Source of the DNA: Tubulanus polymorphus
Taxonomy: Eukaryota > Nemertea > Palaeonemertea > Tubulaniformes > Tubulanidae
Length of the DNA stretch: 64,000 bases
NCBI RefSeq assembly: GCF_964204645.1
Contig: NC_134031.1
Coordinates: 16,241,307 to 16,305,306 of the forward strand
Direction of reading: 5' to 3'
Shown: positions 1-64,000 of the stretch, one piece after another
How the letters are laid out: each line of letters begins with the position of its first letter
Numbering within the stretch: position 1 is the stretch's first letter
Made by a program: the position numbers and the translations under genes
Notes under the pieces: model-generated
Database searches by the model: none
What the model was told of the DNA's origin: nothing
What the model saw: the letters and a program-made list of their open reading frames with translations, nothing else

Positions 1-48
1 TCTTTTTTTACATGACCCGAATCAGCCACCATATATAGAGGATCATAC

Positions 49-2951
49 CTTGATTGAGATAAATTCCGAAACTTTGGACGAAACTGTTCCCGAAATTGTC
101 AAGGGCGACATTCGTTTCATGACGATCGTCGCGAAATCGGGCGTAAAACGGCGAAATCTTCACTAAACCCCACTGAATGAGAGCCGCCATCAACACAGCT
201 ACTAGAATACATAACCAAACACTTGATTGGAACGGATCTATGAAATACAGCGATTCTTTGTAATTATTATCCCTCGGACTTGACAGAACGATCACTGATT
301 TCTCTTCGTAATAATCGCCGGCAAAATCTACGACTCGACTCCGTTCGGCTGTCACTGACAGGCTACACGCCGACAGATCAACTTCCTGTTATCAGAAAAA
401 AAAAGAAATACTGAATAGGATTTTATCTAGTACGAAGTGTGGTGATTTAGAAAGAAATTGGTTAAATCTAGGATATAGTGAACCCGTACATTCTGCGCCA
501 CCATACCCACTAAACCTGACCAGTTTCCGTCCGAGTTCGGTGCACCAAATTTCTTATCACGTGGTTCTACAACTTCGTAGCTACAACAAACGAATATCAA
601 ATGTAATTTTGTTCAGATTGTTAACAAATTCGAACATTACAAAATGGCTTGACTATCAGCATACGTAAAGTTCAATAGTCTCGCGAGCTCGTTGATGATT
701 TCAAAAGTTAGTCCATCCCAAACGACAGTTCCGTTTTGTATGCGTTTCCTTTGGAAAAACGAGTACTAAAAACAAATTTCGACAAAAATTGTAGAAGAAT
801 TCAAGGCAATCGCTATAAAACTGCTCAACGTCTTGGATTCTAAATGACTTTCTGACCTCTAAAGATCCGATACGGAATTTCTTGCCGTGAAACCCGTTGT
901 CGATGTTTGGATATGTGTCTTGGAAAAACGTCAGTGAACGATCGCGCGTCCAGTTGGCCACGCTGCTCCATTGGTTTTCGTGACCACTGTAACTAATGAC
1001 TGTATACTGAGTTTCATTTCCCCAGACATCGATAGGTTTAATGATTTTCTGAAAACAACATTCGAACGGCACGGTTATCTTGTGAAGTTGTGTGGGCGAA
1101 TGGTTAAAGCAAAGATCGCGGGTCCGATCTCTAAACATCACAGCTTTTCTTTTCTCATTCGGATGTTATATTTTACTCGTGAAGGAGATTAAAAAATATC
1201 ATACATTGGAGCTATAAGAATATACATACCGTACATGATCATCCTCGATACTACTAAAAAAAACATGATTTCTTACTTGGAGCATATCCTTGAAATCCAT
1301 GCGAGATTTCGCAGTGATCGGGGAGTTACACAATTTCACGTTAGCATCTGACGTTCCATTTTCGAATTTAACGAGGTAATACGCAAAAAGCAACGAGTTG
1401 ACTACTGCCTGGAAAAGTCGTGATATTTCATCGAATATAGAAAACGATTTTCATTATGGATATTCGATTATAGAATTAATCTGACCTGTATTTGATCACC
1501 GTTGTTTACGAGATTACGTCTTTTTAGTATGGTTATCACATTGTCAGTAGGCGTCAAAACTTTAGAAAGAGCAGTGACGTCTAAACGTTCGTTGTATACA
1601 AGCCATATCAGGTCGCTGAAACCATCCGAGACCGAAGACTGAGGATACAGAAATCGATTCATGTAAGGACTTTGCTCTGAAAAACTGGTACTCCCGTAGT
1701 CGAAGAAGTCGCACAATTCGAATTTTATATGATATCATTTATGAAATTCGAATTGTGGGACTTCTTCGATTATCTACAGTGTACACGGATTAGAGTGTTT
1801 TATTTGACTACTAATAAAATTATCGTGCGTTTGCTACCGCTTTTCAATCTTAATATATATAATTCAAATGGTCATAAAACAAAATAGACTTCGATACCTG
1901 TAGTTTGAATAACTTGATAATATTCGGTGTGTCACCGAGGACGAGGAATGGTATTTCAACTCGACTAAAGCGCCGTTTCGTAGATATTTTCTTCAACTGA
2001 TACACGATCTCGGGCTCATTTCCTAGCTGAATGATCGACAGTTTTATCTCCAAGCGTCTCAAAGACATAATCGTTTCGGCATAGACTTCTAGAAATACCT
2101 CGAAATATGTCATATACTTTCATAAAGCTGTTCGTTGTTTATGTTTTGCATTTCTCATACTGTACCTGATACGCCGTCGTGAAATACAATTAGGGCTTTC
2201 CATTTTTGGCTTTTAATGAAATCCATCAACACGACTTGGGCGTGAACGATTGGGTTATGTATCTGGATAGCGTCCTCTAGTGGTGGGTGTCGGCGGATAC
2301 ACGGCTCTGAAAGCACGGATACGTGAAGAAGCGGGAGCCCGTGGGTGACGGGCAGTACTCGTCGCAATTCCGAGCAGCCGACGTGTGATATGAGGACAAA
2401 AACTCCATTTCGCGTCAAACTGCAAACTAAAATGGTAGAATATTCTTTTTCAGAAATAAAATTTTTTTTTTCTATATTAGAAAAATAGAAATTGAGTTGA
2501 CTTATTGGAATCTCAAGAATTTAGCGGGCTTACGATTGTGAAAGAGGGCTAAACTGCCATTATCGAGAGTGACTTCTTCCAGGTGTAGCTTAATATCAAT
2601 CGTCGAAATAGATCTGATGAAAGCCTGCTGAATACTCTGAGGCGGAATTCGTATACATTCGAGGAATTTGTCCGACGAATTTGTATCAATATTTCGACCC
2701 ATCTCTAAAAGATTCGTAATAAACTACACGTACTTCCACTGAACATGAAAGCGGTTCTGAATTGACTGAAAATTGATAGTGATTTCGATTGATAGTGATT
2801 ACCAAAACTTACCCAATGTCGCCAGTTTCAGACGCAGTTGCTTCAATGGGGGTAACGTTTCTTCTTCTGCTACAATTAACCCAGAAAATATAACCAGAGA
2901 ACAGAAAATGATACCCGATCGCATTGTCTTTCTACTGGAAAATTCACTCAT
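49..2951 (-). CDS. Ionotropic glutamate receptor, 5' part (runs off left edge)
   Basis: Ligand-gated cation channel subunit of the plasma membrane. Coding exons, 5' to 3' on the minus strand: 2813-2951, 2534-2704, 2161-2426, 1898-2116, 1486-1674, 1277-1408, 857-1048, 665-765, 490-580, 49-385; all phases agree and about 612 residues are visible. The start MSEFSSRKT is followed by a hydrophobic signal peptide ending near GLIVA. Residues to about 430 form an amino-terminal domain. GKKFRIGSLE opens the ligand-binding domain, GNWSGLVGMVAQ is the usual G-W-G-V motif, and LSVTAERSRVVDF carries the Arg (about 515) that binds the ligand carboxylate. PFQSSVWLCILVAVL is membrane helix M1 and NSFVQSFGIYLNQG the pore loop. 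M3, the second lobe and M4 lie outside the window. Subfamily (kainate/AMPA-like, delta-like or IR25a-like) cannot be decided. The 2161 donor and 2116 acceptor are the least certain splice sites. Confidence 0.92.
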
Positions 2952-3602
2952 TTCGGTAATAATCCATAATTTACCACGGTGCGGGTATAATGTATGTAAA
3001 CCATACAAGTCTATCCGTCCAGATGGGTGTCTGAAGCTCTGAATGATTAACTGTGTTACTGTCAGGTGTAATTATTAATTGACGTGGTTGACCACCTCGT
3101 GTTCAAAAACCAATAAATTACCCGCTGATTTTGCGATGAAATAAAACACTATCATCGATGAAGCCCAGGTCGCGGTGGCTGAACACATCTATAGTTCACC
3201 TATTCAGCCGCGCGCTTAAATGCCAGCATGTATCATCAGAAATTGCAGCACCTGGCTCCAGGTCGAAGTCATGTCAGATCAAAATGGATATCAGAACGAT
3301 TTCGATTCGTTAGATAAGTTTTATCACCAAAATGAAAGTTGAGTCGTCTGGCATCATCTTTCGACGGGCGCAATATGTTTCGTCGGGATGTACGAGCAGT
3401 CCACCTGGTGACAGTTCACAATGAGCGCCCAGTATGGCATTAATACCTTTCGACAGGTGCCCTTGATTTTTTCAGGATTTACAATTTTCACGTTGAAGAT
3501 TACTGGGGTTTTTAAATGAGCATTAAATATTTCAATATTTGAAGGCAAAATGATCATCAGCTGTAATCCTACAGACATCATCTGCCGCCCAACAAAATCC
3601 TA

Positions 3603-3859
3603 CAGGGGCGGATCTAGCTTTTTCGTATAAGGGGGTGCGCACTACTTATTTGGGTCACTACTTACATATGTACATATGCTGGGCAGGGTCTGGGTATACT
3701 CCCTCAGAAAATCATGAAAAATTAGATGCATTCTAATTCTGTGCGATTTCCTGGTTGAAATTAGTAATGAAATATGTTCACAATTTCACCATTTTCTAAA
3801 CAAAAAGTCTTGGGTATAACATTCCAAGGTCACTCTGCCCCTGGATCCGCCCGCCACTG
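3603..3859. mobile_element. MITE with CAGGGGCGGATC-type terminal inverted repeats
   Basis: The left end CAGGGGCGGATCTAG is matched by the inverse at the right end, CTGGATCCGCCCGCCACTG. The inner 220 bases have no coding capacity. Ends of this type are common in hAT-like non-autonomous elements; that assignment is from memory and not tested. Confidence 0.55.
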
Positions 3860-5282
3860 TCCTCGCGGTACGTCAGCAGCTCCTCTGCGGAAGAATCGGT
3901 CTCTATCGAACGGAGAAAAGCACCGTTGCAAATAATCAATCAAAACAGAAGACGTTCTTGTTTGCTTGCATGAAAAAATTGCCGAAGCTTTATACAGCAA
4001 CTAAATTCTACATACCAGAGATTTGCACGAATAACGTGGCAAACATTTATACATTATTTACAATATTTATTTGATGTTGTTGCGTGATCAATGCTGTTAC
4101 CGAAAAACGAGTCGAGATATTTGAGTTTCTTTTTTCTATGGAGGCATCTTGAAATATAAATATTCAATAAATACTATAAGCAACTTTACATCAAATATCT
4201 ATAGACAACCGATAAGAATATATCCGTTTGAATTTGACACAGCGTTAAATAATTGAACAATTAAATCGACGAAAAATATATAAGTTCTCATCTATACCCC
4301 ACAGAGGTGTTTAAATCTATGGAAAAACGTCGGATAAAGCACGCGTCAGTCACCATTTACACTTGAGACAAAATAGGCACATGGCAAGGTAATATTTCCC
4401 CGTGAAAAACGTTTTCGATGTGTTTTGTCACGCCGTGCGTGTTGGAGGCAAAGCACAAAACACGGAACAGAAACACGTTTTTCACGAAACAAGCACCTGC
4501 TCGATTTGCGAAAAATGTTTTGTAACGTCGAAAACGTTTTTCGTCCCGTGTGCAGTGGATGTTTTGTGGTGTTTTGCAAAACATCCACGTCCGAAGTGTT
4601 GCATACTCTGTTTTTTATCAATTTAGGCCAGATTCAAACCAATTCTGTTCGAAAATCGAACAGCTGAATTTTGAGAATCGAGAACATTGAAAAAGATCCT
4701 CAAAAAAACGTTAAAATCAGGCCTAACGCGACAACACATCAATGTGGGCTATACATCAATATTTTTTCGAAAATTTGAAGAAATTGTTCTTTCTTCGCTT
4801 GTAAAGTACATAAGAATACCAAATATTACAAATATTACGAATTTCATAACGAAACCTGGAAGACAAAATATTACGTAATCATTTCATTCTCGATGGCTGG
4901 TTTATTTTCTTTACCAGCAGCACACAGGGAGAAAAAAAAACAACGCAGTCCGAAAGATCAACAGAACTCAACAAGACTTAACAATAATTGTAATGATCTG
5001 GATAAAAATTCTACGGCGTGTTCGTTCAAACACCCGAGCGGTATACTTAAAATATTCCTTCCGTAAAACTGTGTTGAGATTTGCTTGCTTTAGTGCTGGG
5101 ACGGTCTCACAAAAAGGTTTGACGCATTATGGTCATCTAAATTTAGTCGCTATAATGTAACCTAACTGACGCTAATTTCCTTTCAGTGGAACTCCTCTAC
5201 CCTAAGCATAAATCTTACGTCCTAAGCTGTTTCTGTACATGAAATTTGGATTTGCATCCACTTTCTTCTCACAACCGGAGCT

Positions 5283-5405
5283 AGTTGCTCATAAGTTCGT
5301 TAAAGATAACCAATGGATAGATATCGAAGTGGCGATGATCAAATTTTAAATCAAATGTCACCATCGTATCTATCCAGTGGTCAACTTCAACTAACTTTTG
5401 AGTAC
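5283..5405. mobile_element. Foldback MITE, AGTTGCTCAAAAGTT family (diverged copy)
   Basis: Left arm AGTTGCTCATAAGTTCG and right arm CTAACTTTTGAGTAC are inverse, and the arm GATAACCAATGGATAGATA pairs with the inner right arm. It is a diverged relative of the better copies at 14806-14932 and 16835-16963. Confidence 0.6.
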
Positions 5406-7767
5406 ATGTAATTGATGCCAGGATTGTGGTAGACAGCAGTTTAATTGATAACAACTACACTTCGAGTACAAATGGCTTGTTAAATTGAGGCCATCCTGCC
5501 GGTATTTCTGCCCTAACTAATTAATGGCCACTCCGTCTGCGACCACTCTAGTCAATTAGGCTCCTCTTCCAGTCGGTCAGCTGCCTGCGGCCAGCTGCTC
5601 AATAATGGTTATAGATAACTGGCAGGGGTTGGCGCAGGATAACAATGTAAGCCTAACTGTAGTTAGTGGCTAATCCGTGGTTAAGCTGACAAAATCGTGG
5701 TTACCTAACAGCGTTTTCCAACGCCCACCCCTGATAAATATGATAGAAAAGATGAACTTTTAAATTTTGTCTAACCAACTGCCCACTGATTTTTAGAGAA
5801 GGCCTCGCATAAATGGACGATGCAACGAATCAAATGACATATGTATGTAAAAATAGCTCTTAACGCTTTTAACTCTTTGACTCGTTACAAAAGACTACGT
5901 TCAAATCGCTACAAATATTCACTGGTACCCATCGAGACCTGGAACCAATCTAACTAAATTCCTGTTTTCTAACACCAGACGGCCTTACCTATCTACCTAA
6001 CCTACGCACGCACATGAAATACAGAACCGAATATGGTTTTCATAATCACCGTCACAAAAATAGAATTGTAAAATATTTTCAACAACGAATTTTGCACGTA
6101 GCCTAACAAAAACCAAGCAGCCTATTCTCCCGCTAAAAATATCAACATCTTTTCAGATGATTGTCTTTACTTGCCGCGTATATGTGACTAGTTTTCTGAG
6201 CATTCAGTTTCTATCAATTCCGACCAAAAATTTAACGAATCAAAAAATCTGACCCACTTTCTCATCGGCAGACTATCAATTTCGAGGTAAAAATTTAGCA
6301 TTCGAATTCGCAAGTTTAGTTTCAAATTTCATTCGAGAATTAATTGACTCATATCATCAGGTTTCAGGCATTTCGCGAATGAATAATTTATTCACGTCGA
6401 AATAGATAATGAAACGTCTGCCGTTTTGTCACGGGTTCATCGAGAACTCTCGAAATTTCACCAGTCGAAACAAATATTTCGCAATGATACAATTTGTTAA
6501 CATCCGATTACAATAAATAAGGCTAAAATTTGCATAAAACGCTCGGGCGAACTCGAAGCGAGCAGATATTAAATAACAATTCATAAAACACATCAATCAC
6601 TTCTAATTAACACAATAGTGTTTTTTTTTCTATTTATTCCCTGTACAATTCTGATTCATGTTTATTCGTTTTTCTTTTTTTACAATAAGACCTGGTCTCG
6701 TTACCATCCTATAATAACTGTACACATAAAATATACAATCATTACAATTCGTAAAACAATATCGCCGCAAAGTTAGTAAGCCATTTCCGATTACTTATCA
6801 TATACCGATCACAAATGTTACGCAGTTTCATGAGTAGAATTCTTGCCGATCTTTGATAAAGAATTTGAAGAAATCCTGAATACGAAACTAATGCTTAACA
6901 TTCGAATCCTTAACTAGTTCGAAACTAACGCTTAACATAGGTAAAGCAATCGTTGGATATGTCCTTTTCTCACACGCGTTTAAAATCCGTTCCCAGAACG
7001 AAGTTATAGATAAATTGCCATGACGACAACTTATATAGTTTTCACGGTGCGTCTGCTGTACTGTACGTAAAACTGATGATACATTATTAAGTCATTATTG
7101 CACAGATAGATCGAGTTCATTTACTTTAAACAAACAACCAAAATTACTGACAAACACAATTCGAGAGTTTTTTTACATAATCCGTAGTTGTCCACGTTCA
7201 AATTATGCTTTCATCAAAATTGTCATGGTCGCGCAATTCAACAAACGGCTCCTATACGATACGCTTTTCAAATGATTTTAGAGACGAGCTTCATAAAACC
7301 GCATCATTTTCATATCCTCGTCGATTTCGAGCACTTTCATGAATTCGTTACGTTTCCACACGCCAGTCGACACGCGTTCCGAATATTAAAACGTTTAAAT
7401 GTAGCTCCGAAAACCGCTGCGGATACTAACCGGCATACGAACATCGAATAAAAGTTACATAGAGATCGTGTTCACGGCCATCTAAAGCGCCTAAATCAAG
7501 AAATGTTCGAAATAGCCGAATTCCGAAAAGTCGAAAGCACAAAAATTCCACACGAGCTGTATAGTTATTCAATCGAGTTAAGATCAGGAATTGTTTTCAG
7601 GCGAAATAGATGTCTGTGGATGTGCGCTCAAAGCTGATAAAATTATGCGGCGCAGATGGATTTTATAAAAAAAACAACGGCGAATCCGTTCTCGCTCTCT
7701 AGCAGTCGTCGATTAGGAGTCCAGAAGCCAGAAGTTGAAAGACTATAATATTGCACATGTGCGCCGT

Positions 7768-10700
7768 TCAATCAAAAGACATCAAGTTCATCGGAACCTG
7801 CAAATATAAATTACAAGAATTTTACGACAGTTACAAAACCCGACTGTAGAATAGCACCAGGGGCCGGTTGCATAGTCATGGCTGTAGTGGCCTTAAATCT
7901 TAATACTGGTCTTAAGTTTTTAGATTGGCTACAGGACTATGTTGGTCTTAAACTGGTTTTAAGTCTAAGCCATGACTAGTGCAAACGGCCCCAGGCGCCA
8001 GTTGCACAGACGTTGTTTAAGTCCAAAAATGGTCTTAAACCTTTAAACTGGTCTTAAGTTGTTAGAGCGGCTATAGAACTAAGTTGGTCTTTGACTGGTC
8101 TTAAGTCAAAGCCATGACTTTGCAACTTGGTCATGGCTTAGAGTTAGACCAGACTAAAACCATCTCAGTTCTATAGCAAATCTAACAACTTAAGACCAGT
8201 CTTAGGATTTAAGACCATTTGTGGGACTTAAGTCTCGACTATAGAACTGGTCCCAGGTTATGTAAGTCTCCGATGCGCTTACCGATTTCAAATGTATACG
8301 AGTTGCTTCGTTTAGATGTCGACACCATTCTAAAGCTTTAGCTTGCGTTCCAGCACGAAACTTGTACACATTGCCTTAAAACATACAATACAACGTACAG
8401 TACATATTATTAGATACTCTATACATATTTTACAAACAGGAAAGAAATGAATTTGAGGAGATTCAGAGAGGAGCCGGGTGTAGAATGAATAACGAGACGA
8501 GTAGTACTATATCGGTTAACTAGTTTATTTGACGCATGAGCTTTCGCTACTAAAGTATAGTAGCTTCATCAGGTGAATGAAGCCCGACTATACATTGGTA
8601 GCGAAACCTCATGCGTCAAATAAAATAGTTAACCTACAAAGTACTACTCGTCTCCTTATTTCTTCTTTTTTTGGCAATTTTGATTATTCGTATGGATGAC
8701 AAAGACTTGGTATGAATTCAAATTGCTAAGTCATAGAAGACTACTGATGAGGATTAAGATCTCAGATGTAAACAATTAGTGGATGAGTGATGTGAAGCCA
8801 TTTAATCGACGTGCATTTGAGAGATATTCAGCTCCCATACCTAAACCCCTCCGTGGTATCAATTGACTCTCCTAGCTTATAAGTGATTGCTCAAGACATT
8901 TATTTCTGTTTGAGTCATCACCTGTTTCTGGATAGCGCCTCTGATAATATTTCTATTATTCATAAGGCGCTATATAATAACGAATTCATAATCCTATGCT
9001 ATCCTAGATGTTAGCTTACCCTTGACAGGATCTGTTAGTTGAAAGGTATCAGGCTGAGCAGGTGTATCCATCATGACTACCATCCAACCACTTATAGAGT
9101 GCATTTTACTGGGATTGACTTTAAACTGAAAATATTAAAAACATAAAAGCCATAGATGTAAAACATCAGCACAATATCCTAGGGACCATCCATTTAGTAC
9201 GTACGCATGATAGGGGGTCTGTGAAAATGCATACAAATATGTACAGGGGAAGGATGGGGTACATGGCTATGCTTACGGTATGCACCTAATAATCGTTTTT
9301 TCACTCTATTGACCATTCATTCTGCATTCAAATTAAAATGAAGTGAGATTTAAGGATTTTATGATATCTATCGGCTGCTATATTCTCTATTGAATTGATT
9401 GCGACATCGATGATGATTTTATTTGCACTAGAATTAATACCGGTGCCATAGACGCCACCTATTTGCTGAAAATAACACTAAAGACATCTAACATATCGTT
9501 CTTCCATACGAACTGGGGGGGGCTTGGTAGGGGGGTTGTGAAGTGAAATGTACAGCCGTGTACAAGGGGAGAGGAGGTCAAAAGGATTTCTGTGTAAGTA
9601 CAAAATGAATGATCCCCTACAATATTAATCATATATACTTAGACAGGGAAACAATACATTTACAAATGTTAGTATGATGCCATAGATATAATTGTTAGGC
9701 AGATTATTTGAGAGAGGCTGAAGCAGCATTTCAAGTCTTAGAATCTTTAAAACGTTAAGACCGATTCTAATTTCACCCTGAAAAACCTCCGGTAGACGAA
9801 TGATGCGTAGAGAATTTCGGTTAGAATATTAAAGATTCGCGGCTCGGGGTCAATTAATGATCTTAACATCGATTTCATATCGGGAAAGCGAATCAACCGC
9901 AATCACTGAACACTGATAGACAGAACCTCTACAGCCCCAGCTACGAACACTAACTGTAACGGGACAACACCGGGTCCCGCGGAGAGTAACCGTGATTGAT
10001 TATTGGGATTAAAAGGATCATGCACATATAGGACATGACGCAGCCTATGGTATATGAATTCTCACATGGGACTTTTTTTCAATTACTTCGAGTACGGATC
10101 CACCTCCACACCAAACCAATTTTTTTGTGTTTCATCCGTCGAAACTTCCGATGTAATTATTTGCAAAAAGTTAGTTTGCTTCATTTCTCCCGTCATTTGA
10201 TTCGATCACAATTTTCACGTCTTATAAAAAAATATTTCTGCAAAATCATTTTCTGCAAATTTTCTGAATCTTCTGAGACTCTACGTCGAAAAAATACTCA
10301 AATGATAGAAACGATTTCGTTTTTCAAATTTTTTCCCCGGTTCCCTTTTGTTATTTTCTAGGAAAATCCGTACTCCGAGTAACTCGTAAAAAAAGGCCTC
10401 GCAGAGATTCAAACCTGAGTCGGGATCAGGACCGCCGCGGGAACGGTTCAGGAGGTGTCATTCAACGGCTGGTTCAAACGATACAGGTTTGAATCTCTAC
10501 TAAGAAAGATGCTATACGTATAGTGCGATGATATTTCGGCCGACATGCCCGTATAATAATGATCGTTCAAATAGTTTTCAAAAGAGATAAGACAAAGAGA
10601 TAGGAGAGACATATTGTGTGGATCTGGTCTAACAAAAACGTGTATCTGCTATGAAATCATTCTGTGAAACGGAAAGTGAACTTTACAGTCATCATTCGCG

Positions 10701-13700
10701 CGGACACAACCTTGCAATGATGATGATGATTATGACGATGATGACGATGAATGTCGCCTCAATCTTTCAAGCCGCGGTAAATCATTTTCCGCGAAAGAGA
10801 TTTTTAGCCAGGATGGACAGATGCTAGTCGATACATCGACAATATAGTAGGTATCATGATATCATATTACGACGATGCGATCATATCATATCTAATTTTG
10901 ACGTAGTGATTTTTTCGTTATTAGAGTTGACAGAGACGGTGTACTTACACGTGGGCTATACTCCAATAGAGAATCATCCTATTCCAATAACAACAAGAAA
11001 TGAGTTTATGAGAAAAACTGCCTCTAAATTCAAAGTCTCGAAACCAAATTTTCATTAATCTAGATCGTACTGCTGTTAGTGAAACTGACTTCAAATGGGA
11101 CAGGAATATACGATATGCAGACTTCGTTTACGTAGCCCGGAGAAGCAGCCCGTGACCAGAGTTTCATGACCAGAGTTCATAGTCGTCAGGCTGAAGTCAA
11201 GACTTATCAGTACCTTAAATGGGCAGTTCAAATTAATACTTTTTCCTATTTGAGCGAGCGGTGTAGACGGGTGGTTAGATCGTTTGGCTCTGGGAAGCCA
11301 GGTCGTGGGTTCGAACCCCGTATATTACCGTAGTGTCCTCGGGCAAGACACTTATCCTCATTGCCTCTCTCCACCCAGGAGTAAATGGGTACCTGGCCTG
11401 ATAGATGACTCCCGAGCGCCTAGCAGCTGTTGGATGTTACTCCTCCACAAGGGAGATGACTGATACATGGAATAGAGTTATGAGGCTGGGGTAATAACAC
11501 AAATTTGGAGCGCATTTGAACTAGACTCCGTTTAGGATACCTGCGCTATCCATTATTATCATCATTATCAAATGCGCAAGTAAACAACAACTCTGACGAT
11601 ATGGAGGACTCGCTATGAACCCCGACCATTGCACAACTGGGTCAAGACTCCGTCGTACCATTTCACATCTACTTACGTCCGATCGCTCGATGCCGCGAAA
11701 ACTCTTCGCCGGGTAATAAAGCAACGACGCGCCCCACAGCGCCATCCAGTAGCGGGTCCACGAACACACCGTCGGCTTCTTGCCTTCTTTCAGCAGGCTT
11801 TTGCGTTTCAAACAGCCCTGACACGTAAACGACGCCGAGTAGAATTCGCGTTGTATCGAATCATTCGGCATGTACTCGAAACTGAAAATCAAAAATGAAA
11901 GTTGTTTTTTATTTAGATTAATACGTTCGTTTAGAGAAGCACGGATCAAAGTGGATCAATTGAATTAGGTGCGAATAAGTGAAAATACAGTAGACTCGGT
12001 TTGCATTCGGATTTCGCGGGAACCGTGAATTCTCTCAGACCCGCTGCCTCAGATGAAGCAACACGAATGACTTCTTTCTGACATACCGAAATTCCGGTGC
12101 AGACGGATCCAGGATTAGCCGATAACGCAATGAATTGGAGTTAGAAAATTTATAACATTTTTCCCGGGGACAATCACCTCCGTGGTAAACAGAGTCTACT
12201 CAAGTTAAGGGTGTCATCCCAGTTCAAAATATTTTTCTGATCGTTCTAAATTTTGAATCCGTCGTATCAATAGACAGTTATACTAAATCTACGATGGGCT
12301 TATGGAATGACTCGCACGGCCACAAAAAACGTGAAAGACTATGTACAACTGAAATTGATCGCAAAGTTTACGGTGTATAAATGAAAAAAATACATATACA
12401 CTGTTGCTGACATAATCAAACTGACAATTTATCTATTCTATTCTATACATGTATAGAACGTTGAAAAATTCAGCAAGAATAAAGTTCTATTTCATCGTTT
12501 TATCTCCCGCTAGAATCTACAGAAAGTTTGAAAATATTAAGGGAAATAACAAAATGAGTTTCATAAACGAATAAACGTCTCATCTTTGTTCGAAATTTAA
12601 AGAATGAATTAAAATTTTCATCTGAAACTGCGACCACCATCCACGAAGCATGCGTTAAATAAATCGGAAAAAAAATGAAGAATCATAATATTGCGGGATT
12701 TAGCAACAAGATAGCGCAGCTTACACGCACACCAGGGCGGGCACCTACGCTAGGAACGCTTAATATCGAAACCAAAAGGCTTAGGCGCGACAACTATCTG
12801 CGCGAAACTGCTCGATCTGATACGAATGACTTTGGATACAACAGTAAAGGTTACGCAATAACATCGTATTCGGTAATGGCGGGAAGAACGAAGAACTTTC
12901 GAATAATCATTAGTGATTTCAATAAATTGTGTTTCGATTTTCATCATCAAAGTTAACGATTAGAGATTTGTGCAGCCATAGAATACAAGACGGCTTCATT
13001 TAGAAATGGATAGAATTTGCAAGAAAACAAAAACAGTAAAATCGCAGTGTGTGTCTACAATTTTCAGTTAATAAAAACCGGTGACTGAGATTACGTAGAG
13101 TGTCCACACACAAAATTGGGTGTTTTTTTCCATATTACAGAAAATTTAAAAAAGTTGAAAGCAGTTAAAAAATTGCCAAAATCTTTCCTCGTTATTCGTG
13201 AAGTCTAAGTATCGATAACAAATAATTTACTAAATCGTAGATTTGTGACGATTCATTTCATTATTTGTTATCCGTGTGTATGAAAACTGTTCACTCCCGA
13301 GAACACTCCGAATAAACCACTTTCTTCGATAAGCGCGAAAAAGAAATCACTCTTAAAAGTAAAATCTCTTGATTTTCTTGCGAAGAACGTTATTACGTTT
13401 CGTTATTCGAATTTCTTTTAAACGTAAGCGACGTTCGAATTTCGTGGAAGATGAAAATGAAACCCTTAGTCATCAGGAAATCATAGTCGTAGCTACTGCG
13501 CGACTATTCTAGAACGAACAACTATTGAATTCGTTTTCGAAAGAATTCTAAGCGAAAAATTTAAAGAATAAAATCTAAGGCACTACTGCAGCGAGACAAG
13601 TTTTTCGCAGGCCTCGAAATGAATAATCTGATAAAATGAAGACATTGATTACAAAATTTGAACCGGGAACCAAACGCAAAATATATATAAACGTCAACAT

Positions 13701-16700
13701 AATAAAGACTTTCACTAGATCCTACAGACTAAGGGCGCGTTAAGAAAGTGATATTATCGTTATGTTGAAATCATGCATTAGTATTTTGTACCTATAGCTA
13801 TAGCGTCTGACAGCACGTTGCGGATATCTGTAATTTGAGAAACCACGAAGCAATTTAAAAACCGTTTTGTAGTTTTAAGGTGAAACCCGTGTACCGATCA
13901 GTTCAACTCATTATCCAAAAAAAAACAACAAAACAAACACAATCGAAGAAACCCTTTTCAGCATTGTGTGAATACAGCAGCAAACCTTGCGTAAGAGACA
14001 CAACCTCTGTCAATCTTCATTCATTACTGAAGTTAGCAACGTTATCTTAACTTCAATTTCTATCAGATTTTCGTCATTTTAGGCATGGTTTATGCTGTAG
14101 TCAAAAGCGGCATCGATAAAAAGTGTACACAGAAAAATAAAAACCCATCTTTTAGTTCGTATTTAAACGTTAGGAATTTCGAAACCCAAACAATGCATTC
14201 ATGGATATTTGTAAGTCGATGAATAAAAAGTTTCTTTCATAACTCACCTATCTCTTGGCAGCCAAGTTCCGGCCTCCTGGTCATCACTGGCTTCTGATGA
14301 ACCTCCTTCTTTGCCTGAATGAAATGAAATCATCGAAATGGTAAAATCCAACTGGTACGCTATAAAAAACACAAAGAATGTCGGTCTAACAAAATTTGAT
14401 TGCACAGTTGGATTGGAGGTACAGTTTTGTAAAAGAGGTTAAGTTTTAGGCTTATTTCTTGGACCTCAATACATACCAGGTACATGTAAGATTGAAGTCA
14501 TGAAAATGGGCCCTTACAGTCATTCAATTCAAATGAGCACTTTGTGCCTAACAGAAAACTGACCTGATGTTCCGGACATGGAGCCGTCACTGGACGCCGG
14601 CGTGGACTCCTCTAACACGCTATCGTCCAGTAGATGGCGTGTTCCCTGAAGGTATGGTAGTGTGACTTTACTCGGTAGACTACTCGCCCGATCATTGATT
14701 ACACCCGTGTGACTTAGAAAACTGTGAAAAAGAAACAAATTAAAACGAATAGAGTAATATCGAAGTAATTCATTAGTGAGACCTGTTTCGTCAACTTAAA
14801 CCAGCGGTCAGTTGCTCAAAAGTTGGTTAAAGATAACCAATGAATAAATACCATAGTAACAATGAACTTATAATTGTTACTTTGTCGACTATCCACTGGT
14901 TAACTCTAAACAACTTTTGAGCAACTGATCCCTGGGTCTGGTTTCATAGACTGGTATTAACTTTAACCCAGAGTCTAAGACAATTCATTTTTTAATTGAG
15001 TTTACCCCTGGGTCAAGTTAATACCAGTCAATAAACTGGGCCCTGGAGGTTATCAACTCAAATATTAGTCGATTGTGTTAAACAATGGATTTGAAGTTAA
15101 TATTGGTTTATAAAACGAGGCCCAGTCCCATGAAAAAATTGAAATAAATAAGAAACTGTGTTAGAAGCAATGTTTTCTTTGGACAAGTTTTAACATAGGT
15201 ACCGGGGTACATGAAAAACACTGAGCAATAATGAAATAGATTCTGGACCAATTATCATAGGTATCAATATAATGGATAATATCAATATAATGGAGAAAAA
15301 CTTTTTTCCACCTACGAATGAGTACTGATGACACCAAGATGGCCGCCAATTGCTAATAATTGTCCGATCTGCCTCAAAATATCTGCCTCAGGTATTAATG
15401 TCAGGTAGGCCTAAGGCGCATTTGTTTGAAATCGGTTTGTACAAAAATCATCGATGACTTACTTAGCACCAAGACTTCTGCATTTACGATGTCCCGGTAT
15501 GAACGCGGTTCCGCCGGGGGTTTGTAGAAATTGCGTATGGGCAGGCGGAGGAGCCGTATCGCTGCTCGTCCTGCCTAGACTAGAACAATCTTCACGACTT
15601 GCCGACAATGCGGTCGTCTGCGACGTCGTTACGTTTAAACTCGGAGGTTCGATCTTCAGAGATAATCTGTACACAGAAAAGTACGAAAAACGCGAAATGA
15701 GGATTTCGAAAGCTTAAAATTGAAATTCGAGGTTTCGTTTCATCTCCGTATTTTTTTGACTTACTTGTAGTTGTCATCTTCAACAAATTTCTGAAGCTCT
15801 TCGATATAACGAACTGATTTTAGGAAGTTTTGTACATGTTCTAATACTGGTAAATGATCTACAATTGTAAAGATAAGGCAATCTATACTATATACAGTGC
15901 AATTTCAAACCAAGAACGCATTCAAACTATTTTGCAGTTTTAATGAGCAAAACCCACAGATGATGATTTAACGATGACAGCTTCGAAGTTTTGACTAAAC
16001 TTCATCATCAGGATCCAGTTCCGCAGTTCTGAGTTAAATTTAACTCTATATAGAGTTAACTCATTGAAAATGAATTGATTTTAACTTTGAGTTAACTCTA
16101 ATTCACAATTGTGGAACAGGGCCCAGAGAATCAGGACCCAGTTCCACAGTTGCGAGTTAGAGTTAACTCTGAGTTAAAGTTAGTTAATTTTCGATGAGTT
16201 AACTCGTGAGTTAAATCTTAACTCGGAACTGTGGAACTGGACCCTGAGAAACAAACATGAAGTTTAGCCAAAACATCAGCACTGCTAGAATAAATTGTTA
16301 AATCATCATCAGTGGGTTTCTTTAATTTACTCTGATATACTGAGATTAATATCAGTCGACACGTACCGTACGTGGATTGCTGGAAGTCGGCAATAACTCT
16401 GAGAATATTATTCATCTGAATTCGACGCGGTTGACTTTCTAAACCACCGTGATGAGGATGAGCGACGTCGATATAGATTAAATCAGTCAAATATAAACCT
16501 ACAAATCGATAAGATACGCACGGCGTTAACAAGGGTTCTAGGAATACGACGGCGACAACAGGTGACCACTTCTGAATTCACCGTGCTACTTTCCCCGTTA
16601 TCTGATGAACATCAGTAGGAAATACCCAGAGAGTTGTTACCCTAACAGACCCAAGTAGTAAGCTAGACCGGTATTTCCATAAGAATTTCTCAACTTACCA

Positions 16701-19700
16701 TATGAAACGAAGATTTCAAAGTTTTAAAGTTCTGGACCCAGTTCCACAGTTGTGAGTTAGAGTTGAAATTAGCTCATTTTCAATTAGTTAACTCTGAGTT
16801 AAATCTTAACTCAGAACTGTGGAACTGGCTCCTTGGATCAGTTGCTCAAAAGTTGTTTTAGAGTTGACCAGTGGATAGTTGGCATAGTAATAAATAAAAG
16901 TTCATTGTTACTATGGTATTTATCCATTGGTTATCTTTAACCAACTTTTGAGCAACTGACCCGTGATGAGAAGCATGCAGAATACAATACATAATGCAAC
17001 ATTAACACAATTTCTCTGCGTTTTCATGAACTTTATCAAGTTTAGTCAAATTCCATGTTTTCCCCCCGGAAAAAAGATTATTTCCCTGTGATTTCCCCGT
17101 TTTCCAGAATCATAGTCACCCCTAGTGGACATCACTGACGTCGACATACCTAGATATGGTATACACGGTAGTTTGATATTATCCATATAATCTCGTAGTT
17201 TTTGTCGATTGCTATTCTCCGAGAAGAGATCGGCGATTTTCTCGTACGACGATTTGTCTTTTTTCGATAATATCTGCGGTAGAGATAAAGAAGTAGGAAT
17301 CAGAGATATTTTTACGCTCGACGCGGCAGTTTCATTTTTTGCGAATAAATAACGCGTCGATTCCACGAGAAACGCGAAACTCCCGAAGCAAAACAACGAT
17401 GCACGAAACGAATCGGCGAACAACTTGATTAGATAATGAAAATCAATAACCGCCGCCGCCGTCGTCGTCTGTACTTACCGCCCATGTTTTAGACAAACGG
17501 AATATAGGTGCGCTCTGCAGCGCAGATATCACGGCCATCACGGCGTGCAGGTTATTCAGATCGAGTAAACGTTTGCCGAGTTTGATGAAATTCGCGAGGA
17601 TTTCGGCGCGGTTCTTCAACGCCGTCGCGCTTAGAATCTCCTTTTGAACCCAAAAATTCACCTAGCAAAAAAAAAACCAAAATTTCGATTAGATTAAACA
17701 TTTCTAAGTACTGAATATATTTTTATGTAAAATATAGACTTAACTCCACCAAATAGAAATTACGAAGAAAATCTATTTATCAAGAATGGGTTACCCGCAT
17801 TGCTACTAATGCAATCGAGGATCCAGCAGGTTAGCTAGTAAATAGTTGGTCGTCCATATTTGATTTCTTCTTCTACATTTCAATTAAATCTAAATGAACT
17901 TTTCTCTTCAATGAGTCAATTATTCGTAGAAGAGTGAAAGTATTGTAGGCCTATATCTGGTGGGTGCTGTGATGCTATATAAGTTTGGGAGTCGAAAAAT
18001 TCAGTTCGAAGTTCATCGAAAATTAACTAATTTTGACAAAAGACGACCTACTGCTTGTCACACCATCTAGTGGGATAGCTAGATATGCGGGTTCCCCATT
18101 CAAATCAAAAACGAAAGAACATGACATTTCAGACTCTCTCTAAACACCTGACAATGGTTTCTAGAGAGTCTGAACTGTTACGTGCCTTTTCATTTTCAAT
18201 TCTTGATATAGGTTTCATTTGTGTTTTGAATTCTTTGTTCGTTTTTTATTCGTACGCATTGGGTTCATACATAATGTTGTACGTACATGATTAAATCTCC
18301 TCGTGAACGCGACTACGTTCGGAGCTTTCGTTAATTTCTCCTTCGTCGTCCAAGCACAACTCGTTAATTCCTAAACGACATACAAGCATACTTCATACGA
18401 TCGTGACAACAGCGCCGAATCATTTTAGAAAAAAATTCAAGTCTACTGCTCATTGGACATACATAGACAAACAGGTTAAATACTGTACTGCATACAGTAG
18501 GGGAGCGTTCACAAATTACGTACCTCAAAATCTCCCGTTTTTCTGACCCCCCTCCCCCTTTGTACCACCTTTGTACCAAATTCCCTGACCCCCCTCTTAG
18601 GTACGTACCATCGCACCCATGACCCCCCCCCCAATTATATTGATGCAAAGAACACAAATCAAAAAATATATAAATACCTGATTTCATTTAAAGTATTGTT
18701 GCTTATTGATTTTATATACCCGGTACTAAAAGCCGATAAAACACCAACGGCTATTTTCATTTGAGTTTGGTACATTAAGTACATACCAAGATTGATTAAT
18801 ACCCCCCTCCCTCAAAGTACGTACCTTTTTTGCTGACCCCCCTCCCCCCATGTACCACTTTATACCAAAATTCAGTAACCCCCCTCTCCCCCAATGGAGG
18901 TACGTAATTTATGAACGCTCCCAAGAACCTTGTTACAACCAACATCAGGGGACCAGAAAATATACATTTGTTATATCCAGTGCGACATTATTAGATTTTG
19001 CCTACTCGGAACGAAAAACAGGGTCCCGACGGATCGGTCATTCCCGGATATAAGGAGTTTTTATGGAGGAAATTTCAACTATGGAGGAAGCGTCTGCATC
19101 ACTTTCATATCCCGATCACTGAAGCAACGTTCTAAATAGGTGCTGTTTATCTCGGTAAACCGTTAGTTTGGTTGTTTGGTAAGCGAATTTGCATCCCTCA
19201 CACGACTGAGGTCCGATCTGAATTCGACAACTGCCTAATTGGGTAGAGAAAAAATCCTGGTCCCAACTGTACCAATTTAGGCATAGTTTACTGAACAGCT
19301 ACAGACATTTCCAATTGCCTATTTTCTCAAAATTGAAGGAGTTTTAAAGGATTTTCAGGTATTTTGCTTAAATCAGAGGAGTTTCAAGCACATTTAAAAG
19401 CAATGCCTGTTTAGAAGGAATCAAGAAGTCGTAGGGACCATGTATTAACCGAAAAATTACTATATGCGATGACATTTAAAAAGAGATATACCCCCATAGG
19501 CCTATATACGTATATAGCTTTTGAAATACGAAAATACAATACCCTATTATAGGACAACCCAACAAGTAAAAGTACAATTCAATCGAGCGTAACGCCACAA
19601 TTTGACGGTCGAATAAATACATTGACCATTCGCAATCAAATCAGTCTATATGGTGAAATCAATAAATAATACATTGACAAGTTCTAACATGACCGCCTGG

Positions 19701-22700
19701 TATTGATTTGAAAGGCTGCGTAACATCTGCCCCCATTGCATAAGTATCAATATAAGAGTCGAAATCTCATGACATGTACTACTGATACAGCATCTATATA
19801 AGGGTCGATATGAATTTCACCGGCGACCTTTGAAATGAGAGGCCCCACAAATCACTTACCTCAGGCTCGATTGACTTGAAAACCGGTAAATCCAGAAGAG
19901 TAATTTGACTCTGAAAAACAAAGGAGAATTTTGTTCTTTCAACTAGGTATTCAATTATGCGACAATACCATTTCCAAGAAACATGTTAATCAGCCATAGA
20001 CTCTGTTCAAGTAAGGGCCTACAGTTTCTTGAAACTGCTTTCTGTGAACAATTCAATATTGAAATGAGTTCATTGTCTAACTGAAATAACGAACCCAGGG
20101 TGAACTGTTCGAGACTTCAGCCGATACGGTTAGAGTAATTTGTTAGATTCCAGACGAAAGGACATCAATAGTTATCTTTGATTACACACAGGTATCATCG
20201 ACCTGAAGCCCTGAACCATGGACAGTCCATCCCTGAACCATGAACATCTAAAGTCCATGCCTGGACCAACCTGGTCCAGACATTCATAATTTATTCAGGA
20301 CTATAAACTTTGACCGTCTAAAATCGACAGTTTCTAGCCCATTATCGATCTAAAATTCTCAGGCGAGGTCCAAGAAACACACGACACATCAAAAATTGGG
20401 AAGAAAGGCAGTAATGAGTTTGAGAGAGATCCGAACAGCAGGTCACAGTCGCACGAAAGTTGGTTATTCATTATATAAATATCAATACACTACCACATTT
20501 AGAATGTTCTGAATTCAGCCCAAGCGTTCTCACTAGCAAAAAGTCTGTTCTAAATTGGTACCTTCCATTCTAGAACGGACCAATTTAGATGGACCAAAAA
20601 GACGGATCAATGTCCGTTCGTAAATTTTAGAACAGACATCTGTCACGTCTGGATAGAAACTTTGCCTTAATTGACTGTCAATCACGGTTGTGTCTAGCTG
20701 GACCAGTGATAACAGCAGATTTAAAACACAGGCCAAATATGGCATGGGCCTATAATCTCATGCGATCGCGGCTATTGATTTGGTCCATTTCAAATTGGTC
20801 CGTTCCAGGTACTTACCAAATTAGAATTTGGACAAATAGCAAGGAAATTAACAAAGCTTTAGTAACATAACAGTTTCAATTATCAGTGATCCAGGCACAT
20901 TTCAGCAACTGATCTCAAATTTGGTAACTACGAAATGAACACCCAAAACTTACCGCGAAATCTTCTGGCGAGACGCGCAAAACGTCGAACACGACCGCGT
21001 CGTAACTCTTCATCCTCGGCAACGTTCCACGTCCTCCGCCGGTTCCACTCGTGAGACCGTCCAGCGATTCGTGGCTACCTCCATACTGTTGATATACAGA
21101 ACAATATTTCATTGTTAACAAAATCACTGTTAAAAAGCTCCTCGAAGCTGCCTTCACTTTAAAATCAACAAACGCATAATGAATCGTTCATTAAAGGAGT
21201 TCACCGAAAAAAACTTCACCCGGTAGACGCGACGTAATCGCGGCGTCAGTCGAGCTTCGGCGGAACGAATACCGCGTTATCGAACGTCACGCGAAAACTA
21301 TTTACGACGGCTAAATCGAAATCGATACTTTTGACATTTATTGGCAACTGTAACGACGAGTTTTTTAATTTCGAATATTATTATTGTGTGACAATCTGTT
21401 ACGTGACAGATATTCGATATTGCGCTGCGTCCACTTCATGTTTCTAACATCACATACATATAGGCCCTATACATATACATATATATACCGCCTATTTCTT
21501 TTTTTCTTTGTGATTAATAAAATTACTAATAATCTATCGAACTATGGACTTTCCTCGATCTATAATGACTAATTCTTTGACTTTTGTTTCCGGGTTAGAT
21601 TCGAACGAACAATGTTACTATAGTGACTCAAATGATAAGTGATGAGTAAAAGCCCTCGACCGAAACGGATCGTTACAAATAGAGATATGGGGAATTTATT
21701 GTAATTTTCTAACTGGACGAAATTCCTGGATTGTCGAGGAAAATGATTGAAACTTGACTATTAATGATAAGTAAAAAAAACCCGTGAATTCGATATTCAT
21801 GACGAAAATAGGAAATTCCCTGAAAATTTGTTGCGACATTTTAATACGTAAACTTCGACCAACGTTATATAAGATATCAGGTCTCGCGAATAATAGACAG
21901 GTCTATAAATATCCTCGATATCAGGTATTATCGACTAGACAAATGGGGGCGAAGAACTTTTTGATAAAGAGTAATTTATGAACGAATAAATTCCATCGAT
22001 TCAACGGCGACCCAGATTTTCCTTTTCGATTCGTCAACATTTTCAAACTCTCAAAAACTGAATCCGGAAGCACACTAGATTCTTAAGTGTCGATAGTTTT
22101 TCGTTTTTCCGATATATTTCAATTTCATCACTTTTAAAGGAACTAATGAGTGATACGCTTAAGTGCAGTAATGAGTTGGATTGGACTCGAGGGACGTACA
22201 GTAATTAGAATTGTCAATCAATTAATTCTGTAGTCACATTATACTCACAACTGTTGAAGCGGTCTCAGATAATATATATGAGCCCGAAAGAGCTTTTATT
22301 TCCAGAACACTTTAGATTTTTTGGTGGCCCTGCACAATTCGCAAAAATGGAACCAACTCTCTGAAGTTCATTATCAAACTTTCTTAAAGCCATTATACTA
22401 AAGCCGCGATCTTGCAGAGACAACATGGCCGGGGTCAAACTTAAGCCCGGACCAGACCTGCATCAAATTTGACCTGTACCTAAATGAAAGCGCGTTCATA
22501 CGCAAATCACCCATTTTGCACCAGTACAAACAGTTGGCCCGGGTGAAATTTGGGCCACGTCAAAAACGTGCGCGCGATCTGGGCATTAGTGACAGCCTGT
22601 ATAAGCATTGTTACATTATAGAACGTGCAACTAATTACGAACACGAAGCAAATCTCACTGTAAACGCCCAGTATTGTGATAAAACCTACCCAAATCGTGT

Positions 22701-24392
22701 GCGGCATACCGCTTTATATTCGAGTTTATCTAAATCCTTTCAATATCTTAAAACGTCGTCCCTCGTTCGTGGTAGTCATGAAATAAATCCCGCAGACGCC
22801 ACGGCGCAATTCTTATCATCGCTACTACGAACGAGCCATTAGTTTAATATACACGACGACGCAGTCGCCTACTGATCCGAGCAGACGCCTCGATCGAAAC
22901 ACCGACGCAGTTCGGCAAGAACAGGAGCCGTCGCCGTCGCTGAAATCAATTCTACAGTGAGTTTTACGCAGTGGTCGCCGTCCTGAACATATTCCCACAG
23001 CCAGCGTCAGCTCCGTTGTATATACACAGCCGCGTCGTCGTCGGTGAAAACTAGTGAATAAAATATTATCGACAGGACGTTTAACGAGAAAATTTCATAA
23101 GCGCCGTCGCAGTGCATTACCTACTGACAACAACCACCGCCCAGAGTCAATAACGATATACACGCTTTTTTATGTTTCTAATTTGAATCAGCGGTAACGT
23201 TGCTGCGTTCAATTCATATCAGGTTTGCCGTGCGCGTCGAGTTCTGTTTTTTTTCTTTTCTTCGAACGCCGTATTGTCTATTACAACCAGTAACGTTTCG
23301 CGAATACCGCCGATAAAAGAGCGTCCCGTCGAGTGGTTTATCGTTAATGCGGAATCTTAAGCGCATTCTCTTTCTCGCTTTCAATTCCCCACCGGAACCC
23401 CGTTCGGTCGGGCCTCTTTTCTTAAAGAGGTAAATCGAGACGACCGACAAAGAGAAAGTTCGAACGTAAACGCATCACGGGCGTGCTCAAGAGGGGGTCT
23501 GACGGGGCATGAATGACCCGCTTTTTCAGTTGAGGAAAGATATTTCGATTACTTCATAGATTATGCAGTTTTTCCATGGTGACTGCCACATGGAAAAATT
23601 GCATAATTCTAAATTGATGTCACTGACAACAATTTAGAATTGGAATAGTTATATTTCCGAGCGGGTTTAATGTCTATAAAACATTTTAATGTTCATATCA
23701 TAGGGTCTAAATCGTCTAGGTCGTTTGAATTATGAAATTTGAAATCTAGTCCATTTCGCCGAGAAATTTGACCCCCTTAAAAATCCAAATACTCATGAAC
23801 AGCTATTCCCCCCTACTGGCCGATTTTCCTCAGAAGTGAACTGAGAGACCTGAGCCAAAAAGAAAGTTCTTAAAATCAAACACCCCCAACAGCGAGCTCG
23901 CCTCAATCAGTCAATGAATACATAGGCTATGTATAGTGTAAATATGACCTTCCATAAATCAGTGTCGATTAAAATATGATATTCTCGGTGACCTTGTCCT
24001 GTTTTCTGGAAAACTACTCGGGACAAGTGCAGCATTGTAGTAGTAGCAAGTGCCAAGCCAAACATACATCATCAATAAACAGAACCATAAAATTCCGGGC
24101 TAACGTGTCAAGGTTTATTGCGATTAATCTGTCGGTAATAAAGAGTCGATGGATATTTGAATAGCGGCGATAACTTCATCGATCTCCGTCGAAAAAAAAA
24201 AAGAAAAGCTGCCGAATAGAAAAAAAAGCTATCAAAGAAATTATGACAGCTTCGTTGATTCGCCATAGTTTAATCATGGACGCACAGCCCATGGAGTAAT
24301 CAATAATACAGTCTCCGCTCGCTACCGGGCAGGGCGAGGTGCTCGAGGAGTTCGACGCATGAATGACAAATAAACCAATCTCCGTTACAACA

Positions 24393-24439
<47 letters not shown>

Positions 24440-27400
24440 TAATCTAAATATCTATATATAATCTAAATATATCTTGCCGTATTAAATAGTCTAAATATAT
24501 CTTGCCGTATTTTTTGGATCGAAGGACTTCCTTGTACCGTGTAAAGGAAGTTTACGCTGTGGTTGCGCGAAGGAGAGTTTGAATAAAGACAGTAATTACC
24601 ATTATGATTATTAAACAAAGCGACTCCCATAGTTCCGTGGAATCCGCGAGAACCCGTAACGACCAAACGACATCGAAGTTAATCGAATAATCCGACTTTT
24701 ACGCGATCTTGATTAACATCACCGACATACGACGGAATTCGATGTATTTTTTAATCCCGGTCTAGAACTCTCGCAAACGAGTCGACTGAATGCATGCAAG
24801 CCTAAGGACTGAACGATAGCTTGACGTGTCATCTATATCTACGCATGCTCGTCATATGGGGGCCCCACTGTAGTTTTGATTTATAAATACTTAATTGCCA
24901 CAATTATCCGATGCTCCCATAACACAAATATGTAATTCCCGGGTAATCGTTAATTTATGCGCTAACACCTAAAATAATGGCGACAATTGGTTATGCACAG
25001 GGTGCAGTGAAAGCAATCACAGCTGTCTATGATTAAAGGGAACCCAGTGGTTAATTCCTACCCCCTATAATCAGTTGAAAAAAGAAATTATTATCATACG
25101 CTGAACAAGCAATCGGAGCTAAATTCTCTCGTCGTTAGTAAGGTGTAGGTACAGCTGAAATCACTGGATTGCTTAAGATGTTGAATTTCTTGTTTATTCT
25201 ATACAATAGAATCTAATGTTTCCGTAACTTCTTAATAAAAGATATCAACACCAATAAGCTTAAGCCTTTATGAAATTGAATGGTTGGAAAGTATGCCTGG
25301 ACAAATGAACAACACTTGCGCCTAACAGAATCAAGAATCAAAATGTCTGAAATCAACCCTCCACAATTCATTCCTTTTCAGGGTGGCCACTTTTATTCGA
25401 TTTCACTAAACCCCCCCCCCCCCGACTAGATCAGCCAAGAATCCAATAAATTAACCCTTTCAGTACTGACTAATCAATACCCTATAGTGCTGGAGATAAT
25501 TAGAAAATTTTGAAAAATTCCACCCTAGTTTGTTGAATAAAGGGAATACTAATGATTTATAATGCGGCTACACCGCGGTGCAGTGTATCCTTAGTTACAT
25601 ACATTTCACTATGTTTGACAGGTGCTACCATCTTTCAATAGAGATAAAAACTAATTACATCAATACTTCGCACTGCGGTGTAGATGCACTGATAGGGTTA
25701 ATACAGTCAAATAGGCTTACATTAGACATAGACGGAAACTGTTTGATTTTATGCGCAATCAAGCAAACTCTTCACAAATTTCCCCTGATGATTTTAAAAT
25801 CTTTATCACAAAATTTTCCGTTTATTCCTGAATTTTGTGAAGAAAAGAGAAGTCGTTGACTTTCTTCGAGTTCCAGGCAAGTGACCACCTTGTTTTTGTG
25901 CATTCGAAATTTGTGTTATTCGTGTATCCGATCAAATTAGTCTAAAACGCGACGTTTACCTTTAAATCTCCGAGGCCCGAGTGCAGCGATGATTTCGGTG
26001 TGGCATTGATATCTTGATCGGAGCTGGCCAGCGCTCTGTTGTCTTCTCCGTTCGACGAGTCATCCGGCGTGAGGATACGATGAGGTACGCTCATACTCTT
26101 CCTCCCAAAATCGAACTGTCAATACAAAACGAACGATACATCTTAAAGTTACCTTTCATTACAGATCGTAGGTCCTCACAGCGGAATAAAATCGCAATGG
26201 AATCGTACTATATCAAATCTAACAATTTGGAAATTGTTAGATCAATCGAAAGTGAAATTCAGTCAAACACGATTGATTTGGATCATTAGGGACAAATGAA
26301 ATTATTCCAGTCTATGAGCAGTATATAGGCACAGGGTCCGATCTAAGGAATTAAGGCTACTAGCCCGGGGGCAAGCATATCTGAAATTTTGCTTGCCCCC
26401 TCAAGAATCTACTTTCCCTACACAGACAGTCCGATTGGTGGCACTATCATCCGTTGTATCGAGTGGGAAAAAAGCTTTGTGACATCAAATTGCACTAGCC
26501 CGGGGGGGGGGGGGGGACAAGTGATAAATGATAACCTACTTGCCCTCATGGGAATATACTTGTCCTGGGTGATCGGAAAAGTGCTTAAATCAGACCCTGC
26601 AGGCAGGGTTCGATCTAAGGAAAGAAAACCATTTGCCCGTGGGGCGAGCATATATCTGAAATTTCGCCCGCCCCTTCGAAAATCAACGCGGCGAAATCAT
26701 CCATTGTATCGAGTGGGAAAAAAGCTTTGAGACATTAAATTACACTAGCCCGATGGAAAATTGATTATTCAATTCAAATTCAATTTAATCTTTATTGCAC
26801 CGTAATATATTGGAGTGAAGTCAATCTTAAGAATCAGCAGAACATGGCGTCACAAGCCCCGGGGCTTGTCATGCCATATCTGACATGGCGTCACAAGCCC
26901 CGAGTAAAATGCAGACTATATATAATTCACGCGGAACGAAGATATATGTTCGCGTCGAACGGACCACGTTTTTAAGGGCCGATACGACGTGTAAAACCTG
27001 AATGAGATAATTTCAAGTACCGGTATCAATGTGTAATAAATTTCTATTTTTTCTTAACTTATTGTCTAAATATATACTTACTAAATATTGTCTAAATATA
27101 TTATGTACTTATACGTTATTTTGAAGTATTCCGTTCAGTGCAACCACTTTGAAAGAAAATTATATCCCGTTTTTACTCCATAACTATATTCAGATGCATA
27201 TATATCGAAAGATTTTTATGTAAAATTCTTCGAATATGTTTTTCACAGGTTTCCGTTATGGTGCGAGACGATCAGGAGATCATCAGCTACATTTACATAA
27301 GCGATTTTTGTATATTTTTACATAGGAACAAAATAGAAACAACGATTTATAAACCTATTTCTAAGACTTAATGATTATTGTACTAATTTAAGATAATCAG

Positions 27401-30400
27401 TCACAATTATTCATTTATTTCTACGGAAAACTGATCGGGTCCTCTCACGCCATGTAAATTGAAGCTATATTCTGTAGACCGTTTGGGGCCTGACACGCCA
27501 TATAGAAGGCAAATCGCGATTTTTCTAGCAGTATTTGTTTTTTTTCTTAGACTTTATGATTATGAACAATGTATAACTAATTGAAACTAAAGATATGATT
27601 AGTGACAATTAATTGCTTCCATAGAAAACTGATCGCGTACTCTCACGCCATATGGCGGCAGAACACTTTGGGGCCTGACACGCCATGTAGACGACAGCGT
27701 GGTTTTAGGAGCTTTTTGTAACAGTATTTGCTTTTTTTTTCTAAGACTAAATAATTGACAAATCATATAGAAGGATTAATCTTTGAACATTTAAGACAAT
27801 TAGTGACAATTATTCATTTGTTTGTACGGAAAATCGTTCGGGTCTTCTCACGCCATGTCTCAATTGAAGCTATTCTGCAGACCGTTTGGGGCCTGACACG
27901 CCATATTGGCTGCAGAACATTTGGGGCCTGACACGCCATGTAGAAGACAGCGTGATTCGAGGAGCTTTTTGAAACAATATTTGCCTTTTTTCTAAGTCTA
28001 AATGATTGACGAACTGATAAATCTTTGAATATTTATGATAATTAGTGACAATTATTCATTGGTTTGTAGGAAAACTGATCGGGTCCTCTCACGCCATGTC
28101 TCAATTGAAGTTATTCTGCAGACCGTTTGGGGCCTGACACGCCATATTGACTGCAGACTGTTTGGGGCTTGACACGCCATGTAGAAGACAGCGTGATTTT
28201 AAGAGCTTTTTGAAACAATATTTGCCTTTTTTCTAAGTCTAAACGATTAACAAACCATGTAGAATGATAAATCTTTGAATATTTATGATAATTAGTGACA
28301 ATTATTCATTTGTTTGTACGGAAAATCGATCGGGTCCTCTCACGCCATGTCTCAATTGAAGTTATTCTGCAGACCGTTTGGGGCTTGACACACCATGTAG
28401 AAGACAGCGTGATTTTAGGAGCTGTTTGAAACAATATTTGCCTTTTTTCTAAGTCTAAATGATTGACAAACCATGTAGAATGATAAATCTTTGAATATTT
28501 ATGATAATTAGTGACAATTATTCATTTATTTGTAGGAAAACTGATCGGGTCCTCTCACGCCATGTTTCAATTGAAGCTATTCTGCAGACCATTTGGGGCC
28601 TGACACGCCATATTGGCTGCAGAATTCGGGGCTTGACACGCCATGTAGAAGGCTTAGCGATTTTAGGAGGCTTAGCGATTTTAGGAGCCATATGACTGCA
28701 GATCACACTAGATTTGAGCCTGGCTCACCATACATGTTTTTCTAACATTATCCATGTTCTTCTAAGACTAATTGATCAACAAATCATGTGAAATAGATGA
28801 ATGATTCATTGAAATGTAAGATAGTTAATTAAAATCTTTATTCTGTAAAACTCATTCAGTAGATATATATGTAATGTTTTTGTATTTTTCATATGCTGGC
28901 GAAATATATGATTGTTTAAATTGTGTTTCAAAATGTGTGTACACTGCATTAGATTAACAAACAACGATCAATTTCTATTCTGTAAAACTCATTTTAGTGT
29001 AAATGCGATCTAATATGTAGTTCTTATTATGTATATATAATACGTTGTAAATCATCTAAGACAAATTAATATCCAACCGAATATTTCAACTTCGGAAGAA
29101 AAACCCGCGAGACGTAGTCGACGTTTCATCTACTGCATAGGATTTGATTTTCATTTTACGTTCACCACATGGCGTGTCAGGCCCCAATATGGCGTGACAA
29201 GCCTCGGGGCTTGTGACGCCATATGCAGCAGGTCTTAAGATTGCCCTAGATGATATATTGATAACATTGTTTTTTTTTTCACAATAAAGAGGGGAACAAA
29301 AATCAAGTATCAAAAAGAATTTAGAAGAATTCTTCAAAATATATAAGAACACGGAAGAGGTCCAGATAAAATTTGAAAATGTACTTGTCCCGGGCAATCG
29401 GACAAGTGCTTAGATCGGACCCCGGTATATTCAGAATCTAAAAGATAACAATATTTCGGTCTCTCACTTGAGACTGGAATATCTTCGAATTCCATACATT
29501 TTCTCTTTAACTTTTTAAACAGTGGATTTTTATATATAGGGCAGATCATAGTCGAAAGTAGAATGGAGAAAATTTGAGTGGGGAATTCCAACGGAGGTTA
29601 TCAGCTGTTCGAAAGGCCGCCAGATACGCTATTTTCTACATATGAGAGTTCGACTGCTCTACGCGCATCTAATTATCCATACTGAGCGAGTTTTCAACGA
29701 AATACGAACCAAAAATATTATCTCAAGCATTCCTGCCCCCCGCGAAGAATTACATATGCATAATTATCTTTTTCCCGGTGGCGATTCTAGGAACAAACCG
29801 AAACGCTCTCGGGGTAAAAAATTCATATAATCCGTTCCCTCGATGCAAAAGCGGTGGTATATAGTGCACCGATTAACTCAGGGATGATAAAAACTATACG
29901 CACGGTCGGTCGGCCTCGCATTTATTCAAATATACTGATGAAATATGGCGGCATAAAAATGATCTGAAAAGCAGTCGTACTGGAATATTTGAATTGCGAC
30001 ACTTATTCTTACTGTTATGGTCTTATTTCAACGTACTGCTAATCCAATGAATTTTCACGAGAACAATATGATATTAGGTCATCGAAATTCACTTGAAAAG
30101 CAAAAGCAAATAATGAAATATTTTATCGTACTACTGAAAATAAAATAATAATAATAATAGGCAATTTATAGACCGCGCTACATAACTCAGTGCGGTTTAA
30201 AATAAGATTTAGCTATAAAACACATTTAAACTTCTAGTGAAAAAACTAGTAAAATTTGGCCCAACTCGGCGACGCAATATTGAACCAAGTTGAAGAATCC
30301 GTCATTTTAGCCGAAAGTCGCACGCGAAAAATACTAAATACGTTTTCAGCAAATTAACATCCAGGGTTGTTAATTTTTCCGAAACGTTTTAGACAGCGCA

Positions 30401-31966
30401 ATGAAATAAACTGTATTGCACTGTATTCTATTCTATTTATAGAACAGGGCGGCTATCAAAATATTGCGACAGAGAGAAATTCTACAAAAACAGCTGTCAC
30501 TAGTGAGTGGAATGTGAATTATCAAAACATCGACAGACAGAGATCGCGCGAGAGATGATGCTCTATGTATGAATGTATGTGCGTGTGCATCATGGACCTA
30601 TAAACATGTTTGTAGGCTAAATCATCAGTAACTAAGTAATCGGTAGATTCCTACCGATTCCCTAGATTCGATAAAGCGTACACAGTTCACCCCCAGTCAG
30701 CGATATAATAAAACGATTTCGTTGCGATGAATTTAAACCGATACGCTAGATTTTATAAACAATAGAATGTTTCGCTTCGAGTGACGTGAAGAACGTATAG
30801 GCCCTATAGCGATTGCGGTAAATAATACGCCGTTTGCGGCGTCGGAAATTCTGTAACAACAATAAACGTATTTGCAGTTTAATACAAATTCCCCCCATCC
30901 TAAAAAAATCAGCCTATTCGTATCTATTCAGATATTTCAAATATCAAGACGAGCTTGTATTGTGTGTCGGGCAGTATTAAATACTCGGTTTGGTTCGATT
31001 ATCCAGGGTTAACACCGACAGACGCACATATCACGTAACCAGCTGGCAATTTCGATTGATTTTTGCAATACTTCACCTATTGACAGTCAAGTAGGGCCCA
31101 GTAAGTACACGCTGAGAATTCCAGACTAGTATCTGAAGAATAAATCGGTGTTGTGTATAGAAGTACAGGGAGAAGAGCTTCAGCACAGTTTGCCTTCTGT
31201 TCGCTTTTCCAACTCAGAAAATACCCTTTCTCGTTATCAAAATATGTTAAGAAACTCAATTCTAGCACACTAACAAATGAACAACATATTTACTGGTAAT
31301 TCATTCATTCTAAAGGTTTTGTTCACATATTCTTGTGGGTTAGGTGAAAACAATACGTAGGAAACCAGTTATTCACACAATAGCCTTATCTCATTCACAC
31401 TAGGCTACAAAATCATTAATGAATTAAACCATGATGAACCCTACGTCCATGGATGATTAAAAAAGGTTCTGAAAGATCGGGGAATCCAAAATTTGGGGAA
31501 ATATTCACGGAAATATCAGGGAATCCGAAATTCCCCGACCTTTGACCGAAGATTCCCTCATTAAATTTTAAGATATCGTCATTCACGGCTCATTCTTGTT
31601 TAAAGAGGTCATCATAGGCAAGTACAATACACCAGAAATTCCCTGATTTTTACTAATTTGCAAGAGAAGAGTGAGGATTCTCAAATTCTCCATGCAGGGA
31701 AAAATATGAATTTTAAGGAATTGCCCCAATTTCACCGATCAATAAGAACCTTTATGAACCATTTTCAATATCAATTCACCCATCGATGATTAGTTTCGAT
31801 TAAACGTTTTTTTTTCAAATATCGTTGAAACCGCACACGATTTTACGCAAAAAGAACGAACCTCCGACCAGGAATGCGCGCGTCGAATACGAGCCTCGTA
31901 TTGAAGACGACTAATCGGCAGATTGCGTCGACTTCGATTTTCAGCGAGAACCATCTTCTGATCCAT
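7768..31966 (-). CDS. RALGPS: RalGPS: Ral guanine-nucleotide exchange factor with PH domain
   Basis: Activates the small GTPase Ral by GDP release; the PH domain brings it to membranes. Exons on the minus strand: 31862-31966, 25960-26115, 20954-21085, 19860-19910, 18287-18370, 17479-17661, 17150-17273, 16367-16498, 15765-15858, 15463-15666, 14564-14721, 14248-14314, 11677-11881, 9020-9125, 8283-8374, 7768-7797. They join in frame to about 640 residues (human paralogues about 560-580). [18 protein letters not shown] opens the RasGEF domain (about 118-360), with [20 protein letters not shown] and [14 protein letters not shown] as core motifs. A Ser/Pro-rich linker carries [10 protein letters not shown], a RalGPS signature. 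The PH domain runs from [12 protein letters not shown] through SWTRYW and GWMVVM to the terminal VPMNLMSFD. The first exon is the weakest call: weak donor (gttcgt), but phase and open frame fit. Human RalGPS1 and RalGPS2 match about equally. Confidence 0.93.
7857..8257. mobile_element. Two adjacent foldback elements with GGGGCCGGTTGCATAG-type ends
   Basis: Both lie in the last RalGPS intron. The first (about 7857-7993) has CAGGGGCCGGTTGCATAG paired with GCAAACGGCCCC at its right end. The second (about 7993-8257) repeats GGTCTTAA and GCCATGACT motifs in opposite orientations and ends in ACTGGTCCC. No coding capacity. Confidence 0.6.
8485..8662. mobile_element. Foldback MITE, GCGAAAGCTTGTGCG family, copy 1
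   Basis: The whole sequence folds on itself: ACGAGACGAGTAGTACT pairs with AGTACTACTCGTCTC, and GACGCATGAGCTTTCGCTAC with GTAGCGAAACCTCATGCGTC. It lies between the last two large RalGPS exons. A second copy sits in a SMG7 intron at 54683-54882, and a half copy near 46108 (TAGTAGCGAAAGCTCG). Confidence 0.75.
10400..10505. repeat. Inverted repeat in RalGPS intron
   Basis: GCAGAGATTCAAACCTG at the left is inverted as CAGGTTTGAATCTCTAC at the right with a GC-rich spacer. The arm looks superficially like a tRNA T-arm, but no acceptor, D or anticodon stems are present, so I call it only an inverted repeat. Confidence 0.5.
11251..11505 (+). mobile_element. tRNA-derived SINE
   Basis: The head resembles a tRNA: an A-box-like stretch (GTGTAGACGGGTGGTTAGA), a possible anticodon stem-loop (TTTGGCTCTGGGAAGCCAGG) and a clear B box GGTTCGAACCCC. 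Next comes a conserved-looking central block containing GTGTCCTCGGGCAAGACACT and CCACCCAGGAGTAAATGGGT, close to the shared core of animal SINE superfamilies as I remember it. It lies in the RalGPS intron between 9125 and 11677, opposite to the gene. I find no acceptor stem, so a working tRNA is excluded. Confidence 0.75.
11882..14247. other. Large RalGPS intron
   Basis: A 2.4-kb intron between the 14248-14314 and 11677-11881 exons. Apart from the pogo-like element I see only AT-rich unique-looking DNA. A reading frame of 93 codons at 12675-12956 has no recognisable features and overlaps another on the opposite strand. Confidence 0.5.
11986..12202. mobile_element. Pogo/Tigger-like MITE
   Basis: TACAGTAGACTCGGTTTGC at the left has an inverse at the right, GGTAAACAGAGTCTACT. 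The CAGTAGACTC end next to TA is typical of pogo-like non-autonomous elements (inference from end type only). It lies upstream of the PH-domain exon of RalGPS. Confidence 0.55.
14806..14932. mobile_element. Foldback MITE, AGTTGCTCAAAAGTT family
   Basis: Left arm GGTCAGTTGCTCAAAAGTTG, right arm CAACTTTTGAGCAACTGATC; the inner arms TAACCAATGAATAAATACCA and ACTATCCACTGGTTA also pair. It lies in a RalGPS intron and abuts a second foldback element. Confidence 0.7.
14931..15047. mobile_element. Foldback MITE, TATAGACTGGTATTA family
   Basis: TCATAGACTGGTATTAAC pairs with GTTAATACCAGTCAATAAAC, with TTAACCC and GGGT inner arms around an ATTCATTTTTTAATTGAGT centre. Related copies are at 46257-46364 and 61004-61117. 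Confidence 0.7.
16011..16245. mobile_element. Two tandem foldback MITEs, GGACCCAGTTCCACAGTT family
   Basis: The copies at about 16011-16125 and 16134-16245 each begin with CAGTTCCRCAGTT and end with the inverse (CTGTGGAACTGG type). Between the ends they are made almost entirely of GAGTTAACTC-like motifs in both orientations. A third copy is at 16734-16832. All lie in introns of RalGPS. Confidence 0.7.
16734..16832. mobile_element. Foldback MITE, GGACCCAGTTCCACAGTT family, third copy
   Basis: Begins GGACCCAGTTCCACAGTTG and ends with the inverse CAGAACTGTGGAACTGG. It is followed after two bases by another foldback element of a different family. Confidence 0.7.
16835..16963. mobile_element. Foldback MITE, AGTTGCTCAAAAGTT family
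   Basis: GGATCAGTTGCTCAAAAGTT pairs with AACTTTTGAGCAACTGACCC. The centre contains ACCAGTGGATAGT and TATCCATTGGTTATC as inner pairing arms. It is the copy closest in layout to 14806-14932. Confidence 0.7.
18501..18922. mobile_element. TIR element with GGGAGCGTTCACAAATTACG ends
   Basis: The left end GGGAGCGTTCACAAATTACG is matched by the inverse CGTAATTTATGAACGCTCCC at the right. Inside are pyrimidine-rich blocks of the form CTGACCCCCCTCCCC next to TGTACCA motifs, with GGTACGT motifs nearby. Length about 420 bases. It lies between the RalGPS exons at 18287-18370 and 19860-19910. Confidence 0.7.
19020..19443. mobile_element. MITE with AGGGTCCC/GTAGGGACCAT ends, copy 1
   Basis: Left end AGGGTCCCGACGGATCGG, right end GTCGTAGGGACCATG. 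The inner part carries TCTGCATCACTTTCATATCC and a GGTAAACCGTTAGTTTGG stretch shared with the copies at 38390-38642 (opposite orientation) and 46839-47133. Confidence 0.65.
20540..20832. mobile_element. Foldback element with GTCTGTTCTAAATTGGTACC arms
   Basis: The left arm GTCTGTTCTAAATTGGTACC and the right arm GGTACTTACCAAATTAGAAT are inverse. A second pair is ATTCTAGAACGGACCAATTT against AAATTGGTCCGTTCCAGG. It lies in the RalGPS intron just before the exon at 20954. Confidence 0.55.
24394..24430. repeat. (AT)n microsatellite
   Basis: About 18 uninterrupted AT dinucleotides in a RalGPS intron. Confidence 0.95.
25451..25701. mobile_element. TTAA-flanked MITE, TTAACCCTTTCAGT family, copy 1
   Basis: Starts TTAACCCTTTCAGTACTGAC and ends CTGATAGGGTTAA. 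An inner CACCGCGGTGCAGTGTAT palindrome and the text TTTCACTATGTTTGACAGG are shared with 56205-56506. TTAA ends suggest a piggyBac-type non-autonomous element. Confidence 0.65.
26332..26600. mobile_element. TIR element with CAGGGTCCGATCTAAG ends, complete copy
   Basis: Left end CAGGGTCCGATCTAAGG, right end GTGCTTAAATCAGACCCTG (inverse). It contains the GTATCGAGTGGGAAAAAAGC stretch and a run of 14 or more Gs. A second copy starts three bases downstream and is split by another element. Confidence 0.7.
26820..29246. mobile_element. Nested TIR element with ATGGCGTCACAAGCCCC ends
   Basis: The left end (CAATCTTAAGA, then ATGGCGTCACAAGCCCC) is matched in inverse at the right end (GGGGCTTGTGACGCCAT, then TCTTAAGATTG). 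Each end also holds a palindrome in which the 17-base core meets its own inverse at CCCCGGGG or CCTCGGGG. The interior is AT-rich and has a ~240-bp tandem array full of GGGGCCTGACACGCCAT, the same core. I find no open reading frame for a transposase. Confidence 0.7.
27427..28715 (+). repeat. ~240-bp tandem array carrying TGACACGCCAT motifs
   Basis: About six diverging units begin near 27427, 27624, 27827, 28071, 28318 and 28538 with AAACTGATCGGGTCCTCTCA or close variants. Each unit has CTCTCACGCCAT, one or two GGGGCCTGACACGCCAT copies, then an AT-rich spacer containing GACAATTATTCATT. In all about 16 copies of the CACGCCAT core occur in 1.3 kb. Confidence 0.85.
29426..31861. other. Rest of first RalGPS intron
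   Basis: No exon found. There are short AAT repeats near 30145 and a stretch at 31450-31740 rich in GGGGAAT and ATTCCC motifs that resembles the TIR family at 49643-50182. Otherwise AT-rich DNA of no recognised type. Confidence 0.4.
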
Positions 31967-33005
31967 GATTACGTTTATCGATGTTCACAAAATCGCCTAT
32001 ACATCCATCGAGTAGTATCACCAATTCAGCAACAAGTGGCCGAAGCCGATCCCGTAGTTGCGTTAACTTCCTCGTAATTATCGAATTGAATTTATTCTGT
32101 TAAAAGTGTGAACGAAATACAAACACAACTGTTCTCGTATGGTTCGCTATAGCGAATACATTTCGATCGACCTTGCAAACAGGAAACAGTAGCCTACAAT
32201 GAAACCTTATCTCCCATGATATAGCGTCGAGAGAGGTCTGATAATTATAAATGTCACCGGTGTCTTGTAATATTCAGCTCTTCGTTAATTAATCAATGAT
32301 CTTTGAACTACATTAGTACAACTGATAAAACGGCGAACCGGCAGTATCTGACACAATTATCGCAGTACGCAAGCGAGCAAATATCAGACGATTATCAGAG
32401 ATTGCAAAAAGATGACACAATATATATTGGAATTGGACACAACATAAAAATGAAAGTGCATACCTTCAAATCTAAAATTACACAGAGCAAAATTTGGCCT
32501 AAGTTTAACGAGTGCCGTTACCTAAAAAATGATTTCAATGATGATGATCGAATAGACTAAATCTAGCAAAAACGATACGGTGGTAGAGATTGATTGATTG
32601 ATTAGGACCGACAGGGTAGGTCTGAAAAAATTGAAGAATAAAGCAACAACGAATTCCAGTTTAATTTGAGTTCATATCACACTATCAAAAACATCTAAAC
32701 CGTTACCTTAAAGTCTAATGCACCAGTTATGTCATTATAGATGCGTATGCTTATCCTTGGTGCTGTCACAGGCGCATTTTAACCCGAAAATTGCTAAAAA
32801 TCCGTGAAATTCATCATAATACAGCCAGTGGGTAATACGTCATTGATTCGTGCGTGTCTGCACTATTCTCGCCTCCACTTCGGAAGACACTGGACGCTAG
32901 ATGGCGCTGAGTTTGTTTTCTCGCCTTCGTTTGTGAAGAAACCACGCATTTTGTAGATGGCGCTGAAATCAAAGTACGCACCCGGTTGTTAAACCGACCC
33001 GAAAA
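31967..33005. promoter_or_regulatory. Divergent promoter region, RalGPS / FOXRED1-like
   Basis: The start codons of RalGPS (minus, 31966) and the FOXRED1-like gene (plus, 33006) point away from each other and are 1.04 kb apart. Two copies of TAGATGGCGCTGA lie at about 32900 and 32955, close to the FOXRED1-like start. Both fit the core of the bilaterian CTCF site. No clear TATA box was seen next to either gene. Confidence 0.5.
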
Positions 33006-36000
33006 ATGGCAAGATTCCTATCAAAATGCTGCTACAGAAGTCTGTCATCGAAAGTTGGACCCGGATTAACGAAATTACCCGTTCCCGGAGATTATCGCAA
33101 TCCTTTGAAAATATTGAAAGGGGATATTTTAGGTCAGAACTCAATCAGAATCGTGCAAAAGCAATATCTTCGAGACAAATTCAAATCGAAATTTATTCAC
33201 TACATTATGATAATGAAAAAATTTCACGGTCTTAATCTGTTTGATAGTGGTCGTGTTGGTGTACGTAACTTTTTCCCCTGAAACTTAAACGTTAAATATT
33301 GAAGAAAATTTCTGATTATCTCTGATTTGTAGGCAGGGAATCGAAGGTGATTGTGCCGCGAGAGTCGGATGTGATAATCATCGGCGGTGGACTCATCGGT
33401 TCTTCAGTGGCGTACTGGTTAAAACAGCGAAACCCTAAAGGTTTTAGCTGTACTGTTATCGAAAAGGACTTGAGCGTAAGACGTTTTATTTTTCAACAAG
33501 AATTCCTTTTACGCAAATACGCACATGAATAGCTTATAGCGGTAATTTTCTTGCTCTTCAATTTCAAGTATTCAAAAGCTGCGTCTGTACAATCAATGGG
33601 TTATTTGAGTACTCACTTCATGCATCCGCAATACATGCGTCTAGCCATGTACTGCCGAGAATTCCTGGAAGATATTAACGACAAGCTATCCGTGTTAGGT
33701 ACACGTTGAAATTAATCGATCAGTCACTCAATTGTTTTGACTCAAATCCTGAAATGATTCTTTTCTGTGTTGCAGATGAGAAGCCTCCTGATATAGAATT
33801 TACCCCGATGAGCCATTTGACATTGGCCACATCTAGTGGGCTTGAGCTACTAACTGACATGTACGCCGTTCAGAAGTATGTATCTTTGCTGGCTTTTTCT
33901 TGATAAGCGACTCTGCAAAAACCTGCGAGTTATTCGAAATAGTGGAGACTATTTCCCGTCTTAATGAATATCGTTGAGAGAAACTCACCAATACCAATTT
34001 AAACAACTGTTGTTGTTTTTTTTTTCTTACGTTTCATCTTCAGAGTTAATTTGAAAATGATCACGATTGATAGAACACTATATTCGTGTTGATGCGATGT
34101 AGAGAGAATCCCACAATTATAACGAAAAATTCCGAAAATGTAACTTCGAGATAGAAGTTTATTTCAACGTTTCGACTATATCCTAATAGTCATCTTCAGG
34201 AATAATGAAATTTGAAAATATTTGAAAATGAAATTGATATTGTGGGTTTTTATTGAGTAATCTTTGTAAAATTTCCTGAAAACTACTTGTTTGTTCCTGA
34301 AAAGAACTGAAGCTAAAAGTTGCTTACAGAAACATTTCAAAATCATGAAAAACGCCATGCACATAGCTCGCAGAGAAAATATTACACATGATATATTGTC
34401 TATCGCTAATGGTGAGGGCTCTGCTGTGCAAAAACAGAAGATTACTAGCAGTGCCTTGTGCAATTTTGAAAAGTCGGTTTTGTTGTTTAAGTTCTGTGAT
34501 AATTAATTAATATGGATGGAAATGTTTCAATTTGATAGAGAAGCAGGAGTTGATGTAAACTTGTTGTCATCGGAACAGATCAAATCTCAGTTCCCTTGGA
34601 TGAATACGGATGATTTAGAATGCGGATTACTCGGTAAAAGAATACTTGATCGCTATTCGTATTCGAATCTTTAACTTTCGATTTCAAAAACTGAGTTAAT
34701 ATCGATTTGATAGGTCTACGCAACGAAGGATTGTTCAATCCCGTTGCATTACTGGCGGCGTTACGAAATAAAGCCATTTCGTTGGGCGTGAAATACGTCG
34801 AAGGAGAAGTTATCGGTATGGAGTTAGAAAATAAAGCGACGGCATACGCGACTGAAGGGGTAATTGAAGAGCCATTCATTCAGTATATAAATGTAAGTTT
34901 TTACTGGAAATGTTTGAACCGAAACTTCTCTCTGCTATTCGGTAATCTAAATGTATTGAATGTTTTCCCTATCGACAGGTTTTGAAGGATAAATTCATTC
35001 ACCCGATCAGAACGTTGTTTTTAGTGAATGCCGCTGGAGCTAATGCGGCGCGAGTTGCAGAATACGCGAAAATCGGAGTGAAATCCGGAACCCGCGCTGA
35101 TCTTCGAATACCTCTTCCTATATCGGAGAGGTAGCTTTAATTTATTGGAATGAATTTGATTATCTTAGATTATCATCTGAACTACAGTTGTTTGTAAATA
35201 ACCTTGTAAATTTTGTTACGCAGCAGTGTTTCACAAATACATACTGTATGCAAAATGTATAACAAATTAAGATGGTCCTAGCTTGTGTACCACATAATTT
35301 TCGATCATTTTGCGTTCGTTAATATTTCAGGAAACTGAGTTTGTTCCTTATACACTGTCCCAATGGTCCAACATTGGACTTGCCGATAATATCAGATCCT
35401 GTATCTGGAATACACATCAGTAGACGAGGATTAGGAGGAGACTATATCTGTCACAGTCATATTTTAGAAGCGGTAAGTTCTGGAGCCGGTTCCTCAAGTC
35501 GAGAAGAAAATTCTGTTTTCTCGAAATCCATTTCATGCGTCATTTGTTACCAAATATCCCATGGCTATTTTGTTTGATTATATCTCTTATTACAATTTAA
35601 AGGAAGAAGTAAATGCCAATACAACAGATGAAATAAATGAATCTTTTTATCACGAGAAGTTATTACCGGCATTGATTCATCGTATTCCTGCATTCAAAGA
35701 GTCGGAGGTTTGTACAAATTTTCAGTTTGTTAAAAGCATTACAACAAATTGCTTGCCGAGAGCTTTAAAGAATTTATGGAATTCTCAAATTTTCAGTTGA
35801 AAGGCGGATGGTGCTCTCGGTATGATTACAATTACGAGGATGAACATTTGATTATCGGAAATCATCACCACCATAAAAATATGTTGTTCGCCTCCGGATC
35901 TGGTATTCACGCGCCTCTGTTCGCACCTGGTATCGGTCGTGCTATCATGGAAAATGTAATCGACGAAGGTTACCGGAGCGTGCAGTTGGACGAGTTTTCA

Positions 36001-36051
36001 TTTACTCGATTTCTTATTGATAGAAATATTCCGTATCTTCGAGTTTCGTGA
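33006..36051 (+). CDS. Diverged FOXRED1 paralogue (FAD-dependent oxidoreductase)
   Basis: A DAO-type flavin oxidoreductase related to the complex I assembly factor FOXRED1. Exons: 33006-33132, 33333-33475, 33569-33698, 33776-33875, 34539-34633, 34714-34892, 34979-35130, 35331-35472, 35603-35707, 35797-36051; 475 residues, in frame. MARFLSKCCYRSLSSK is basic and Ser-rich, fitting a mitochondrial presequence. The FAD-binding GGGLIG (60-65) is intact. Against the canonical copy at 49-54 kb, GGIRQQF has become GYLSTHF (101-107) and the SGHG motif has become GIHA (the His at 429 is kept). Exon number and all phases match the canonical copy; lengths of exons 3, 4, 5, 9 and 10 are identical. The frame is fully open, so it is probably functional, but its substrate is unknown. 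A longer variant of exon 1 (open to 33281) is possible; the donor at 33132 is preferred because it matches the paralogue. Confidence 0.92.
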
Positions 36052-36059
36052 TTTTTATG

Positions 36060-36065
36060 AATAAA
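36060..36065 (+). terminator. Polyadenylation signal of FOXRED1-like gene
   Basis: AATAAA begins nine bases after the stop codon and is followed by a T-rich stretch (TGTTTTTTTTTT). This would give a very short 3' UTR. Confidence 0.6.
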
Positions 36066-36360
36066 TGTTTTTTTTTTTAATGTTGCGCAATTTTCGTTAT
36101 CGTTGATTGTTTTTTGAGGAGAGGACTTAAATATGAATTTATTTGACTGTCTGTTGGACTGTTGAAAAGTTAGCTGGATGATCATCAACCAATGGTCTAA
36201 CATCGCAATTAATGATTCCTGAACATAGTCATTACTGGGTAATTGTAATTCATTGGGAATGAAGTAAAAAAAGCTTATGATTTGTTAAATCATCGAAAAT
36301 TTGATCTCGGCGGCAAAATATCACTTCAATAAAAAAACAAATATTTTTGGATTCGAACCA

Positions 36361-37126
36361 CTATGGAATACCTCAAGGGCCATACGAGTTACGTTTTACG
36401 AGATACGATTTACGTTTTACGAGTTACTTATACATTTCCTTGAATATTCGTTACGACTTCCGATGAGTTACGAATTACAACTTAAATACGTTTAACGAAT
36501 TACGAGTTAAGTGTTGGAGTTTCGGTTCGCAAGAGTTCAAGGACAGTGGCCACGTGGTAGGCATTTCACTGTGTGGGTGTAATTATTAGACGAATAACTG
36601 TAACGATGATGGATGGCTGTATGCGGCCCAGTGTTTTCAAAAAATAAATACATTTTTTCTATATTGATTAATCTTGTTCTAATTATTAAAATCATTTCCA
36701 GCTAAGATCTGCATATTGAAATATCGTCTATTAAAATCATCGTGCACGTAACGGGACAGTCATCAGTCAGTGTGAAATGTATTGTCAGCATTTAATAGAT
36801 TTTGTTGAGAAGGTTCGCACAGCAGATGGCCAACGCGCAGATTTTCTGCCCTGTAATAGCCCACTGCAGTCGAGATTGATTCACTATGTACAATAAATTA
36901 CTCTTATTATGCTGTTTGAAATGACAATTCGACTTCATTTTGAAACCCGTTCTTTGAATTTAGCGCGCTTCGGATCCGAAGCCAATTAGTGAAAAACGTG
37001 TAATTCGTAAAACGTAAGTCGTAAAACGTAAGTCGTAACGTATTGTAGGAAATGTAGTAGTAACTCGTAAAACGTAAGTCGTAAAACGTAACTCGTAAGT
37101 CGTATGGCCCTTGAGGTATTCCATAT
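36361..37126. mobile_element. TIR element with ATGGAATACCTCAAGGGCC ends and ACGTAAAACG subterminal repeats
   Basis: The left end TATGGAATACCTCAAGGGCC is matched by the inverse GGCCCTTGAGGTATTCCATA at the right. Next to each end are several copies of TTACGTTTTACGAGTTACG or its inverse. The centre (about 36530-36990) has no coding capacity. It lies between the FOXRED1-like and PH-WW genes. Confidence 0.75.
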
Positions 37127-37784
37127 TAACCACGAATGTGCTCGGAGAACGCCCAAAACCGCGGTGATGAAGTGTCATAGTTTGACAATTCGGTCAAGGT
37201 CGTTGATACAGAAAAAGGGCACAGGGCTGACGGGCGCCTATAAAACTATACTACATCACTGGAGTGCGTCACTGTGATTTACGAGCATTAGGCTAATAGG
37301 AAATAATGCAGGAGAAAGTTTATTTATAGTTGTTGATATCACCCTTTTTACTGTTCTAGATAGGACGACTATGTGGTAGGCCCTAGTCCTAACAGTTTCA
37401 TCCTGTTGGTTTAATTATTAAATGTAAGTTATTTTATTGGAAATCTACTACAATTATGTCTCTCATTCTCTCAATACTTTACTTTCAATTACTTGCTCTT
37501 CTATGGTGATCCGTCAAATCAAATTAATTTCGTGGTAGTCTATATGGCCTCCCTCCCTTATCAAATGATTTTCCTATGACAACTAATTATTGTTGTGTAC
37601 AATAAGTTCACTACAGTACTACTGATCTACGTCAACGAGGTAAATTAACTCAATTTCGGAAAAAGGTCTCTGTTTGTTTAGATCGCAAGAAGAATTAACA
37701 AGTTTAATGTTCGTAAATCGTTCTACTTATTGAATTACCCGTTACAATGTCATCTTATATCAAACCTTTCAATTTCAGAATAAC

Positions 37785-40700
37785 ATGTCGCACGACTCAT
37801 TACCTTCCACTTTAACAGGGCAGATATCCCTGGGTAGTGGTTACTTATGGCGACAAACTTCGATTATGAAAATATGGGAACGAATTTTACTTCATCTGAC
37901 GGTGAGAGGTGCGACTGGTGAAACATACTGTCTCTCTGATAAAGATGACAATTTCAAAGTTGAGGTAGATATCAGGAAATCAAATATCAGAGTATCACAT
38001 AAGAATTTTGATACAAATTACCTATGTATGTATCTGGGTCCCTAAGACTCCTCGATTCCATAAAAACTCCTTTCAAATGGAAAACAAGACTTTACAGGTA
38101 TATACTTGAAACTTCTTCGATTTCAGCAAAATACTAGCCTTTAAAACTTGTAACATATCCATGAAAGTTATATATTGGCACACTCCCATCAGTAACCTAT
38201 ATCTACTAGGTCATATTATGTAGTACAGCTTCTTTTTTACTTTCTCTTATGCTGCAACCGCCATTTTAATGACATGTAGACACAAATATATCAGTTAATA
38301 TCAAGACAGTGTTTTCTTGTGTATATCATAGTCTAGAGGAAACTATTAGTTTGTACTTGTACGGTAAACTATCCCTAAATCGTTACAGTTGGGACCAGGA
38401 TTTGTTTTTACCCAATTAGGCGGTTACTGATTAAGAAACCGAGATTGGTTAGTGTGTTAGATAACAAATTTGCTTACTAAACCTCTGAATTAACGGTTTA
38501 CTGAGATAAACAATGCCGATTTAGGAGAAGTCTACAGCAAATGGGATATGAAAGTGATGCAAACCCTTCCTTGAAATTTTCTCATTTAAAACTATTTGAA
38601 AACTCCTTATCTCCAGGAATGACCGATCAGTAGGGACCCTGTGTATGTATGTATGTATGTATGTATGTATGTATGGGTATTGGTTTGCCTGCTCAGTCAT
38701 TGATAGCGGATCCATTATCATTTTCAAATGCCATAAAAACAGTGTAAACTTATCAGCTAGTTTGATACAGTAGACATTATAACCGCGCTATCTTTCTTTT
38801 ATTGCTTTTTACTGGTAGATTTCCGAAAATTAATATTGTCAAATTTTGATTGTTTTTCTCCTTCAAGTTTTATCGCGCCGAAGTGTTTGTGGTGATGTCG
38901 AAGAAAAAGGCCAAAGACAATCTGACGTTTCTCGTGAAATTCGAACGCCGCCAGAAAAAATCCATGGAATGGAAATTCAGAGCCGCTAACATCCAAGAGT
39001 TAAGAGAGTGGCTAATAAGATTTGGCGTCAGGGAACGTGGACTGTACTCGAACGGAGATCCGACTGTAGCTGTTAGTATAACATCCACCTGCTTTTCTTA
39101 ACGGGTACCAGCAAAGCTACTGCGGCAAGTGAAATTCCACCCGAATCCACCAGGTTTCAGTCAAGACGTCAATCCTGTATTAGTTTTACTTTGTAATTGA
39201 GTACGACAGCCACAAACCAAGCTGTATTTGTTCTTCAACTGAATCAAAATCTAGCAATGATTTCTCAAATGATATGGATGATGTACGAAAAATGTGCTAT
39301 TTAATGCACTCTTATTATGAGTAATCTGAATATTATATAGATGCTTGATTTTCCTAATTTTTGGATCGGGATCAATTGGGGAAAACTTGAGATCAAAGTT
39401 GATGATAATGAACAAATTTTGATCGAGTATATCTCTTCTGATAGTTAAGTGGCGCGATCTGTGGGAGTAGCTGGGTTCGCTGGTACTGCCGGAGTAGCTG
39501 AGTATACTGGTACTCCTTTCCTTTAATCACTAAATGTATGTGTGTTATTTTTCATATTTGGTAATCAGCCTGTCGAGAGCTGGATCGGCAAATGGGACGT
39601 CATCCATCCAGACATGATCACCTCACAGTTACAGAATGCTGAAACGGAAGCTATTATCAGTAGACATACGCAAAGACAAGAACTGCCACCTAGTGATGAA
39701 TTACCGACGTATGAACAAGCTATCGGATGGATGCCGTGGGTTGTGGAAGCGACTACGGTATGTCTGTTGATGGATGGAGTATTTATGATTCGATGAAGGA
39801 ATGAACTGCCCGGGGCCCTTCACTCTTTAATGCATTCCTAAAGAAATGGAGAAAAAGTATCCACTTCACTGGGGTAGAAAACATTACCGCATATAATCTA
39901 GGCCCTTTTTTCGTTTGTCGAAAAGAATTGTATCATCAAAAGCATTGTCATGAAAAGCGCGGTCTGCAAATTTTTTGGATCTGGGAAGAGGATGTCCTGT
40001 TATCTTACTTAAGAAGAAGTGAAGGCCCCGGGAAAAATTGCTTTCTTCTTTCACCACGTTGATAACAATACTGAATGTAGTACGATGAATTCTTATGCGT
40101 ATTTATTTAGCAAAGACCTGAAACTGGGCTGTCATTGAGACCATTACCGGAATTCGTTCAAGTAAGACGACAGTTCGACGATAGTTTTCTACCTCCGATG
40201 GCAGCTGCCGTTAAGTGGCCAGTCAGCATCGGTATCGGCGAAGAAATCGGTCTTCCGACGGATGTGCAACAAATCTGGTGTTCGGATACTAATCGGTACA
40301 TGTACATGAATCACAGTAGTAGAGAAGTATTCTGGGAGGACCCGCGCCCTCCGAAGTCTCCGGTTCCGGTCGTCAGTTTGAAAGTGAGTTTTTCGAGCTA
40401 GTTGTAAGATAAAAACCGACTACATACGAATAAAGATTTGAAATTAAAATTATGGTCGAGAGTAGAATTTTAAAAATGACGCATAATGTTTTGGACTCTC
40501 TAAAGACCACTGCCAAGTAGTCTCTACAGAGAGTTCGAAACATTGTGTCCATAAATTTTCTATTTTGATTCTTAAGATTAAAAGAAATGATTTTGCAAAT
40601 TGTTCTAAATAGAGGGTTTTAATCTTATTATTGATTCTCCATATCTGATTGCGGCTATTCTACCTTTAATTGAGTGAATTCCATCTAATTTGAGTGTTAT

Positions 40701-43700
40701 TTTTCAGCTTTCTTTCACATACGTTATTTTAATTAAGATTTTCGATGATTATGATCACTATTTACTTTAAGCAAATACATGTTGGTGACAACCGGAAACT
40801 GCGCATTAAAGTATCACCTTTTGCCACTACTACCCTGGTTGATCTACAGAATATTGTCATAGAAGGAAAAATCAAGGTATCTAACAGGGGCGTACAGCAA
40901 GGGGGTTTATTCAAACCACCCAAATCCGAAGAAGGTTTTGAGGGTTTGACGATGTAGATCGGGGACACCCCTGTCTAGGCCTACTGTGCGTTACTTAACA
41001 AACACTTCATTACACACAGTACACAAGGCATTAACGTGCTGTTTATGTTTTTGAAAAGCCTCACGGAGTTGAGATTAAGGCAGATGGTATAACTGGTGCC
41101 CACGGTAGAGAAGGTCAACGTGGGATTTGCGGTTATCGTGGTGAGGACGGACGAGATGGTGAGTAGATATCCTTATTAGGATGAGTACCCGTATTGTGCA
41201 TTTGTTTCGATGTTAAAGTTTTTTCTGCATTGTAGGAATTTCTAAGGGAAGTCACGGATCTGCCGGCCATAAAGGCGGTCCAGGGGGTCCTGGTGAAAGG
41301 GGCGCGTGTGGTCTAGTCGGTACAAATGCTAGTGATTTGGATATATCTATCGATGGCGACGCATCTGCATTAGCAGTTCATGGCACAGTTGATGTTGTCG
41401 CATGTCTTGGCGGATTGAAAAATGAACATGTGCTCTATCTGGATGCTCGAGGTGGAGATGGAGGCAGAGGTGGAGATGGTGGAACAGGTACTCAGATTTT
41501 AATTAATAAAATAAATATCAGCAATTTTTCCAGTGACAACAGTACTAAGTTATTAGTTTTTTCTAAGTTATTAGGTTTTATTGCTGATCTACCCTCTTGA
41601 AACTGTTTATGATTATTTTTTAATTACATTCATGAATCAGTGCCAAGGTGTTTGTTAACATCTTTAAGATTGTTTTATTCGGAATATGCCGAAGAAACCA
41701 GATGAGATTATAACCTCTTTGTAACTTTAAGAGGTGTTTATTTGATAACAGGAGGTACTGGTGGAAGTGGAGGTCGTGGAGGTGATGGCGCGAAGGGTCA
41801 AAGAGGTCACAATGGTTATTCAACTGGTGCTAGAGGTGGTAAAGGAGGTACCGGAGGTGATGGAGGTCCTGGTGGAGATGGAGGAGATGGTGGTCGCGGT
41901 GGAGATGGAGGTAATGGAGCTTGGTCTGGTGATGGCGGGGATGTCAGTGTTACTGCTTATGATCCATTGCTATTTATGTTATGTGAGGTCAGTCTTTCTA
42001 TAATTCTGTGTCGATAAACCTGATTCCGATTTTCGATATGATTTACACGTTTTTCAAATTACAGGTGGATGCATGTCCCGGAATTCCTGGAAGACATGGT
42101 GACGGAGGTCACGGGGGTGCTGGTGGTTTGGGTAGTCCAGGAGGTATTGGTGGACGAGGTGGTCGTGGTGGTAGTGGTGGATCAGGCGGCGTCAACGGCT
42201 CGTCTGGTAGTTCTGGTTCGAGAGGAGACCCTGGCCTCAATGGTAGGTTCATAGATACATCTGTCTACATTAGTCGTAGGTCATTTTCTATTTCACCATA
42301 TTGTTTGGCTTTGTTTTGATAACTGCTGGATAATTACTGCTTTGTTTTAGGTCGGAATGGACATAGTGGGTGTCCTGGATTAGCTGGGAGGGATGGTATA
42401 GATGGAAAGTCTGGAATGTGTGGTAGTATCATTTGGAAACTGATGGATCCTGCATCCAAAACTATTGTCTTAGAGACTGGAACTCGGTATAACTTGCTTA
42501 CTCAAACGTACACTGTAAGTGTAGCATATCTAATGATATTGAAAAGAATGAATGCACAACACATTTTAGACTGAAAGTTTGAATCAGAATTGAAATGTGA
42601 ATAAAAAGTTTATTGCCAGTTAATTGCAATATTTCAATACTTTATTGAGTAAAAGGCCATGAAATAATATGTTAAGTTTCCTTCTAAGAGATCATAAATA
42701 CGTAATAAATGAATGATCCCTAAGTATGAGTGTGATTTGAATCTAACTGTCATTTAGGTGAGTTCAGAGATCGATGATGGAATATTTGAACCGAATGAGA
42801 GAATATTTGTGTCCGATGTTTTAGTGATGAATATCGGTGGAATGTTTGCACCGGCCGGAGCACAAGTTCATTTCCCGTCTACGAACACCGTCAATTTCCA
42901 TCCCATCGTTCATACATTGCCGAGGGTAAATATAGAATTCCTGTCTAGCAGATGTTATTTGGAAAATACGTATCTGAAATCGAATGGAAATAATTCGAAG
43001 GAATTGTTGAAAAAAAATGTATTTTTGATAAACATAATATGATCGCAAAGTAATTATATGTATAACCAGAAAATAATACTGGTATGATGACAATACCTTT
43101 ATGTATATTGAAAATAAGAAGCCTGAAGAAAGTCTTGGAAGTACGAACTATGCGTTTTCCTGAGGTTCGGTACAATCAAGCATGCCTAGCCCATGAATGC
43201 ACAGCCTTTTAAAGGTGCCTCACTACCAGATACTGACGATCCTAGACGGATAAATAACATCCAATTCACAGGGCTCTAAACAAAATAATTTTTTAATGTA
43301 GATGGAAATAAATGAGGAGTGGATGGTACCGACTAGATATATCGGTCGTATCCGTGACATTTCGTCTCCCAATTGTCCGGGTCCGTACATTGGAGAAGCA
43401 ACTGTCGAATCAAGAGTTCACGTAATGAACAGACCATTCTACGCAGTAAGTTTGATGATCTTAGGAAGAAACAACCAAAATTCAATCATCAATAGTAGTT
43501 AATGATTTGCTAACTTTAATGCTTATTTATAGGGTTTTAATAAAGTAACTTTAAAAGTGCAGTATCCTATAAAAATAGAGGGACTGAAAGTGCCTAGTCA
43601 GATGGGCAGAGGTGAAGAGGCAAACGTCACAGTTATAGTAAGTTTCACTTTTGACATGCACTTACCCTTTCAAATTTCTGTTTCAACTCATCGTTCTAAT

Positions 43701-46700
43701 TTCGTAGTTGAGAAATATATCTACGATGCGTTATGGAGAAGGTTCAGATAGCGGTGGATTCATTGAGGTCAAGGTAAATCTAAAATGCTTTCAAATTTAA
43801 AGAAAGTTTCGATCCGAAATTTCACAGAGCGTCTGCCTTTATTCAGCTTCGTTTAGATCGACGATTGTTACCAGTTCCGAGGGCAGATATGATGCAAAAT
43901 AGACTGTTACCTTACTCCATGACCTTTGATCCGGCCCAGCGGGACAGCGTTTTGATAAAAGTAAGTGAAATGGTTTAGCATTGGACTTCATGATAAACTA
44001 TTTCCAATTTTTGATGTAAGCCTACTTATCATTGTAGATTTTGAATATTGATGCCAATTCAACGCTGGAAATTACGATACCCGTCTATGTCGAAGGAAAG
44101 TCTGAACTTTTTGAAAGGATGCTTTTACAGTCGGACCTGTTTCTGGTAAGCTATTCGCTATGGATCTCGTGAACATCTATACCGTGAGAAGGCGCCAAAT
44201 CGAAATTAGCAGCAAGTCAACCAAAACACAACGCAATACTCTTCATATATTTCAAGTAACATTAAAGCACAGGTTGTCTTAGTATGAACTAGTTATTCGG
44301 GTTTTATCAGGAGCCAATTTCACAAACTAGTGACCCTAAGTCTACGATTCCTACTGGCGGTGTTTTTGTTACTTGGTTTTCAAGATTCCCCACAGGAAAA
44401 TATCACAAGAAGTGAAATCCTGTGATATTAAATCAACTTTTCAACTGACAGCTGGTCATTTAACAATAAACGTACACAATGGAAGAATCCCAGTTTTTGG
44501 TTCGACTCCATTTTCATAGCCTTTCAATATTTGTTACTTGGTTTTCAAGATTCCCCACAGGAAAATATCACAAGAAGTGAAATCCTGTGATATTAAATCA
44601 ACTTTTCAACTGACAGCTGGTCATTTAACAATAAACGTACACAATGGAAGAATCCCAGTTTTTGGTTCGACTCCATTTTCATAGCCTTTCAATATTTCAT
44701 CCTTGAGCAAACCTAAGCCTTAACCCCCAAAGATTAATTTCAATTATAGTGAATGAATGATAATTAATCTAAAAGCTTGGATAACACATTTTCTGCGACA
44801 CCCGGTAGTAAAATCCTATAAAATTTATATGTATTCAATTATTTGCTTCGAATTAATTTTCTTATTTCACAGCGAGGAAAACTGATCGAATATCAACAGG
44901 AATTCATTCGCGTGTGTCCGTATTACGTGAAACGCGAGCCGCCCGGCGACGTGCTGTTCATCACCGGGCCGCAGATTTCGCGACATCGATTCATCATGTG
45001 GCAAACTTTATTCGAATATCTAAACGTAACGCTCGATTTCTGGGATACGGAACGTTACGGAGGCGTTTCTTGGAATTCTCGTCATCAACGTCATGATGTA
45101 CGTATACCATACTGCGCGTCGATCGAACTGTAAACCTTTTCTAACTCGGACCGACATAATTGGTCTGAGGTTAGCAAAGTTGAGGATAGGAAAATATGTT
45201 AGTCAGAAAAATCATTTCCAAGTTGGTCATGTCCGATTGAGGTGAGGTTTACTGTATCAGAACACCAGGGGCCGGTTTCACAGTTGTTGTTTAAATTTGA
45301 CTAAAGAATTTAAATCAGTTCATTTTCTATATTCTAACCCTCGAGGAGCCGGATCCCTTAGTTCTTATTTTGTCAGTTTGTAGAAATCCCTTGGTGTATC
45401 TATTTTACATTTAGCCTCTTGAGGAACACCTAATGTCTATTTCAACTTTGTTTGTGAACGTCAGGTTGCCTATCTCAGTTAGTTTTAGTAGTACATACCT
45501 GATATAGGTCTTGATAAGACCAAAATGGATGGGTAGTTGATTTTTTAAAAGGATTTTACTCTGTATTCAACGATTACCAAAAATCCTCCTTTGAATGTTG
45601 AAATGGACATTAGTAATGAAACCTATATACCGCTGACCGCATTAGTTATCATATAGCGATGGTATGAGTCGGCGCGCTCTTATCAAATCTTTGCGAATCG
45701 ATGTTAAAATCTTTGAATTCTTCGTTTGTTGCTTCAGGTGAGCTGGGTTAATCGGTATCGCGGCCGGCTTATCGTCTACCCACTAGCCAACATATACTCA
45801 TTCAACCCCGACGACATCGCGTCTCATTTTTGCGACGAAGAATTTCTCAGTCAAGATTCCGGAATGTTGCTGCTGAGTAAGGATTTCTCCAAAAGCAAAT
45901 ACATGTCTTTGGCTATGATGACGCATTTGGCGCGGTCGGTTACACCGGTCAATGTCGATGAGTTATACAGGGGATCCCATCTATGTCACCCGAAAAGTTG
46001 TTGTGTCCCTGGAAAACCAGCACAATCGTAAGTTTCACTCTGTATTCTAGCGTCACTCTAGTTTTTTCTATTGAGTGTACCCGCTACGTTGTTAAGCTAC
46101 TTATACACTAGTAGCGAAAGCTCGTACTTTTAAAAGAATCAAGTTTATCTTCAAAGAAATTTTTGTCTTAACGTTTGCTGACTCGCAAATTTTTTCACTA
46201 TAAAGTATCCCATTCAAAATAAGATTAACAAAATTTAAGAATCGAATAGCCAAGGGTGAGTTTTATAGACTGATATTATCTTACCCTGGGGGCTAACTCA
46301 ATTAATTTGCAACCGAGTTAACCCCTGTGTTAAAGCTAATACTGGTCTATAAAACCGACCCCAGGAAGTTAGGTGGAATCAGTCCACTCAGAACATGCAT
46401 CCTGTTTATTCCCAATTCCTGTGTCTGACAGCAATCCATATTTAAAGGTTCCGTACCTAGACAACATTCTCGCTACATAACATTATTTAGCTGAACAGAG
46501 CAAAATAAATTTTCTCGCAATCACATTGCAGGAAAGCTAAAAAGATTTTCAAATTCGTCGAGAAAATTCACCCCGAGTATGGGCACGTGATATTCAACCA
46601 GACCATCGATTATAAAAAGTTACGCGGATTGTTGTATAGTTACGGTCATCTAGATCTACGACGCCTGCCTGTAGGTCGTTCGTCACGGATGTTGCTCGCT

Positions 46701-47982
46701 TACGATCCAAATCTCATGAAATTAGGTGAGGATGACGCTTGCCACACACCAGCAGCCACCGAAGTTCCTCTCGCTAGTTTTTTCGGACAGGTAAAACTGT
46801 AGAATACTGCCGTATTAGACCTCATGATGAACTAATCCAGGGTCCCTACAGATCGATCATTCTTGAATACATATATAAGGATTTTAAAGGAGAAAATTTC
46901 AAGGAAATGTCTGCATCACTTTCATATCCCAATTACTTATTTCTCAGTAAACCATGAATTCAGTGGTTTTGTAAGCAAATTTCTATTACTGGGTAATAGC
47001 CCATTTCTCAAAATTGAAGGAGTTTTAAAAGCATTTTTGGCATTTTGCTCGAATTAAAGGTGTTTCAAACTTATTGAAAAGCATTTTCTGTTAAGAGGAG
47101 TTTTTAAGGAATCAAGGAGTCGTATAGGGACCATATTACATTTATAATGACTATTTGAATCTACGTATTGTAGGTGATGCTTATGGTAATCCAAGGACTT
47201 CCATTGTCGAAGAAAATAGAATTGTTGAATCCTGAACTGCTGAGCACTCCTCGACCGAAATTCGTGACACCGAAAGGCGATGAATTTACATTAAGACAGC
47301 TCATAGCGGTGTCTCTAGAAGAGCATTTACTTTATGAAGTGATGGCTAAACTAAAGGTTGAATAGATATTAGTTGTATGATATATACCAAAGCTATATTC
47401 ACTACGATAGGCAGATAAAACAAACGGCTAGTTAGTTACCTAATCTTTGGTGATAAGCTATTAAAATTGGATGGGCTTAATGAAAATTATCCGATCATGT
47501 AACAAACGGCGTGCTTGAATTACTGCAGTGAATGTATTTTTCAGGCTTCCGATTTGGTGCAACGACTCATCGAAGAGGTGACGGCGCAACCAGATTATTT
47601 CAGCGGTGAAGATGTTGGTCCGTATATATATCTAGCGTTGATGTCATTGATGAAAGCGGCCGACGATTGTCCTTCGAGCTACCGATGTCAAATAAAAGAT
47701 CGTTTCGAACAGATTTACAACATACTGAAACAGGTATGCGATGCAATCGTTCGCGAGTGGATGCGCTTGAATCATTGAAATTTCATAACGTATTTAATGT
47801 TTCTATTACAGAACGACGGCGCGCATAAAGAGTACAAGAATCAAGCGAAGAAGATGCTGTCGGATAAAGCGCGCATCACGTTTCAAATATTGTTGAATCA
47901 AAAGAATCTGATTCATTGCCATCGTTTGATGTTCAAAGACAAAATGTACGACCTCAAACATGCAGCTGATGCAGAGGTTTAA
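37785..47982 (+). CDS. Uncharacterised PH-WW-glycine-repeat protein
   Basis: Family not recognised. Exons: 37785-37901, 38868-39071, 39569-39757, 40111-40383, 40772-40876, 41059-41158, 41236-41487, 41752-41987, 42065-42242, 42351-42514, 42758-42925, 43302-43445, 43533-43637, 43708-43773, 43847-43960, 44038-44145, 44873-45097, 45738-46027, 46532-46790, 47174-47356, 47545-47733, 47812-47982; they join in frame to 1279 residues. Residues 18-105 look like a PH domain (GYLWRQ, then LREWLIRF). LPTY at 152-155 is a WW ligand. 218-251 is WW-like (YMNHSSREVFWEDP; first Trp missing). About 305-575 is Gly-X-Y, mostly GGX and poor in Pro, broken by two non-glycine inserts. After that come beta-sandwich-like stretches (DDGIFEPNERI, then MNIGG) and a region near 866 starting GDVLFITGPQ. 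No signal peptide, so probably cytosolic. The exon 1 donor and exon 20 donor (gttgaa) are the least certain. An untranslated exon upstream is implied by the acceptor at 37778. Confidence 0.85.
38390..38642. mobile_element. MITE with AGGGTCCC/GTAGGGACC ends, copy 2 (inverted)
   Basis: It runs opposite to copy 1: TTGGGACCAGGATTTGTTT at the left, GATCAGTAGGGACCCTG at the right, with GGGATATGAAAGTGATGCA as the inverse of the shared inner text. It lies in the first intron of the PH-WW gene. Confidence 0.65.
38643..38675. repeat. (GTAT)n microsatellite
   Basis: Eight tandem GTAT units directly beyond the right end of the MITE. Confidence 0.95.
44366..44695 (+). repeat. Exact 165-bp tandem duplication
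   Basis: The 165 bases at 44366-44530 are repeated without any difference I can see at 44531-44695, in the intron between exons at 44038-44145 and 44873-45097. Both units start TTGTTACTTGGTTTTCAAG. Recent duplication or an assembly artefact. Confidence 0.9.
45128..45257. mobile_element. Pogo/Tigger-like MITE
   Basis: Left end CTGTAAACCTTTTCTAACTC, right end CAATCGGACATGACC-like arms in inverse order (GTCCGATTGAGGTGAGGTTT then ACTGT). AACTCGGACC and GGTCATGTCCGA pair. Type inferred from the ACTGTAAACC end. Confidence 0.5.
46257..46364. mobile_element. Foldback MITE, TATAGACTGGTATTA family
   Basis: AGTTTTATAGACTGATATTA pairs with TAATACTGGTCTATAAAACC; inner arms ACCCTGGGGG and CCCCTGTG. It lies in the PH-WW gene intron between 46027 and 46532. 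Confidence 0.7.
46839..47133. mobile_element. MITE with AGGGTCCC/GTATAGGGACC ends, copy 3
   Basis: Left end AGGGTCCCTACAGATCGATC, right end GGAGTCGTATAGGGACCAT. The stretch TCTGCATCACTTTCATATCC is identical to that of copy 1. In the intron between 46790 and 47174. Confidence 0.65.
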
Positions 47983-49325
47983 TTTATGAACTACCAAGTC
48001 GTTTTCTGATATAAACTGTAATGAAATCGGTTCAGTTTCGTTTGGCAAATATTTCTGACACATTTTAAGGTCAGAAATTATCAATTGTTGCTTTAAAAAA
48101 GAAATTGAGATTACTGAACTGAAATGACGTGAATAACAAAATTATCATACCATTTGGTGTTCACTCAGGTTTCACTGTATTTTGCAATTGGACTATCATG
48201 TCTCCCATTTTTTGTGCAATTAAGAAACAATATCGTTTCGATGATTTACGACAGATTGTTGATAAAATTCGTATTTATTTTATGTAATTGATATAAATTG
48301 TATGTCCTTTGTACATTGTCTTGTTTTTATATACCCAGTAGATTCTTCCTACTCAATAAACTTGTTGAAAATTTGTCGGACCTAAGTCAAGCAATATCAA
48401 AGTTGAATGTTCTCGTAGGGCACCTTTTCAATATCTGCTGATTCTTAAGTCTTGTCCACTCTAGCCAGAGTTGAGACTCAATGGAGTCTATGCTTGTAAA
48501 TGACAATTTTCAGAGACTAAAAATAAAAACAAACTTAATTGGATTCATTATTCAGTTCTCGATTTATTTTTCAAAATCAAATCTCAATAGATACACGTAA
48601 AACATATTTGAATTGAGTTAAACATCCTGATCCAACATTTCGAATAAGCGACTATAAAAATATATCAGTTTAGAACAAATTGCATTCTTGTAGTATACGT
48701 TTCAACAAACAACTGAAAAAAAATCTCACTATATTTCTAACATCCGACAAAAAACATTTCATAAATACACCACACTTTAACCAACAAATAAAACCAGACA
48801 TTTATACTAATGTCAACCAAAAATCCATAGCCCTAGAACACACCACATTTTTTGAGTGACACATTAAATACATTAATGGAATAAAACTGAAATCTACTTG
48901 CTTCTTGCTATTTTCTTAAGTTAAAATGCTGACCATAAGAATTTTATTGTTCTAAATAATTGGTCTCCAAAATAACCAAGCATGTCCTGGATAGTCCACA
49001 TACATTAAAGGTGGCTAATACAAATAGTCGACTATAATCAACTTAAAGCTGCCATCAATCAGATGATTTTTAATCAAAATACTGAATAAGTAAAATATAT
49101 TTAAGTTCTTAATACAGCGTGGTTGACTCTGCCCTTTTGGTAGCGACTAGACCATAAAACTTCACAGCACACAGGAAATAATAACATTTAATTATGGACC
49201 CAATTGTACTCGCATTTAAGGTAGAATTCTTAAGTGAGCATTTCCTAGTCAAATGTAATCAGCAATTAAACTGAGTCCTCAACAACCCCTGAGTTAATCA
49301 ATTACGGGGTTCAAATAACCCACTT
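47983..49325. other. Convergent 3' region of PH-WW gene and FOXRED1
   Basis: The two genes meet tail to tail with 1.34 kb between stop codons. An AATAAA at 48355-48360 on the plus strand is the likely polyadenylation signal of the PH-WW gene (3' UTR about 390 bases). FOXRED1 3' UTR should read leftward from 49326; several minus-strand AATAAA candidates (for example near 48942) are present. No repeat or exon seen. Confidence 0.55.
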
Positions 49326-52300
49326 TTACACGATATTATTTTCGAATATATATTCTTTATTGACCAAACGGTTAAAACTCATTCTAGACAAATCGATTGT
49401 CTTATAACAACCGTCGACGATTAATTCCGATATTGCCCGACCAGCAGCCGGGGCGTGTTGCAATCCGTGACCACTAGAACCATTCACAAAATAGAAATTC
49501 TCATAATACGGATGACTACCAATTATCAGATTCTCATCCGCGGTATTGACTTCATAATAGCCACTCCATGCGCTACGCAACTATAAATTGAATATTTAAT
49601 GGTTAATACTTGAGTTTTAGAAACAGTGAGGGTAGTATAAATCAGGGTTCTTACCGATCAGGGAATGCAAAAATCCATGATATTTTCCTGATTTCCCCTG
49701 ACCCTCGACCAAAAATGGCCTGATTGAATTATAAGACATCCTCACAGCAGGGTTCCCACGGGTTTTGAAAAGTCTTGGAAAGTTTTGGAAAATGGGAATT
49801 TTTTTCCGGGCCTTGGAAAAGCTATGGAAATTTTGTTTTTCTCTATGGCTATGGAAAAGGTATGGAAAATCAGAAAATGACATCAAAATAAAAATTTCCT
49901 TCAATTTCAGATTATAGGCTATGGGCCTGCGCCAATTGTAACCACTAAGAATTTTGGTAACAAAAAGGGAGTTGTCACTTCCCTGTGACACAGTGGGGAC
50001 TGTTTCTTGTCAAGATGTTCCTTTTTGTGCCACTTGTCACCAGTAAGAACGACTAGACATCAAAAATTAAAGTTTCCAGACTTTTCTCTGATTTCTAAGA
50101 AAAGTGTCGGAATTCCCTGAACCTCCCTGCAGGAAAAATAAGTCCAGAATTCCATGATATCCCTTATCCGTAAGAACCCTGATATTATCTTGCTGTATTT
50201 ATTGCGTTACCTTTAATGTTTCCATTGCCGGTATTCGGTGTGCCATTACAGGCCAGATTTCATCTTGGAAGAAATCATAATCGACTTCCAGGTTGTCGGT
50301 GGGTGGTTCCTGTTCCTGTTGGAAACAACAATTTTTAGATCAAGCACTTCCGGTATACCGATTATGTCCAATCAGACATGTGAAATCCTGCTTAAATTTT
50401 TTTTAGGCATAAGCGTATAGCTATAGTTTACTCCCAGATGATTACCGTGAATGTCATTTTGTTCGATGAATGTCAATTCGACTGAAATTATGCTGATTAA
50501 ATTGCTTAGATTTTTCCGAAGACTTACCTCGGTTGGAGATTTTCCGCAAATGAAATTGTCTCCGGATTCTCTGCGCATATAAACTCCGGTGGGATCAATG
50601 AGGAATGGTAAATTCGAATTCGGTGGTATCTTCGGTGCATGGATTACATATACATATCTCTTCCTGTAAAACAGAAATTGAATATAGAACTAAATATCCA
50701 CTGATGAAATCATTCTAACAGTATCTATCATTAGATGAAAAATACAGTCAAATCATAATCTAGATAAGTTATCACTATTACTTAAGTCCTCACTACTTTT
50801 GGGTCCCACTTTATTTCTAAGTTCCAATTCAATTTACTAAGTTTAAGTCGTCATTTGGATAAGTCGTCAACAAATTATGATCATCCCCGCTGTGATGACT
50901 TAAGCGAATTTGACTGTATTACCATATTGAGTACGAGGTACACAAATAAAACACACCTAAAAATTGTTTCTCTCAATTCTGACAAACATGTAGAAACATA
51001 CAAAACACAGATCACATTTCTTTCTCCCAACCTTTGGAATGCTCTACGCAAAAACATTTGTCACAAACCCGATTTAGAAAATTAAAAAGATTCCTAATAA
51101 TATACCAGTTTACTGGATTACTTTTAATATTCTTTTAATATTGAATCAGCGAAATTGGCGCTATATAAGCATCATTACATCATCATCATATCTGAAGCCT
51201 AGGATACCTCGGTTCTACTGGTAGAGCTACACTGAGCAGCCCATCCCCACCTCCAATACCGACCAGCTTGGATACTTCTCCAGCAGACGGACCAGCCGCG
51301 TTAACGATGTGACGGAATTTAATTGGCTGCATATCATTGGAATCGTTACCCAGTAATCTGACCTGCAATTCGATTTTGAAAATCTTGAAAACAATTTTCT
51401 CTTCATCCATATGTCCACCACCATTTGAGACTTACGTGGGCATGGGTTAGCTGTTTCTTTTCTTCGGTTTGATTGTGAGCTTCGGTTCTGAACTGGAATC
51501 CGGTCACGTCGCCTTTCACATATTGAACGCCCATAGATTTGTTCTTTTGACGAAAAGCTACCAAGAACAGCCACGGATCGAACCAACCTTCTCGTTCCAT
51601 CGCTTCGTAAATACAAATTGTTAGACGAGAAGATACACAGTATCCGTGTATGATGATGACAAGAGAAATCCCACAATAACGAAGCCAAGATTGAAAAATT
51701 CTATATCAGATTGATGATATTTGAGGAGCAACGTTTCGGCTAACAACTGTTAGTACGCCTGATGATGGCTAACAGTTGTTTGCCGAAACGTCGCTCCTCA
51801 AATATAATCATTCTGATATAGAATTTTTCAATCTTGGCTTCGTTATTGTGGGATTTCTCTCGTCATACAAATCGTACACATCATAAAACAATCTTATCAT
51901 TTACAAATCGTACACATCATAAAACAATCTTATCATTTACAAATCGTACACATCATAAAAACAATCTTATCATTTCAAATTCATTTTTAAATAATCTACA
52001 GTAGAAAACCTCTCTTACATATAGTTCCACATTCGATATCATCTATATTTAACCATGGCCACCTGTGTCGCAAGTCCTTTTTCGTCAGAAACATTACTTT
52101 AGCACCTACTTCCCTGTTAAAGTTATATGAATTCTTAGATTAGTAGAATCATAAGCTGCAAATGTACAGTATGCTGCATTTGAGATTAAGATTGCATAGC
52201 TAGGGGTCCATTGACACCATGCCCTCATGGAAGTGGTCTTGGAAACTGCCAATTTCGATATGCATCTCCTGCCAAGTACAGAAACCAATGACAGGCCAAG

Positions 52301-53879
52301 TTTTGGGCTACAGCTGCGTATAGCGTAGATACATACAGAAAACCAAATATCGTAAAAAACCATAAATCAAAGTTGTCAAAAATTTCTAAAGAAAACTAGA
52401 CTGTATCTACAGACTGATGGATTACAGATGAAAAGTGAATGCAATAGTAGGGCTTAAGTCCCTAGTAAGCAAAAAGTGCAGGGCACAGGCAATTCAACAG
52501 TCGTGAGTCAGATCTGAATCATTTCACTTTCAATTCTTTTACTCTAATGTTCAAAGACACCTATTTAACATCATTGATTCACTTACGTCTGTATTTTATG
52601 ATTATACATCAAAGTTTCAGCACCTTTTTCCGAGGCCAGAAACAAATATCCTTTTTCGAAATATTGCACATCAGGAGGATCCAAATCTGGAAATGAGCGC
52701 AGCAGCCGCATTAACATTTTTACGAGTAGAAACGACGATTAGTAATAAACATAATGATCGTGGAGACACCGGAACCTACCGTATACACTTAGGTTTTGTT
52801 TCACGTTCTTCAGAAATTCTGCACCAAACATCGACATGCGAATATTCTCCGGCAGAGAAAACTGTTGACGAATTCCGCCACACGAAAGAACGGTCGATGC
52901 ACGAGTATACTGAATTAGAGTTAATGACATGATACCTTCTTTAATTAGATCCGAGCGAGTATACCATTATGATAAGAACCAATTAAGCATCCGTAAAAAC
53001 ATAACCGTGCTTGCTTCACAGCATTGATGACATAGAATACATTGAAAAAAATAATTCATGAACTAAAAGCCATTTGGAATAAAGTTCATGGTTGAAAATA
53101 TTGATAGAACATAGAACCACGACTTTTTTTCAAAAGATATCTTTTGACCAAGTGATAATAGATAGTGCCTTGAGCCTTTTACAGATATAAAAATATGTAT
53201 TCTTTTGTAGTAGCTTATTTCGACATTTTTACTTACACTGCTATCCCTCTCTACAATCGTCACTTTCATGTCAAGATTTTTCTGCTTTAACCAGTAAGCA
53301 ACTGCGGAGCCCATTATTCCCCCGCCGACTATCAAACAGTCCGTTTCTAACGGAACAATCTTATTTTCATCTACAATAGAAAAACATTTGACCATGATTA
53401 AGGGGGCATAGGAGGAAAGAGAAGGAGAATGATGTTTGAAATTTCATGGCCAGACACTAGATTAGAACGCCGACAATGCAGCAGAGACCAGAGGCAGAGA
53501 GCACACAGAATAGCCGATAGGAATGGCTGTCAAGCCGCAAGTGGCAGTATGACCAGCATATTCTGGTCTGGCAAAAGGCTATGCTAACAGTACACTATAT
53601 ACTCTAAGCCCCTAAAGGTTCACAAACAACAAACTAACGAATATATAGCTGAATGAAAATTAAATTTGAATTTGATTGACTCAACCACCTACCGCTAAAT
53701 TCATTTTTAAGACTATTCCATCGGTTTTCAGTAGAATAATCGCCGACTTGTCGATTTCGGGATGTGTACGGATCGGATTCGTAAGCGTTTAGTCGGCCGC
53801 CGTTGTGAATTAAACGCAATAAACGTTTAATTCGGAAGCCCGAATTGAACCGTAAAATTCTTAACATGGGCGCGGCCAT
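49326..53879 (-). CDS. FOXRED1: FOXRED1: mitochondrial complex I assembly oxidoreductase
   Basis: FAD-dependent oxidoreductase needed for assembly of respiratory complex I in mitochondria. Exons on the minus strand: 53693-53879, 53237-53370, 52780-52909, 52587-52686, 52019-52113, 51436-51602, 51208-51362, 50528-50663, 50211-50315, 49326-49580; 487 residues in frame, against 486 in human. [20 protein letters not shown] is an Arg-rich presequence. The FAD-binding GGGIMG is at 78-83, [14 protein letters not shown] at 117-130, REGWFDPW in the middle, [10 protein letters not shown] after it, and [15 protein letters not shown] near the end. The C-terminus FENNIV matches the human ENNII ending. The start ATG is chosen over an upstream non-ATG frame for its strong context (AAAGATGG). 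A diverged inverted copy lies at 33-36 kb. Confidence 0.95.
49643..50182. mobile_element. TIR element with CAGGGTTCTTAC ends, with a nested GGTTCCCACGGG repeat
   Basis: TCAGGGTTCTTACCGATCAG at the left is matched by TTATCCGTAAGAACCCTGAT at the right. From about 49746 a second repeat begins, GCAGGGTTCCCACGGGTTT, followed by TCTTGGAAAGTTTTGGAAAA. It lies in the last FOXRED1 intron. Related fragments are near 31450-31740 and 60908. Confidence 0.6.
50743..50919. mobile_element. Pogo/Tigger-like MITE
   Basis: TACAGTCAAATCATAATCTA at the left; GACTTAAGCGAATTTGACTGTA at the right is its inverse. Several AAGTCCTCAC and AAGTCGTC motifs lie inside. In a FOXRED1 intron. The TA-CAGT end suggests the pogo group. 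Confidence 0.55.
50930..51180 (+). mobile_element. Decayed 3' end of a non-LTR retrotransposon
   Basis: The plus strand encodes [20 protein letters not shown] then a stop, followed in the same frame by KRFLII. This resembles the last residues of LINE reverse transcriptase ORFs (a LWNALP-type motif followed by F+). It ends in GGCGCTATATAAG and a simple tail. A similar GGCGCTATATAA string occurs near 8965. Only a fragment, with a stop inside. Confidence 0.5.
51656..51868. mobile_element. Long foldback MITE
   Basis: An almost perfect hairpin: GAGAAATCCCACAATAACGA pairs with TCGTTATTGTGGGATTTCTC, and GAGGAGCAACGTTTCGGC with GCCGAAACGTCGCTCCTC. About 210 bases in a FOXRED1 intron. A diverged relative (GAGAATCCCACAATTATAACG, with a CGTTTCGAC motif) is at about 34100-34200 in an intron of the paralogue. 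Confidence 0.8.
51867..51978. repeat. Three tandem 36-bp units
   Basis: ACAAATCGTACACATCATAA followed by AACAATCTTATCATTT, repeated three times next to the right end of the foldback element. Confidence 0.85.
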
Positions 53880-54150
53880 CTTTAATTTCAATTAAAATTT
53901 ATTTAATCAAAACCTGTATAGTTTATTAGACAAAAGAATCTGCTCATTTAAGGGGCGATGATGTGCTGCGTATGAAAATGCGATTAATGTGAAAAAATAT
54001 GTTTAAAATAAAGATGGTTGTAAAGTTTTGTTTTCCCGAACCCCAAATTTCTGAGCGTCACCTGGCGGCATTAACCGTTACTATGTGTTAAAATGGCGAG
54101 CTCCATCGCTGATGATGTAAACAGAAACTTTCTGAGTGGAAATTTGAGAG
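53880..54150. promoter_or_regulatory. Bidirectional promoter, FOXRED1 / SMG7
   Basis: Only 271 bp separate the start codons of FOXRED1 (minus) and SMG7 (plus). YY1-like AAGATGGCCGC lies over the FOXRED1 start and AAAATGGCGAG near 54091 on the SMG7 side. CCTGGCGGCA at about 54060 is GC-rich; no TATA box. This fits a shared promoter for two housekeeping genes. Confidence 0.65.
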
Positions 54151-54158
54151 ATGAGTAA
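54093..54158 (+). CDS. Upstream ORF overlapping the SMG7 start
   Basis: An ATG in strong context (AAAATGG) opens a 21-residue frame starting MASSIADDVNR. Its TAA lies inside ATGAGTAA, so it ends 8 bases into the main reading frame, whose ATG is at 54151. It counts only if transcription starts upstream of 54093. No known peptide family. Confidence 0.45.
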   Translation: MASSIADDVNRNFLSGNLRDE

Positions 54159-57100
54159 GACGACTGTGTCGCAGCTTTACAGGTCAGTTGTATTTAACAT
54201 CTGTAATTATCTGTGTATGTATTCCTTTTAAATCAGCGTTCATTCAAGATGAGATAGTAGCGATTAGTGCATGATTTGTTGCTCGGTGGTTCTTTCGTGT
54301 AGAAATTTGCAAATCGAAATCATATGGTTGGTTGGGGTCGAGTTCCAATCTGCATTGATTGTTGCCAAGATTATGGGTTCGTTTTCATCAATTCTTTCTT
54401 TAATTTTTTCAGACAAGCAGAATCGTTGAAATCTAAAATAGCAGGTAACTTTTTTAGTTTCCCCAAATTTGCCCAATTAATCGCACAATTTAAACCGTGT
54501 ATTGAATTTCACTTTTATTTAATCATCCAGATACATCATTTGGAAGTAACGAAGCTTGGACCTCTCGTCAGAGTTTGCAAGATATTTACCAGAAACTATT
54601 AGTAGTTGATTTGGAATATGCCTTGGATAAGAAAGTGGAACAGGATCTGTGAGTATTAAAGAGAAGCTGGAATGTGATCAAGTAGAATAAATTACGAGAC
54701 GATTGAATAGTACTAGGCCTATATAGGTTAACTATTTATTTGACGCACAAGCTTTCGCTACTAATTTATAGAAGTTTCATCCACTCACTCACCTGATGGA
54801 GTTACTATACATTAGTAGCGAAAGCTTGTGCGTTAAATCAAATTATTTACCTATAGTGCTACTCATCTCGCTATTTATTCTAAACCTGGTTAACACCCCT
54901 ACTCTACGAATGTGCTCAAAGAGAAATGTTAAAGTTCATAGATGCCAAAGTAATCTACTAACGCCCTTTGCTGAGTGACCTAGTTTTTTCCATACAACTG
55001 GCGCCGTATTTTGTGTGGCCCATTCTCATTAAATCGTCAAAAGATTGTTTACTTCTTGGCACAAAATGTGCCCTCTTCTCATCCTGTCTGACCAATGAAG
55101 ACAGGATACTAAAATAAAATGTAGAGTAGAGGTTTAAAACACATTTAGAAATGCAGCGCTGCACTTGGTAATTTTTCTAAGTAGTCAGGGGCAGCACCTT
55201 TCTATCAGTCACTTACTATTGTAGATTTATTGGAAACTGCTATATGGTCAGTCTTTCCGTATACACCAGAAATTATGATTTCTCTGTGATAAAAGCAACC
55301 GTATGAAAGGGCTGATATTGGGATATATAATGTCATACCGGCCTAGATATGTATGAAGTCTTACCTTTTTGCCTTTCAGTTGGAATCATGTTTTCAAAAA
55401 TCAGATTAATGCTATGCAATCACAAGCTAAAGACCGACAGGTAACGTACAACGTAAGTTCATTTTCCGATGAATCATTTCGTGTCGGGCTCTGTTTTGAA
55501 ATATGACTAAACCGGTCTATGAATTACAGAACGTGAAGAAGTCTGAAATTCAAGCGAGTCTCAATCTGTTTTTGGAAACCTCCAGTGGATTTTATGTGCA
55601 GGTTCGTAGTACGACAACGCTGCTTTCACTTTCGGGAATTTCCCCTCGAAGTTTGCCATTTCTGTAATTGCTTTCACTTTCTATTTCAGCTCCTCGAAGA
55701 ACTATGCAGTGCCTTTAAACTAGATCTCCCATTTCGAAAACAAGCCTCATTTTACGGAGTACTGAAAGGTAGCCACTAATTTTGAAGTCTTTAGATCCAC
55801 AAAACATGAACAAAGAATGCCTGAAATGCAATAAATTTTACAATAAAATGTTATAGATTATATTTGCGTTAAATAATCTTCATTGTTCGAATATTTGATT
55901 TTCCTCATTGTAGAATCTAGTACGGTCAAAGGAATCAAAATGCCGAAGAGAGTTTCAGCTATGTATATTGTGCAATATGCTTTAGTTCATTTGGGGGATA
56001 TAGGTAATTGACGTGGTGTTTCACATATATGAGTACACAGTGACTGATTCAGCTGAGCAAATCATCAGGTGTTGAATTTTCTATTGATTCTGTTTTTATT
56101 ACGTAGCGAGGTACAGACAGCAGATTGATCAAGCTCAGACGTACTACAGACACGCCGCTTCACTCGTACCTTCTAATGGTAACCATTCGATATTCATTAA
56201 TTGATTAACCCTTTCAGTGCCGACTAATTGATAATACAATACAAAAGTGCCGGAGATAATCTCAACGTCTCAAGAATTTCAACCCAGTGTGTTGAATAAC
56301 GGGTATACCACTGATATGCCTCTACACCGTGGTGCGGTGTATCGTTAGTTACTTTTATTTCACTGTTTGACAGATGCTGCCAACTTTCAATACCCGGTAG
56401 ATATCAAAACTAATTACTAATGACATCAATACGCCGCGAAGCGGTGTACTAGTGTCGCCCATTTATACACTGCACTGCAGTGTAGAATATGCGCTGAAAG
56501 GGTTAATTTACCAAGGAATATTGAGATTCATAAGTATCATTCCGTGTGTTCTCTATTCATAGGTCAACCGTACAATCAGTTAGCGATTCTGGAAGCGGCG
56601 AAAGGTAACAAATTGGCGACGGTTTTCTATTATATACGCAGTCTAGCAGTGAAACATCCTTTCCCTGTAGCCGCCACAAATTTGGAGAAATTCTACACAA
56701 AAGCTAGCAGAGAACCGTAAGTATAAGTTATCTTTTTTACGTGCGGCGGATTTCGATATATTCGATCAAAGAATCTGTGAAATTGTTGTAATTTTTGCGA
56801 TTTTCAGAATTGGTGACGCAAAGGGGAAATTATCTATGAATTCGATAGTGTCGTACTACCTTCACTTTCATGCATTGATACACCTGTGTTTAGGTAAGTA
56901 TTCATAAATACCAGGAATAAGAATGAATTGGAAATGCAGGCAAACCCCGCATCAATTCGTACTAATGGAATTTATTCAGATTTGGATCTGGCGAAGAAGC
57001 TGAGCGATCGTATCATTAATAATTTGGTCGTGCACATAAATTCGGCCAGTTTCAACGCTTATCGCCTCGTGCAAGTGGTCTCTATAAACATGTACGCTCT

Positions 57101-60100
57101 GCATCGTCTGCAAAAAGATAAGAAAGATCAGCTAAACGCGCAACAAGAGCGATGTCTCGAACTAATGCTTAATTTTACTGGTAAGTAATTTTCGATTGTA
57201 ATTACCGGTTCTATCAACAAGTCTATTTTGTTAACTGACTTATGTTTCGTATCGGCCGCTTTCAGTTTCATTGCTCGATCAGTTTTTGTGTAACATCCCG
57301 AAACAGGAACAGAAAGCGAAGGACTACCATACGTTACCCGCTATCAAACTACTGCTCGACTGGGTGAAATTAAACGACCAATGTCTGACGAAACAAACGT
57401 TCAAAAATTCGGCGTAAGTTCACAAAAATTTCGGCCGTATATCTTAATATCCTGGTGATCGCTTTTGAATCATCAATTGTCATTATTTTCTCTGCAGGAT
57501 TTTCTTCAACCTGTCCAGATTGTTGAACAATATACAAAGTCCGGATGCCGCTAAAGTTGATTTGGAAACATGTATGAATTCGGATTTAGTCCAATAATCA
57601 TCAAGTTAAGGCTATTCCATGCTGAAGTATTAGGCAAATATTTTATGATTTTCATTTGTAGATACTAACTGGCCACTACCGGAAGATTTGGATACGATTG
57701 GTTTCAAACCATTAGATGAATATCAAAGGTAAGAAGGACTTCAACAAAAAGACATGATGACAGAAAATTTGTTGAAAATTTTAACAGCGTAATTATTGTT
57801 GTTTTGTTATTAAGTGCGTTGGACTTCAATAAAAAACTCAGTGATGTTGTAACCGTGGAAACTGAAAATCGTCTACGATGTCATCGTTTGTTGGAACACG
57901 GAAAATGGATCAGCGAAAATTTCCCGAGGTAAGAATAGGGGCTGATCTAGGGGTGGTTATGAGGTCCTGACCCCTGCCTTCCCATCTAGGTTGCCGAGAC
58001 AGCAATCGTTAAAACCTATAAATTTGGCACTCATCCTTTCGGAAATTGCATCTTTCCAGATGGGTTTCTTCAAAAAATATCTAGCTCTTATATTGTAACC
58101 CCGCTTGTGGTATGGCTGCTTTATCCGAGGAATGCCATTTTCTTTTAGCCCCCCACCTTCTTATTTGTGTAGATTCATCCCTGAAGAATTATTTTACAAT
58201 GAGAACTTTCAATTGAAAATATGAATGTAAATTTGACGAGTTGACTGCGTTATCTTATAGCTTAAATTTGTTGAGTGTACAAGCTCTGAAATCTGGCAAA
58301 CTGCAGTTCCGTGTTCCGGGGGCACATGTGAAACTAGTGACTGGTGAGTTTCATATTTTATTCCATACTGTGCAACTCATGATTCATCGTGAAAATTGCT
58401 GAATATGAAAAAAAAATTTTAAATCTTTTCAGGAAGCGACAGTGAAAATGAAAAGACCGGAGCGGACAAGAAAACGTCGAGGCAGAATGTAGCGATTCAA
58501 GCGATTCTACAAAACAGTAAAACTGAAAACAGAATGGAGGTAAGGCAGATCATATTTAGTTCATCAGTGTTGCGGATAGTTTTTAGTTCTTAATCCTTTC
58601 AGTGATGACTAATTAGTACTCGAAAGTACTGTGGAGATAATTTTAAAAAGATTTTTTTAAAAGTTCCACCCCAATGCGCTGAACAACAGGCATACTGATA
58701 AAGTGTATTGTTGGTTACTAATATTTCACTAGGTTCTGCTATCTTTCAAAAGAGATAAAAACTTTTTCCTAAGAACAATCATACATCACTCGTGGTTAGA
58801 TTCTCAATGATATGGCATTTTACAGGGCAACAAAATTCTATCGGAGAGACCGAAGTCGGGAAAGAAATCCAACAGCGGAAAGTCAGGTCAACCGGTAATC
58901 GGCAAAGTTCAAATTCTGTCGCCGCCTCACAGCAAGAATCAACAGCAGCAAGGAAACCCGGTAATCAGCTACAGCGACGGAAACCGCTCGCGAAATAACT
59001 CGGCGAGCAGTCAACACAGTGACATGAGCTCGACGTCCAATCAGTCGATCGGGAATCACACGAATACGGTTAGAAAGAATTCGAATCCGTCTGCTAGTAA
59101 TGTACGATTGATAAATCAGCCGAGACACCAAACGCCGCATCCGCAGCAGTCGAATATCCCGTTACCCGAACAGAACCTAGCGAGTTTCCCTCCTTTACCG
59201 ACCAATTCGGTGAATGGAATCGGGCAACCGAGAGCTGGGTTTTATTCGGGCATGGCGCAGACCGGAGTTAACAGGATGCCGCGGCCACCGGCTAATGTCG
59301 ATCCCGATGTTCCACCGCCGGCGAGAATGTTCCCGTTGTTCTCGGCGCGACCCGAGAATAAATATCATCCGAATCATCCACCCCCTCCGTCGGCGGCGAC
59401 GTCGGAAACGCGTCTGAACTCGCAGCCCGATCCGAACATATTTCCCAACTACCCGTCACCCCCTTCAACGACTACAAATGGGCCGGTGATGTCCACAGGT
59501 GGCGGATACCCATTCATGTTCCCACCACCCCCACAGATACCACAGCAACCACAACAATTGATGAAGCCGGATTCAGGCAATTCAGGTATGTTTCATCAGT
59601 TACTCAGTCTGTGAAGAGTCCAGGCAAGTTTTCCGCATCAATGATCTCCATTGTCGGAATTGCTTTTCCAGGTGCGCGGATCGATTTGGGGAATCTGTTT
59701 CAAGAATATCAACAGCAGCCTCCTCAACAAGCGAACTGGCCGATCTATCGACCGAACGTTCCCCCGCCGCCATTCGGAATCCAGAATAACCGACCGATGG
59801 CGCCGCTTCCGCCTCATATGGATTACGATCCTTTGAAATCGTTGTTCAGTCAACCTCCGCCGGGTCATCCGTTATTCCCCGGATTTTCGCAGCAGGCGAG
59901 CAAAGAGGAAAGTATCGATATCTGGAAACCGAGTACGGCTGATTTAAATTTGAATATCGTGGTAAGGGCTAGCGTTAGATCTGTAAATGTCACATGTTTA
60001 TAGAATTCTGTACTACTTAGTTTCAGTGTTCCTTCACGTGATCAATGTTGTCTTATTACAGCAACACACTGCACCAAACAGGGACAGCACATTCTCCGCA

Positions 60101-61399
60101 CCCTCTAGACAATCTTATCACCTTCATGAGGTATATATCTCATTTTTGCATTGGCATAAACTGGTATCTTTTATTTGGAAAATTTCTCCGACAATAGCAA
60201 CATCATGCACCTCGTCCACCGTGCACATTTTCTCAACAACTCGTTCCAATTTTCGCATCGATTTCGTAGAATACATAGATTAACGATGATGGTAACTTCT
60301 ATCGACTGTTATGTATTTCAGACTGCACGTAACAACCTGGAACCAGTGGAAGACAACGGAAATAGGTATGAGCGTGATTCTGAAGCGTTCAATGTACATC
60401 AGTGGCGCTAGAAAGTTTGAAATTATGGTATTGTTGATATTTTCAGTTCGCTGTTTTCTTCTACTGACCAAACTGGTGTTGCGTCGTATTCATTATTCAG
60501 TCAGTCACCTTGGACTATGCCACCACCGAGACAGAAAATTGAGAATAAAGGTTTGTTTGATGAATGCTAGTTTCTTCACAGCTGTACCACACTAAACCCC
60601 AATGACTGGGTTACTAATTCGTTGTTTGATCTGAGATACGTGAAAATTTTACAAAATTGGAAATAATGTGACAGCGCATCATTTGTTTACAGGTGTTGGG
60701 TTCGACATGGTTTATAACGGAGAGTGTTCGAGTGGTCAATCGCAACCGGTACCGCAGCTGATTCCAGCGCCGCCCGATCATCATTCAGAACAAGATCAAT
60801 ACGCTGCCAATAACATGCAGGTTCGTTCATTTATCAACTTTTGAAAAATTGTTACATTTCTAGATGGATTCAGCAAATGTCCGTGTATTATCAGATAAGT
60901 GTTTGTGACAGGGTTCTTAAAGATCATGGAAAATCTTGGAATTCCAGGGGAAGGAAAAAAACGAGGGAATATTGACTCTTCTCTTTAAAATCATGGAAAA
61001 GTCGGGGCCTGGTTTTATAGACTGGTATTACCTTTAACCCAAGGACTAATTCAATTCATTTTCAATTGAGTTGGCCCCTGGGTTAAAGGTAATACCAGTC
61101 TATAAAACCGGCCCCGGTGATTTTGAAAAATAGCTCAGTCCTTTTGATTTTTTTGAAGCTCAGTGTTTTAGGGAGCAGTGTGAACAATCTTAAATTGTGC
61201 GGCAATGCCACCCTCGATGATAGCCCCTTACGACATTACAGTGTCCTTAAAAATTTGATGTCGAAATTGGTCCCATACTGAGAAAGGTTGAAAAGCATTC
61301 AAATTCTATGAATTTCAGTCATTGTGGTCGTCGGGTCCATCTCCACTAGAGAAACTACTCGAACAACAGAAACAACAACGTCAGAACGACCCGCATTGA
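54151..61399 (+). CDS. SMG7: SMG7: nonsense-mediated mRNA decay factor
   Basis: SMG7 binds phosphorylated UPF1 and recruits deadenylation and decay machinery. Exons: 54151-54182, 54413-54444, 54531-54648, 55380-55452, 55530-55601, 55690-55768, 55914-56003, 56107-56178, 56563-56716, 56808-56893, 56980-57180, 57266-57413, 57498-57571, 57662-57728, 57815-57928, 58261-58343, 58433-58539, 58826-59585, 59672-59961, 60062-60130, 60322-60365, 60447-60550, 60693-60820, 61319-61399; 1025 residues in frame. The 14-3-3-like domain begins LYRQAESLKSK, with LEYALDKKVEQDLWNHVFKN nearly identical to human; the Lys of FKN aligns with the phosphoserine contact Lys66. RHAASLVPSNGQPYNQLAIL belongs to the same domain. 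The helical-hairpin domain follows, ending near WISENFPR. The C-terminal half is Pro/Gln/Asn-rich (exon 18 alone is 760 bases). The end LWSSGPSPLEKLLEQQK matches the human C-terminus. Confidence 0.96.
54683..54882. mobile_element. Foldback MITE, GCGAAAGCTTGTGCG family, copy 2
   Basis: In the third SMG7 intron. TTATTTGACGCACAAGCTTT and AAGCTTGTGCGTTAAATCAA are the inner arms, ACGAGACGATTGAATAGTAC and GTGCTACTCATCTCG the outer ones. Same arrangement as 8485-8662. Confidence 0.75.
56205..56506. mobile_element. TTAA-flanked MITE, copy 2 (complete)
   Basis: TTAACCCTTTCAGTGCCGAC at the left, GCGCTGAAAGGGTTAA at the right: near-perfect ends inside TTAA. The inner CACCGTGGTGCGGTGTAT and CACTGCACTGCAGTGTAG palindromes are shared with copy 1. 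In a SMG7 intron; length about 300 bases. Confidence 0.75.
58590..58762. mobile_element. TTAA-flanked MITE, copy 3 (truncated)
   Basis: TTAATCCTTTCAGTGATGAC and the following GTACTGTGGAGATAATTTT match the left half of the other copies. The right end is missing. In the SMG7 intron before the long exon. Confidence 0.6.
61004..61117. mobile_element. Foldback MITE, TATAGACTGGTATTA family (best copy)
   Basis: GGGGCCTGGTTTTATAGACT and AGTCTATAAAACCGGCCCC are almost perfect inverse ends; inner arms GGTATTACCTTTAACCC and GGGTTAAAGGTAATACC pair fully. In the last SMG7 intron. Confidence 0.8.
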
Positions 61400-63730
61400 A
61401 GCCCGACGTCGTTCAACGATCTGACACGATCGATGGGTTCTACAGTCGTCTAAAAAACCAAATACAAAATACCAGAAATCGAGAAGAAAAAGAGAGAGAA
61501 ATACAAAAAAATACGCGACAAGAATGAGAACGACAGGAGAAAACAGAAACGACCAAGTCGAAAAAGAAGAGAACGGAGAAAGAAAATGGCGGAGGAATGT
61601 TTTAAGGCAAAATGTCTCCATCTTTCTCGTATAAAATGAATCGACAGTGGATTCAAAGCGATACGCAAAAAAATACACCAAAATAGATAAATAGAAACTA
61701 ATTCAGCCGATGATCATGAATCTATTATAATCGCGTGTGTGTTTAGAGCATAAACAAATGTTTCTATAGTCGAAGCACTGTTCGAGGGCTTTCGCGAGTA
61801 TAGCATCAGCAGACTATATATAGCGAACTAAAGGTGAAATACGTAAACGGCATCATATAGCAGTTTGGTGAATTGCTACGGTCGGTTACTTTCCATATAA
61901 TTTCATTCGTTATGTATTATTCTTAATTATAAGTGGAATATTACCGATATATATATATGTATATATATATCTAGCACAGCATTCGATACTTGAAATCGCT
62001 CCACTCCGTCTGTCTTAGTTGAGAAGAAAATTCGTAAGGAATCATCGAGCAATTGCTTGTTATTCGTATGCTCGCATCGTTATATTATGAGGGACAGGTT
62101 TCTGATGATGGAACAGACTGCATAAAGATACCGGAGTATTCCGTTCTTTTCGAAGTAAGTTCCGTCTTAGAAAATTACAGGGGTCAAGATATGGTAAGGT
62201 TATGTTTTTATCGAAAGTTGTTTTCAAACAAATGAAGGCGGTCTTTTATCAAGAATATATACCTTACGTATCAAGAAGCGCTTACGACTGAATACAGATT
62301 ATTCAAGAATATCCATAGTTCCGTATTAAAATACTTATCATCAACTTCAGCAGAAAACAAGAGCAATGCATCTACTTGCCGTAAACGCCTTTGGGCTCTT
62401 TAAGCCTGTATACATCAAAAAATAGTAAAATCATATTTGTGAGTTGCTCAGCAACGTTATTGCTTGAAGTATTGTGTACGGTTATATTTTTTTGGCTAAA
62501 AAGAATGTGTGACTCGGTGCGTGTATGTTCTAGTTGTTGGAATAAAATGATAAGTTGTACCAATAAGTGTTAGAATATTCAAAACTTGGCGTCACATTAC
62601 CAGTTGAGTATTCGATACTCGTTTGCAGTTATCTTGTGGTGGATTATAGTACATGTAGCTTGCAGGCAGGCCTTGTTATTGACATGATTACATTTAATCG
62701 ACATTTACCTATAAGAGATGCTTCAGATTTTGAAAGATGTTTTCGAAGAAATGAAGCATAAAACCCAGATGGACGTACGTTTTCGGAAGCGATCTCGACA
62801 TCGCTTTGGAATGCGTGTATCAACGAAAGGAATGATAGTTCAATCGAATTCTTCAGATTCGAGTAAATTTGTCGTTCGGAAATGGATATGTATGATAAAT
62901 TAGGGATTTGTATGAACGATAAAATTTCTCATGAAAGAAATGTATGCAGATCGTATGTATAATAAGGTGCGTTGTATGTGTGTGTGCTTGGAGTAATCAT
63001 CGAATTCAATGATAACTCCCAACGTGTGTGGGTGAGGTGTGTATGCGTTGCTTAAAATTTTCGTAGGTTCGTAACCAAAACTGATTAAATATAATAAGAT
63101 TCAGGAGATGAATTTAATAAGGGCTGTCTATTGAATCCATAAAGATAATTTGGTGTAAACTTAGCCTACAGGTCTGTGCAAATTGTGTGAGGCCGCTTTT
63201 GATTACTGGTTTGGTTTATAGTCTTCGAGTGAATGTTTGTATTATCAAGATTTGAAGTCTTTCTCGTTGCGTTTTGATTATCGTGTTCGCAGCTGAAACA
63301 ATGAAGATCATTGTTAAGTAATATGATAGCTTTTAACAGGAACATTTAAAGGGTGATGCTTTTTATTATTTGTAAATGTAGGTAGTTAATTACAATGTAC
63401 GTACTTCCGTTGCAGTATTCCAGCAGGCACTTCATAATTTTTCATGAAAACCGATGATGTAGGGGGTAATTGCGCTCTACTTCCTCTTAAGACCGAAGAT
63501 GGTTGTAACTTTCATAATTATTGTTATTATCTACACATGATGTATATTTCTAAAGCTAGACATTTTGGGTGCGGTAGTATTCAAACATTTTACCGATTCA
63601 ATGCATGGAATATTATTCATATAGAAGGTGGTTCAGTTGTTATTAAGATGTGTTGTCTTGTGTAGTGAATTTTTTCTCATTCATTTTGTTACACTGATAA
63701 CTGGAAATAAAGAGAGACTTCTATCTTGAT
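61400..63730 (+). other. Probable long 3' UTR of SMG7
   Basis: About 2.3 kb of AT-rich DNA follows the stop codon with no exon, no reading frame of note and, unlike the introns, no MITE. An AATAAA at 63706-63711 is a likely final polyadenylation signal; an earlier one is at 62541-62546. A Pumilio-type TGTATATA lies near 61958. The extent is inferred. Confidence 0.5.
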
Positions 63731-64000
63731 CGCAGAAATTTTCAGACTTTTTTGATCGCAACCTCAAGACTGTTGGAGGAATACAAGTTCAATCTGCTTT
63801 TTTGCATATTCTGACCCTCCTGCTGCATAAAGTGTGGGTTTTATATCGGATTATTGTCCAATAGGGTATTAAATTTCTCTACTGGCCAAAAGAATATTCG
63901 CATTCTATCTGAAGTTAGGAAAAACGACATTTAGTACTGAATTGGCCACTGGCAAGTGACTGATTAGGTTACGACACAAATAGTAAAATTGTGGAGAACT
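63731..64000. other. Unassigned sequence at right edge
   Basis: No exon, repeat or signal recognised. Confidence 0.4.

Follow-up and report, generated by a model that had tools for sequence, protein, structure and literature searches.

The window analysed here is a 64,000-nucleotide stretch of contig NC_134031.1 of the nemertean Tubulanus polymorphus, and on its forward strand it carries, as a predicted model of 22 exons (positions 37785-47982), a real gene. The exons were assembled manually, using open reading frames and splice sites. All introns are of the GT-AG type with consistent phases, internal stops are absent, and the coding length is 1300 codons plus the stop. An earlier note, made from the letters alone, had likewise joined 22 exons in one frame, and its figure of 1279 residues differs from ours presumably through the placement of exon boundaries. 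Its PH-like N terminus, LPTY motif, degenerate WW domain, glycine-rich tract (put at about 270 residues), beta-sandwich-like stretches and C-terminal part of about 400 residues were all recovered at the places where it had put them. The features are as follows, with residue (aa) positions and the basis of each assignment.

37785..39071, + strand: exons 1-2, start codon and PH-like domain, aa 1-128 (Pfam PH match at aa 18-110)
39569..39757, + strand: exon 3, linker with the LPTY motif (DELPTYEQA, about aa 171; motif read in the translation)
40111..40383, + strand: exon 4, degenerate WW domain (QQIWCSDTNRYMYMNHSSREVFWEDPRPP), about aa 238-272, first Trp lost (PF00397; match to 1tk7)
40772..42514, + strand: exons 5-10, lead-in strand and Gly-rich tract, aa ~321-612, with beta-like inserts (NASDLDISID..., GGDVSVTAYDPLLFML) (composition; bacteria-only profile)
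42758..43637, + strand: exons 11-13, DUF7932 (PF25560, aa 624-742), a predicted Ig-like beta-sandwich 1, and the start of beta-sandwich 2 (QYPIKIEG) (Pfam; bacterial profile)
43708..44145, + strand: exons 14-16, remainder of beta-sandwich 2 (LRNIS...YG) (bacterial profile)
44873..46790, + strand: exons 17-19, alpha/beta domain (GDVLFITGPQISRHRFIMWQTL...LDFWDTERYGG; HPEYGHVIF) (bacterial profile; hhalign)
45969..46027, + strand: 3' end of exon 18, doubtful, as frame 0 joins cleanly and frame 1 is more coding-like (codon score)
47174..47982, + strand: exons 20-22, helical C terminus with a conserved Glu (SLEEHLLYE) (family conservation; hhalign)
47980-47982, + strand: stop codon, at the end of exon 22

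The doubt over exon 18 concerns its last 60 nt, for which the codon score is +3.2 bits in the +1 frame versus -1.5 bits in the joined frame; the +1 frame of this tail reads KVVVSLENQHN and DPIYVTRKVVVSLENQHN. About 20 residues at the end of the exon, or the splicing or an indel there, are uncertain. It looks as though a single-base indel, a short intron or use of an alternative acceptor at 46537 played a part here, and homology gave no separation among the three readings.

Several repeats lie within and near the gene. Intron 16 contains a perfect two-copy tandem duplication of 165 bp (44365-44697, 100% identity), which either arose very recently or is an artefact of the assembly. A dispersed repeat that reads RVPTDRSFL...EKISRK.LHHFHIP is present in introns 1 and 19 in opposite orientations (38521-38787, - strand; 46836-47057, + strand), and positions 27644-28611 consist of tandem repeats whose units measure about 216-241 bp and are 87-93% alike. 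On each side, the gene is flanked by the final exon of an FAD-dependent oxidoreductase-like gene (Pfam DAO) that points inward (35734-36051, + strand; 49326-49580, - strand). These two genes look like paralogues, and the one at 35734-36051 is a sub-threshold match.

Over the whole rebuilt protein, DUF7932 (PF25560) was the sole Pfam family to score above its cut-off (67 bits versus a cut-off of 27; E 2.7e-18; aa 624-742, profile positions 5-130 of 130), and it was also matched in a scan of fragments (E 7.9e-20). As the core belongs to DUF7932, with full-length relatives in bacteria and a giant virus, the earlier suggestion of a new, unrecognised family is unsupported; the profile search that had been named as a check led to this family, which has no known function and was named in none of 5.39 million open papers searched. 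Agreement with full-length relatives extends beyond the DUF. A profile built from 28 bacterial proteins, with the window sequence left out, matched the protein collinearly over aa 345-954 (260 bits). Because glycine composition contributes part of this score, the beta region was scored separately, and the bacterial profile of that region alone, free of the Gly bias, gave 109 bits over aa 614-881. The start of the alpha/beta part was matched at aa 874-951 (35 bits, E 7.3e-9), and hhalign of aa 874-1299 against the bacterial profile returned a probability of 98.3%. Together, the profile and hhalign matches place the architecture outside the DUF in line with that of full-length relatives, the Gly part being compositionally biased. 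At the level of sequence, these comparisons establish homology of residues ~320-1300 with complete bacterial proteins, the order of the parts being the same in both. The predicted order of this core is Gly tract, DUF7932 beta-sandwich, second beta-sandwich, alpha/beta domain and helical end, and in Endozoicomonas, Myxococcota and Bdellovibrionota the core is the entire protein. Invariant or near-invariant residues of 23 bacterial members, compared by eye, recur in the animal protein, including the E and P of DGIFEPxE, the N and P of N.GGM..P, YP, N-I-S and the Glu of the C-terminal helix (SLEEHLLYE).

In the 268 Mb, 77-contig genome, the DUF7932 profile found only this locus, in a search whose exon-wise matches could have missed a copy. 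Among bacteria, a DNA pattern search was based on DGI[FY]EPGE, a stretch typical of the family; it gave 44 matches, and the true relatives among them came from two Endozoicomonas, two Bdellovibrionales and two Myxococcota-type records. Sampled genomes with PF25560 above its cut-off numbered 2 of 293 in the Endozoicomonas order, 9 of 282 in the phylum Myxococcota and 23 of 290 in the phylum Bdellovibrionota, and there were none among 14 control genomes. Signal-peptide-like starts were seen by eye in several Bdellovibrionota members, L010, L011, L093-L096, L102, L103 and others, and Endozoicomonas and Myxococcota members have no such starts; this one family thus apparently occupies two cellular locations. 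Also by eye, a frame with a RING-finger-like stretch and Sel1-like repeats (L019:3747-4931, + strand) lies beside an Endozoicomonas DUF7932 gene and resembles a eukaryote-like effector.

The giant-virus relative is the DUF7932 protein A0A3G4ZNF8 of Terrestrivirus (1137 aa), which matches the whole bacterial model in BFVD, a set of predicted viral structures (Foldseek E 3.7e-42). A search of viral contigs with a relative found no encoder, the DGI[FY]EPGE pattern matched only unrelated proteins in viral contigs, and tblastn of the C-terminal 708 aa gave no match among phage and plasmid records. Searches of the PDB by phmmer and by profiles returned no sequence relative of the core, and the matches of the Gly profile there were low-complexity linkers and collagens. 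In a tree of the beta region, the branch of the animal sequence was very long (2.97) and none of its neighbours was supported, and therefore neither origin nor transfer can be read from this tree. Recent transfer from an Endozoicomonas symbiont was considered as well and is unsupported, given that branch and an intron-rich gene.

Of the 292 residues of the Gly tract (aa 321-612), 103 are Gly and few are Pro, and a second Gly is found in 54 of the 94 counted triplets. The earlier proposal that such repeats might form a polyglycine-II bundle is backed by AlphaFold2 models of one bacterial protein, the Endozoicomonas relative L029, which is about 23% identical to the animal protein and was modelled from a shallow alignment (6 sequences; mean pLDDT 63-69). 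In the full model, the Gly tract reached a pLDDT of about 75-94 outside loops, and the alpha/beta part was poor, with low confidence and no fold match identified. Modelled alone, the Gly tract superposed on the snow-flea antifreeze protein 2PNE over 81 of 81 residues (Z 12.2, rmsd 1.2 Å); 3BOG and 7JJV were the next fold matches, and unrelated entries began at Z 4.7. Gly-rich polyproline-II bundles are known from snow-flea antifreeze protein, Obg, acetophenone carboxylase and phage tips (PMC8409303), and Obg was absent from the fold-match lists of the bacterial relative's model, although a likeness to it may still exist. The model suggests that the Gly tract folds as a polyglycine-II bundle like that of snow-flea antifreeze protein and not as a collagen triple helix. 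The beta region of the same model resembles the tandem Ig-like domains of transglutaminases, integrins, protein 4.2 and complement proteins, an arrangement so common that nothing on function follows from it. Packing of the Gly bundle beside the two Ig-like sandwiches, as a rigid platform, is supported by the bacterial relative's model.

Alternatively, the Gly tract could be a disordered or condensate-forming low-complexity region and not a folded bundle, a reading that we consider possible but doubtful. The tract is indeed of low complexity, only two of five models of the Gly-tract fragment scored well, and there is a risk that AlphaFold2 carries the known antifreeze fold over to any sequence of GGX repeats. 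However, many of the Gly residues do not vary among diverse bacteria, the inserts that separate them are conserved, aligned relatives interrupt the repeats with the same strand-like segments, and pLDDT in the full model was 80-94 over most of the tract.

By sequence, it is the N terminus, with its PH-like domain, LPTYEQA motif and worn WW domain, that sets this gene apart from the relatives examined. Neither PH nor WW was detected in any of 23 complete bacterial relatives scanned, while DUF7932 was detected in all 23, and bacterial members with a complete N terminus start at or near the Gly tract. In the fragment scan, PH (PF00169) scored 19.8 bits against a cut-off of 25.1 (E 0.0011; profile positions 4-98 of 105, aa 18-110), and WW (PF00397) matched the exon 4 region below its Pfam cut-off (E 0.023; profile positions 7-31 of 31). 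Reversed and shuffled copies of these N-terminal fragments gave no PH or WW match. Compared with the PDB by phmmer, the WW region matched the WW domain of Su(dx) (1tk7, E 0.0066) and, more weakly, YAP and Nedd4, and a weak PH match was obtained at aa 17-61. Of the two signature tryptophans of WW domains, the second alone is present (FWEDP). In the usual YAP numbering, the groove Tyr and Thr look changed, and the His and the second Trp stay.

The LPTY of exon 3 conforms to the PPxY/LPxY motif of Nedd4-family PY-motif ligands. Binding of LPTY to the protein's own WW domain, as the earlier note had envisaged, is unlikely, because the WW domain lacks its first Trp and is not matched before profile position 7. 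A likelier ligand would be the WW domain of a partner, such as a Nedd4-family ligase. As ligases of this family bind both PPxY and LPxY (PMC8509885), LPTYEQA may bring about ubiquitin ligation or sorting.

It is unlikely that exons 1-4 form a short PH-LPxY-WW gene of their own, next to a separate DUF7932 gene beginning at or near exon 5, even though the bacterial relatives start at the Gly tract and have no N-terminal modules. If left unspliced, exon 4 runs into a stop within a few codons (frame end ...KVSFSS), the frame of exon 5 has upstream ATG codons (MIMITIYFKQ), and an AATAAA at 40429-40434 makes a split within intron 4 possible. However, a single AATAAA in a short AT-rich intron is a frequent chance event, and the junctions of exons 4, 5 and 6 are in phase 0, have good donors and acceptors, and span introns that measure only 388 and 182 nt.

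Translated as a single gene from the ATG at 37785, the protein has no visible signal peptide, in agreement with the earlier reading, and is probably intracellular. A secreted or extracellular matrix collagen-like protein whose true signal-peptide first exon was missed is improbable: it would fit the Gly-X-Y repeats with their Pfam collagen score, itself below the cut-off (21.9 versus 27.2 bits), an in-frame acceptor-like TTTCAG directly before the ATG and the signal-peptide-like starts of several Bdellovibrionota relatives (by eye), but Pro is scarce and GG-containing triplets dominate, the PH/LPxY/WW set suits the cytosol, a polyglycine-II bundle is what the relatives' model shows, and Endozoicomonas and Myxococcota relatives have no obvious signal peptide.

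The proposal of a cytosolic, membrane-recruited scaffold is plausible, because the protein has no signal peptide and carries a PH-like domain, LPxY and WW remnants; the self-binding of LPTY that formed part of it is unlikely. We give an even chance to the animal DUF7932 member being a membrane-localised, ligase-regulated cytosolic adaptor that combines an ancient core with eukaryotic modules. In such an adaptor, the protein would sit in the cytosol, the predicted PH-like domain would recruit it to a membrane, and the putative docking motif LPTYEQA would engage a WW protein, for which a ubiquitin ligase of the Nedd4 family is the likeliest candidate. The worn WW domain may be structural or weakly binding. 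The core would position the C-terminal alpha/beta-helical part as an effector or partner-binding end, and the ancient core would have become an adaptor by gain of the eukaryotic modules. Similarly balanced is the case for the polyglycine-II bundle being a conserved core common to bacteria, a giant virus and animals, fused here to PH/LPxY/WW as a membrane adaptor.

Among known systems, the DUF7932 proteins of Endozoicomonas, Myxococcota, Bdellovibrionota and Terrestrivirus resemble the animal protein in the order and content of the whole core. However, identity is about 23%, PH, LPxY and WW occur in none of the bacterial members examined, and several Bdellovibrionota members look secreted, unlike the animal protein. 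The antifreeze proteins of snow fleas and springtails (2PNE, 3BOG, 7JJV) share GGX-rich, Pro-poor repeats, and the bacterial relative's model superposes on the whole of the 81-residue protein; there the bundle is an entire secreted protein, whereas here it would be one domain of a large protein, and ice binding is not implied. In the N-terminal domain of the GTPase Obg and in acetophenone carboxylase, a Gly-rich PPII bundle likewise forms one domain of a cytosolic protein (PMC8409303), but neither was recovered by sequence or fold search, and the animal protein has no GTPase or carboxylase part. PH/WW adaptors and LPxY-bearing Nedd4 substrates are similar in the PH-like match, LPTYEQA and the C-terminal two thirds of the WW domain. 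Here, however, PH and WW are sub-threshold, WW is without its first Trp, and the remainder is unlike known adaptors.

If this reading is correct, DUF7932, a family without known function, would gain a domain plan consisting of a polyglycine-II bundle, two beta-sandwiches, an alpha/beta domain and a helical end. The rare bundle fold would extend beyond antifreeze, Obg, carboxylase and phage-tip proteins, so that a fold of few known proteins would be placed in a new and ancient context. The PH-like domain and LPTY motif of the animal member would point to where its partners could be sought.
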